Assembly: GCA_013314855.1 (NCBI GenBank)
Contig: JABUEW010000030.1
Location: forward strand, 1 to 40,677
Origin: Bacillota bacterium
GTDB lineage: Bacteria > Bacillota > Clostridia > Acetivibrionales > DUMC01
Direction: 5' to 3'
DNA: 40,677 nt
In this document: positions 1 to 40,677 of the stretch, piece by piece
Position numbering within the stretch: position 1 is the first letter of the stretch
Layout of the letters: every line of letters starts with the position of its first letter
Translations under genes and position numbers: made by a program
The notes under the pieces: generated by a model
Seen by the model: the letters and a program-made list of their open reading frames with translations, nothing else
Told to the model about the DNA's origin: nothing
The model's database searches: none

Positions 1-144
1 GGTTATAGTGTTATCCGATGACTTAAACGTATGGTTAAATTTATGTAATATTATTATATAATTGGATAAAATTACTAACGCAGCCACTATTAATGGATAA
101 GAATAAAATTTTCATGCTTCAGCTCTGACATTGGCTATAAAATG

Positions 145-174
145 TTGACAAAGGTATATATTCAAAGTTAAAAT
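145..174 (+). promoter_or_regulatory. Candidate sigma-A promoter for trpS operon
   Basis: TTGACA at 145-150 and TAAAAT at 169-174 with an 18-bp spacer, about 40 bases before the trpS start. Bases 1-144 hold nothing I can name. There is no T-box antiterminator (no conserved T-box sequence and no terminator) before trpS. Confidence 0.5.
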
Positions 175-215
175 AAAGAAAGTTTTATGAAGCAATATAG
201 GAGCGTGATATACAA

Positions 216-1214
216 GTGAAAAATGAAATAATACTTAGCGGAATGAGGCCTACGGGCTTACTCCATTTGGGGAACTATTTTGGTGCCCTCGAAAATTGGA
301 TTAAACTACAAGATGAGTATAAATGTTTATTTTTCATTGCTGATTGGCATGCATTGACCACAGGGTATGAAGATACCTCGGAACTTAAAACCAATATTAC
401 AAATGTTGTTATAGATTGGCTGAGTGTAGGTCTCGACCCCAATAAATGTACCATTTTTTTGCAATCATCCATAAAAGAACATGCGGAGTTACACTTGTTA
501 TTTTCGATGATAACTCCATTGGCATGGCTATTTCGTTGTCCTACCTATAAGGACCAGATTGCACAAATGAAAGATAAAAACATTACAACTTATGGATTTT
601 TAGGTTACCCTTGCTTGCAGGCAGCAGATATATTAATATACAAGGCAAATTATGTTCCTGTAGGTGAAGATCAACTTCCTCATCTTGAGTTAACAAGAGA
701 AATAGCAAGAAGGTTTAACTATATTTATAAAGAAGTATTTCCGGAACCAAAGCCCATATTGACAAAAGCTAAGGTACTTCCCGGCATAGATGGAAAGAAA
801 ATGAGTAAAAGCTATGGCAATACAATCTCACTTTCCGATAGCCCGGATGTAGTACAAAAAAAAGTAAGCATGATGATAACAGACCCTGAAAGGATACGGA
901 AAGATGACCCCGGTCATCCTGAAGTTTGTACTGTATTTGCATTCCATAAGGTATTCAGCGAAGAAAATATAAATGAAGTTGAAGAGCAGTGTAAAAAAGG
1001 GAAGATTGGATGCGTCCAGTGCAAACGGAATCTAGCCAAAAAAATGGTAGAATACTTGTCACCTATATATGAAAAAAGACAGGAGCTTTTAAATAAGCCA
1101 GAGTATGTTAAAGAAATTATTCAGGAAGGTAACCAAGAAGCAGAAAAAATTGCCCAAAAAACGATGGAAGAAATTCGAAATGTAATGGGTATAGATTGGA
1201 TAAATAACGCATAA
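216..1214 (+). CDS. trpS: Tryptophanyl-tRNA synthetase
   Basis: Class I aminoacyl-tRNA synthetase that charges tRNA-Trp in the cytoplasm. The 332-residue length is normal for bacterial TrpRS. The N-terminus has the family opening SGMRPTGLLHLGNYFGA, in which HLGN is the HIGH-class ATP signature (residues 17-20). GKKMSKSYGN near residue 195 is the KMSKS loop. The GTG start at 216 is chosen because GGAG at about 200-203 precedes it at normal spacing and the family N-terminus begins there. It is the first gene of an apparent operon with scpA, 18 bases downstream. The insert from about 225 to 265, with three cysteines (C-x-C type spacing), is longer than in some homologues. Identity is certain from the sequence motifs. 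Confidence 0.97.
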   Translation: MKNEIILSGMRPTGLLHLGNYFGALENWIKLQDEYKCLFFIADWHALTTGYEDTSELKTNITNVVIDWLSVGLDPNKCTIFLQSSIKEHAELHLLFSMITPLAWLFRCPTYKDQIAQMKDKNITTYGFLGYPCLQAADILIYKANYVPVGEDQLPHLELTREIARRFNYIYKEVFPEPKPILTKAKVLPGIDGKKMSKSYGNTISLSDSPDVVQKKVSMMITDPERIRKDDPGHPEVCTVFAFHKVFSEENINEVEEQCKKGKIGCVQCKRNLAKKMVEYLSPIYEKRQELLNKPEYVKEIIQEGNQEAEKIAQKTMEEIRNVMGIDWINNA

Positions 1215-1232
1215 TAACGGGGGTCAGGAATT

Positions 1233-1997
1233 ATGAAAAGTTCTTTATCCGATGCCTGTACAATAAAGGTAGGAAATTTTGAAGGGCCTTTTGATTTGTT
1301 ATTTCATCTAATTGAAAAAAATAAGGTTGATATTTACGATATTCCAATTAGTGAAATTACCGATCAATATATGGCCTATCTTTTTTCCATGCAAAAAATG
1401 GATTTAGGGGTGGCAAGCGAATTTCTTGTAATGGCAGCCAACTTACTACATATAAAGTCCAGAATGCTTCTTCCCTCCAGAAAAGAAGGAGAAACAGAAG
1501 CAGGAGGCCAGGATCCGCGGGATGAACTGGCGGAAAAACTAATAGAATACAAAAAATACAAGGAAATTTCTTTATATTTACAAAAGCTTGAGGCGAAATG
1601 GTCTAAAGTATACTATAAATCTCCTGAAATATATACTATTGAAGCTTCTAATGATAAACTGGTAGTATCTGCTGAAACATTAAAAAATGTTTACTTAAAA
1701 CTATTAAGTAAACATCAGAATAAATTAAACAAAAGAGCAGAAGAAATAGATCAAATTTTCCAAAAAGAAAAAGTGTCAATAAAAAGCAAAATGAAGCAAA
1801 TACAACAAATATTGATAAGTAAGGGGAAATTTGTTTTTACCAAGCTGTTTTTTCCCGGCAGAAAATCTCTGACTGAAATTGTAACAGCTTTTCTTGCTTT
1901 GTTAGTGCTCGTTAAAACAGGGAAAGCAACAATTGAACAAAAAAAGCAGTTTTCTGATATCCTTGTAAGGCGTTTAAATAAAAAACAAGGACGGTAG
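1233..1997 (+). CDS. scpA: Segregation and condensation protein A (kleisin)
   Basis: ScpA is the kleisin subunit that bridges the two SMC heads in the SMC-ScpA-ScpB condensin and helps condense and segregate the chromosome. The N-terminal stretch GNFEGPFDLLFHLIEKNKVD is the typical ScpA signature, followed by the helical segment that binds the SMC neck (residues 15-90), a charged linker and a C-terminal winged-helix-like region (about 170-250) that contacts the other SMC head. The 254-residue length is normal. The ATG at 1233 has GGGGGTCAGG just upstream. scpB starts 8 bases after its stop, the usual Firmicutes scpAB order, so co-translation of the two partners is likely. Confidence 0.96.
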   Translation: MKSSLSDACTIKVGNFEGPFDLLFHLIEKNKVDIYDIPISEITDQYMAYLFSMQKMDLGVASEFLVMAANLLHIKSRMLLPSRKEGETEAGGQDPRDELAEKLIEYKKYKEISLYLQKLEAKWSKVYYKSPEIYTIEASNDKLVVSAETLKNVYLKLLSKHQNKLNKRAEEIDQIFQKEKVSIKSKMKQIQQILISKGKFVFTKLFFPGRKSLTEIVTAFLALLVLVKTGKATIEQKKQFSDILVRRLNKKQGR

Positions 1998-2005
1998 TTT
2001 GAAAT

Positions 2006-2614
2006 ATGGACAATAATACTAATATTGACAATAATATTTTTGACAATAATATTTTTAAGCAAAACCTTAATAATAATGAAGGGTTTAATGAAAGAATTGA
2101 AGGTATTATAGAAAGTCTGCTTTTTGTGTCCGGAGATCCATTAGCACCTGATAAAATTGCAGATATTTTGAAATTGGACAAAAAATGTGTTAAACAAATA
2201 ATTGATGGTATGAAAAAAATTTATGAAGCTAAGAGTAGAGGAATCATGATAAGAGAAATAAATGGGTGTTACCAGTTATGTACAAAGTTGGAGCATTTTA
2301 AATACGTGAAAAAGCTTTTTGAACCCAGACAAAAACAAGTATTATCACAGGCAGCATATGAGACCCTTGCTATTATTGCATACAACAGGCCTGTTACAAA
2401 AGCAAAAATTGATGAGATTAGAGGAGTAAATTCCGACAGTGCAATAGCAAAACTTATGGAACGAAACCTTATAAGAGAAGCAGGACGTATGGATTCCCCC
2501 GGGAAGCCTATCCTGTATGAGACGACAGAAGAATTCTTAAGATGTTTTGGATTCGATTCTTATGAAGATTTGCCTCACATAGACGACATTTTAAAAATTG
2601 GACAACAAGAATAG
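2006..2614 (+). CDS. scpB: Segregation and condensation protein B
   Basis: ScpB is the KITE-type winged-helix partner of ScpA in the bacterial SMC complex. Residues 28-190 match the family: IEGIIESLLFVSGDPL opens the first winged helix and LETLAIIAYNRPVTKAKIDEIRG-like sequence (here AYETLAIIAYNRPVTKA) marks the second. The first 25 residues are unusual, an Asn-rich extension with repeated DNN units (DNNTN, DNNIF, DNNIF) absent from most ScpB proteins. This extension comes from a short in-frame DNA repeat. An internal start near residue 25 is not supported by a Shine-Dalgarno sequence, so I keep the ATG at 2006, although its own site (AAGGACGG) is also imperfect. Confidence 0.95.
   Translation: MDNNTNIDNNIFDNNIFKQNLNNNEGFNERIEGIIESLLFVSGDPLAPDKIADILKLDKKCVKQIIDGMKKIYEAKSRGIMIREINGCYQLCTKLEHFKYVKKLFEPRQKQVLSQAAYETLAIIAYNRPVTKAKIDEIRGVNSDSAIAKLMERNLIREAGRMDSPGKPILYETTEEFLRCFGFDSYEDLPHIDDILKIGQQE
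2009..2056 (+). repeat. In-frame GACAATAATA repeats in scpB 5' end
   Basis: GACAATAATA occurs at 2009, 2027 and 2042, in steps of 18 and 15 bases. The last two copies are an exact 15-bp tandem (GACAATAATATTTTT). Steps are multiples of three, so repeats expand the protein in frame. Confidence 0.8.
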
Positions 2615-2657
2615 GTGTAAATAATATTAACGATTAAAATGCCTATTTTTGGATACA

Positions 2658-2695
2658 ATAACCGGATGAGGTGTAGTAATGATTTATCCGGTTAT
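2658..2695 (+). promoter_or_regulatory. Hairpin with ytfI Shine-Dalgarno and start in loop
   Basis: A perfect 10-bp inverted repeat, ATAACCGGAT at 2658-2667 and ATCCGGTTAT at 2686-2695. Its 18-base loop contains both GAGGTG (2668-2673) and the ATG (2679-2681) of the next gene. The pairing is seen directly; a role in translation is inferred. Confidence 0.6.
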
Positions 2696-3338
2696 CATTA
2701 TTTTTACTATTATATTATTATTGGTTTTTTTAGCCAAATTTAAAGTATTATTAGATTATTCCAAAAAAGGGGAAGATGATAAAATTTCATTAAGGTTATC
2801 CTCCCTGGGAGGCCTATTTAAATTAGAATATGAAATCCCAATGGCTGATATATGGAAATTGGGAATCAGAAGTATAAAGATATATAAAGGGTATAAGGAA
2901 AAAACAAAAGAAAAGCATATAGATATTAAAGAATTATATGATAGGTATAAACATATCAAAAACATTATTAAAAAATATAGTAATTTTACCAAGAGGATTA
3001 AAAACTACTTAATAATTGATAAAAGAATTATAATTGAAAAATTTAGGCTATCCATTATAACAGGTACAGAAGATGCATTTCAGACAGGGATTATTAGTGG
3101 TGTAATCTGGACATTATTAGGGAATATAGATTCATTCATTTCAAATAATTTTAGAGTATTGGACAAGTATTTTTTTATAAAGCCGAATTATTTGGAAGAA
3201 GTGTTAGAAATTGATTTTTTGTGCATAATAAGTATTAGAGTTGTCCATATTATAGTGGTAGGACTAATATTTTTAATTACAAAGATTAAAGAAGAATTTA
3301 ACGATAGGCGGTGGTTTAAATGGCACAGCATCCAATAG
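2679..3338 (+). CDS. ytfI: DUF2953 membrane-anchored protein (YtfI-like)
   Basis: A 219-residue protein with an N-terminal hydrophobic helix (residues 2-20) followed by a soluble part rich in Lys and Ile and a second hydrophobic stretch near residues 183-203. Length, the KDxxSLRLSSLGGLFKLEYEIP-like opening and position immediately before ytfJ match the DUF2953/YtfI family. In Bacillus ytfI and ytfJ are likewise adjacent. The biochemical function is unknown; a sporulation link is inferred from the neighbour. The ATG at 2679 has GAGGTG six bases upstream. The gene overlaps ytfJ by 19 bases, which indicates translational coupling. Identity to the family is from memory, not a search. Confidence 0.75.
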   Translation: MIYPVIIIFTIILLLVFLAKFKVLLDYSKKGEDDKISLRLSSLGGLFKLEYEIPMADIWKLGIRSIKIYKGYKEKTKEKHIDIKELYDRYKHIKNIIKKYSNFTKRIKNYLIIDKRIIIEKFRLSIITGTEDAFQTGIISGVIWTLLGNIDSFISNNFRVLDKYFFIKPNYLEEVLEIDFLCIISIRVVHIIVVGLIFLITKIKEEFNDRRWFKWHSIQ

Positions 3339-3784
3339 AGAGTCTGATGACAACAGCAATGGAAAGCATTAAGGAAATGGTGGATGTAAATACAATAGTA
3401 GGAGATGCAGTCCAGGCCCCTGACGGGACTGTAATTATTCCAATTTCAAGAGTAGCATTCGGCTTTGCGGCAGGAGGCGGAGAATATGGAATTACTCATG
3501 CTAACAAAGGTAAATCCGATTATATGGACGATGAAGCCGGTGGGGAACAAAATAAATACCCCTTTGCAGGGGGAAGCGGGGCAGGTGTAAGTATTAATCC
3601 CGTAGCTTTTATGGTGGTAGGAAACGGCCAAATCAGGCTACTTCCCGTTAACCTTAATTCTTCTGTCGACAAAATACTTGACCTTGTCCCTGACTTAATT
3701 AATAAACTAAATGAAACTGTAAGGAAAAAAATTATAATAAAAAAAGATTTATCTTCAAAAAACGACCAGGATAAAAAACAATGA
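3320..3784 (+). CDS. ytfJ: GerW/YtfJ family spore protein
   Basis: 154 residues, close to the usual family length. Recognisable segments are PIESLMTTAMESIKEMVDVN, VGDAVQAPDGTVIIPISRVAFGFAAGG split over residues 27-53, and a Gly-rich GGSGAGVSINPVAFMVV stretch, all typical of YtfJ (GerW). In Bacillus this family is made in the forespore and is needed for normal germination responses. There is no signal peptide. The last 25 residues are a basic, Lys-rich tail. The start at 3320 lies within the end of ytfI and is preceded by AGGCGGTGG. Presence of this gene suggests the organism forms spores. Confidence 0.9.
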   Translation: MAQHPIESLMTTAMESIKEMVDVNTIVGDAVQAPDGTVIIPISRVAFGFAAGGGEYGITHANKGKSDYMDDEAGGEQNKYPFAGGSGAGVSINPVAFMVVGNGQIRLLPVNLNSSVDKILDLVPDLINKLNETVRKKIIIKKDLSSKNDQDKKQ

Positions 3785-3818
3785 TCCAATGTATAAGAGA
3801 AATTCTATAGAATACATG

Positions 3819-3847
3819 TTGACCCATTTGACAGTGTACATTACAAT
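3819..3847 (+). promoter_or_regulatory. Sigma-A-like promoter for rluB
   Basis: TTGACC at 3819-3824 and TACAAT at 3842-3847 with a 17-bp spacer. A second TTGACA at 3828-3833 is too close to this -10 to serve it. Confidence 0.6.
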
Positions 3848-3850
3848 GTT

Positions 3851-3886
3851 AATTGCAGAACGAAAATCCCTGCAATTCATTGCAGG
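3851..3886 (+). promoter_or_regulatory. Three-arm leader with alternative hairpins before rluB
   Basis: Arm 1 AATTGCAG (3851-3858), arm 2 CCTGCAATT (3869-3877) and arm 3 ATTGCAGG (3879-3886). Arm 2 can pair with arm 1 (8 bp, 11-base loop) or with arm 3 (about 7 bp, tight loop), but not both. The set lies just downstream of the promoter and ends about 12 bases before the Shine-Dalgarno of rluB. No U-run follows, so a terminator is not evident; arms 2 and 3 also form an operator-like palindrome. Confidence 0.5.
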
Positions 3887-3911
3887 CGTTGGTAAGTAGG
3901 TGGGTTTTTAC

Positions 3912-4625
3912 ATGTATAAAATTAGATTGCAAAAGTTTATTGCTATATCCGGAGTTAGATCAAGAAGGAAAGCTGAAGAATTAATCAGGCAGGGCAGAGT
4001 TGAAGTAAATGGAGAGGTAGTGTTTGAACCATGGTTTCCTGTAGGAGAAGGCGACTGTATAAAAGTTGACGGAAAAAGAATTTCCCTTGAAGAAAAAAAG
4101 GTTTATATTATGCTTAATAAACCTGAAGGGTACGTAAGTACGGTAAAAGATCAGTTTTCCAGAAAAACAGTATTAGACCTGGTTAATGGAGTAAAAGGAA
4201 GAATCTATCCTGTAGGGAGGCTCGACTATGATACATCGGGCCTTTTATTGCTTACAAATGATGGTGAATTTGCATATAAACTGACACATCCCAAGCATGA
4301 AATTAAAAAAGTGTATGTTGCTGAAGTTAAAGGAATCCTTAATAGCGAAGAAATTCAAAAATTTGAAAGCGGCCTTAGGATAGATAACTTTAAAACATCT
4401 CCCGCAAAACTTCGAATATTAAAGAAAAAGAACGATGCATGTATTCTTGAAATAACAATACATGAAGGGAAAAACCGCCAGGTAAGGAAAATGTGCGAAG
4501 CAATAGGACATCCTGTTATTAGACTGAAGCGCATTGCCGTCGGAAGTTTAAGTATAGGCAAATTACCTGAAGGACAATGGAGATATCTTACTAAAGAAGA
4601 AGTGGAAATGCTAATGAGCCTTTAG
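3912..4625 (+). CDS. rluB: 23S rRNA pseudouridine synthase, RluB/RsuA family
   Basis: Isomerises a specific uridine in rRNA to pseudouridine. It has an N-terminal S4 RNA-binding domain (RLQKFIAISGVRSRRKAEEL, first 45 residues) and then the RsuA-type catalytic domain. GRLDYDTSGLLLLTNDGEFA holds the catalytic Asp of the family (RLDxxTSG) and KNRQVRKMCEAIGHPVIRLKR is the conserved late motif. I place the start at ATG 3912, since AGGTGGG at 3898-3904 precedes it at good spacing; a GTG at 3900 in the same frame would overlap that site. Length is then 237 residues, normal. RluB (23S) is more likely than RsuA (16S) by position next to scpB/ytfJ in Firmicutes, but the exact target base cannot be read from sequence. 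Confidence 0.93.
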   Translation: MYKIRLQKFIAISGVRSRRKAEELIRQGRVEVNGEVVFEPWFPVGEGDCIKVDGKRISLEEKKVYIMLNKPEGYVSTVKDQFSRKTVLDLVNGVKGRIYPVGRLDYDTSGLLLLTNDGEFAYKLTHPKHEIKKVYVAEVKGILNSEEIQKFESGLRIDNFKTSPAKLRILKKKNDACILEITIHEGKNRQVRKMCEAIGHPVIRLKRIAVGSLSIGKLPEGQWRYLTKEEVEMLMSL

Positions 4626-4637
4626 ATAAAATTTCTT

Positions 4638-4666
4638 TTGACAAATAATTAATTACATTTTAAAAT
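4638..4666 (+). promoter_or_regulatory. Sigma-A promoter for speE-speB
   Basis: Consensus TTGACA at 4638-4643, a 17-bp spacer and TAAAAT at 4661-4666, beginning 12 bases after the rluB stop. It is the best match for the polyamine genes. Confidence 0.65.
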
Positions 4667-4700
4667 ATATTAAAAATTATGAAATATTAAAAATTATGAA
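4667..4700 (+). repeat. Two exact 17-bp tandem repeats
   Basis: ATATTAAAAATTATGAA is present twice, 4667-4683 and 4684-4700, with a partial third start (ATAT) after it. It begins directly after the -10 box of the speE promoter and so covers the predicted transcription start. Confidence 0.85.
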
Positions 4701-4754
4701 ATATAAATAACATTGCTTCTTAAATAATACTTTCAAAAGTGGAGGAATATGTAT

Positions 4755-5585
4755 ATGGAGCTTTGGTATACAGAATATCAAACCCCGGCAGTGGGTTTAA
4801 CATGTAAGGTTAAAAAAACTTATTTTACTGAAAAAACAGAATATCAGGAACTAGCATTAATTGAAACGGAACAATTCGGAAAGATGTTGGTGCTTGACGG
4901 TACTGTACAGACTACGATAGAGGATGAATTTGTTTATCATGAAATGATAACCCATATACCTCTATTTACCCATAAAAATCCGAAGAATATATTGGTCGTT
5001 GGAGGAGGAGATGGAGGGGCAATCAGAGAGGTTCTGAAGCATGAGTCTGTACAAAAGGTAATACTTGCAGAAATTGATAGACAGGTTGTTGAAGTATCAA
5101 TGGAATTTCTGCCGGAAATAAGTTGCGGCTTGAAAGATAGCAGGGTTGAAGTTAATTTTACCGATGGTATAAAATATGTCAAGGAACACAAGGATGAATT
5201 TGATATTATAATTATTGACTCTACAGATCCGGTAGGACCGGCGGTAGGACTTTTTACCTTAGACTTCTATAAGTCCATTTATGAAGCATTAAAACTTGAT
5301 GGTATATTTGTTGCTCAAACAGAGTCTCCTTTTTTTCATAAAGATTTAATTAGAAAAGTCTTTACGGATGTTAGAGCAGTATTTCCAATTACCAGGTTAT
5401 ATACATGCTCTATACCTACTTACCCAAGCGGCTATTGGAGCTTTACAATGGGGTCGAAAAAATATGACCCCCTGGAAACTGATACATCATTATTACCTTT
5501 AATTAATACAAGGTACTATTGCCCTGAAATTCATAAGGCAGTATTTAAGCTTCCAAGGTTTGTATCTGAGATAATTAAACTATAG
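4755..5585 (+). CDS. speE: Spermidine synthase
   Basis: Transfers an aminopropyl group from decarboxylated S-adenosylmethionine to putrescine. The opening [18 protein letters not shown] matches Bacillus Spe[18 protein letters not shown] near residue 80 is the nucleotide-binding glycine loop, and [12 protein letters not shown] near residue 155 has the two Asp residues of the active site. Full-length at 276 residues. GGAGG at 4741-4745 lies nine bases from ATG 4755 but only three from the in-frame ATG 4749, so I prefer 4755. agmatinase follows 56 bases later, giving agmatine to putrescine to spermidine. Neither arginine decarboxylase nor SAM decarboxylase is in the window. Confidence 0.96.
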
Positions 5586-5641
5586 GCTATGTATATTATA
5601 AACTATAAAAAAACAAACTAAATGGTATTTGAGGTAGTAAT

Positions 5642-6511
5642 ATGAGTTTAAAAGACGGAAATTCTACTCTTGGAACAAGATTCATGGCTTCGGTTGAAAA
5701 ATATAATAATGCAGATGTAATTATGGTGGGTGTACCAATGGACTATACTTCCAGTTTTAAGCCCGGTTCTAGGTTTGGACCCCAGAAAATAAGGGAAGTT
5801 TCAGTTGGACTTGAAGAATATAGTTTGTATTTAAATAGGAGTATCAGTACTACCGCGTTTTTTGACTGTGGCGATCTGGAACTACCTTTCGGAGATGTCC
5901 AAGGAAGTCTTAAAATAATTGAAGAAGCTGCAGAAGAGATACTTAAGGATAATAAAATTCCCTTATTTATAGGTGGAGAGCATCTTATAAGTGTTCCTGC
6001 AATAAAACAGGTTTATAAAAAATATGGCAATGATCTAATTGTATTTCACTTTGATGCTCATGCCGATTTAAGGGATGGTTATATAGGGTGTAATAACTCG
6101 CATGCTTCAGCTATTAGAAGAATAACGGATTTTATGCCGGGGAAGAATATCTTTCAGTTTGGGGTAAGGTCAGGCACTGAGGAAGAATTCAATTTTGCTA
6201 TGAAAAATACCAATTTGTATAAATATGATGTTTTACGTCCCCTTGAGGAAGTTATAAAAATAGTTGACAAAAGACCTGTTTATATAACTCTTGATATAGA
6301 TGTGGTAGATCCGGCTTATGCGAATGGCACAGGTACTCCGGAACCTGGTGGCATAAGCTCAAGAGAAATAATTCAGTCCATAACCCTGTTAAAGGGGCTG
6401 AATGTTATAGGTGCTGATGTAGTTGAGGTGTCGCCGGTTTATGACCTTTCTGACAGGACAGCTTTACTTGCTGCTAAAATAATAAGGGAACTATTGTTAA
6501 TAATTAAATAA
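5642..6511 (+). CDS. speB: Agmatinase (ureohydrolase family)
   Basis: Hydrolyses agmatine to putrescine and urea. It is a 289-residue member of the arginase/agmatinase family with all manganese ligands visible: His114 in GGEH, Asp138, His140 and Asp142 in FDAHAD, and Asp218 and Asp220 in LDIDVVDPAY. The GTGTPEPGG motif near residue 230 is shared by agmatinases, and the pairing with speE makes agmatine the likely substrate over arginine. The ATG at 5642 follows GAGGTAGTAAT. It probably shares the speE transcript, as no promoter is seen in the 56-base gap. Confidence 0.94.
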   Translation: MSLKDGNSTLGTRFMASVEKYNNADVIMVGVPMDYTSSFKPGSRFGPQKIREVSVGLEEYSLYLNRSISTTAFFDCGDLELPFGDVQGSLKIIEEAAEEILKDNKIPLFIGGEHLISVPAIKQVYKKYGNDLIVFHFDAHADLRDGYIGCNNSHASAIRRITDFMPGKNIFQFGVRSGTEEEFNFAMKNTNLYKYDVLRPLEEVIKIVDKRPVYITLDIDVVDPAYANGTGTPEPGGISSREIIQSITLLKGLNVIGADVVEVSPVYDLSDRTALLAAKIIRELLLIIK

Positions 6512-6546
6512 TTGAAGGAAAATTGAGGGGAAACGAAAAATAAGGT

Positions 6547-6575
6547 TTGCATATTGTCTTATAATAGATTATAAT
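6547..6575 (+). promoter_or_regulatory. Sigma-A promoter for carboxyltransferase operon
   Basis: TTGCAT at 6547-6552, a 17-bp spacer and TATAAT at 6570-6575. This predicts a 5' leader of about 135 bases, very AT-rich and without an obvious terminator or riboswitch. Confidence 0.6.
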
Positions 6576-6717
6576 AACTGTATATGCTATTTGTTAAATA
6601 AGTGTCAAAAACATACAAATAAAAATGCATAAATATTGATAAATAAACAAAACTATAATAAATATTAATTATAATTAAGTTTAAAAATATTAAGAATGTG
6701 GTGGGGTGAGTAGCTTA

Positions 6718-8268
6718 ATGACAAATGTTGACAAGATAAACCAGCTTAAGGAAAAACGAGCAAAGGTAGAGTTGGGTGGGGGACCGGAAGCTATAGAAAA
6801 GCAACACAAGGCAGGAAAGAAAACAGCCAGGGAAAGGATCAACATACTTTTGGATGAAAATAGTTTTGTTGAAATGGATGTGTTTGTAGAAACCAGCAGT
6901 GTCGATTTCGGTATGCAGAATAAGAAAGTCCCGGGTGACGGTGTAGTTACAGGTTATGGTACAATTGATGGCCGTCCTGTATATATAGCTGCCCAGGATT
7001 TTACTGTAATAGGCGGTACTCTTGGCGAAGCCCATGCAAGAAAAATAGTTAAGGTTATGGATATGGCAATGAAGATGGGAACTCCATTTATAACAATAAA
7101 TGATTCGGGTGGCGCCAGAATACATGAAGGCATTAACGCGTTAAGCGGATATGGAGACATATTCCTGCGTAACACATTAGCTTCGGGAGTTATTCCTCAA
7201 ATTTCGTTAATTATGGGTCCCTGCGCAGGTGGGGCATGTTATTCTCCTGCTATAACTGATTTTATTTTTATGGTAGAAAATCAAGGACAAATGTACATAA
7301 CAGGAAATCAGGTTATTAAAGCAGTAACAGGTGAGGATGTATCTCTTGAGGAACTGGGAGGTGCTTCTGTACACAATTCTATCAGCGGTGTAGCACACTT
7401 TAAATATCCATCAGAAGAAGAATGCATAAAAAATGTTAGGAGACTAATAAGTTTTTTACCTGACAATAACCTTTCCGGTGTTCCTTCGTATACTGCGGAT
7501 GACGATTTAAACAGGCTTGCAGAGGATATGATTGACTTAATTCCGGATGAAGCCAATAAGCCTTATGATATGATGGATGTTATTACAAGGGTTGTAGATA
7601 ATGGAGACTTTTTTGAAGTACATAAATATTTTGCTCAAAACATTATAGTTGGTTTTGCAAGGATGAACGGGAGGACTATTGGCATAGTTGCCAACCAGCC
7701 AAAAGTAATGGCAGGAAGTCTGGATGTTAATTCATCAGATAAGGCAGCCAGGTTTGTAAGGTTCTGTGATGCCTTCAATATTCCATTGGTAACATTTACC
7801 GATGTACCTGCATTCTTGCCTGGGGTAGGCCAGGAGCATAGCGGAATAATAAGGCATGGTGCTAAACTATTATATGCTTTTGCTGAAGCAACAGTACCCA
7901 AGGTTAATGTTATTGTGAGAAAGGCTTATGGAGGAGCATATATAGCAATGAACAGTAAGACCTTGGGAGCGGACATGGTATTTGCATGGCCTACAGCTGA
8001 AATAGCCGTAATGGGAGCAGAAGGAGCAGCAAATATCATATTCAGGAAGGAAATTGCGGAAGCCGATGACCCTGTAGCTACCAGAAAGGCAAAAATAGAG
8101 GAATACCGCAATAAGTTTTCTAATCCTTATGTAGCAGCGGCCAGGGGATTTGTGGATGATGTAATTGACCCTGCAGCAACAAGGCCCATAGTTGCAAGTG
8201 CCCTTGAAATGCTTGCAGGTAAAAGGGAAAACAGGCCGCCAAAAAAACACGGCAATATACCTTTATAA
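6718..8268 (+). CDS. mmdA: Acyl-CoA carboxyltransferase, methylmalonyl-CoA type (12S-like)
   Basis: Moves carboxyl between biotin and an acyl-CoA such as propionyl-/methylmalonyl-CoA. The 516-residue protein is a fused beta/alpha carboxyltransferase with two crotonase-fold halves. GKKTARERINILLDENSFVE is the family opening. INDSGGARIHEG and MGPCAGGACYSPA form the first oxyanion region, and VPAFLPGVGQEHSGIIRHGAKLL (from about 365) and KAYGGAYIAMNSK the second. GGGGTGA at 6703-6709 supports ATG 6718 rather than the in-frame GTG at 6706. It is followed by a biotin carrier and a 5S-like subunit. With no biotin carboxylase nearby, I read the set as a transcarboxylase or a decarboxylase. The exact acyl-CoA is not readable from sequence. 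Confidence 0.92.
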   Translation: MTNVDKINQLKEKRAKVELGGGPEAIEKQHKAGKKTARERINILLDENSFVEMDVFVETSSVDFGMQNKKVPGDGVVTGYGTIDGRPVYIAAQDFTVIGGTLGEAHARKIVKVMDMAMKMGTPFITINDSGGARIHEGINALSGYGDIFLRNTLASGVIPQISLIMGPCAGGACYSPAITDFIFMVENQGQMYITGNQVIKAVTGEDVSLEELGGASVHNSISGVAHFKYPSEEECIKNVRRLISFLPDNNLSGVPSYTADDDLNRLAEDMIDLIPDEANKPYDMMDVITRVVDNGDFFEVHKYFAQNIIVGFARMNGRTIGIVANQPKVMAGSLDVNSSDKAARFVRFCDAFNIPLVTFTDVPAFLPGVGQEHSGIIRHGAKLLYAFAEATVPKVNVIVRKAYGGAYIAMNSKTLGADMVFAWPTAEIAVMGAEGAANIIFRKEIAEADDPVATRKAKIEEYRNKFSNPYVAAARGFVDDVIDPAATRPIVASALEMLAGKRENRPPKKHGNIPL

Positions 8269-8304
8269 TTACTATAAATAAATTACAGTTTAGGGGGATT
8301 TGAT

Positions 8305-8724
8305 ATGAAAAAATTTTTAATAAAGGTTAATGGAAATGAATATGAGGTAGAGGTAGAGGAAATAAGACAGGATAGAACAGAAGGACAGGTTATACAGGAG
8401 ATAAAGAGCGTAAACCCTTCTCCTGTTAAAACAGCACCTGTTTCGCCTGCAGCCGGGGCTGCAACACCTAAAACCGAGGCCCCTAAGGTTAGCAATGAAG
8501 TACCGTCCGGTGCTGAAACTGTTAATGCACCAATGCCAGGTGTTATTCTTTCTGTAAATGTAAATACAGGTGATACGGTTAAAAAAGGTGATGTATTATT
8601 AATACTTGAAGCTATGAAAATGGAAAACGAAATTGTTTCTCCAAAAGACGGGAAAATTGCGTCGATAAATGTTTCAAAAGGAGCCTCTGTTAATGCAGGA
8701 GATGTACTTTTGTCCATAAGTTAA
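8305..8724 (+). CDS. Biotin carboxyl carrier protein (1.3S-like)
   Basis: A 139-residue carrier that shuttles CO2 on biotin between the two neighbouring carboxyltransferases. The C-terminal biotinyl domain (about 68-139) has the EAMKMEN motif, with Lys105 as the biotinylation site. Before it lies a flexible Pro/Ala-rich linker (residues 36-70) as in the 1.3S subunit of transcarboxylase and the gamma/carrier subunits of oxaloacetate decarboxylase. The N-terminal 30 residues are a small beta segment that probably docks on a partner. ATG at 8305 is preceded by AGGGGGAT. It sits 36 bases after the 12S-like gene and 40 before the 5S-like gene. Confidence 0.93.
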   Translation: MKKFLIKVNGNEYEVEVEEIRQDRTEGQVIQEIKSVNPSPVKTAPVSPAAGAATPKTEAPKVSNEVPSGAETVNAPMPGVILSVNVNTGDTVKKGDVLLILEAMKMENEIVSPKDGKIASINVSKGASVNAGDVLLSIS

Positions 8725-8764
8725 TCATATATAGTGAAACTGAGTGAAAGGAGATGATTGTGCG

Positions 8765-10162
8765 ATGGCTAAGGTCCAGATAACTGAAACAGTTTTAAGA
8801 GATGCACATCAGTCCCTGATAGCAACAAGAATGAAAACAGAGGATATGCTTCCTATAATAGAAAAGTTAGATAAGGTAGGATATCATTCTCTGGAATGTT
8901 GGGGCGGTGCAACCTTTGATGCGTCTCTCAGGTTTTTACAAGAGGATCCGTGGGAAAGATTAAGAACTATTAGAAAGGGCGTTAAGAGCACAAAACTGCA
9001 AATGCTTTTAAGGGGGCAAAACCTTTTGGGATATAAGCATTATGCAGATGATGTTGTAGAATACTTTGTACAGAAAGCGATAGCAAATGGTATAGATATT
9101 GTCCGCATATTTGATGCCTTGAATGATGTACGGAATATAGAGACGGCAATAAAGGCGTGCAAAAAAGAGAAAGGGCATGCGCAGGCGGCAGTATGTTATA
9201 CAATAAGTCCTGTGCATGACCTGGAACATTTTGTTAAGGTTGCGAAAGACCTTGTCGACCTTGGTGCAGATTCCATATGTATAAAAGATATGGCAGGCCT
9301 GTTACTCCCTTATCCAGCATATGATTTGGTTAAGGCTTTAAAAGAAAATGTTAATGTTCCCATACAATTACATACCCATTACACCAGCGGTGTAGCTTCA
9401 ATGACTTATTTAAAGGCGATTGAAGCAGGAGTTGATGTTGTAGACTGTGCTATTTCACCTTTGGCTATGGGAACTTCACAGCCCCCTACAGAACCGCTTG
9501 TTGCAACTTTGAAAGATACTCAATATGATACGGATTACGATCTTAATTTGTTAAGTGAAATTGCGGATTATTTTAAACCTTTGAAGGAAAAATATATTGA
9601 AAATAAGTTATTGGATATAAAGGTTATGGGCGTTGATGTAAATACTTTAAAGTACCAGGTACCCGGCGGCATGCTTTCCAACCTTGTATCACAGCTTAAA
9701 CAGGCAAATCAGGAGAATAAGTTTGAAGAAGTCCTGAAGGAAGTGCCGAGAGTAAGGGCTGATTTTGGTTATCCTCCCCTGGTAACTCCAACAAGCCAGA
9801 TAGTTGGTACCCAGGCAGTATTGAATGTTATAAGCGGAGAAAGGTACAAAATGGTTCCTAAAGAATCTAAAGCTCTAGTTAAAGGTGAATACGGCAAGAC
9901 ACCTGCACCAATACCTAAAGAAATCCAAGATTTAATACTAAAAGGTGAAGAACCTATAACATGCAGGCCGGCTGACCTTATAGAGCCTGAATTGGACAAA
10001 ATTAAAAATCAAATGAAGGTATATATGGAACAAGAGGAAGATATTTTATCTTATGCACTGTTCCCCCAGGTAGCTGAAAATTACTTTAAATATAGGCAGG
10101 CTAAAAAATATAAAATAGACAGTAACCTGGTTGATTTTGAAAATCAAACCCATCCGATATAA
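8765..10162 (+). CDS. Pyruvate/oxaloacetate carboxyltransferase (5S / OadA-type)
   Basis: Catalyses carboxyl transfer between oxaloacetate/pyruvate and biotin. The TIM-barrel domain shows the metal site: Asp13 in LRDAHQS, Lys174 in ICIKDMAG (the carbamylated lysine of the family) and His203/His205 in QLHTHYTSG. A conserved carboxylase region follows (about 290-460). At 465 residues it lacks the C-terminal biotinyl domain of full OadA or PycB; that role is taken by the separate carrier gene. AAAGGAGATG at 8747-8756 precedes ATG 8765, and MAKVQITETVLRD is the usual N-terminus. No membrane OadB subunit is beside it, which favours a soluble transcarboxylase over a sodium-pumping decarboxylase. 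Confidence 0.92.
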   Translation: MAKVQITETVLRDAHQSLIATRMKTEDMLPIIEKLDKVGYHSLECWGGATFDASLRFLQEDPWERLRTIRKGVKSTKLQMLLRGQNLLGYKHYADDVVEYFVQKAIANGIDIVRIFDALNDVRNIETAIKACKKEKGHAQAAVCYTISPVHDLEHFVKVAKDLVDLGADSICIKDMAGLLLPYPAYDLVKALKENVNVPIQLHTHYTSGVASMTYLKAIEAGVDVVDCAISPLAMGTSQPPTEPLVATLKDTQYDTDYDLNLLSEIADYFKPLKEKYIENKLLDIKVMGVDVNTLKYQVPGGMLSNLVSQLKQANQENKFEEVLKEVPRVRADFGYPPLVTPTSQIVGTQAVLNVISGERYKMVPKESKALVKGEYGKTPAPIPKEIQDLILKGEEPITCRPADLIEPELDKIKNQMKVYMEQEEDILSYALFPQVAENYFKYRQAKKYKIDSNLVDFENQTHPI

Positions 10163-10205
10163 GTTATATAAGTAATGATAATTATTAAATTAATCATGTA
10201 TCAAA

Positions 10206-10262
10206 AAGGGGACATTCCAGTATTAAAATGTAATATTCTTAGTCCAGCAGGCATGTCCCCTT
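10206..10262 (+). repeat. Inverted repeat AAGGGGACAT / ATGTCCCCTT
   Basis: Perfect 10-bp arms at 10206-10215 and 10253-10262 enclose 37 bases that contain a smaller TATTA/TAATA stem (10221-10235). There is no T-run after it on either strand, so it is not a classic terminator. It ends nine bases before the Shine-Dalgarno of the regulator gene. It could be an operator, a leader structure or a small dispersed palindromic repeat. Confidence 0.6.
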
Positions 10263-10283
10263 ACACAAGTGGAGGGTATCAGG

Positions 10284-11177
10284 TTGAATAACCAAAAACA
10301 TGATTTGCTAAAAGAAATACATAATAAGTATACTGAATTTAGTAAAGGGCAAAAAATGATTGCCAACTATATAATCAATAATTATGATAAAGCTGCTTTT
10401 ATGACTGCCTCAAAATTAGGCCAGGTGGTAGGCGTTAGCGAATCTACTGTGGTAAGATTTGCTACAAAGATCGGATTTGATGGTTATCCGCAGCTCCAAA
10501 AAATGTTGCAGGAGCTGGTGAAAAGTAAATTAACTTCCATACAAAGAATAGCCATATCCTCAAGCAAGCTAAGTGAGGAAAATGTGTTAAAAAGTGTACT
10601 GCAATCAGATATGGAAAAAATTAAATTAACCCTTGAAGAAATTGATCAGGAAGAGTTTAATAATGTTGTAGAATCTATTTTAAGAGCAAATAGAATATAT
10701 ATATTGGGAGTGAGAAGCTCTGCTTCTCTTGCAAGTTTCCTTGGTTTTTATTTTAACCTAATATTCTCAAATGTGAGGCTTGTCCATACAACAAGCGTTA
10801 GTGAAATGTTTGAGCAAATTGTGAGAGCGTCTGAGGGAGATGTGGTCATCGGAATTAGTTTTCCCAGATACTCAAAAAGGACTATCAAAGCAATGCAATT
10901 TGCCAGAGATACCGGGGCAACAGTAATAGCAATAACCGACAGTAAAAAATCCCCAATAGCATCCTCTGCCCATTATTCTCTTATTGCCCGAAGTGATATG
11001 GCTTCTTTTGCTGATTCCCTAGTTGCCCCATTAAGCGTAATAAATGCACTAATTGTAGCTATAGGAATGAAAAAACACGATGAAGTATATGATATATTTA
11101 ATAAATTAGAAAAAATATGGGATGAATACCAGGTATATGAAAAATATGATGACACTAGTAATTCGCCATTTGATTAA
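10284..11177 (+). CDS. MurR/RpiR family transcriptional regulator
   Basis: A 297-residue DNA-binding regulator. The N-terminal HTH_6 domain (residues 1-75) includes FSKGQKMIANYIINNYDKAAFMT-type sequence and VGVSESTVVRFATKIGFDGY, the recognition helix. The C-terminal SIS domain (about 120-250), which senses a phosphosugar, begins with the IYILGVRSSASLASFL loop. GGAGGG at 10271-10276 fits the TTG at 10284 with seven bases between, whereas the in-frame GTG at 10269 overlaps that site. The ligand and target genes are unknown. It follows the carboxyltransferase operon, but a regulatory link to it is only a possibility. Confidence 0.88.
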   Translation: MNNQKHDLLKEIHNKYTEFSKGQKMIANYIINNYDKAAFMTASKLGQVVGVSESTVVRFATKIGFDGYPQLQKMLQELVKSKLTSIQRIAISSSKLSEENVLKSVLQSDMEKIKLTLEEIDQEEFNNVVESILRANRIYILGVRSSASLASFLGFYFNLIFSNVRLVHTTSVSEMFEQIVRASEGDVVIGISFPRYSKRTIKAMQFARDTGATVIAITDSKKSPIASSAHYSLIARSDMASFADSLVAPLSVINALIVAIGMKKHDEVYDIFNKLEKIWDEYQVYEKYDDTSNSPFD

Positions 11178-11210
11178 CATAATTAAACTAAAAATAATAA
11201 TTATGTTAAT
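11173..11210 (+). repeat. 13-bp inverted repeat at the regulator stop codon
   Basis: ATTAACATAATTA at 11173-11185 and its exact complement at 11198-11210, with a 12-base loop. The left arm spans the stop codon. It has no T-run of its own but lies just before a likely terminator. Confidence 0.7.
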
Positions 11211-11225
11211 GGTTTAATTGAAAAT

Positions 11226-11249
11226 ATTCCGGGTAACGGAATTTTTTTA
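11226..11249 (+). terminator. Rho-independent terminator after RpiR-type gene
   Basis: ATTCCG (11226-11231) and CGGAAT (11237-11242) form a 6-bp stem with a 5-base loop, followed by seven T's. Confidence 0.6.
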
Positions 11250-11359
11250 TATTCTTGTTTCTATACTTTTTTCTATACTTTCTCCACCGCGTATAATGCC
11301 GGCATAAGTTGTTGAATAATATAATAAAGGTAATAAGAATAAATAATGAGGCATGGAAA

Positions 11360-11863
11360 ATGAACTCTAAACAATTTAATCAATGTAAAAGAAAACAAAA
11401 AAGTTTAAAAATAAAAAGCAAAGTATTAAGAATTAATGTGGAAAAAATTCTATTTGTTTCTTTCATAATATTTTTTACTGTGTTGATTGTAGCTCAAATA
11501 GCCCTTACAAAACCTACTATAATGGTAGAGATGACTATGGACACAGGAATAGAAGGAGTACCCTTAAAAAGTGAAGAGTTTTTATATAGTTATGGAGAGT
11601 TAACCCTTAAATTAATTGGCAATTGTTTCGGGCAGGATGTAAAAATTCTTGTAAATGGAGATGAAAAGGATTCTTTTTTAAACAGGGAAAAAACAATAAA
11701 AGTGAAGAATGGCGATGTAATTGAAATTGATGGTACTGAAATAAATGATTATATTGATGTAATAATTGTTTCAAAGAGCGACAATATAAAGACGAACTGC
11801 CTTGGCCAAAAGTTCCGTATAAAATCCGAAGTTAAAAAAATAATTAAAGTAAAAATAGAATAA
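11360..11863 (+). CDS. Unknown single-pass membrane protein
   Basis: Not recognised with confidence. The 167-residue protein has a very basic N-terminus (residues 8-29, about ten Lys/Arg), one membrane helix (about 30-50, ILFVSFIIFFTVLIVAQIAL) and a C-terminal part of about 115 residues that reads as beta-rich and is predicted to be outside by the positive-inside rule. Three cysteines are spread (9, 89, 147). GAGG at 11348-11351 sits eight bases before ATG 11360; an earlier TTG at 11309 in frame lacks such a site. TATAAT at 11292-11297 may be a -10 box, but no good -35 is present. It lies alone between a terminator and the promoter of the HutP-family gene. Confidence 0.7.
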   Translation: MNSKQFNQCKRKQKSLKIKSKVLRINVEKILFVSFIIFFTVLIVAQIALTKPTIMVEMTMDTGIEGVPLKSEEFLYSYGELTLKLIGNCFGQDVKILVNGDEKDSFLNREKTIKVKNGDVIEIDGTEINDYIDVIIVSKSDNIKTNCLGQKFRIKSEVKKIIKVKIE

Positions 11864-11867
11864 TTTA

Positions 11868-11896
11868 TTGTTTTTAAGATTTTAATCTTATATAAT
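11868..11896 (+). promoter_or_regulatory. Promoter with a palindrome filling its spacer
   Basis: TTGTTT at 11868-11873 and TATAAT at 11891-11896 with exactly 17 bp between. Sixteen of those 17 bases (11875-11890) are the perfect palindrome TAAGATTTTAATCTTA. Position and symmetry fit an operator for a dimeric repressor or a spacer-binding activator controlling the HutP-family gene. The regulator is not known. Confidence 0.55.
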
Positions 11897-11975
11897 ATTT
11901 AATTAGTTGATAATCTAACTATCATGGATGGGTAATTTTGACACACAATAAATTATACAATGAAAGGTGTCGAAA

Positions 11976-12407
11976 GTGTTAATTATGGAAAATATAAGGC
12001 AGTATGGCAGTAAGGAAATAGCTGTTGCGGCAATTAAAGTTGCATTAACTTCGGACAGGCGTGAAGAAAAACAGCTTCAGCAGGAGTTCTTGAAAATAGG
12101 AATAAGTACTGCAGCTGTTGATTATGGAGGCGAATTTATAAACTCGGTTATGAAAATTGTGGAAAGAGCCGTAGTTTCTTCAAAACGTGAGGGTGTTATA
12201 GGCAACAGCCATTCTGAAGAAGGAGCTGTTGCAGGGGCAACACGTGAAGCTATTTCGCAAATCATGCCCAAGGCTATTGGTCTAAATGTTGGAGGTAAAA
12301 TTGGAATTGCCCGACATGGAGACCATATAAGCGTAGCAATATTCTTTGGGATTGGACTGTTGCATTTAAATGAAGTTGCTATAGGACTGGGACATAGGGT
12401 TGTATGA
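11976..12407 (+). CDS. hutP: HutP family protein
   Basis: A 143-residue protein that I align by eye with HutP, the Bacillus RNA-binding antiterminator that needs histidine and Mg2+. Shared features are the KREGVIxxxxxEEGAVAGATREAI-type helix (about 70-95), the core beta strands GKIGIAR and HISVAIFFGIG, and the closing IGLGHRVV like HutP's VGINHI end. Histidines at 79, 114, 117, 130 and 140 could bind metal. AAAGGTG at 11963-11969 supports GTG 11976; the upstream GTG at 11967 overlaps that site. No histidine-utilisation genes are near, so its RNA target and effector may differ from HutP. The neighbours are a membrane protein and aroH. Confidence 0.75.
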   Translation: MLIMENIRQYGSKEIAVAAIKVALTSDRREEKQLQQEFLKIGISTAAVDYGGEFINSVMKIVERAVVSSKREGVIGNSHSEEGAVAGATREAISQIMPKAIGLNVGGKIGIARHGDHISVAIFFGIGLLHLNEVAIGLGHRVV

Positions 12408-12485
12408 TATCCGAGTCATATTAAAATTAAACATATTAAATATAAAATATAAATTTTCGAAGTATGGTATAAAGGAGGAATCAAT

Positions 12486-12848
12486 TTGCCTGTACGGGCT
12501 ATAAGAGGTGCAACAACGATTGATGAGAATACTGTTGATGAAATAATAAAGGAAACCAAGCATTTATTGCGTAAAATGGTTGAAGAAAATAACATCGAAA
12601 AAGATGATATTATAAGTATAATATTTTCAACAACAAGGGATATAAATGCAACATTTCCTGCAGTAGCAGCAAGGGAAATGGGTTGGACTGATATTGCACT
12701 AATGTGTACAAATGAGATGGAAGTACCCGGTAGTTTGCAGATGTGTATACGGGTATTAATGCATATAAATACTAAAAAAACCTATAGGAAAATAAAATAT
12801 GTATATTTAAAGGGGGCAAAGGTTTTAAGGCCCGAATTTGCAGAATAA
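12486..12848 (+). CDS. aroH: Chorismate mutase, AroH type
   Basis: Rearranges chorismate to prephenate for Tyr and Phe synthesis. This is the monofunctional trimeric AroH fold, 120 residues. The Bacillus active-site residues are present: Arg7 in RAIRGATT, Arg63, Cys74 and Glu77 in MCTNEM, Arg89 in CIRV, and Tyr107 and Arg115 in YLKGAKVLRP. The start is TTG at 12486, after a strong AAAGGAGG site; no ATG is available near it. The gene is 78 bases after hutP and 67 before cmk, probably in one transcript. Confidence 0.95.
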   Translation: MPVRAIRGATTIDENTVDEIIKETKHLLRKMVEENNIEKDDIISIIFSTTRDINATFPAVAAREMGWTDIALMCTNEMEVPGSLQMCIRVLMHINTKKTYRKIKYVYLKGAKVLRPEFAE

Positions 12849-12915
12849 TTAATATAATAAAATAATACATAACGAAATAATAAACGTATAAGGATATAGG
12901 AGGTTATACTTATTA

Positions 12916-13590
12916 ATGATTAACGTAGCAATAGATGGGCCGGCAGGAGCTGGAAAAAGTACAATTGCAAAAATAATTGCTGAAATATTGGGAATAGTTT
13001 ATCTTGATACAGGTGCAATGTATAGAACTGTTGCCGTGAAAGCTATTAGGGAAGGAATAGATACAAAAGACAGGGATAAACTATCTGAGCTTGTTAAAAA
13101 TATTGATATGGAGATGATATTTGAAGGTAATGAGCAGCACATGATACTGGATAAAGAGGATGTAAGCAAGCTTATTAGAAGTCCGGAGATATCTGTAGAG
13201 GCTTCAAATGTAGCTGTAATTCCTGAGGTAAGGCTGAAAATGACAGAACTTCAGAGGGAATTTGCTTCGAGAAACAGTGTTGTTATGGAAGGACGGGATA
13301 TTGGTACTTACGTACTTCCAGATGCAAAAGTTAAAATATTTTTAACGGCATCTATAGAAGAAAGGGCAAAAAGAAAATATAGCCAGCTTATTGCCAAAGG
13401 AATAACCCATATATCGCTAGAAGAAATAAGAAAGGAAATTGAGTATAGAGATAGAAATGACAGCAGCAGAGAGTTTGCACCTTTAATGAAAGCTAAGGAT
13501 GCAATTGAAATAGATACAACAAATTTGACTATAGGACAAGTTGCCGATAAAATATTGAATTATATAAGGAATATATATAAAAATATTTAG
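12916..13590 (+). CDS. cmk: Cytidylate kinase
   Basis: Phosphorylates CMP and dCMP with ATP. The 224-residue length fits the long bacterial type. The P-loop is GPAGAGKST (residues 8-16), followed by LDTGAMYR (substrate binding), GRDIGTYVLPDA with the family Arg-Asp pair, and the lid region YRDRNDSSRE. ATG 12916 follows AGGAGG at 12899-12904. cmk, plsC and ispH-rpsA are packed closely (15 bases, then one base), the cmk-plsC-ispH-rpsA order known from clostridia. Confidence 0.96.
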   Translation: MINVAIDGPAGAGKSTIAKIIAEILGIVYLDTGAMYRTVAVKAIREGIDTKDRDKLSELVKNIDMEMIFEGNEQHMILDKEDVSKLIRSPEISVEASNVAVIPEVRLKMTELQREFASRNSVVMEGRDIGTYVLPDAKVKIFLTASIEERAKRKYSQLIAKGITHISLEEIRKEIEYRDRNDSSREFAPLMKAKDAIEIDTTNLTIGQVADKILNYIRNIYKNI

Positions 13591-13608
13591 AATACCGAGG
13601 AGTAATTG

Positions 13609-14205
13609 ATGAGGGATATGGTATCATTATTCAAACTATTATCCAGTATTATTTTTAAATTATTTTATAAAGTAGAGCTTGTTGGCATTTCGAATGTACC
13701 ATTAAAAGGCGGAGCAATTCTTTGCGCCAATCATCCCGGTACATTGGATATGTTTTTTATCGGGTATAAATTAAAACGTGTCGTCCATTATATGGCAAAG
13801 GAGGAGTTGTTCAAGAATCCAATATTAGCTTTTATATTACGCAAACTTGGAGCTTTCCCCATCAAAAGAGGAAAAGCTGATGTGGAATCTATTAAAACAG
13901 CTATTAGGCTAATCAATGAAGGACATATTGTGGGTATACTCCCTGAAGGAACAAGGACAGGATTTAAAAACAAAAAAAAAGTACAACCTAAGCCCGGGGT
14001 AGCCATGGTTGCCACAAAAATCAAGACACCTATTATCCCTGTTGCAGTATCGGGAAATTACAGGCTGTTCAGCAAGGTAAGGGTAATATATGGTAAGCCT
14101 TTTTATCTTGATTTTGAAGAGAAGAAAAAATATACAATGGATGAGTTAAAAGCAATTAGTCAGAAAATAATGAATAAGATTTATTCTTTATTGGAGGAAA
14201 AATGA
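13609..14205 (+). CDS. plsC: 1-acyl-sn-glycerol-3-phosphate acyltransferase
   Basis: Adds the second acyl chain to lysophosphatidic acid in membrane phospholipid synthesis. The 198-residue protein has the acyltransferase motifs NHPGTLDM (HX4D, near residue 42), FPIKRGKAD and PEGTRTG, and a later PVAVSGNYR-type block. A hydrophobic N-terminal segment (about 4-20) probably associates with the membrane. GAGGAG at 13597-13602 is six bases from ATG 13609, so the TTG one codon earlier is not needed. Its stop is separated by one base from the TTG start of the ispH-rpsA fusion. Confidence 0.92.
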   Translation: MRDMVSLFKLLSSIIFKLFYKVELVGISNVPLKGGAILCANHPGTLDMFFIGYKLKRVVHYMAKEELFKNPILAFILRKLGAFPIKRGKADVESIKTAIRLINEGHIVGILPEGTRTGFKNKKKVQPKPGVAMVATKIKTPIIPVAVSGNYRLFSKVRVIYGKPFYLDFEEKKKYTMDELKAISQKIMNKIYSLLEEK

Positions 14206-14206
14206 A

Positions 14207-16270
14207 TTGGAAATCATACTTGCCAAAACGGCCGGTTTTTGTTTCGGAGTAAACAATGCGATAAAAACTATTTTTAATTTACTTGAATATGCAGATAAAA
14301 AGATATATACATTGGGACCAATAATTCATAACCAGCCTATGGTAGATTACCTTAAAACCCTTGGAGTTATACCGGTAGACAATATAGATAGCATTGAACC
14401 GCCGGCATATGTTATAATAAGGGCTCACGGAGTTGGTCAGGCTATTTATGAAGATATAGAGAAAAGAGGTTTAACACTGGTTGATGCGACATGTCCTTAT
14501 GTCAAAAAAATCCACAATTTAGTTAGAGATAAATATAACGAAGGTTATAAGATTATAATTGCAGGAGATAAAGAACACCCTGAAGTCATAGGAATTAATG
14601 GATGGTGTAACAATCAAGCAATTATAGTAAACAATGTTAATGATCTGTACAATCTTCCAGATAGTGATGAAAGAGTTTTTGCTTCAGCCCAGACTACGTT
14701 TAGTTATGAAAACTGGTTATCAATTGTTGAAACATTAAAAACTAAATTTAAAAACATGGAAAAACAGAATACAATATGTAATGCAACAACAAAAAGGCAA
14801 AAGGAAGCAGAAGAATTATCAAAAGAAGTGGACATGATGCTGGTTTTAGGAGGTAAAGATAGCTCCAATACTCAAAAATTATTTGAAATATGTAAAATGA
14901 ATTGTCCTAGGACCTATAAAATTGAAACTCCCGGTGACTTACCGCCGGTAAATATAAAAGAAATAAAAAAAGTTGGTATTACTGCTGGGGCTTCGACACC
15001 AGACTGGATTATTAAGGAGGTTTTAAATAAAATGGAAAAATTAAATAAACAGGAAAATGAATTGAGTTTTAAGGAAGCTTTTGAGAGCTCTATGGTAAGA
15101 TTAAAGGCTGGAGAAGTTGTAAAGGGTAAAGTTATAAGTATAGGGGAAAATGAAGTTTTTATTGACCTCGGCTATAAAAGCGATGGTATTATTCCTTTTG
15201 AAGAGATTTCTGCTGACCCGAATGTTAACCCTGAGCAATTATTTAAACCGGGTATGGAAATTGATGTATTTATCGAAAAAGTTAATGATGGAGAAGGAAA
15301 TGTATTGCTTTCAAAGAAAAAAGTTGATTATATTAAAGGCTGGGACATGCTGGAGGAAGCTTACAAGAACAGGCAACCTGTAAAAGCTACTGTTGTTGAG
15401 GTGGTAAATGGTGGTATAATAGCGGTAACCCATGGAATAAGAATATTTGTACCCGCTTCCCAGGTAAGTGATAGATATGTTAAGGACCTCAATGAATTTA
15501 TAAAGCAGCAGGTAAGTGTAAGGATAATAGAATTTAATAGAAATAAAAATAGAGTTGTGGGGTCGCAAAGAGTAATAATTGAAGAAGAAAAAGAACGCCT
15601 TTCCAATGAATTATGGAGTTCTATTGAGGTAGGGAAAAAATATACTGGAAAAGTAAGGAATCTTACCAATTTTGGAGCATTTGTAGATATTGGAGGTGTT
15701 GACGGTCTTATACACCTTTCAGAATTGTCCTGGTACAAAATTAAACACCCATCTGAAGTTCTAAATATAGGAGAGGAAGTAGAAGTTACTGTACTGGAAT
15801 ATGATAAAGAAAAGAAAAAAATATCCCTGGGATACAGAAAACCTGAGGATAACCCATGGAATAAGGTAGCTAAAAAATACAAGGTTGGTGATGTAGTAGA
15901 GGGAACAGTAGTACGCCTGGTACCTTTCGGTTGTTTTGTAGAGATTGAAGAAAGCATAGACGGTTTGGTACACATTTCACAAATATCTAATAAAAGAATA
16001 GCAAAACCGGATGATGTCCTTAAAGTTGGTCAAAAAGTTGAAGCAAAAATTATTGAAATGGACCTGGAAAATAAAAAAATTGGTTTAAGCATAAAGGAAG
16101 TAAATCCCATAAATCCGGTTGAAAAAAACATCAAAGACGAAAAAGAAAAAGAAAATGAAAATGAAGCAGAAACAGATGAGGAAACACCCACTGAGCATAA
16201 AGAGGAGCTGTCGGTAAAACTCGGGGAGGTTTTGGGGAACTTGGATTTAAATAAAACAGAAATCTGTTAA
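14207..16270 (+). CDS. ispH: IspH-ribosomal protein S1 fusion
   Basis: Two proteins in one 687-residue chain. Residues 1-280 are IspH (HMBPP reductase), the last step of the MEP isoprenoid pathway. The [4Fe-4S] ligands are Cys12, Cys96 and Cys191, with His41, His74, His124 and Glu126 of the active site. Residues 300-372, 389-455, 474-544 and 559-630 are four S1 RNA-binding domains, the number usual in Firmicutes S1-like proteins, and the chain ends in an acidic Glu/Lys/Asn tail. The reading frame is continuous, with no stop or shift at the join (about 281-299). GGAGG at 14193-14197 sits nine bases before TTG 14207. This fusion is known in Clostridia. Confidence 0.96.
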   Translation: MEIILAKTAGFCFGVNNAIKTIFNLLEYADKKIYTLGPIIHNQPMVDYLKTLGVIPVDNIDSIEPPAYVIIRAHGVGQAIYEDIEKRGLTLVDATCPYVKKIHNLVRDKYNEGYKIIIAGDKEHPEVIGINGWCNNQAIIVNNVNDLYNLPDSDERVFASAQTTFSYENWLSIVETLKTKFKNMEKQNTICNATTKRQKEAEELSKEVDMMLVLGGKDSSNTQKLFEICKMNCPRTYKIETPGDLPPVNIKEIKKVGITAGASTPDWIIKEVLNKMEKLNKQENELSFKEAFESSMVRLKAGEVVKGKVISIGENEVFIDLGYKSDGIIPFEEISADPNVNPEQLFKPGMEIDVFIEKVNDGEGNVLLSKKKVDYIKGWDMLEEAYKNRQPVKATVVEVVNGGIIAVTHGIRIFVPASQVSDRYVKDLNEFIKQQVSVRIIEFNRNKNRVVGSQRVIIEEEKERLSNELWSSIEVGKKYTGKVRNLTNFGAFVDIGGVDGLIHLSELSWYKIKHPSEVLNIGEEVEVTVLEYDKEKKKISLGYRKPEDNPWNKVAKKYKVGDVVEGTVVRLVPFGCFVEIEESIDGLVHISQISNKRIAKPDDVLKVGQKVEAKIIEMDLENKKIGLSIKEVNPINPVEKNIKDEKEKENENEAETDEETPTEHKEELSVKLGEVLGNLDLNKTEIC

Positions 16271-16286
16271 AGTTAGGTTTAAAGTG

Positions 16287-16316
16287 AAAAAGCGTGTATT
16301 TGTGCACGCTTTTTTT
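16287..16316 (+). terminator. Rho-independent terminator after ispH-rpsA
   Basis: AAAAAGCGTG at 16287-16296 pairs with CACGCTTTTT at 16305-16314 around an 8-base loop, and the T-run continues. It closes the hutP-aroH-cmk-plsC-ispH transcript. Confidence 0.85.
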
Positions 16317-16386
16317 ATAACACTATTTCTTAAGAAGATTGTAAAAAAGTGCATGGATGTGTTTTTTGTTATAAGGGGAAGGCAAA

Positions 16387-17154
16387 ATGACATATGAGGA
16401 TTTTAAAAAAGAGATTTTAAGTATTACCGGTATTAATCTTAGCTTTTATAAAGAAAAACAGATGAAAAGAAGAATTGATTCACTAATTAGAAAAAACAAA
16501 TTTAATGGATATTATGACTACTTTTCAGCATTAAAAGCAAATAAGGAGTTGTATAATGAATTTATAAACTATTTAACCATCAATGTTTCTGAATTTTACA
16601 GAAATCCTGAGCAATGGGAAGTATTGGAAAATGATATACTTCCACAATTGATAAGTAAAAAGGTTAACCTGAAAATATGGAGTGCTGCCTGTTCAACAGG
16701 AGATGAACCTTATACCTTGGCAATGATATTAAACAAATTTATACCTTTAAATAGTATTAAAATAATTGCTACTGATATCGATAAGGAGGCCATTGATAAA
16801 GCTAAAGCCGGCATATATGTCTATAAAAGTATGGAAAAATTACCCAAAGAGTATTTGGATAAATATTTCATAAAAACAGGAGAGCTTTATAAAATAAAAG
16901 ATGACTTGAAAAAATGTGTGGAATTCAGCCGCCTAAATCTTCTAAGCGACCTGTATCCGCAAAACTGTGACATGATTGTGTGCAGAAATGTACTTATTTA
17001 TTTTACTGAAGAAGCTAAAAATATAGTTTATATAAAGGCAAGCCAGGCATTAAATAGCGGAGGAATCTTATTTGTGGGAAGTACAGAGCAGATTATAATG
17101 CCGGGGAAGTACAATTTTACACCTGTAAGGACATTTTTCTATATGAAGACATAG
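16387..17154 (+). CDS. cheR: CheR-type protein-glutamate methyltransferase
   Basis: Methylates glutamates of chemotaxis receptors with S-adenosylmethionine. The 255-residue protein has the N-terminal helical CheR domain (about 1-75, including NVSEFYRNPEQWE) and the catalytic domain with the SAM motif WSAACSTGDEPYT (about 99-111), IIATDID (acidic ribose-binding end) and CRNVLIYF near residue 200. There are no response-regulator or TPR extensions. It is not beside other chemotaxis genes here. ATG 16387 follows AAGGGGAAGG. No clear sigma-D promoter was found in the preceding 70 bases. Confidence 0.94.
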   Translation: MTYEDFKKEILSITGINLSFYKEKQMKRRIDSLIRKNKFNGYYDYFSALKANKELYNEFINYLTINVSEFYRNPEQWEVLENDILPQLISKKVNLKIWSAACSTGDEPYTLAMILNKFIPLNSIKIIATDIDKEAIDKAKAGIYVYKSMEKLPKEYLDKYFIKTGELYKIKDDLKKCVEFSRLNLLSDLYPQNCDMIVCRNVLIYFTEEAKNIVYIKASQALNSGGILFVGSTEQIIMPGKYNFTPVRTFFYMKT

Positions 17155-17186
17155 AAAAGGCTTTCAAGAAAAACCCTGAAAGCCTT
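17153..17186 (-). terminator. Terminator of tRNA-Leu on the minus strand
   Basis: A 10-bp perfect stem, AAGGCTTTCA (17157-17166) and TGAAAGCCTT (17177-17186), is followed on the minus strand by TTTTCTAT. It begins at the last base of the tRNA CCA end and reaches the cheR stop codon. On the plus strand there is no T-run, so it acts for the tRNA. Confidence 0.7.
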
Positions 17187-17272
17187 GGTGCGAGAGACAG
17201 GACTTGAACCTGCACAGGATTGCTCCCACCAGAACCTGAATCTGGCGCGTCTGCCAATTCCACCACTCTCGC
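17186..17272 (-). tRNA. tRNA-Leu (CAG anticodon)
   Basis: The minus strand folds as a class II tRNA. Acceptor arms GCGAGAG and CTCTCGC pair fully. The anticodon stem CCAGA/TCTGG carries the loop TTCAGGT, giving anticodon CAG. The variable arm is long (GGGA, GCAA, TCCT-type stem), as in tRNA-Leu, and the T loop is TTCAAGT. The discriminator is A and the CCA tail is encoded (17188-17186). A TATAAT -10 box lies on the minus strand at 17288-17283, 11 bases upstream, without a good -35. Confidence 0.96.
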
Positions 17273-17298
17273 ATATAAAACCATTATATCTTAAACGC

Positions 17299-17329
17299 AT
17301 TATCAATTGTACAATAAGTAATTGATAAT
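17299..17329. repeat. 10-bp inverted repeat between divergent tRNA and murD
   Basis: ATTATCAATT (17299-17308) and AATTGATAAT (17320-17329), loop 11 bases. It lies upstream of both the tRNA -10 box and the murD promoter and could be an operator or chance AT-rich symmetry. Confidence 0.45.
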
Positions 17330-17341
17330 TTCAAGTATATT

Positions 17342-17369
17342 TTGTGTATTTTTGTTTTTGTATTATAAT
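17342..17369 (+). promoter_or_regulatory. Promoter for murD
   Basis: TTGTGT at 17342-17347, 16-bp spacer, TATAAT at 17364-17369, about 40 bases before the start codon. Confidence 0.5.
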
Positions 17370-17408
17370 GATAATATATACTTATTAACAGTAGTATAAG
17401 AAGGGTAG

Positions 17409-18821
17409 ATGAGCTTAAATATGAGGAATAAATTAGAGGAATTTAAAAATTTTTTAAAAGATAAAAAAATAGCAGTATTAGGAATAGGTATAAGCAATAC
17501 TCCTCTTATAAAATATCTAGCTAAAATGGGATTTGATATTGTAGCATTTGATATGGCTGAAAAGGAACAACTGGAGCATGTTATTGGGCAGTTCAAGGAT
17601 TACGGGAAGATAAGCTATAATCTAGGGAAAGACTATTTAAAGAACTTAAAAGGATTTGACATTATATTCAAAACTCCAAAAATAAGATTCGATATACCGG
17701 AATTGGCAAGAGAGAGAGAAAGAGGGGCTGTGGTTACATCCGAGATGGAAGTGTTTATTAAGCTCTGCCCGGCAGAAATTATTGCAATAACAGGAAGTGA
17801 CGGTAAAACAACAACCACCGCTATTGTCTATAATATTTTGAAAGAAGCAGGGTATAAGTGCTGGCTTGGAGGGAATATTGGTATACCCCTTATTGACAAG
17901 ATTGAAGAAATTAAAAATACAGATAAAGTTGTATTGGAATTAAGCAGTTTCCAACTCCATACAATGCAAAACAGTCCTAATGTAGCTGCAATTACAAATA
18001 TTACACCTAATCATCTTGATGTACATAAATCTATGGATGAATATATTGATGCTAAAAAGAATATTTTCCGTTATCAGAAAAAAGAAGATATACTGGTACT
18101 AAACTATGAAAATGACATTACCAAGAATTTTGCCGAGGAAGCTAAAGGGAAGGTAAGATACTTCAGCCGTATTCGTGAAGTAGAAACAGGAGCATATGTA
18201 AAAAATGGAGTAATATTTTTTAGGGAAAATGGAGTAGAGAGGGAAATTATAGTGGCAGAAAGGATAATGATACCTGGTTTACATAACTTGGAAAATTACT
18301 TGACTGCCATAGCTGCTATTGCCCACCTTGTTGACAATTATTCAATTGAGAAGGTAGCATCTACATTCAGAGGAGTGGAACATAGAATTGAGCATGTGAG
18401 AGAAATTAACGGCATAAATTTTTATAATGACTCAATAGGAACAAGCCCCACAAGGACCATAGCAAGCCTTAACTCCTTTAACCAAAAAGTTATTCTAATA
18501 GCAGGGGGTTACGATAAGAAAATATCATATGACATTATGGGAAAAACCATTGCTGAAAAAGTAAAAACTTTAGTCTTGGTAGGACAGACTGCTCCATTAA
18601 TTGAAAAATCATTAGAAGCAGAGAGGAATATTTCGGGGAAAGGCAAAGATATTCCTGTTTTTAAATGTAGCACATTGGAAGAAGCAGTCCAAAAAGCATA
18701 TTCATCTGCCGAAAGAGGAGATGTTATTATTCTTTCTCCTGCAAGTGCAAGTTTTGATATGTTTAAAAATTTCGAGGAAAGAGGAAACAGGTTTAAAGAA
18801 ATAGTAAATTCCATAGTTTAG
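17409..18821 (+). CDS. murD: UDP-N-acetylmuramoylalanine--D-glutamate ligase
   Basis: Mur ligase that adds D-glutamate to UDP-MurNAc-L-Ala in peptidoglycan synthesis. The 470-residue protein has an N-terminal UMP-binding Rossmann domain (IAVLGIGISNTPLIKYL), the ATP loop ITGSDGKTTTT (about 127-137), LELSSFQLHTM, NITPNHLDVHKSMDEY with the ligase His/Asp residues, and a C-terminal domain (GVEHRIEHVREINGINFYNDSIGTSP split over 316-341). GSDGKT replaces the more usual GTNGKT. The gene stands alone, outside a division/cell-wall cluster, so it may be a second murD or a MurD-like ligase. AAGGG is only three bases before ATG 17409; ATG 17421 is an alternative start. Confidence 0.9.
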   Translation: MSLNMRNKLEEFKNFLKDKKIAVLGIGISNTPLIKYLAKMGFDIVAFDMAEKEQLEHVIGQFKDYGKISYNLGKDYLKNLKGFDIIFKTPKIRFDIPELARERERGAVVTSEMEVFIKLCPAEIIAITGSDGKTTTTAIVYNILKEAGYKCWLGGNIGIPLIDKIEEIKNTDKVVLELSSFQLHTMQNSPNVAAITNITPNHLDVHKSMDEYIDAKKNIFRYQKKEDILVLNYENDITKNFAEEAKGKVRYFSRIREVETGAYVKNGVIFFRENGVEREIIVAERIMIPGLHNLENYLTAIAAIAHLVDNYSIEKVASTFRGVEHRIEHVREINGINFYNDSIGTSPTRTIASLNSFNQKVILIAGGYDKKISYDIMGKTIAEKVKTLVLVGQTAPLIEKSLEAERNISGKGKDIPVFKCSTLEEAVQKAYSSAERGDVIILSPASASFDMFKNFEERGNRFKEIVNSIV

Positions 18822-18904
18822 TGTTATAATATAATAATGTATGATATAATACCGGAAGTAGATACTACTAAAACAAAACAAATCAAAAAATACGGGGTGA
18901 AGAT

Positions 18905-19954
18905 ATGGACTTAAAAAACGTGTTAAAAGACATGTCATTGTTGGACGCAGTAAGTGGTAATGAAAAAAACATGTCGGAATTCTTGTGTAGTTTTTTTAAG
19001 ACCTACTGTGATACAGTAGAAGTTGATAAATTCAGTAATGTGGTTGGTTTAAAGAAAGGCCGGAAGCCGGAAAAAAAGATCATGGTTACATCTCATTATG
19101 ACGAAATCGGCCTTTTGGTAAAAAGTATTGATGAAAAAGGTTTTATTAGGTTTACGGCTATGGGTGGAGTTGACCCGAAAATATTACTCGCACAGGAAGT
19201 AATTATATACGGAAAGAAGAAAGTTTACGGTGTAATTGGTGCAAAACCTCCTCACTTACTGGACCAGGAGGAAGCAAAAAAGGCGCCGGACATACAGAAG
19301 CTATATATTGATACGGGAATGAACGCGGAAGAATTAAAAAACTACGTATCTATAGGAGATTATATTACTTTTAAACCAATATTTTTTGAGCTTCAATCAG
19401 AACTGATAAGCTCAAAATCCTTTGACAATAGAAGCAGTTTAGCTGCAATGCTTGTTGCAATGGAAGAGTTATCCAATATCAAGCATGACTCTGACATTTA
19501 TTTTATTGCCACCGTACAGGAAGAAGTCCATTTAACAGGTGCAACGATAGCTTCATTTAATATTAATCCGGACATTGCAGTAGTACTGGATGTATGCAGT
19601 GGTGAAACGCCCGATGCCCCAAAGGAAAGGACATCCACTTGTGGGAAAGGTCCTGTTATAGCAAAAGGACCCATTTTAAACAAAGAGCTTACATACAGGT
19701 TGATTGAAACAGCAAAAATTGAAAATATACCTCACCAAATTTGTGTAGAACCAGGCAGTACAGGTACTGAGGCCCGAGCAACCCAGGTATCAAGATGTGG
19801 AATACCAACAGTGCTTATTTCCATACCTTTAAAATACATGCATACCCCTATAGAAACTATAAGTATAAGTGATACAAGAAATTGTGGAAAACTGGTTGCA
19901 AGGTTTATTTCAGCAGTTGAAAAACAGATAAGGGAGGGGGGATATACATGCTAA
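18905..19954 (+). CDS. M42 family metallo-aminopeptidase, first of three
   Basis: Cytoplasmic co-catalytic metal aminopeptidase of the M42 (TET/YsdC/CelM-type) family, 349 residues. Expected metal ligands are present: His64 and Asp66 in SHYDEIG, Asp174 in SFDNRS, Glu206-Glu207 in VQEEV, Asp229 in VLDV and His313 in YMHTP. It departs from its two downstream paralogues in several otherwise fixed places: Asn for the second Asp of the DDR motif, VHLTGA where they have GLRGA, and GTEA where most family members have GTDA. It could have different specificity or be a divergent partner subunit. The start at 18905 follows GGGGTGAAG. It overlaps the next gene by seven bases. Confidence 0.9.
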   Translation: MDLKNVLKDMSLLDAVSGNEKNMSEFLCSFFKTYCDTVEVDKFSNVVGLKKGRKPEKKIMVTSHYDEIGLLVKSIDEKGFIRFTAMGGVDPKILLAQEVIIYGKKKVYGVIGAKPPHLLDQEEAKKAPDIQKLYIDTGMNAEELKNYVSIGDYITFKPIFFELQSELISSKSFDNRSSLAAMLVAMEELSNIKHDSDIYFIATVQEEVHLTGATIASFNINPDIAVVLDVCSGETPDAPKERTSTCGKGPVIAKGPILNKELTYRLIETAKIENIPHQICVEPGSTGTEARATQVSRCGIPTVLISIPLKYMHTPIETISISDTRNCGKLVARFISAVEKQIREGGYTC

Positions 19955-21009
19955 TCTTAAAAGAACTTACAGAGCTGAATGGTGTTTCAGGAAACGAGGA
20001 TGCGGTAAGGAATTATATCAGAGAACAAATATATTCTTACGCTGATGATGTTAAAGTAGATACTCTAGGTAACTTAATTGCGTTTAAAAAAGGCAAATCA
20101 TCTTCTGTTAATATAATGCTGGCTGCCCACATGGACGAAGTGGGATTTATAGTAACGGGTTATAATGATATGGGCATGCTGAAGTTCCAAAATGTTGGAG
20201 GGATAGATGAGAGAATACTGCCCGGCAAAGTTGTCCTTGTAGGAGATAAAAAAATACCTGGAGTAATAGGTGCAAAAGCAATACATTTACAGGATAGTGA
20301 AGAAAGAAAGGCCAGCTGGAAAATGAAAAACATGTATATTGATATTGGGGCTGCAAATAAGGAAGAAGCGGAAAAACTAGCACCATTAGGTGAATATATA
20401 TCATTTTACAGTGAATTTACAGAATACGGACAGGATTGTATTAAGGCAAAAGCCCTTGACGACAGGGTAGGTTGTGGTGTATTAATGGAAGTATTGAAAG
20501 GCAATTATGAGTTCAATTTATATGCCTGTTTTACAGTCCAAGAAGAAATAGGGTTAAGGGGAGCAGAGACAGCTGCCTATAGAATAAAACCTGATATGGC
20601 AATAATATTTGAAGGTACTACATGTTCAAATGTACCTGAGACAGAAGAACATGCATATTCCACTAAAATGGGAGAAGGTCCTGCCCTTACACTAATGGAC
20701 GGAGGTACTTATGCAGATAAAAATTTCGTAAATTACATTTATAGTTTAGCTAAGAGAAAGAATATTGATGTACAGTTTAAACAAACTGCTACAGGCGGAA
20801 ATGATGGAGCAAAAATACAAAGGACAGGTAAAGGGGCAAAAGTAGCTATAATCTCTGTGCCATGCAGGTATATACATTCCCCGTCATCTATTATGAACAA
20901 AAAGGATTATGAAGGTTGTAAAAAACTAGCAAGCTGTATATTAAATGATCTCAGTAATAATTTGCACTTTATAAACAATATATTAAAAGGAGATGAAGTT
21001 AATGTTTAA
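19948..21009 (+). CDS. M42 family metallo-aminopeptidase, second of three
   Basis: 353-residue paralogue of its neighbours. Ligands are His61 and Asp63 in AAHMDEVG, Asp171 in ALDDRVGC, Glu199-Glu200 in VQEEIGLRGA, Glu222 in IIFEGTTC in the place where many members (and both neighbours) have Asp, and His310 in CRYIHSP. M42 proteins usually build tetrahedral dodecamers that trim peptides, and paralogues can co-assemble. GGGAGGGGGG precedes ATG 19948, inside the end of the previous gene. The C-terminal tail (about 330-353) extends beyond the usual end. Database names such as endoglucanase M for this family do not mean cellulase activity. Confidence 0.92.
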   Translation: MLILKELTELNGVSGNEDAVRNYIREQIYSYADDVKVDTLGNLIAFKKGKSSSVNIMLAAHMDEVGFIVTGYNDMGMLKFQNVGGIDERILPGKVVLVGDKKIPGVIGAKAIHLQDSEERKASWKMKNMYIDIGAANKEEAEKLAPLGEYISFYSEFTEYGQDCIKAKALDDRVGCGVLMEVLKGNYEFNLYACFTVQEEIGLRGAETAAYRIKPDMAIIFEGTTCSNVPETEEHAYSTKMGEGPALTLMDGGTYADKNFVNYIYSLAKRKNIDVQFKQTATGGNDGAKIQRTGKGAKVAIISVPCRYIHSPSSIMNKKDYEGCKKLASCILNDLSNNLHFINNILKGDEVNV

Positions 21010-21979
21010 TTTATTGGCAAAAGTTACGAATGCTTTTGGAGTATCAGGCAATGAAGAAGAAATAAGAGAAGTTATAATAGGAGAAATTAAAGATAAAATA
21101 GATGAGATTAATGTAGACCCTTTAGGGAATCTGCTTGCAATAAAAAAAGGCAAGGGTAAGAAAATTATGGTTGCAGCCCATATGGATGAAATAGGCATTA
21201 TGGCAACTTATATTGATGAAAAAGGCTTTATAAGATTTACAAACATTGGTGGAGTATCACCATTTAACTCCCTGGGACAAAGAGTAAGGTTTAAAAACGG
21301 TACAACCGGCGTAGTCTTTTACGAAGAAAAGCTGGAGGATATAAAAAAACTTAACCTATTAAAAATGTATATAGATATTGGAGCCAAAAGCCGCGAAGAA
21401 ACGGAAAAGTTGATTAAAATTGGGGATACGGCATGCTTTTGTGGAGATGCAGTGAAGCAAGGTGATTATGCTATTTCAAAGGCAATGGACGACAGAAGTG
21501 GTTGTGCTGTTGCTATAGAAGCTTTGAAAAATCTACCTCAAACGGAAAATGAAATATATTTTGTTTTTACCGTACAGGAGGAAATGGGCTTAAGGGGGGC
21601 AAAAACAGCTGCATATCAACTAATGCCTGATTTTTCCATTACATTGGACGTAACAGCTACCGGAGATAAACCTGAAAGTCATCTTATGGAAATAAAACTT
21701 GGAGCAGGACCTACCATCAAAATAAAAGACAACTCGGTTATATGCCACCCTGAAGTAAAAAGATTGCTTGAAAGTTCTGCGAAAAAGCTGGATATACCTT
21801 TTCAATATGAAATACTGGAAAGAGGGGGAACTGATGCGGGAGCTATACATATAACAGGAGGAGGCATACCTTCAGGAGCCATTTCCATACCCTGCAGGTA
21901 CATCCACACTCCTTCCGAAATGATAAGCATGAGAGATCTTGAAAATGCCGTAAAGCTTCTTATTGAGGCAATTAAATAG
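21002..21979 (+). CDS. M42 family metallo-aminopeptidase, third of three
   Basis: 325-residue paralogue with the most canonical motifs: His60 and Asp62 in AAHMDEIG, Asp163 in AMDDRSGC, Glu193-Glu194 in VQEEMGLRGA, Asp216 in TLDVTATGD, GGTDAGAIH and His302 in CRYIHTP. AAAGGAGAT lies nine bases before ATG 21002, so I set the start there rather than at ATG 20993, which falls within that site. It overlaps the second gene by eight bases. The three genes are one translationally coupled unit, and the sequence identity among them indicates duplication followed by divergence. Confidence 0.93.
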   Translation: MFNLLAKVTNAFGVSGNEEEIREVIIGEIKDKIDEINVDPLGNLLAIKKGKGKKIMVAAHMDEIGIMATYIDEKGFIRFTNIGGVSPFNSLGQRVRFKNGTTGVVFYEEKLEDIKKLNLLKMYIDIGAKSREETEKLIKIGDTACFCGDAVKQGDYAISKAMDDRSGCAVAIEALKNLPQTENEIYFVFTVQEEMGLRGAKTAAYQLMPDFSITLDVTATGDKPESHLMEIKLGAGPTIKIKDNSVICHPEVKRLLESSAKKLDIPFQYEILERGGTDAGAIHITGGGIPSGAISIPCRYIHTPSEMISMRDLENAVKLLIEAIK

Positions 21980-22033
21980 CGGAATAAGGTAGTATGGATT
22001 TTAGGAAAAATTGATAACAGTTTGCTAAATTGC

Positions 22034-22062
22034 TTTACAAATTGAGCTTTAAAGTTTACAAT
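22034..22062 (+). promoter_or_regulatory. Sigma-A-like promoter for iorAB-paaK
   Basis: TTTACA at 22034-22039, a 17-bp spacer and TACAAT at 22057-22062. It gives a very short leader before the upstream ORF and iorA. Confidence 0.6.
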
Positions 22063-22080
22063 ATTATTTAAAATAATATT
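22060..22080 (+). promoter_or_regulatory. 21-bp palindrome at the iorA start site
   Basis: Arms AATATTATTT (22060-22069) and AAATAATATT (22071-22080) are perfect complements around one central base. The element covers the end of the -10 box and the predicted transcription start and ends directly before the first Shine-Dalgarno, so it fits a repressor operator. Confidence 0.55.
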
Positions 22081-22091
22081 AGGAGAAGCGA

Positions 22092-22139
22092 ATGAAATAT
22101 ATTTGGGGGTTAATTGATGAAAAAGTTGATGCTTGGTAA
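22092..22139 (+). CDS. 15-codon upstream ORF with two Trp codons
   Basis: ATG 22092 is preceded by AGGAG (22081-22085) with six bases between, and opens a frame of 15 codons that reads MKYIWGLIDEKVDAW and stops at TAA 22137-22139. It overlaps the first codons of iorA in a different frame, and the iorA Shine-Dalgarno (GGGGGT) lies inside it. A translated leader coupling to iorA is plausible; no terminator hairpin for attenuation is seen. Confidence 0.4.
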   Translation: MKYIWGLIDEKVDAW

Positions 22140-23868
22140 CGAGGCTGTTGCCAGGGGAGCATATGAAGCCGGTGTGACAGTTGCCACTGCTTATCCTGGC
22201 ACGCCGAGTACCGAAATAACAGAGAACATTGCCAAATATGAAGGTATTTACTCGGAATGGTCTCCGAATGAAAAAGTTGCCCTAGAAGTGGCTATAGGCG
22301 CTTCAATTGCCGGAGCGCGTTCTATTTGCTCCATGAAGCATGTAGGACTTAATGTGGCTGCGGATCCGCTTTTTACTGTATCATATACAGGTGTAAATGG
22401 CGGACTGGTTATTATGGTTGCCGATGACCCAGGCATGCACAGCTCGCAAAATGAGCAGGACAGCAGGTTTTACGCTAGGGCAGCCAATGTTCCCATTCTT
22501 GAGCCTGCAGATAGTATGGAATGTAAAGACTTTGTCAAAGAAGCTTTCAGAATAAGTGAAGAATTTGATTGTCCCGTAATTGTAAGGCTTACAACAAGAA
22601 TTGCTCATTCTCAAAGCATTGTCGAGTTAGGCGAAAAAGAAGAATATAAACTGAAAGAATACAAAAAAGATCCTGGCAAATATGTTATGATGCCTGTTAT
22701 GGCAAAAAAAAGGCATGTTGAAGTTGAAAAAAGGATGGCAAGATTAAGGGAATTTAGCAATAAAACCGGACTTAACAGCATTGAATGGGGAAATAAGGAT
22801 ATCGGCATAATTACAAGCGGTATTGCTTACCAGTATTCAAAAGAAGCCTTTGAAAATGCATCTTTTTTAAAACTGGGAATGGTATATCCTTTACCGACAG
22901 ATTTAATTGTTGAGTTTGCTAGGGAAGTTAAAATCCTGTATGTAATTGAAGAATTGGAACCTTTTATAGAAGATGAAATTAAAAAACTGGGTATCAAAGT
23001 GATAGGAAAGGATGTCCTGCCCGTAACAGGAGAACTTAGTGCAAATATATTAAGGGAAAAGCTTCTCGATAAACAATATGAAGGTAAGACTTGTATTGAA
23101 GAAAAAATTCCCGCAAGGCCTCCTGTTATGTGCCCTGGATGTCCCCATAGAGGAATGTTTTATGTTTTAAAGAAGCTAAAATTAACCGTGTCAGGTGATA
23201 TAGGTTGCTACACTCTTGGTGCTTTACCTCCGTTAGAATCCATGGATACTTGCGTTTGCATGGGCGCAAGCATTGGTATGGCCCATGGAATGGAGAAAGC
23301 AAGAGGAAAAGATTTTGCCAAAAAGACTGTAGCAGTCATTGGTGATTCTACTTTTATACATTCGGGGATAACAGGATTGATAGATATTGTTTATAATAAA
23401 GGAACATCAACTGTTATTATTTTGGACAACTCTATTACTGGTATGACCGGTCACCAGCATAATCCTACATCAGGATATACTATAAAAGGTGAACCTACAA
23501 AACAGGTGGATCTGGTAAAACTTGCCCATGCCATTGGCATTGAAAGAGTAAAAATAGCAGACCCTTATGATATTAAAGAATTTGAAAAAGTAGTCAAAGA
23601 AGAAATTAGCACTGAAGAACCCTCGTTAATAATTGCCCAAAGGCCATGTGCTTTGCTAAAACATGTAAAGTTTGAAGGCCCGTTAAGAATTAATAAAGAA
23701 AAATGTAGAATATGCAGGATGTGTATGAGAATTGGTTGTCCTGCTATAGTGGATAATGGGAATTATATTGAGATTAATGAAGCTCTGTGTGTAGGCTGCG
23801 GTCTTTGTACTAAACTATGCAGTTTTGATGCTTTTCAAAAGGCTGGTGATATAAATGGAAAAAATTAA
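22117..23868 (+). CDS. iorA: Indolepyruvate:ferredoxin oxidoreductase, alpha subunit
   Basis: TPP-dependent enzyme that oxidatively decarboxylates aryl pyruvates (indole-, phenyl-, hydroxyphenyl-pyruvate) to aryl-acetyl-CoA and reduces ferredoxin. The chain of 583 residues has the pyrimidine-binding domain first (TAYPGTPSTEITENIA), the TPP domain around CPGCPHRGMFY and GDSTFIHSGITGLID, and a C-terminal two-cluster ferredoxin domain (CRICRMCMRIGCP and CVGCGLCTKLC). Start ATG 22117 has GGGGGT seven bases upstream; a TTG one codon earlier is less likely. The end overlaps iorB by 14 bases. It belongs to the ior-paaK-ACT module. Confidence 0.95.
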   Translation: MKKLMLGNEAVARGAYEAGVTVATAYPGTPSTEITENIAKYEGIYSEWSPNEKVALEVAIGASIAGARSICSMKHVGLNVAADPLFTVSYTGVNGGLVIMVADDPGMHSSQNEQDSRFYARAANVPILEPADSMECKDFVKEAFRISEEFDCPVIVRLTTRIAHSQSIVELGEKEEYKLKEYKKDPGKYVMMPVMAKKRHVEVEKRMARLREFSNKTGLNSIEWGNKDIGIITSGIAYQYSKEAFENASFLKLGMVYPLPTDLIVEFAREVKILYVIEELEPFIEDEIKKLGIKVIGKDVLPVTGELSANILREKLLDKQYEGKTCIEEKIPARPPVMCPGCPHRGMFYVLKKLKLTVSGDIGCYTLGALPPLESMDTCVCMGASIGMAHGMEKARGKDFAKKTVAVIGDSTFIHSGITGLIDIVYNKGTSTVIILDNSITGMTGHQHNPTSGYTIKGEPTKQVDLVKLAHAIGIERVKIADPYDIKEFEKVVKEEISTEEPSLIIAQRPCALLKHVKFEGPLRINKEKCRICRMCMRIGCPAIVDNGNYIEINEALCVGCGLCTKLCSFDAFQKAGDINGKN

Positions 23869-24427
23869 TATAATGATAGTTGGAGTGGGAGGACAAGGAT
23901 CACTTTTAGCCAGTAGGGTGATTGGTACAGCCGCACTAAAGAAATCTTATGATGTAAAGGTTTCTGAAGTTCATGGAATGTCTCAAAGGGGCGGTAGTGT
24001 AGTAACATATGTAAAACTGGGCAAAAAAGTTAACTCTCCTCTCGTCGAAAAAGGGGAAGCAGATATCATTATTTCCTTTGAAAAATTGGAAGCTTTAAGA
24101 TGGATTGACTATTTGAGAAAAGATGGCAGAATGATTGTAAACAGCCAGAGGATAAATCCTATGCCTGTTATAACTGGAAAAGAAAAATATCCTGAAAACG
24201 CATTAGAAAAAATAAAATCTCTATGCAGCAATGTTATATTCGTCAATGCTTTGGAAATAGCTAAAGAATTAGGAAATATTAAAGTTGTCAATATGGTTTT
24301 AATTGGAATACTTGCAAAATTAATTCCAATTGAAAAAGAGATATGGCTTGAAGCTCTAAAAGAAGTTGTATTAGAAAAATATTACAGTATTAATGAAAAG
24401 GCTTTTAAGGCCGGTTATAATATATAA
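23855..24427 (+). CDS. iorB: Indolepyruvate:ferredoxin oxidoreductase, beta subunit
   Basis: 190-residue gamma-domain-like subunit that joins IorA and completes CoA-dependent aryl-pyruvate oxidation. The opening MIVGVGGQGSLLASRVIG is the 2-oxoacid oxidoreductase gamma signature and SEVHGMSQRGGSVVTYVKLG the second conserved block. The ATG at 23855 lies inside the end of iorA (14-base overlap), with AGGCTGGTG upstream, consistent with coupled synthesis. paaK follows 32 bases after the stop. Confidence 0.95.
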   Translation: MEKINIMIVGVGGQGSLLASRVIGTAALKKSYDVKVSEVHGMSQRGGSVVTYVKLGKKVNSPLVEKGEADIIISFEKLEALRWIDYLRKDGRMIVNSQRINPMPVITGKEKYPENALEKIKSLCSNVIFVNALEIAKELGNIKVVNMVLIGILAKLIPIEKEIWLEALKEVVLEKYYSINEKAFKAGYNI

Positions 24428-24459
24428 CTTTTAATAATTGAGTAAGCGGGGGAAAAGAT

Positions 24460-25761
24460 ATGGAATACTGGAATCGTATCTATGAATGTATGCCGAGAGA
24501 AGAACTTACAAGAATACAAAGTGAAAGGTTAATCCAAACAGTAAAAAGAGTGTATCATAATGTGCCCCATTATAGAGAAAAAATGCAAAAAGCAGGGATT
24601 GAACCTGGAGATATACAGTCACTTGATGACTTAAAAAAACTACCTTTTACCTACAAACAAGATTTGAGGGATACTTATCCTTATGGTATGTTTGCAGTAC
24701 CTTTAACTGAGATAGTAAGAATTCATGCATCTTCCGGCACCACAGGAAAACCAACAGTTGTAGGTTATACAAGGCGTGATATTGATACGTGGGCGGAAGT
24801 TACAGCGCGTACTCTTGTCTGTGCAGGTGCAAATAAGGATTCCGTTGTACAGATAGCCTATGGATATGGCCTTTTTACAGGAGGATTAGGTATACACTAC
24901 GGTGCGGAAAGGATAGGAGCTTCTGTAATACCAATATCCGGAGGAAATACCAAAAGGCAAATACAGATTATGAAGGATTTTGGTTCAACGATACTTGCAT
25001 GTACACCTTCTTATGCATTGTATATGGCAGAAGAAATGGAAGCAATGGGAATAAAAAAAGAAGATTTAAAACTTAAAGCAGGCGTTTTTGGAGCAGAACC
25101 CTGGTCGGAACAAATGCGTGAAGAAATAGAGAGACGCCTGGGTGTATTAGCTATTGATATATATGGACTTAGCGAAGTTATAGGCCCTGGAGTTGCCAGC
25201 GAATGTAAGTTTAAATGCGGTATGCACATTCCTGAAGATCATTTTATTCCGGAAATAATTGATCCTGATACTGAAGAGGTTTTGCCTCCCGGCTCTACAG
25301 GAGAGCTTGTCTTTACAACAATAACTAAAGAGGGCTTACCTTTAATAAGATACCGCACCAGGGATATATCTTCACTTAAATATGATATCTGCGAATGTGG
25401 AAGAACTTGCGTGAGGATGAGCAAGGTTACAGGCAGGACTGACGATATGCTTATTATAAGAGGGGTAAATGTTTTTCCTTCACAAATTGAAAGTGTGCTT
25501 CTTGAAGTTGGTGATACGGCACCCCACTATCAATTGGTTGTAAAAAGGGTGGATAACCTTGACGTACTTGAAATTTTAGTAGAGATTAACCAAAGTCTAT
25601 TTTCAGATGAAGTAAAGAAACTGGAAACTGTAGAGAAGAAAATTAGAAGCGCAATTGAAAGTGTTCTTGGAATAAGTGCAAAGGTTACATTGGTTGAACC
25701 AAAGACCATAGAAAGAAGTGAAGGTAAAGCAAAAAGAGTAATTGATTTACGAAAAATTTAA
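24460..25761 (+). CDS. paaK: Phenylacetate-CoA ligase
   Basis: AMP-forming ligase that activates phenylacetate or related aryl-acetates to the CoA thioester. 433 residues, normal for PaaK. The ATP-binding loop [18 protein letters not shown] lies at about 91-108, then [13 protein letters not shown], the [10 protein letters not shown] motif near 233, the RYRTRDI segment and [20 protein letters not shown], which starts the C-terminal lid. It has no signal peptide. A GCGGGGGAAAAG site precedes ATG 24460. Next to iorAB, it acts on the same acyl group, either scavenging free aryl-acetate or, in reverse, making ATP from aryl-acetyl-CoA; sequence does not decide the direction. Confidence 0.95.
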
Positions 25762-25791
25762 TTTTTATATTATATTAGGGGTGATTATATA

Positions 25792-26220
25792 ATGGTAAAA
25801 CAGATTTCTGTTTTCCTTGAGAACAAGTCGGGGAGGTTGGCTGCAGTTACACGGGTTTTGGGCTCAAATGATATTGATATTAGTGCTCTTTCAATAGCTG
25901 ACACTACAGATTTCGGTATTCTAAGACTCATAGTCAATGACCCTGACAAGGCAGTAAGAGTATTGAAAGAACATGGTTTTACAGTTAGAAGTACTGATGT
26001 TATAGCGATTTCCGTACCCGATAGGCCTGGAGGATTGGCAAGTGCCCTGGATGTTTTGGAAAGAGAATCTATAGGCATAGAGTATACTTACGCTTTCGTA
26101 GGGAAAAAAGCTGATGAGGCACTGGTTATATTGCGCCTTGACAATCCGGAAAAAGCTATCGAAACCTTGAAAAAAAATAATATAAAGGTATTGTCAGCTG
26201 AGGATGTTTATAATTTATGA
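25792..26220 (+). CDS. Tandem ACT-domain protein
   Basis: 142-residue protein made of two ACT domains (about 1-68 and 70-142), the small-ligand fold that often binds amino acids. VKQISVFLENKSGRLAAVTR is the first domain's opening strand and loop, and AISVPDRPGGLASALDVLER the second's. No catalytic domain is attached. Proteins of this kind are often found beside paaK and iorAB, so sensing an aromatic amino acid or related acid is a reasonable inference. The ATG at 25792 follows GGGGTGATTATATA. It ends nine bases before the stop of the convergent transglutaminase gene. Confidence 0.88.
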   Translation: MVKQISVFLENKSGRLAAVTRVLGSNDIDISALSIADTTDFGILRLIVNDPDKAVRVLKEHGFTVRSTDVIAISVPDRPGGLASALDVLERESIGIEYTYAFVGKKADEALVILRLDNPEKAIETLKKNNIKVLSAEDVYNL

Positions 26221-26234
26221 GAGATGCGCTCATA
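26216..26234. terminator. Weak bidirectional stem at convergent gene ends
   Basis: TATGAG (26216-26221) and CTCATA (26229-26234) make a 6-bp stem across both stop codons. No U-run of note follows on either strand, so termination efficiency is doubtful. Confidence 0.25.
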
Positions 26235-28758
26235 TTCTTCCTAATATATACCTATAGATAAAATACTTGATAACTCCCATACTGTCTTTTGTTTCAGCAA
26301 TTAGCTTATCATAAAAAGCAAGGGCGGTTTCTTTTTGGTTTTGCGTGATTTCAGCAGTGCTATACCTGGCAAAGATGAAAATTTCCATAACTTTACTAAA
26401 CATGGAATGCTTATATAACTCTTCTACATCACGGATTCTTCTTGTAAAGCTATCTATACTTTCGCCCTTGTAACTATACTTTTCAAAGACAAAATACCTG
26501 TTGATTCTTTCGGCATATTCCAATGGTGTTTCACCAGGTGCTACAGGATAACCCTGTGCAGAGAGAATTTTAATATAATGTTCCACAATTGCAATAACAC
26601 TTTCCTTTGGAGACATTCTTTTTATTCTGTTTAAAATATACTTGCTTCTAGATAAGTTGATTATTAAAAGCAGTACTAATATTAATAACAAAGCAATAAC
26701 TGTCCAAATTAAAAACAGTCCAAAACTCATTCCTTTATCTTCAGCTTCTTGATTTTCCAAGTGAGGCAATCTATCAAAAATTGACGGTGCATACATTTCA
26801 AGCATTTCCATATATTCAAGATAATAAGGATCTTCATAAAAACTTCCGCTTATTGTGCCTGTATATTGGCTGCTGTTATAGAAACTGTATACAAAAGGAG
26901 CTGTAGGCTCAAAAGGTATCCATCCGAATCCTTCAAAGTATACTTCCACCCATGCATGGGCATTCTGGTTGGTTACTTCATATATCTTTTCTTCGACAGG
27001 TTCCGGAGGCAACATATAGCCTTCAACATATCTTGCAGGTATTCCAATGCTTCTTACCAAAATGACCATAGCAGTAGCGTAATATGTACAATAGCCTTCT
27101 TTTAAATCAAACAGAAAATAATCTACAAAATCTCTTCCTCGAGGTGTTGGATTGGGTTTTAATGTATAAGGATAGTTGTTGGATAGATATTCTTCTATTG
27201 ATTTAACCCTGTCAAAATTGTTATTCTTTTCCGAAGTTATGGCTTTTGCAAGATCCACTACCCTTTGAGGAAGACCTTCAGGTAATTGGATGTATTTGGA
27301 ATATATTTGTTTTGCCCTTTCAGATAGTCTTCTAATATAATCAAAATTTATTCTGATAGTATCGCCATTTATATCTTTAATCAAAACAGAACTATACTTA
27401 CTTAACATGTTATTATATAATCCGGTGTAGCTTTTTCTTAGAATATCCTTAAAATTATTGTCCGAATACTTTAAATCGTAAGTGTTTAAAGTGTATTGAA
27501 AGCCCTTTCCAAGTTTTTGACCTGAAGAAAAAATACCTTCATTATCTGTATAGATTACTGGTTTCATAGTTGAAGGAAAAATAAGCTTGAGCAGTTTTGA
27601 AGGGGTAAATAATGTTTTTGTTCTAAGATTTAAATATGTTATATTAACTGTATTTTCTTCCATAAAGTTTTCTATAGGCTCATTATTATCGGAAAAAAGG
27701 TTCAAACCTAATATAGGTTCTAATATTTCATAAAAATGTTCATTTTCCACCACATTATTTTTTATCTCTCTCAAATAATCCGGGTTAAATAAAGTACTTG
27801 GGTCCTCCAGAAGATTTAGGGCGTTATTGCTATTGATCCAAGAGTATCCTGTATAGAAGTCTCTACATGCCCCTTTTAGATAAATCCTTTTCTGGGTTTC
27901 AACCTTTAACACGGGGGTTTTGTCAATTCGCACCTTTCCACCCAACTTGGCGTCGTCATCTTGTCCAAAACCTGTTGAATTAAAAGAAAAATAATCATAG
28001 GAAGTGTACTTGAAGTTGTCGTTTATAAAGTCATATACTTTATTAATTTGTTTATCAAGCCATTCCCATTCAATGGGATTATTGCTTTTAGGAAGCGCAA
28101 AAGATATAATAAAAACTGCAAAACTTATGGGTAAAACATATATTGTGAAAACTCCGGAGACTGCGTAATCATTTGCAGGTTCTTGGCCTTTTTTAGAATA
28201 TACATATTTAAAATAGTATTGGATTATTAAAAATACAAACAGGTAGAATGAAACATAACTAATAGTATATTCCATAATCCATTGAATTACGAAAATTATT
28301 ATGCCACCGCAAAGTATTACTAAAAAATTGAAGTATTTTATAGTAAAAATATAGACAAGAAAGGATACAAGTATAATTAGAAATAGAGCGGTATAATCCT
28401 GGTAAGTGTTGTTAATCCCCTCATAACCATATATATAATTATAGTTCCATGATAAGAAAGTAAGTAGTGCATTTAAAGATTCAAACAAAGTTTTCTTGTA
28501 AATCAGGTAGATTAACCGGGAACAAGCAACAATTCCTATCGATATACCTGTTATTATCAGAGTAAGTTTGTTCAAAAAGATTATTGAGTAAATTATTACA
28601 GCAAAAAATGTAAATATTAATATCTTAATGGGTGAATAGTCAAACCCAAGAGTAAAAATCAGGGCATAAACAATGCTAAAACTTGTCAATACTGTTAAAA
28701 CAATATTAATGATATTACTAACAATTAAATTTGTTTTATATTTCCTCAAAATCTTCAT
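26230..28758 (-). CDS. Transglutaminase-like membrane protein (TgpA type)
   Basis: 842-residue integral membrane protein. About six or seven helices lie in residues 15-220, then a large external part with a transglutaminase-like core: Cys557 in EGYCTYYATAMV, His601 in NAHAWVEVYF and Glu617 in WIPFEPTAPF, the last in place of the Asp of classical enzymes. A further helix (about 680-705) is followed by a cytoplasmic C-terminal DUF4129-like region. The family's substrate is not established; a cysteine-protease or crosslinking role on surface proteins is the usual view. Start ATG 28758 is two bases after the DUF58 stop. It is the last gene of the moxR-DUF58-transglutaminase operon. Confidence 0.9.
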   Translation of the reverse strand: MKILRKYKTNLIVSNIINIVLTVLTSFSIVYALIFTLGFDYSPIKILIFTFFAVIIYSIIFLNKLTLIITGISIGIVACSRLIYLIYKKTLFESLNALLTFLSWNYNYIYGYEGINNTYQDYTALFLIILVSFLVYIFTIKYFNFLVILCGGIIIFVIQWIMEYTISYVSFYLFVFLIIQYYFKYVYSKKGQEPANDYAVSGVFTIYVLPISFAVFIISFALPKSNNPIEWEWLDKQINKVYDFINDNFKYTSYDYFSFNSTGFGQDDDAKLGGKVRIDKTPVLKVETQKRIYLKGACRDFYTGYSWINSNNALNLLEDPSTLFNPDYLREIKNNVVENEHFYEILEPILGLNLFSDNNEPIENFMEENTVNITYLNLRTKTLFTPSKLLKLIFPSTMKPVIYTDNEGIFSSGQKLGKGFQYTLNTYDLKYSDNNFKDILRKSYTGLYNNMLSKYSSVLIKDINGDTIRINFDYIRRLSERAKQIYSKYIQLPEGLPQRVVDLAKAITSEKNNNFDRVKSIEEYLSNNYPYTLKPNPTPRGRDFVDYFLFDLKEGYCTYYATAMVILVRSIGIPARYVEGYMLPPEPVEEKIYEVTNQNAHAWVEVYFEGFGWIPFEPTAPFVYSFYNSSQYTGTISGSFYEDPYYLEYMEMLEMYAPSIFDRLPHLENQEAEDKGMSFGLFLIWTVIALLLILVLLLIINLSRSKYILNRIKRMSPKESVIAIVEHYIKILSAQGYPVAPGETPLEYAERINRYFVFEKYSYKGESIDSFTRRIRDVEELYKHSMFSKVMEIFIFARYSTAEITQNQKETALAFYDKLIAETKDSMGVIKYFIYRYILGRI

Positions 28759-28760
28759 CC

Positions 28761-29963
28761 TTATCTCTCCAGTACAGGCTTTATTTCATCGTTAATACTA
28801 ATCTTATAAATATGAGCGCCGATTTTAGGAATATTGGATATAATGTTTTCTGCTTCTTCATTTATACTACCTGTAAATTCATCGGGAGAAATATATACTA
28901 CAATTGCATTAAACCCCGAAAAACTCGCATAGTAAATACTATTATATAAATCATAGTTTAAATTTGATGTAAACACTAAAAGGTTTGTTTTAACAGTGCT
29001 GTTTTTTATATATACATCCAATATGTCCGATACATTAAAACCGTGGGTAAATCTTATTTCTGCTAAACGCTTATAAATATTTTGAAAATCAAAAGGATTA
29101 TTTGCTTTTGTAGCTACAATTTCTTTTGTATAATAGACCAAATTTACAGGCATCCAGCTATACAGGCAATAATAAATAATGGATATGGCACTTTCAATTA
29201 ATTTATCTTCAATAATTGTGTTTTGTTCAAAAGTATAGTTGCTCTTTTTTAAATCAAGGACAATAATGGCGCTTGCTTCAGTTGCACTCTGAAATTTTCT
29301 TATCATTAGTTCATTTAGCTTTGCAGTAAGCTTCCAGTGAACTTTTTTCAAATTATCGCCATACACATACTTGCGAATATCCTGTAGGGCCCCAATATCT
29401 TCATATTTACTGTCTAAGACAGAATAGGACTCTGAAACAAAATCTGTTTTTAAGTTAAACCTATCTATCATAACTATTCTAGGATAAACATTTATGCTTA
29501 GGGGAAAAGGCACTTTATAAGTAAGTCTGAATATACCTAAAAAATCTTCTATTTCAATCCTGTCAACTCCTATTTCATAATTTCCGCTATATTTACAGGG
29601 CAGGTTGAAAGTAAATGTCTTTTCCGTAAAAGGAAGGAGAGACAGAGCCCTTGTTTTAAATTGTTCTGCAAAAATTGTTTCTGTTCCAAAAAATGTAATC
29701 TTTAAATAAGGATAAAACAAAAAATCCTCATTGCTGATTATGAAATTATAATTTATATTGTCTCCTTTAATTATAAACTTCTTATCTATTTCCTGGAAAT
29801 ACTTAAAACGTAAATAAATTATGATTGTATATATAAGAGACAGAGCAGGTAATGTCACGGTGGTAAAAAATAACATGTATGGTACTTTTCCACCGTAAAA
29901 ATAAATAAATATGGTTGATAATAATAAAAGGCAAAAATAAGTAATCCTATTCCTAGTCATCAT
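28761..29963 (-). CDS. DUF58 domain membrane protein
   Basis: 400-residue protein with two N-terminal membrane helices (about 8-24 and 30-50), a beta-rich domain, and a C-terminal von Willebrand-A-like DUF58 region. The DUF58 block IRKYVYGDNLKKVHWKLTAK is at about 190-210, followed by LMIRKF and IVLDLKKS. The MIDAS serines are not obvious, as often in DUF58. The start overlaps the moxR stop by four bases (ATGA), so the two are translated together. Function is unknown; partner-protein assembly with MoxR is the common inference. Confidence 0.9.
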   Translation of the reverse strand: MMTRNRITYFCLLLLSTIFIYFYGGKVPYMLFFTTVTLPALSLIYTIIIYLRFKYFQEIDKKFIIKGDNINYNFIISNEDFLFYPYLKITFFGTETIFAEQFKTRALSLLPFTEKTFTFNLPCKYSGNYEIGVDRIEIEDFLGIFRLTYKVPFPLSINVYPRIVMIDRFNLKTDFVSESYSVLDSKYEDIGALQDIRKYVYGDNLKKVHWKLTAKLNELMIRKFQSATEASAIIVLDLKKSNYTFEQNTIIEDKLIESAISIIYYCLYSWMPVNLVYYTKEIVATKANNPFDFQNIYKRLAEIRFTHGFNVSDILDVYIKNSTVKTNLLVFTSNLNYDLYNSIYYASFSGFNAIVVYISPDEFTGSINEEAENIISNIPKIGAHIYKISINDEIKPVLER

Positions 29964-30910
29964 TTTGAAGCCACCATAGGGACATTTATATTATTTAATG
30001 TTGACATTATTATTTGTTCAGTTGTTATTTTTTTGAGTTTTGCTTCTTGCTTAAGAATGATTCTATGAGATAATACAGGTATGGCCATTTTTTTTATGTC
30101 ATCGGGGATAACATAATCCCTGCCGTTATAGAAAGCCCATGCTTGAGATGCCCTATATAGAGACAAGGACCCTCTTGGACTTGCTCCAAGAAGAACATCC
30201 GGATTTTTTCGAGTGGCATCTACTATGTCTACGATATAATGGTTCAGGGAACTATCCACATGAATTTTTCTTACCATTTCTTGTAACTGCAATATGTACT
30301 GCCCATCGGTTACAGGAGGTAGAGAAGCAAGAGGATTATCAACTTTAAATCTTGTAAGTATCAAGCTTTCATCAGCAGGAGAAGGATAGCCAATATTTAT
30401 TTTAAGAGTAAACCTGTCAAGTTGGGCCTCCGGAAGAGGATAGGTACCCAGGTATTCTACAGGATTTTGAGTTGCAAGCACCATAAAGGGTCTTGGAACC
30501 TTATAAGTCACTCCATCCACTGTGACTTGTTTTTCTTCCATTACTTCCAGGAGGCTTGCTTGAGTTTTAGGGGAAGTCCTGTTGATCTCATCCGCTAACA
30601 CTATATTACTCATTACAGCTCCAGGCTTAAATTCAAAATCACCTGTTTTCTGATTATATATTGTAAAGCCCGTGATATCTGAAGGCAAAATATCGGGAGT
30701 AAACTGTATCCTTTTAAAAGAACAGTCTATCGATTTTGCAATTGAAGATACGAGACTGGTCTTTCCCACCCCCGGCACGTCTTCTATAAGTGCGTGGCCG
30801 TCACAAGCCAAAGCAATTAAAGCAAGTTCAATGGCTTTACGTTTTCCTATTATCACTTTTTCAACATTTTCTATGATTTTTTTTAAAGGCTCAAGAGAGT
30901 TGCCCATCAT
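29960..30910 (-). CDS. MoxR family AAA+ ATPase
   Basis: 316-residue AAA+ ATPase. Walker A is EDVPGVGKTS (about 43-52), Walker B LADEINRTSPKTQASLLEVMEE, then QNPVEYLGTYPLPEAQLDRF with the sensor and arginine-finger regions, and a C-terminal lid with GASPRGSLSLYRASQAWA. AAAGGGTG precedes the double ATG (30910/30907). MoxR ATPases act as chaperones that activate or assemble the VWA/DUF58 protein in their operon. It is the first gene of the minus-strand operon; its promoter is not clear (TATAAT on the minus strand at 31005-31000 has only a TTGTTA at 19 bp). Confidence 0.93.
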   Translation of the reverse strand: MMGNSLEPLKKIIENVEKVIIGKRKAIELALIALACDGHALIEDVPGVGKTSLVSSIAKSIDCSFKRIQFTPDILPSDITGFTIYNQKTGDFEFKPGAVMSNIVLADEINRTSPKTQASLLEVMEEKQVTVDGVTYKVPRPFMVLATQNPVEYLGTYPLPEAQLDRFTLKINIGYPSPADESLILTRFKVDNPLASLPPVTDGQYILQLQEMVRKIHVDSSLNHYIVDIVDATRKNPDVLLGASPRGSLSLYRASQAWAFYNGRDYVIPDDIKKMAIPVLSHRIILKQEAKLKKITTEQIIMSTLNNINVPMVASK

Positions 30911-30959
30911 TTTGACACCCTTTAATCAAAAATTAAATTTTATAAATAATCGTATTTAT

Positions 30960-30981
30960 AATTGTATTTTAATTGTATTTT
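30960..30981. repeat. Two 11-bp tandem repeats upstream of moxR
   Basis: AATTGTATTTT occurs at 30960-30970 and 30971-30981. The surrounding gene-free stretch (30911-31107) is nearly all A and T and holds no gene I can see. Confidence 0.6.
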
Positions 30982-31107
30982 ATTTTGAATACATAATCTA
31001 TTATAATAATCTATAAAATATATATAACAATTTATGATAATATTTACAATAATAATTATATTTAGAGCAATTCATAATATCTGTATCCGTGTTATAAATG
31101 ATATATA

Positions 31108-31125
31108 GGATATTATCAAATATCC
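31108..31125 (-). terminator. Possible weak terminator spanning the ldh stop codon
   Basis: GGATATT (31108-31114) and AATATCC (31119-31125) form a 7-bp stem with a 4-base loop that includes the ldh stop. The minus-strand tail (TATATATCATTT) is only partly T-rich. Confidence 0.35.
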
Positions 31126-32072
31126 AACTCCCTTATTACTGCTTTCAAAGAATTAGCCGATTTATTTAGCAAATCTATTTCCTGGCTGTCCAAAGGTATA
31201 TCCAATATGGTCTCTATTCCTTTACTGTTCACTATTGTAGGTAAACTCAAACATACATCGCTTAACCCATACTGCCCCTTTAACAAGCTGGATACTGTCA
31301 GAATTGAGTTTTCATTCCTTACAACAGCCTCCACGATCCGCCTGACTGAAAGAGCAACAGCATAATATGTTGCACTTTTCTTTTCAATTATTTTATATGC
31401 AGCGTTTTTTACTTCTTCAAAAATTTCATGCCTTCTAATTTTATCCTCACATTTATGACATTTTTCACAATATTCGTCTACAGGTATTCCGGCAATGTTT
31501 GCACTGCTCCAGACAGCTACTTCGGTGTCTCCGTGTTCACCTATTATATAACCATGTATATTTCTGGCATCAATTCCTACGTGATTGGCAAGAAGGTATC
31601 TAAACCTGGCAGTATCAAGCACTGTCCCGGAACCTATGACTTTGCTTTCCGGAAAACCTGAAATTTTACAGGTAACATAAGTCAATATGTCTACAGGGTT
31701 AGTTACTACCAGCAAAATTGAGTTATTGTTACAGTACTTTACAATATGTGATATTATATCCTTAAATACCTGTGTATTCTTTCTTACCAAGTCTATCCTG
31801 GTTTCTCCGGGTTTTTGGTTTGCTCCGGCAGTTATTATTACTATATCCGAATCCTTGCAATCTTCATAAGTTCCTACATGTATTCTTACAGGACTTACAA
31901 ATGACATGCCGTGATTTAAGTCCATAACTTCGCCTTCGGCCTTTTTCACATTGATGTCAATAATGGCTATTTCCGATATCAAACCGCTTGTCATCAATGT
32001 ATAGGCTGTTGTTGAGCCAACAAATCCGGCACCTATAATTGTCACTTTTGTTATTGTTTTTTTATTATCCAT
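31116..32072 (-). CDS. ldh: L-lactate dehydrogenase
   Basis: Reduces pyruvate to L-lactate with NADH, a fermentation end-step. 318 residues, tetrameric LDH family. The NAD-binding loop is [13 protein letters not shown] near the start, [11 protein letters not shown] carries the Gln of LDH (malate dehydrogenases have Arg there) and the next catalytic Arg, [11 protein letters not shown] is conserved, and [13 protein letters not shown] holds the catalytic His. On the minus strand GAGAGTGG is six bases before ATG 32072; the TTG at 32078 is too close to that site. Allosteric control by fructose-1,6-bisphosphate is common in the family but not readable here. Three direct repeats lie upstream. Confidence 0.96.
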
Positions 32073-32119
32073 CTCCAACCACTCTCTTAAAATATTTTAA
32101 TTTATATTTTTATATAATT

Positions 32120-32169
32120 AATTTATATTGTACTAAAATTTATATTGTACTAATTAATTTATATTGTAC
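32120..32169. repeat. Three 14-bp direct repeats between ldh and cinA
   Basis: AATTTATATTGTAC occurs exactly three times, at 32120-32133, 32137-32150 and 32156-32169, with starts 17 and 19 bases apart. A degenerate fourth begins near 32099. On the minus strand each copy contains TACAAT and lies 48-97 bases before the ldh start, so the array may hold the ldh promoter or regulator sites. Confidence 0.8.
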
Positions 32170-32262
32170 CTCAAAGGAGATTGATTTAAACGAAAAAAGA
32201 AATAAATTATTAATAGATTAATAGACGCAAGGTAATAAGGTAATATATTACATAAGTCTGTA

Positions 32263-32292
32263 TTGATTATTAAATGAAAAAGCTGGTATAAT
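32263..32292 (+). promoter_or_regulatory. Extended -10 promoter for cinA
   Basis: TTGATT at 32263-32268, an 18-bp spacer and TATAAT at 32287-32292 with TGG directly before it (extended -10). Starts the cinA-murJ direction. Confidence 0.6.
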
Positions 32293-32324
32293 AGTGGCAT
32301 ATAGTTAATTTAGGGGATGGGATT

Positions 32325-33566
32325 ATGAATGCTGAAATAATAGCAGTGGGTACAGAATTACTCTTAGGGCAGATTATAAACACCAATGCCCAATATATAT
32401 CTCAGAGGCTTCCGGAGGTAGGAGTCAATGTCTATTACCATAGTGTTGTAGGTGATAATCCGGAAAGGTTGACAAAATGTTTAAATATTGCAATGGAACG
32501 CTCCGACGTTATTATAACGACTGGAGGGTTGGGGCCAACTAAGGATGACCTTACAAAAGAAACAGTAGCCAAAATCCTTGGTAAAAAACTTGTACTTCAT
32601 GATGAAACCCTTGAAAAAATGAAGGCTTTTTTTAAGAAGTATAACAGGCAGATGACTGCAAACAATATTAAACAGGCCTATTTACCGGAAGGGAGTTTGA
32701 TTATAAAAAATAAAAACGGTACAGCACCAGGCTGCATTATTGAGTCTGGCGATAAAACTGTTATAATGCTTCCCGGACCACCATCCGAAATGAGGCCTAT
32801 GTTTGAAGAAAGTGTCTTGCCCTATTTTATGGGAAAATCAAATTACGTGCTGGTGTCTAAATATGTCAGGATATTTGGAATAGGGGAATCTCAAGTTGAG
32901 GACAAGATTATGGATATTGTGGAAAATCAGACTAATCCTACGATAGCCCCTTATGCTAAGGAAGGTGAAGTAATGCTTAGAGTTACCGCCAGGTGTAAAA
33001 AGGGAGAAGCGCCGGAAGAGCTTATTGATCCGGTAATTAATGAAATTCAAAATAGGTTGGGAGATGCTGTCTACTCAACTGACAACAAGGAATTGGAAGA
33101 GGTGGTGGCAGACTTGCTTATTTCCAACAATCTGACGATATCTATTGCAGAATCTTGTACAGGGGGGCTTATATCGAAAAAGCTGACAGATGTTGCAGGT
33201 ATTTCAAGGGTATTTGAAGGGAGTGTAATTTCATATAGTAATAATCTCAAGAGAAATTTATTGGGAGTTAGTAAAGAAATATTGGAAAAGTATGGTGCTG
33301 TAAGCAACTCAACGGCTATTGAGATGGCAAAGGGAATAAGGGAAATAGCAAATACTGATATTGGATTGGCTGTTACCGGAATTGCGGGTCCCGGGGGAGG
33401 AACTTCTGAAAAGCCTATAGGTCTTGTTTATGTTGCCCTTGCGCATAATAACGGAGTTGATTCAAAAGAACTTAGACTTTGGGGAGAAAGGAGTAGGATA
33501 AGAAATGTAGCATCCCTTTACGCATTGGATATGGTAAGAAGATATACAATCCAAATAAAAGACTAA
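32325..33566 (+). CDS. cinA: CinA (nucleotide pyrophosphatase / nicotinamide-nucleotide amidase)
   Basis: 413-residue two-domain protein. The N-terminal MoCF-like domain (about 1-170, [18 protein letters not shown] and [15 protein letters not shown]) hydrolyses ADP-ribose-type pyrophosphates, and the C-terminal domain (about 255-410, [18 protein letters not shown] and [20 protein letters not shown]) is the PncC-type nicotinamide mononucleotide deamidase. Together they recycle NAD breakdown products; in competent species the gene name refers to competence induction. It sits upstream of recA with murJ between, as the cinA-recA association in other Firmicutes. GGGGATGGG precedes ATG 32325. Confidence 0.95.
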
Positions 33567-33585
33567 AAAAATGGAGGATATATAA

Positions 33586-35199
33586 TTGGAAGAGTTTGAA
33601 AAAAAACGGCTTACCGGAGCAGCTGCCATTGTTATGTCATCCATGATTGTCAGCAGGATAACAGGTTTTTTGAGGTCTACTCTAATACCTAACATGATGT
33701 CAAGAATGGAATCCGATGCTTTATTTGCAGCCTTTAAAACGACAGACTTGATGTATAATCTTCTTGTGGGGGGTTCTATTGCAGCAGCCCTTATACCGGT
33801 ATTATCAGGTTATCTGGTAAAGGATATGGAAGAAGAAGGGTGGAAAGTCGTAGGGTCTTTCATTAACACAATTTTTCTGATTATGGTAATTGTCAGCAGC
33901 CTTGGTATAATATTTGCTCCGCAGGTAGTAAGTTTGACAGCCCCGGGGTATGGACCTGAAACAACTGAATTGACAGTTGCTTTAACGAGAATACTTTTTC
34001 CTTCTGTAAGCTTTATAATGCTTGCAGGGCTTACTAACGGTGTGCTGAATTCTTATCAGAGGTTTGCTTCAGCGGCATACGGACCATCCATATATAACCT
34101 TGGGAGTGTACTGAGTATCCTGCTTTTTCACAAATCAGGGGTTACAAAAGTGGCGTTTGGTATTATGAGCAGTGCATTAATATATTTTCTATGTCAGGTA
34201 TCTTTTGCCTTTGGCAATTTAAAATATTACAGGTTAAAAATACACTTAAGTCACCCGGGGTACAAAAGAATTGTAAAGCTTGCAATACCTTCCCTTGCAG
34301 CTTCATCGATTGTGCAAATAAATACGGTAATATCCCAGTCATATACTTCAAACTTTGAAAAGGGGAGTGTTACAGCCCTTACAAATGCAAACGACATCTG
34401 GCAATTACCCTACGGCATTTTTGCTATGGGAATGGGTACGGCTATTCTTCCTACTCTTTCCGAAAAGCTTGCTATTGGGGAAATTGAGGCTTTTAAAAAG
34501 ATATTTATCAAAAGTATAAAATCTATTCTTTTATTGGTAGTTCCTTCAGGGGTTGGGTTTATTGTGCTGAGAGGCCCAGTAATAAGCGCTATTTACAAAT
34601 GGTCGGATAATTTTGGCGCAGATAGGATTCATATGACCGGGAATATACTAATGTTTTTTTCTTTGGCTTTACTTTCCCAATCCATATTGGCCATAATAAA
34701 CAGGGCATTTTATGCTTGCAATGATACAAAAACACCTCTTTATTCAGGAGCGGTATCTATTTTGGCCAATGCTTTATTTTGCTACATATTTTTTTATTAT
34801 ACCGGTATTGGAGCTTCAGGCATGGCAGTGGCCTATTCCCTTTCAAGTATAATTAATTCGGTTATTTTAATATATGCACTAAATAAGAAAATAAAAGGGA
34901 TATATTTTGGCCAATGGGTGAAATACACCCTGAAAATATTTATAGCTTCCATGGTAATGGGAGTAATACTTTTTTGGCTAAACAAATTGGTACCTATAGA
35001 TTTTACGAGGCCATTCGCTTTTAAATCGAAAATATCGGAACTTGCATGCCTTTTCCTGGAAATTGTTTTTGGAGCTTCAGTATACTTTATATCTGTGCTT
35101 TTAATGGGTGTAGAAGAAGCTCAATACTTTTTAGGTGTTATAAACGGAAAGTTTAAAAACATATTTAGAACTGTAAAAAACATATTTAAAATTGTATAA
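33586..35199 (+). CDS. murJ: Lipid II flippase MurJ
   Basis: 537-residue MOP-superfamily membrane protein with about 14 predicted helices, which moves lipid II across the membrane for peptidoglycan synthesis. The opening [21 protein letters not shown] and the segment [21 protein letters not shown] carry the conserved Arg and Asp residues of MurJ/Mvi[20 protein letters not shown] is the second-half equivalent. GGAGG sits eight bases before TTG 33586. Clostridia can have several MOP exporters, so a specialised role such as spore-wall synthesis is possible, but full length and signature favour MurJ. recA follows 121 bases after the stop. Confidence 0.92.
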
Positions 35200-35243
35200 A
35201 TATATAAGTAATAGTAAATTATTGAAAATTTTTGTAAAATATA

Positions 35244-35272
35244 TTGACGAAATTGTTATAATGTTATATAAT
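35244..35272 (+). promoter_or_regulatory. Sigma-A promoter of recA
   Basis: TTGACG at 35244-35249, a 17-bp spacer and TATAAT at 35267-35272. It starts 45 bases after the murJ stop, so recA has its own promoter. Confidence 0.75.
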
Positions 35273-35279
35273 AGATTAA

Positions 35280-35291
35280 GAACAGTTGTTC
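35280..35291 (+). promoter_or_regulatory. LexA (SOS) operator of recA
   Basis: GAACAGTTGTTC at 35280-35291 is a perfect GAAC-N4-GTTC Firmicutes LexA/DinR box, flanked by A and G. It begins seven bases after the -10 box, so bound LexA would cover the transcription start. Confidence 0.85.
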
Positions 35292-35320
35292 GTGTAATAT
35301 GTAGGGAGGATGAAAAAATT

Positions 35321-36370
35321 ATGCTTGAAAAAAAGAAAGCTCTTGATATGGCTATAAGTCAGATAGAAAAGCAATTCGGCAAAGGAGCTATAATGAAGCT
35401 TGGAGAAAATACACATTTAAATGTTGAAGTAATTCCCACCGGCGCCTTAGGCCTTGACATAGCTCTAGGAGTAGGAGGGGTGCCGAGAGGAAGAATTGTA
35501 GAGATATTTGGCCCGGAATCTTCCGGTAAAACTACAGTTGCTCTTCATATTATTGCCGAAGCACAAAAAAATGGCGGAGAAGCAGCTTTTATTGACGCAG
35601 AACATGCGCTGGATCCAATTTATGCCAAAAATTTAGGAGTAGATATTGATAACCTCATAGTGTCCCAGCCGGATACGGGAGAACAGGCCCTTGAAATTGC
35701 AGAAGCCTTGGTGAGAAGCGGAGCCATTGATGTAATTGTTATAGACTCGGTAGCTGCACTGGTACCAAAAGCCGAGATTGATGGAGAAATGGGAGATCCC
35801 CATGTAGGTCTTCAAGCCCGGTTAATGTCTCAAGCCTTGAGGAAACTTGCAGGTGTTATAAGTAAATCAAGAACAACAGCCATATTTATAAACCAGCTTA
35901 GGGAAAAAGTTGGAGTTATGTTTGGAAACCCTGAAACTACACCTGGAGGAAGAGCATTAAAATTTTATTCTTCAGTCAGACTTGATGTAAGAAAAGTTGA
36001 GACATTAAAACAGGGTACTGAAGTTATTGGCAACAAGACGAGGGTTAAAGTAGTTAAGAATAAAGTAGCTCCACCTTTTAAAGAAGCTGAGTTTGATATA
36101 ATATACGGGGAAGGAATATCTAAAGAGGGAAGTTTACTTGATGTTGCAGTAAACCTTGATATTATCAACAAAAGCGGTTCCTGGTATTCTTATAACGACC
36201 AGAGGATTGGACAGGGAAGGGAAAATGCAAAACAGTTTTTAAAGGAAAATAAAGATGTTGCAGGAGAAATTGAAAACAAAATAAGAGAGAATTTTAAACT
36301 GGCTTTCTCCAAGAGCATGGGGGTTCATTCGGAAGGCGGAGAAGATGAAATACCTGAATTTGACGAGTAA
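35321..36370 (+). CDS. recA: Recombinase A
   Basis: DNA-dependent ATPase that forms the strand-exchange filament and triggers LexA self-cleavage. 349 residues. Walker A GPESSGKT is at residues 64-71, then [15 protein letters not shown], the L1 and L2 DNA-binding loops ([19 protein letters not shown]-type and [15 protein letters not shown]), and an acidic C-terminus. GGGAGG at 35304-35309 precedes ATG 35321, and [20 protein letters not shown] is the usual N-terminus; the frame is open further upstream to the end of murJ, but that part overlaps the promoter and the SOS box and is not coding. recX follows directly. Confidence 0.98.
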
Positions 36371-36396
36371 TTTACTAATTTACCGAAGGTGGGAAG

Positions 36397-37014
36397 ATGC
36401 GGATAACTTCAACCGTAAAAGATGAAAGAGAAGAGAGAGTATACAAAATCTATATAGATAATGTATATTCCTTTTCTGTTTCTGAAGAGGATTATTTTAG
36501 GTTCAACCTTTATGAAAAATACGAAATATCCGAAGAAGAGATTAATAATATAAAGGAAGCTGCCAACTTTACAGCCGCCAAGTCAAAAGCTTTAATTTAC
36601 CTTTCTTTTAAATTCCGGACTGAAAAAGAAGTAAGGTTAAAACTTGAAGGTGAAGGATTTAGTTCCGGTATAACTGAAAAAGTAATAAATGACCTTAAGG
36701 CGGAAGGTTATATTAATGACAGGCTTTATGTCATGAAATACCTCCATGAGAGAAGAAAACTAAACCCTAAATCAAAGCGGAGGTTAATCCAGGAGCTAAA
36801 AAATAAAGGGATAAAAAAGGAGTTAATATTAGAAGGCCTGGAAGAATTAAAAATTGATAATATTTTAGTTGCTGAAGAATTAGTAAGAAAAAAATTTAAT
36901 AATTTAAACCTGTCCCAAAAAAGAGTGGAAAAAAAAGTTTATCAATACCTGCAATATAGGGGTTTTAGTGCTGACGAAATTAAAACAGTTTTAAGTAAAC
37001 TGGCACATAATTAA
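36397..37014 (+). CDS. recX: Regulatory protein RecX
   Basis: 205-residue modulator that binds inside the RecA filament and limits its extension. It consists of three-helix repeats; family motifs are YLSFKFRTEKEVRLKLEGEG, INDRLYVMKYLHERRK and the late YQYLQYRGFSADEIKTVL. The first 60 residues are a beta-rich segment common in Firmicutes RecX. AGGTGGGAAG precedes ATG 36397, 26 bases after the recA stop, so it is likely on the same SOS-controlled transcript. The gene ends one base before an inverted-repeat element. Confidence 0.92.
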   Translation: MRITSTVKDEREERVYKIYIDNVYSFSVSEEDYFRFNLYEKYEISEEEINNIKEAANFTAAKSKALIYLSFKFRTEKEVRLKLEGEGFSSGITEKVINDLKAEGYINDRLYVMKYLHERRKLNPKSKRRLIQELKNKGIKKELILEGLEELKIDNILVAEELVRKKFNNLNLSQKRVEKKVYQYLQYRGFSADEIKTVLSKLAHN

Positions 37015-37095
37015 ATGTTAGAGGTTAGAAGAGGGAGGAAAAAGCTTGCCTTTCAATTCACCTCCGATATCTAATCTCTAACATCCAACTTCTAA
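37015..37095. repeat. Inverted heptad-repeat element between recX and etfA
   Basis: The left side is three heptads at 37018-37038 (TTAGAGG, TTAGAAG, AGGGAGG). The right side is five heptads at 37061-37095 in the opposite sense (CCTCCGA, TATCTAA, TCTCTAA, CATCCAA, CTTCTAA). Arms 37015-37029 and 37070-37084 pair over 15 bp with one G-U, and GGAGG/CCTCC pair inside. No strong T-run follows. It begins just after the recX stop and could act as a 3' stabiliser or be a dispersed intergenic repeat. Confidence 0.7.
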
Positions 37096-37118
37096 AAAGG
37101 ATATACCGGTTTACTTAT

Positions 37119-37156
37119 CTTAGTATTATTATAAGTATTATTACCTTAGTATTATT
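37119..37156. repeat. AGTATTATT direct repeats at the etfA 3' end
   Basis: AGTATTATT occurs at 37122-37130, 37134-37142 and 37148-37156; CTTAGTATTATT is exact at 37119 and 37145. The last copy includes the etfA stop codon. Confidence 0.7.
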
Positions 37157-38348
37157 GATTTAACCTTCTCTTAAACTCCTTTATTAGTTCAGGCAACACT
37201 TCAAGGACATCTCCTACAATGCCATAAGTTGCAACTTTAAATATCGGCGCTTCAGGGTTCTTATTTATTGCGACAATAACATCGGATGAAGACATTCCTG
37301 CAAGATGTTGTACAGCTCCTGAAATTCCACATGCAAAATAAACTTTTGGTCCAACGGTTTTGCCCGTCTGACCCACTTGATGGCTGTAATCAATCCAGCC
37401 TGCGTCAACAGTAGCGCGGGATGCTCCTACAGCGCCTCCCAGTACTCTTGCCAATTCTTCCACAAGAGCAAAATTTTTGGGGTCACCTAGACCTCGGCCC
37501 CCCGATACAACAATATCCGCTTCTGTAAGACTTACTGCTTCACTAAGAGTTGTTACAACATCTTTAACTTTAACCTTTATATTGCCCGGAATTTTTACTT
37601 CAGGTTCTATAATTTCTCCCTTCCTTGAAAGATCTCTTTCAAGCGGCTTCATTACTTTCGGACGTACTGTTGCCATTTGCGGTCTATGGTTGGGACAAAT
37701 GATTGTTGCCATTAAATTGCCGCCGAATGCCGGCCTGGTTTGCAATAAGTTCCGGCTTTCTTCATCTATTTCCAGCCCTGTGCAGTCTGCCGTCAAGCCG
37801 GTATTTAATCTTGAAGCAACTCTAGGAGCCAGTGAACGTCCATAAGTTGTTGCCCCCATGAGCACTATTTCGGGTTTATATCTGGCTATAAGCTGTACTA
37901 AAATATCGGCATATGACTCGTCATTATAGTGTTTCAGGGCAGGATTATCAATTAAATACACTGTATCGGCTCCGTGATGAATTAATAATTGTGCGGATTC
38001 TTTTACATTTTCTCCTAAAATAACGGCTGAAAGGGTTACTTTTAATTTATCAGCAAGTTTTCTGCCCTCTCCCAGAAGTTCCAGGACAACACCGGCAGGA
38101 ACTCCGTTTTTATGCTCGCCAAAAACCCATACTCCTTTATATTGGGATAAATTTATACCATTTTTTGTCTCATCTTTTTCAAAGAGTATGGCTTTAAACT
38201 TACAAGAAGCAACACATGCCCCGCAAAGTGTACAGTTTTCAAGAATTCTGGCTTTTCTGTCTTCAACTTCTATTGCGCCAAAAGGGCACGCCCGTATGCA
38301 AAGTTTACAACCGGTACAATTTTCCACCAATATATTTATACTTGCCAT
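37152..38348 (-). CDS. etfA: Ferredoxin-fused electron transfer flavoprotein alpha subunit
   Basis: 398-residue EtfA with an N-terminal two-cluster ferredoxin domain: Cys11, 14, 17, 21 and Cys39, 42, 45, 49. The rest is a normal EtfA, with the FAD-binding C-terminal part around GGRGLGDPKNFALVEELARV and VGQTGKTVGPKVYFACGISG. EtfAB carries electrons between flavin dehydrogenases; a ferredoxin domain on EtfA is known from CarE of the caffeyl-CoA reductase and related bifurcating complexes. CGGAGGTC precedes ATG 38348. It is the third gene after acyl-CoA dehydrogenase and etfB, with 71 bases to etfB. Confidence 0.94.
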   Translation of the reverse strand: MASINILVENCTGCKLCIRACPFGAIEVEDRKARILENCTLCGACVASCKFKAILFEKDETKNGINLSQYKGVWVFGEHKNGVPAGVVLELLGEGRKLADKLKVTLSAVILGENVKESAQLLIHHGADTVYLIDNPALKHYNDESYADILVQLIARYKPEIVLMGATTYGRSLAPRVASRLNTGLTADCTGLEIDEESRNLLQTRPAFGGNLMATIICPNHRPQMATVRPKVMKPLERDLSRKGEIIEPEVKIPGNIKVKVKDVVTTLSEAVSLTEADIVVSGGRGLGDPKNFALVEELARVLGGAVGASRATVDAGWIDYSHQVGQTGKTVGPKVYFACGISGAVQHLAGMSSSDVIVAINKNPEAPIFKVATYGIVGDVLEVLPELIKEFKRRLNQ

Positions 38349-38419
38349 AATCGAGACCTCCGTAAATCTTATTATCTTATTATTCAGATTGACCTGTCTT
38401 GAAATAAAACGAACCTAAT

Positions 38420-39202
38420 TTAAAACTGCATTGACAATAATTTATCTACAAGTTTTCTGGCCTGTTCTTCAGGCGTACCCTCTATAATTTCGCTCTTTAT
38501 GTCGTGGACAGGCGTAAAAGTTTTTATTACCTGTGTAGGTGAACCCTTTAAACCGCATAAATCTTTATCTGCATTAATGTCATCTGCAGTCCATATTTTA
38601 ATTATAGCTTTTTTTGCCCGCATCATACCCTTAAGAGAAGGAAGGCGGGGTTCGTTTATCTCTTTAACCACAGTTAAAAGTGCCGGGAGAGGCATTTCAA
38701 TTACTTCATAACCATCATCAGTTAAACGCTGACACCTAATATATCCCTCTTTTATTTCTTCAATTTTCCTGACATATGTGGTATGAGGAATACCCAGCTT
38801 CTCTGCCAGGCTTGGGCCAACCTGTGCAGTATCACCATCCGTTGCCTGCTTACCGCATATTATTAAATCATATTCTCCTATCTTTTTTATACCCATGGAA
38901 AGGGCATAAGAAGTAGCAAGGGTATCCGACCCTGCAAAAGCTTTGTCGCTTAAGAGTATTGCATCATCAACACCTAAACTGATTGCTTCTTTTAATAGTT
39001 CGGCTACACTTGGTATACCCATACTCAATACAGTTACTTTACCGCCCTTTTTATCTTTTATTCTCAATCCTTCTTCTATAGCATACATATCAAAAGGATT
39101 GATAATTGCTTCAACACCTTCCCGGATAATGGTATTGGTTTCTTTATTTATTTTAACTTCATTAGTTGCAGGGACCTGTTTAATACAAACAATTATATTC
39201 AA
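38420..39202 (-). CDS. etfB: Electron transfer flavoprotein beta subunit
   Basis: 260-residue EtfB. Its opening NIIVCIKQVPATNEVKIN is the family start, NPFDMYAIEEGLRIKDKKGG a conserved early block, and ICGKQATDGDTAQVGPSLAEKLG the signature that in bifurcating EtfB binds the extra FAD. On the minus strand GAGGTGGGAG sits before TTG 39202 at good spacing; the upstream GTG at 39211 is part of that site. It pairs with the ferredoxin-fused EtfA and lies between it and the acyl-CoA dehydrogenase. Confidence 0.94.
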   Translation of the reverse strand: MNIIVCIKQVPATNEVKINKETNTIIREGVEAIINPFDMYAIEEGLRIKDKKGGKVTVLSMGIPSVAELLKEAISLGVDDAILLSDKAFAGSDTLATSYALSMGIKKIGEYDLIICGKQATDGDTAQVGPSLAEKLGIPHTTYVRKIEEIKEGYIRCQRLTDDGYEVIEMPLPALLTVVKEINEPRLPSLKGMMRAKKAIIKIWTADDINADKDLCGLKGSPTQVIKTFTPVHDIKSEIIEGTPEEQARKLVDKLLSMQF

Positions 39203-39271
39203 AACTCCCACCTCAATTCTTATAGCTAAATATTCACAGTATTATTCCCTATTTTCCGGATAATTATCATG

Positions 39272-40426
39272 TTACTTGCCGGATAATTCTTTTATTAGCT
39301 CAAGGGCAATTATATTTCTCTGGATTTGGTTGGTTCCTTCGTATATCTGGGTAATTTTTGCATCCCTCATTCTTTTTTCTACAGGGTATTCTTTCATATA
39401 ACCATAACCGCCAAGGATTTGGACAGCATCAGTAGTAACCTTCATTGCAACATCCGATGCCATAACTTTGGCCATTGCAGATTCTTTGGAAATATCCTTT
39501 TCACCGCTATCTATATGCCTGCAGGTTTGATAGACCAGGCATCTTGCAGCTTCAATTTGTATTGCCATATCAGCAAGCATATGTTGTATTGCTTGAAATG
39601 AAGAAATTGGTTGCCCAAATTGGATTCTTTGCCTGGAATATTTTAAAGCCTCATCAAAAGCCCCCTGGGCAATTCCGAGAGCCTGGGCAGCCACACCGGG
39701 CCTTGTCCTGTCAAGAGTTTTCATGGCAACTAAAAACCCCATTCCCTCTCTTCCGAGAAGATTTTCTCTTGGGATCCTACAGTTTTCAAATACCAGTTCA
39801 CGGGTAGCAGAAGCGCGGATACCCATTTTATTTTCCTTTTTACCAAAAGAAAAACCCGGAGTGCCTTTTTCAACAATAAATGCAGAAAATCCCCTTGCAC
39901 CCCTTGATCTGTTTGTGCATGCAATAATGGTATAGATATCTGCTTCCCCGCCGTTGGTTATCCATTGTTTAGTGCCGTTCAATATATATTCATCTCCGTC
40001 AAGAACCGCGGTAGTCTGAATCCCTGCGGCATCGCTACCTGCATTTGCTTCTGTTAAGCCGAAAGCAGCAAGCTTTTTACCGGCTGCAACATCGGGAAGA
40101 TATTTTCTTTTTTGCTCTTCTGAGCCAAAAAGAATTATGGGGAATATTCCCAGCCCTGTTCCTGCAAAAGCCAGTGCAATTCCGGCACAAGCCCTGCTTA
40201 ACTCTTCAACAACCAGGGACATTTCAAACACTCCGCCACCAAGCCCTCCATATTCCTCCGGTATATATACACCGCAGAGGTCGGAATCTGCCAGTATCTT
40301 AATAATATCATGGGGGAAAATACCTTCCTCATCATATTTTAAAGCTACCGGTGCAATTTTCTCGTCTGCTATTTTTGCTGCCAGTTCCTTAATCATTTGC
40401 TGTTCTTCAGTTAAGAAGTAATTCAT
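39272..40426 (-). CDS. Acyl-CoA dehydrogenase
   Basis: 384-residue flavoprotein of the short-chain acyl-CoA dehydrogenase family, which moves hydrogen between an acyl-CoA and an enoyl-CoA. Motifs are FGLTEANAGSDAAGIQTTA (FAD/substrate loop), KQWITNGGEADIY, RIQFGQPISSFQAIQ and, near the end, AKITQIYEGTNQIQRNIIA with the catalytic Glu. ATG 40426 starts the family sequence MNYFLTEEQQMIKELA; a TTG at 40447 would add seven residues and overlaps the GAGGGG site. With etfB and ferredoxin-fused etfA downstream it may act as a bifurcating enoyl-CoA reductase; the specific acyl-CoA is unknown. Upstream, 40427-40677 shows only weak minus-strand promoter candidates. Confidence 0.94.
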   Translation of the reverse strand: MNYFLTEEQQMIKELAAKIADEKIAPVALKYDEEGIFPHDIIKILADSDLCGVYIPEEYGGLGGGVFEMSLVVEELSRACAGIALAFAGTGLGIFPIILFGSEEQKRKYLPDVAAGKKLAAFGLTEANAGSDAAGIQTTAVLDGDEYILNGTKQWITNGGEADIYTIIACTNRSRGARGFSAFIVEKGTPGFSFGKKENKMGIRASATRELVFENCRIPRENLLGREGMGFLVAMKTLDRTRPGVAAQALGIAQGAFDEALKYSRQRIQFGQPISSFQAIQHMLADMAIQIEAARCLVYQTCRHIDSGEKDISKESAMAKVMASDVAMKVTTDAVQILGGYGYMKEYPVEKRMRDAKITQIYEGTNQIQRNIIALELIKELSGK

Positions 40427-40543
40427 AATAATACACACACCCCTCAAATAAATTATAGAATTAGTATTTGATATTATTATCTGGTAATAATTACATTATA
40501 TTTAAAAGTATATTATAAAATTAAAAGTAATGCAACAATTTAA

Positions 40544-40677
40544 GAAATAAAGGGCGCATTTTTTATATATGACCCATATAATGACAGAAACATTGCGGAA
40601 GGTCTCGTAGAGCCTGTTAATCCGACGAGGGATAAGCAAATCAACTGTATGAGCAAAATAATTACATTGATGTGCTA
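40544..40677 (+). other. Open frame running off the right edge
   Basis: After a TAA at 40541-40543 the plus strand is open to the window end (about 44 codons), reading KGAFFIYDPYNDRNIAEGLV early on and PVNPTRDKQINCMSKIITLM after one Glu. The look is protein-like and locally less AT-rich than the flanks, but there is no start codon or Shine-Dalgarno near its beginning; ATG appears only late (near 40650). It may be a broken gene fragment or chance. The minus strand is also open here, so the strand is uncertain. Confidence 0.25.

Follow-up and report, generated by a model that had tools for sequence, protein, structure and literature searches.

Facing arrays of degenerate heptads between recX and etfA are probably a gene-less relative of IVP-encoding intervening sequences

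In the window (the whole stretch of 40,677 nucleotides, or 40.7 kb, that was analysed), the convergent genes recX and etfA are separated by a 137-bp gap, reaching from the recX stop codon (37012-37014) to that of etfA, and this gap contains two facing arrays of degenerate heptads. What kind of element is this, and how did it come to lie here? The initial annotation had counted three heptads opposed to five, which we can confirm, with the refinement that the left arm has four when its degenerate last heptad is included. Read in the sense given in Table 1, the left arm is TTAAAT GTTAGAG GTTAGAA GAGGGAG G, and the right arm is TTAGAA GTTGGAT GTTAGAG ATTAGAT ATCGGAG GTGA; the exact 14-mer TTAGANRTTAGANR occurs once on each strand. 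When both strands of the window were scanned with a heptad profile, every stretch other than the two arms scored 19.2 or less.

According to both the fold and the heptad scan, the arms are terminal inverted repeats able to pair. The predicted RNA fold of the hairpin reaches -40.4 kcal/mol, compared with a mean of -20.96 for shuffled sequences (z = -6.25), and none of 200 shuffles equals it. The fold also includes an outer stem around the heptad hairpin, and weakly suggests that this stem might be a host hairpin into which the element inserted. The outer-stem score of the window copy is reached by 2 of the 40 facing pairs described below and by 3% of swapped flanks, and outer stems around facing pairs in general gave no signal (medians of 5 and 5). 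A short tandem repeat of period 12 (CTTAGTATTATTA) is present at 37119-37156, between the hairpin and the etfA stop codon. The sole Rfam match in the window is a tRNA gene (17189-17272, reverse strand).

Table 1. Features of the recX-etfA region, in window positions
Feature	Position	Strand	Basis and remarks
recX, left neighbour	36397-37014	+	open reading frame; matches in 38 of 40 relatives
outer stem, left half	36992-37002	+	predicted fold; within the 3' end of recX; partner of 37107-37117, enclosing the heptad hairpin
left arm, about four degenerate GTTAGAG-type heptads	37011-37038	+	heptad scan, 35.1; in predicted stem; overlaps the recX stop codon
inter-arm loop, 19 nt, without an open frame	37039-37057	.	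position of the IVP gene in other family members
right arm, five degenerate heptads of opposite sense	37058-37095	-	heptad scan, 49.0; R1 model match
outer stem, right half	37107-37117	+	predicted fold
etfA, right neighbour, convergent with recX	37152-38348	-	open reading frame; adjoins recX in several relatives

We scanned the source genome (4.43 Mb in 252 contigs) for further arrays. The pattern GTTAGANGTTAGANGTTAGA, with up to three mismatches, has 62 matches at about 20 places, compared with 7 matches for a reversed-pattern control, and a search with an array model gave 33 matches at E-values up to 1. Copies thus exist beyond the window, and the earlier suggestion of a dispersed intergenic element is supported by these scattered arrays; by mechanical ORF calls, an array lies inside an ORF at 2 of 20 loci. 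The arrays do not form a set of near-identical copies, an idea that we rejected: the exact triple heptad TTAGANRTTAGANRTTAGA has no occurrence in the genome, and the whole 101-bp element matches only the window copy in a similarity search of the genome. The family is therefore degenerate. Over 168 units, its unit in the source genome is GT[TG][AG]GA[AGT], with positions 1, 2, 5 and 6 nearly constant and positions 3, 4 and 7 variable. Facing arms are found at five places, and the remaining arrays are single, with up to about 25 units.

The same gap could be compared with that of one close relative, a metagenome-assembled genome of Clostridiaceae bacterium AS09scLD_118, which is the closest found (RecX 71% identical). 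Here recX and etfA abut with overlapping stop codons, and gap and element are both absent. Because the stops overlap in this relative, an insertion between recX and etfA in the lineage of the window is the most likely history, as judged from this one close comparison of sequences. At five other loci (L036, L038, L059, L046 and L042), etfA is found beside recX, and no array scores 22 or above.

Across the phylum, the distribution of arrays is patchy. In the order to which the source belongs, 17 of 58 genomes have matches, and in the phylum as a whole 48 of 398 do; neither the genus mate nor the family mate of the source has any. Among 45 pairs of arrays within 120 bp of each other, 40 are facing (+,-), four are (-,+) and one is (+,+). 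Most of the distinct arrays (110 of 172) are 28-41 nt long, the commonest lengths being 33 (21 arrays), 34 (19), 36 (18) and 37 (12); the lower end of this distribution is cut, because the search model requires about four heptads. By Rfam, 16 of the 40 facing pairs lie inside structured RNAs, namely RNase P RNA (7), 16S rRNA (4), 23S rRNA (4) and a c-di-AMP riboswitch (1). Another 12 adjoin tRNA or rRNA genes, and 12 are elsewhere, including all five of the source genome, in which no array locus is inside a structured RNA, unlike these 16. Some of the 40 pairs are likely to be inherited copies of one insertion. For two of the inserts in RNase P RNA and for that in the riboswitch (a heptad hairpin at L132, 1427-1641), alignments show a position in a hairpin loop, and we take the RNase P RNA loop to be the one named P12. 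By eye, short stems adjoining the arms were noticed in several RNA genes.

In one genome (G035), an ORF lying between the arrays inside a 23S gene was identified by its match to PF05635 (E-value 1.1e-33) as encoding the 23S rRNA intervening sequence protein (IVP). Four 23S copies of this genome carry the form with the gene (445 bp), and one carries a gene-less form (166 bp) with identical outer ends. Both gene-bearing and gene-less forms are also present in an rRNA operon of a second genome (G115). Leptospira and Salmonella also have 23S intervening sequences (IVSs) with an S23p/IVP gene, and known 23S IVSs, beyond that of Coxiella too, are cut by RNase III or tolerated. One 23S copy of the first genome (L288, 1383-1531) has an unrelated 147-bp insert where the other copies have heptad IVSs. 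Furthermore, an armed IVP gene is located inside an RNase P RNA gene, in sense, at three loci (L147, 884-1658; L264, 707-1481; L261, 787-1559), and the insert of L147 was aligned to a hairpin loop of RNase P RNA.

We therefore turn to IVP genes in general, in a test that is free of any assumed unit. From 123 HMM hits, we kept 83 loci that differ in their DNA and have an E-value no higher than 1e-12 with a match over 70 positions; the 82 with flanks of at least 60 bases on both sides were tested. In the PF05635 search of the phylum, flanks were taken from part of the places, stronger matches first, which supplied 29 new loci (L219-L247) along with 40 regions. The best period is 7 in 56 of 108 IVP flanks (54 loci), compared with 2 of 54 recX flanks (27 loci). 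Period-7 arms are found on both sides of the gene at 41 of the 82 loci, on one side at 8 and on neither at 33. The arm lengths again peak at 28-34 nt. The units at IVP loci are diverse (GTTAGAR, GGTAATA, GTTCGGG, GTCAGCA, GTGGAGA, GCCGCCA, GTTCCGC and others), and their period is constant at 7. The mean circular distance between units is 1.15 for the two arms of one element and 3.29 between elements, and the arm units disagree fully in one of 40 elements (of 41, with L257 left out for its runs of N). Distances between proteins and between units are weakly correlated (Spearman 0.155, permutation p = 0.009). Arrays and IVP genes co-occur in 26 of the 398 phylum genomes, where 8.8 are expected (Fisher 1.5e-9, uncorrected for kinship).

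A plasmid sample, for which 12 of 19 records with IVP hits were examined, provided 12 further IVP loci (11 cyanobacterial and one from Azospirillum). Of their 24 flanks, 18 score at least 9 at period 7, and 7 is the best period in 18; for 98 other genes on three of the plasmids, 14 of 196 flanks score at least 9, and none of the 98 does so on both sides. Of three cyanobacterial plasmid records (L311, L317 and L314), two have an IVP gene flanked by cas6 and cas4, and in one the IVP gene has cas10 on one side and a Cmr3-family gene on the other. The period-7 rule thus appears to apply also among elements whose repeated letters are completely different, and the full form of the family is best read as a gene for IVP, a four-helix-bundle protein, between two inverted heptad arms.

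A tree of the 82 IVPs includes a supported clade of 18 that is entirely arm-less, and the remaining 64 include all 49 armed IVPs. Both IVPs of the source genome that are above the cut-off fall in the arm-less clade, and a third lies below the cut-off. Since the arm-bearing clade has no member in the source genome, the elements there would be orphans, which is the weak point of the reading given below. Within the arm-bearing IVPs, there is a clade of 12 (support 100/99-100) whose members are all in RNA genes and all in the RNA sense, whereas none of the 47 scanned loci outside this clade is in an RNA gene. By eye, units of the GTTAGAR type mostly belong to this clade, and so the window hairpin most resembles the elements of the RNA-gene clade. 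Sense-only insertion into abundant RNAs would fit an RNA intermediate, and it would also fit selection for expression. Below the family cut-off, an IVP-like gene at L215 (G000:C24) has repeats on both sides that, by eye, resemble a diversity-generating retroelement (Avd-like).

In our reading, to which we assign a probability of about 0.65, the window hairpin is a gene-less IVS-like element, or 'mini-IVS', inserted between recX and etfA. The evidence that bears directly on the window copy consists of its unit, its facing geometry and its size, together with the lack of a gap in one relative. With facing period-7 arms, a common unit, and about four heptads on the left and five on the right, it falls within the heptad-armed family as defined here. 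As no IVP gene is present between its arms and the loop is only 19 nt, we file it as a gene-less relative and not as a full IVS. Several observations count against this reading: 33 of the 82 IVP loci are arm-less, the source genome has neither an arm-bearing-clade IVP nor an array locus inside a structured RNA, the insertion is judged from one close relative, and many source-genome arrays are single, unpaired and long. The period of the arms may come from the protein. The PDB relatives of IVP, 2gsc and 2rld, have five chains per entry, which agrees with IVP and Avd presumably being pentamers, and about five heptads per arm with a fixed step of 7 suggest the pentamer as a ruler. A pentameric IVP would bind one arm of about five heptads, one heptad per subunit, and such binding would fix the period and leave the letters free. 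IVP could help to move or maintain elements in trans, and the hairpin in transcripts might be cut by RNase III, or tolerated, like known 23S IVSs. The window element itself is probably either selfish or neutral, inserted at the 3' ends of recX and etfA.

The initial annotation had also raised the possibility of a slippage product kept for RNA structure. A short heptad run could have been duplicated locally, inverted by fold-back synthesis and selected as an RNA hairpin at the 3' ends of recX and etfA. The hairpin is indeed strong, and the slippage part of the proposal has a parallel in two 16S copies of one genome (G072), whose heptad copy numbers differ by whole heptads in both arms. However, arrays with the window-type unit are dispersed through the genome, and slippage alone is insufficient because the period stays at 7 while the unit differs from one IVP gene to another. 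The structural part fares worse: in ORF-oriented arms (L257 again left out), G-U mismatches are not in excess over A-C mismatches (74 and 69), so that selection on the RNA stem is unsupported. We regard local slippage as unlikely.

An origin in the two genes themselves seems to us more improbable still. The hairpin would then act in both directions on the 3' ends of recX and etfA, by terminating transcription, stabilising mRNA or offering a site to RNase III, and its heptad period would be incidental. Its site between convergent stop codons and its long stem with an outer stem favour such a role, but the close relative has no gap at all, and most other arrays of the genome are in other settings. 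Moreover, the gap has no terminator-like site call, and no GC-rich stem followed by a T-tract, as in a rho-independent terminator, was found there, in agreement with the earlier remark that this is not an ordinary terminator. Inverted termini, small size and dispersal would also be properties of a MITE or REP-type element that owes its movement to a DNA transposase or RAYT and is unrelated to IVP. However, the gene found between arms is that for IVP, and the termini have a constant period and no constant sequence, and we consider a MITE or REP origin to have a very small chance of being correct.

Several known systems resemble parts of the heptad-armed family, here compared through the accessible portions of the cited papers. 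In Coxiella, tandem heptameric GACAGAT repeats are located upstream of the S23p gene, their number depending on the strain (Warrier 2016, PMC4990558). Such 23S IVSs with an S23p/IVP gene share with the family their inverted termini, IVP gene, gene-less forms and insertion into rRNA hairpins; the window copy differs in being gene-less and in lying between protein genes rather than within a gene for 23S or another rRNA. The accessible 23S IVS literature has no mention of heptad arms as a general rule or of IVP genes in RNase P RNA. Intergenic heptameric repeats described as quadruplex-forming are present in Xanthomonas (GGGAATC) and in Nostoc (GGGGA[CT]T), and those of Xanthomonas, like the window arrays, form convergent pairs, 70 and 75 in two genomes (Rehm 2015, PMC4692102); the text on heptameric repeats in that paper does not mention 'four helix' or '23S'. 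In the Nostoc tRNA-Leu intron, a degenerate heptanucleotide hairpin is found in the P6b stem, so degenerate heptads pair within a structured RNA as in our family, but no protein gene is mentioned in the accessible text (PMC3488679). The TAACTGA repeats of Beggiatoaceae are intergenic tandem 7-mers, also present in Cyanobacteria and Bacteroidetes, but they are almost all direct, with one inverted case, and are mostly upstream of start codons; the accessible part of that paper has no mention of 'four helix', 'S23' or '23S' (PMC4679880). Heptameric repeats (Coxiella IVS, Xanthomonas, Nostoc) are thus already known; for their general tie to IVP genes, we found no precedent in the accessible open-access literature, subscription papers being outside its scope.

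A broader view, which we put forward tentatively and hold with less than even confidence, is that a single widespread class of selfish elements accounts for 23S IVSs as well as for many of the scattered heptad repeats and for the heptad hairpins in the loops of RNase P RNA, 16S rRNA and riboswitches. In these elements, a pentameric IVP would read each arm in about five steps of 7 nt; the protein would thus set the spacing, and the letters would be free to drift. A specialised clade would insert into stable RNA genes alone, in the sense orientation and perhaps via an RNA intermediate. Heptameric repeats are over-represented in bacteria, and their cause has been little treated in the literature (Rehm 2015, PMC4692102, in its accessible part); the role of IVS elements and of the S23/IVP protein has been called unclear (Warrier 2016, PMC4990558, likewise). 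If IVP genes and heptad arms are one element, both puzzles would merge into one testable system, which would also account for the unusual hairpins seen in rRNA, in RNase P RNA and in riboswitches.
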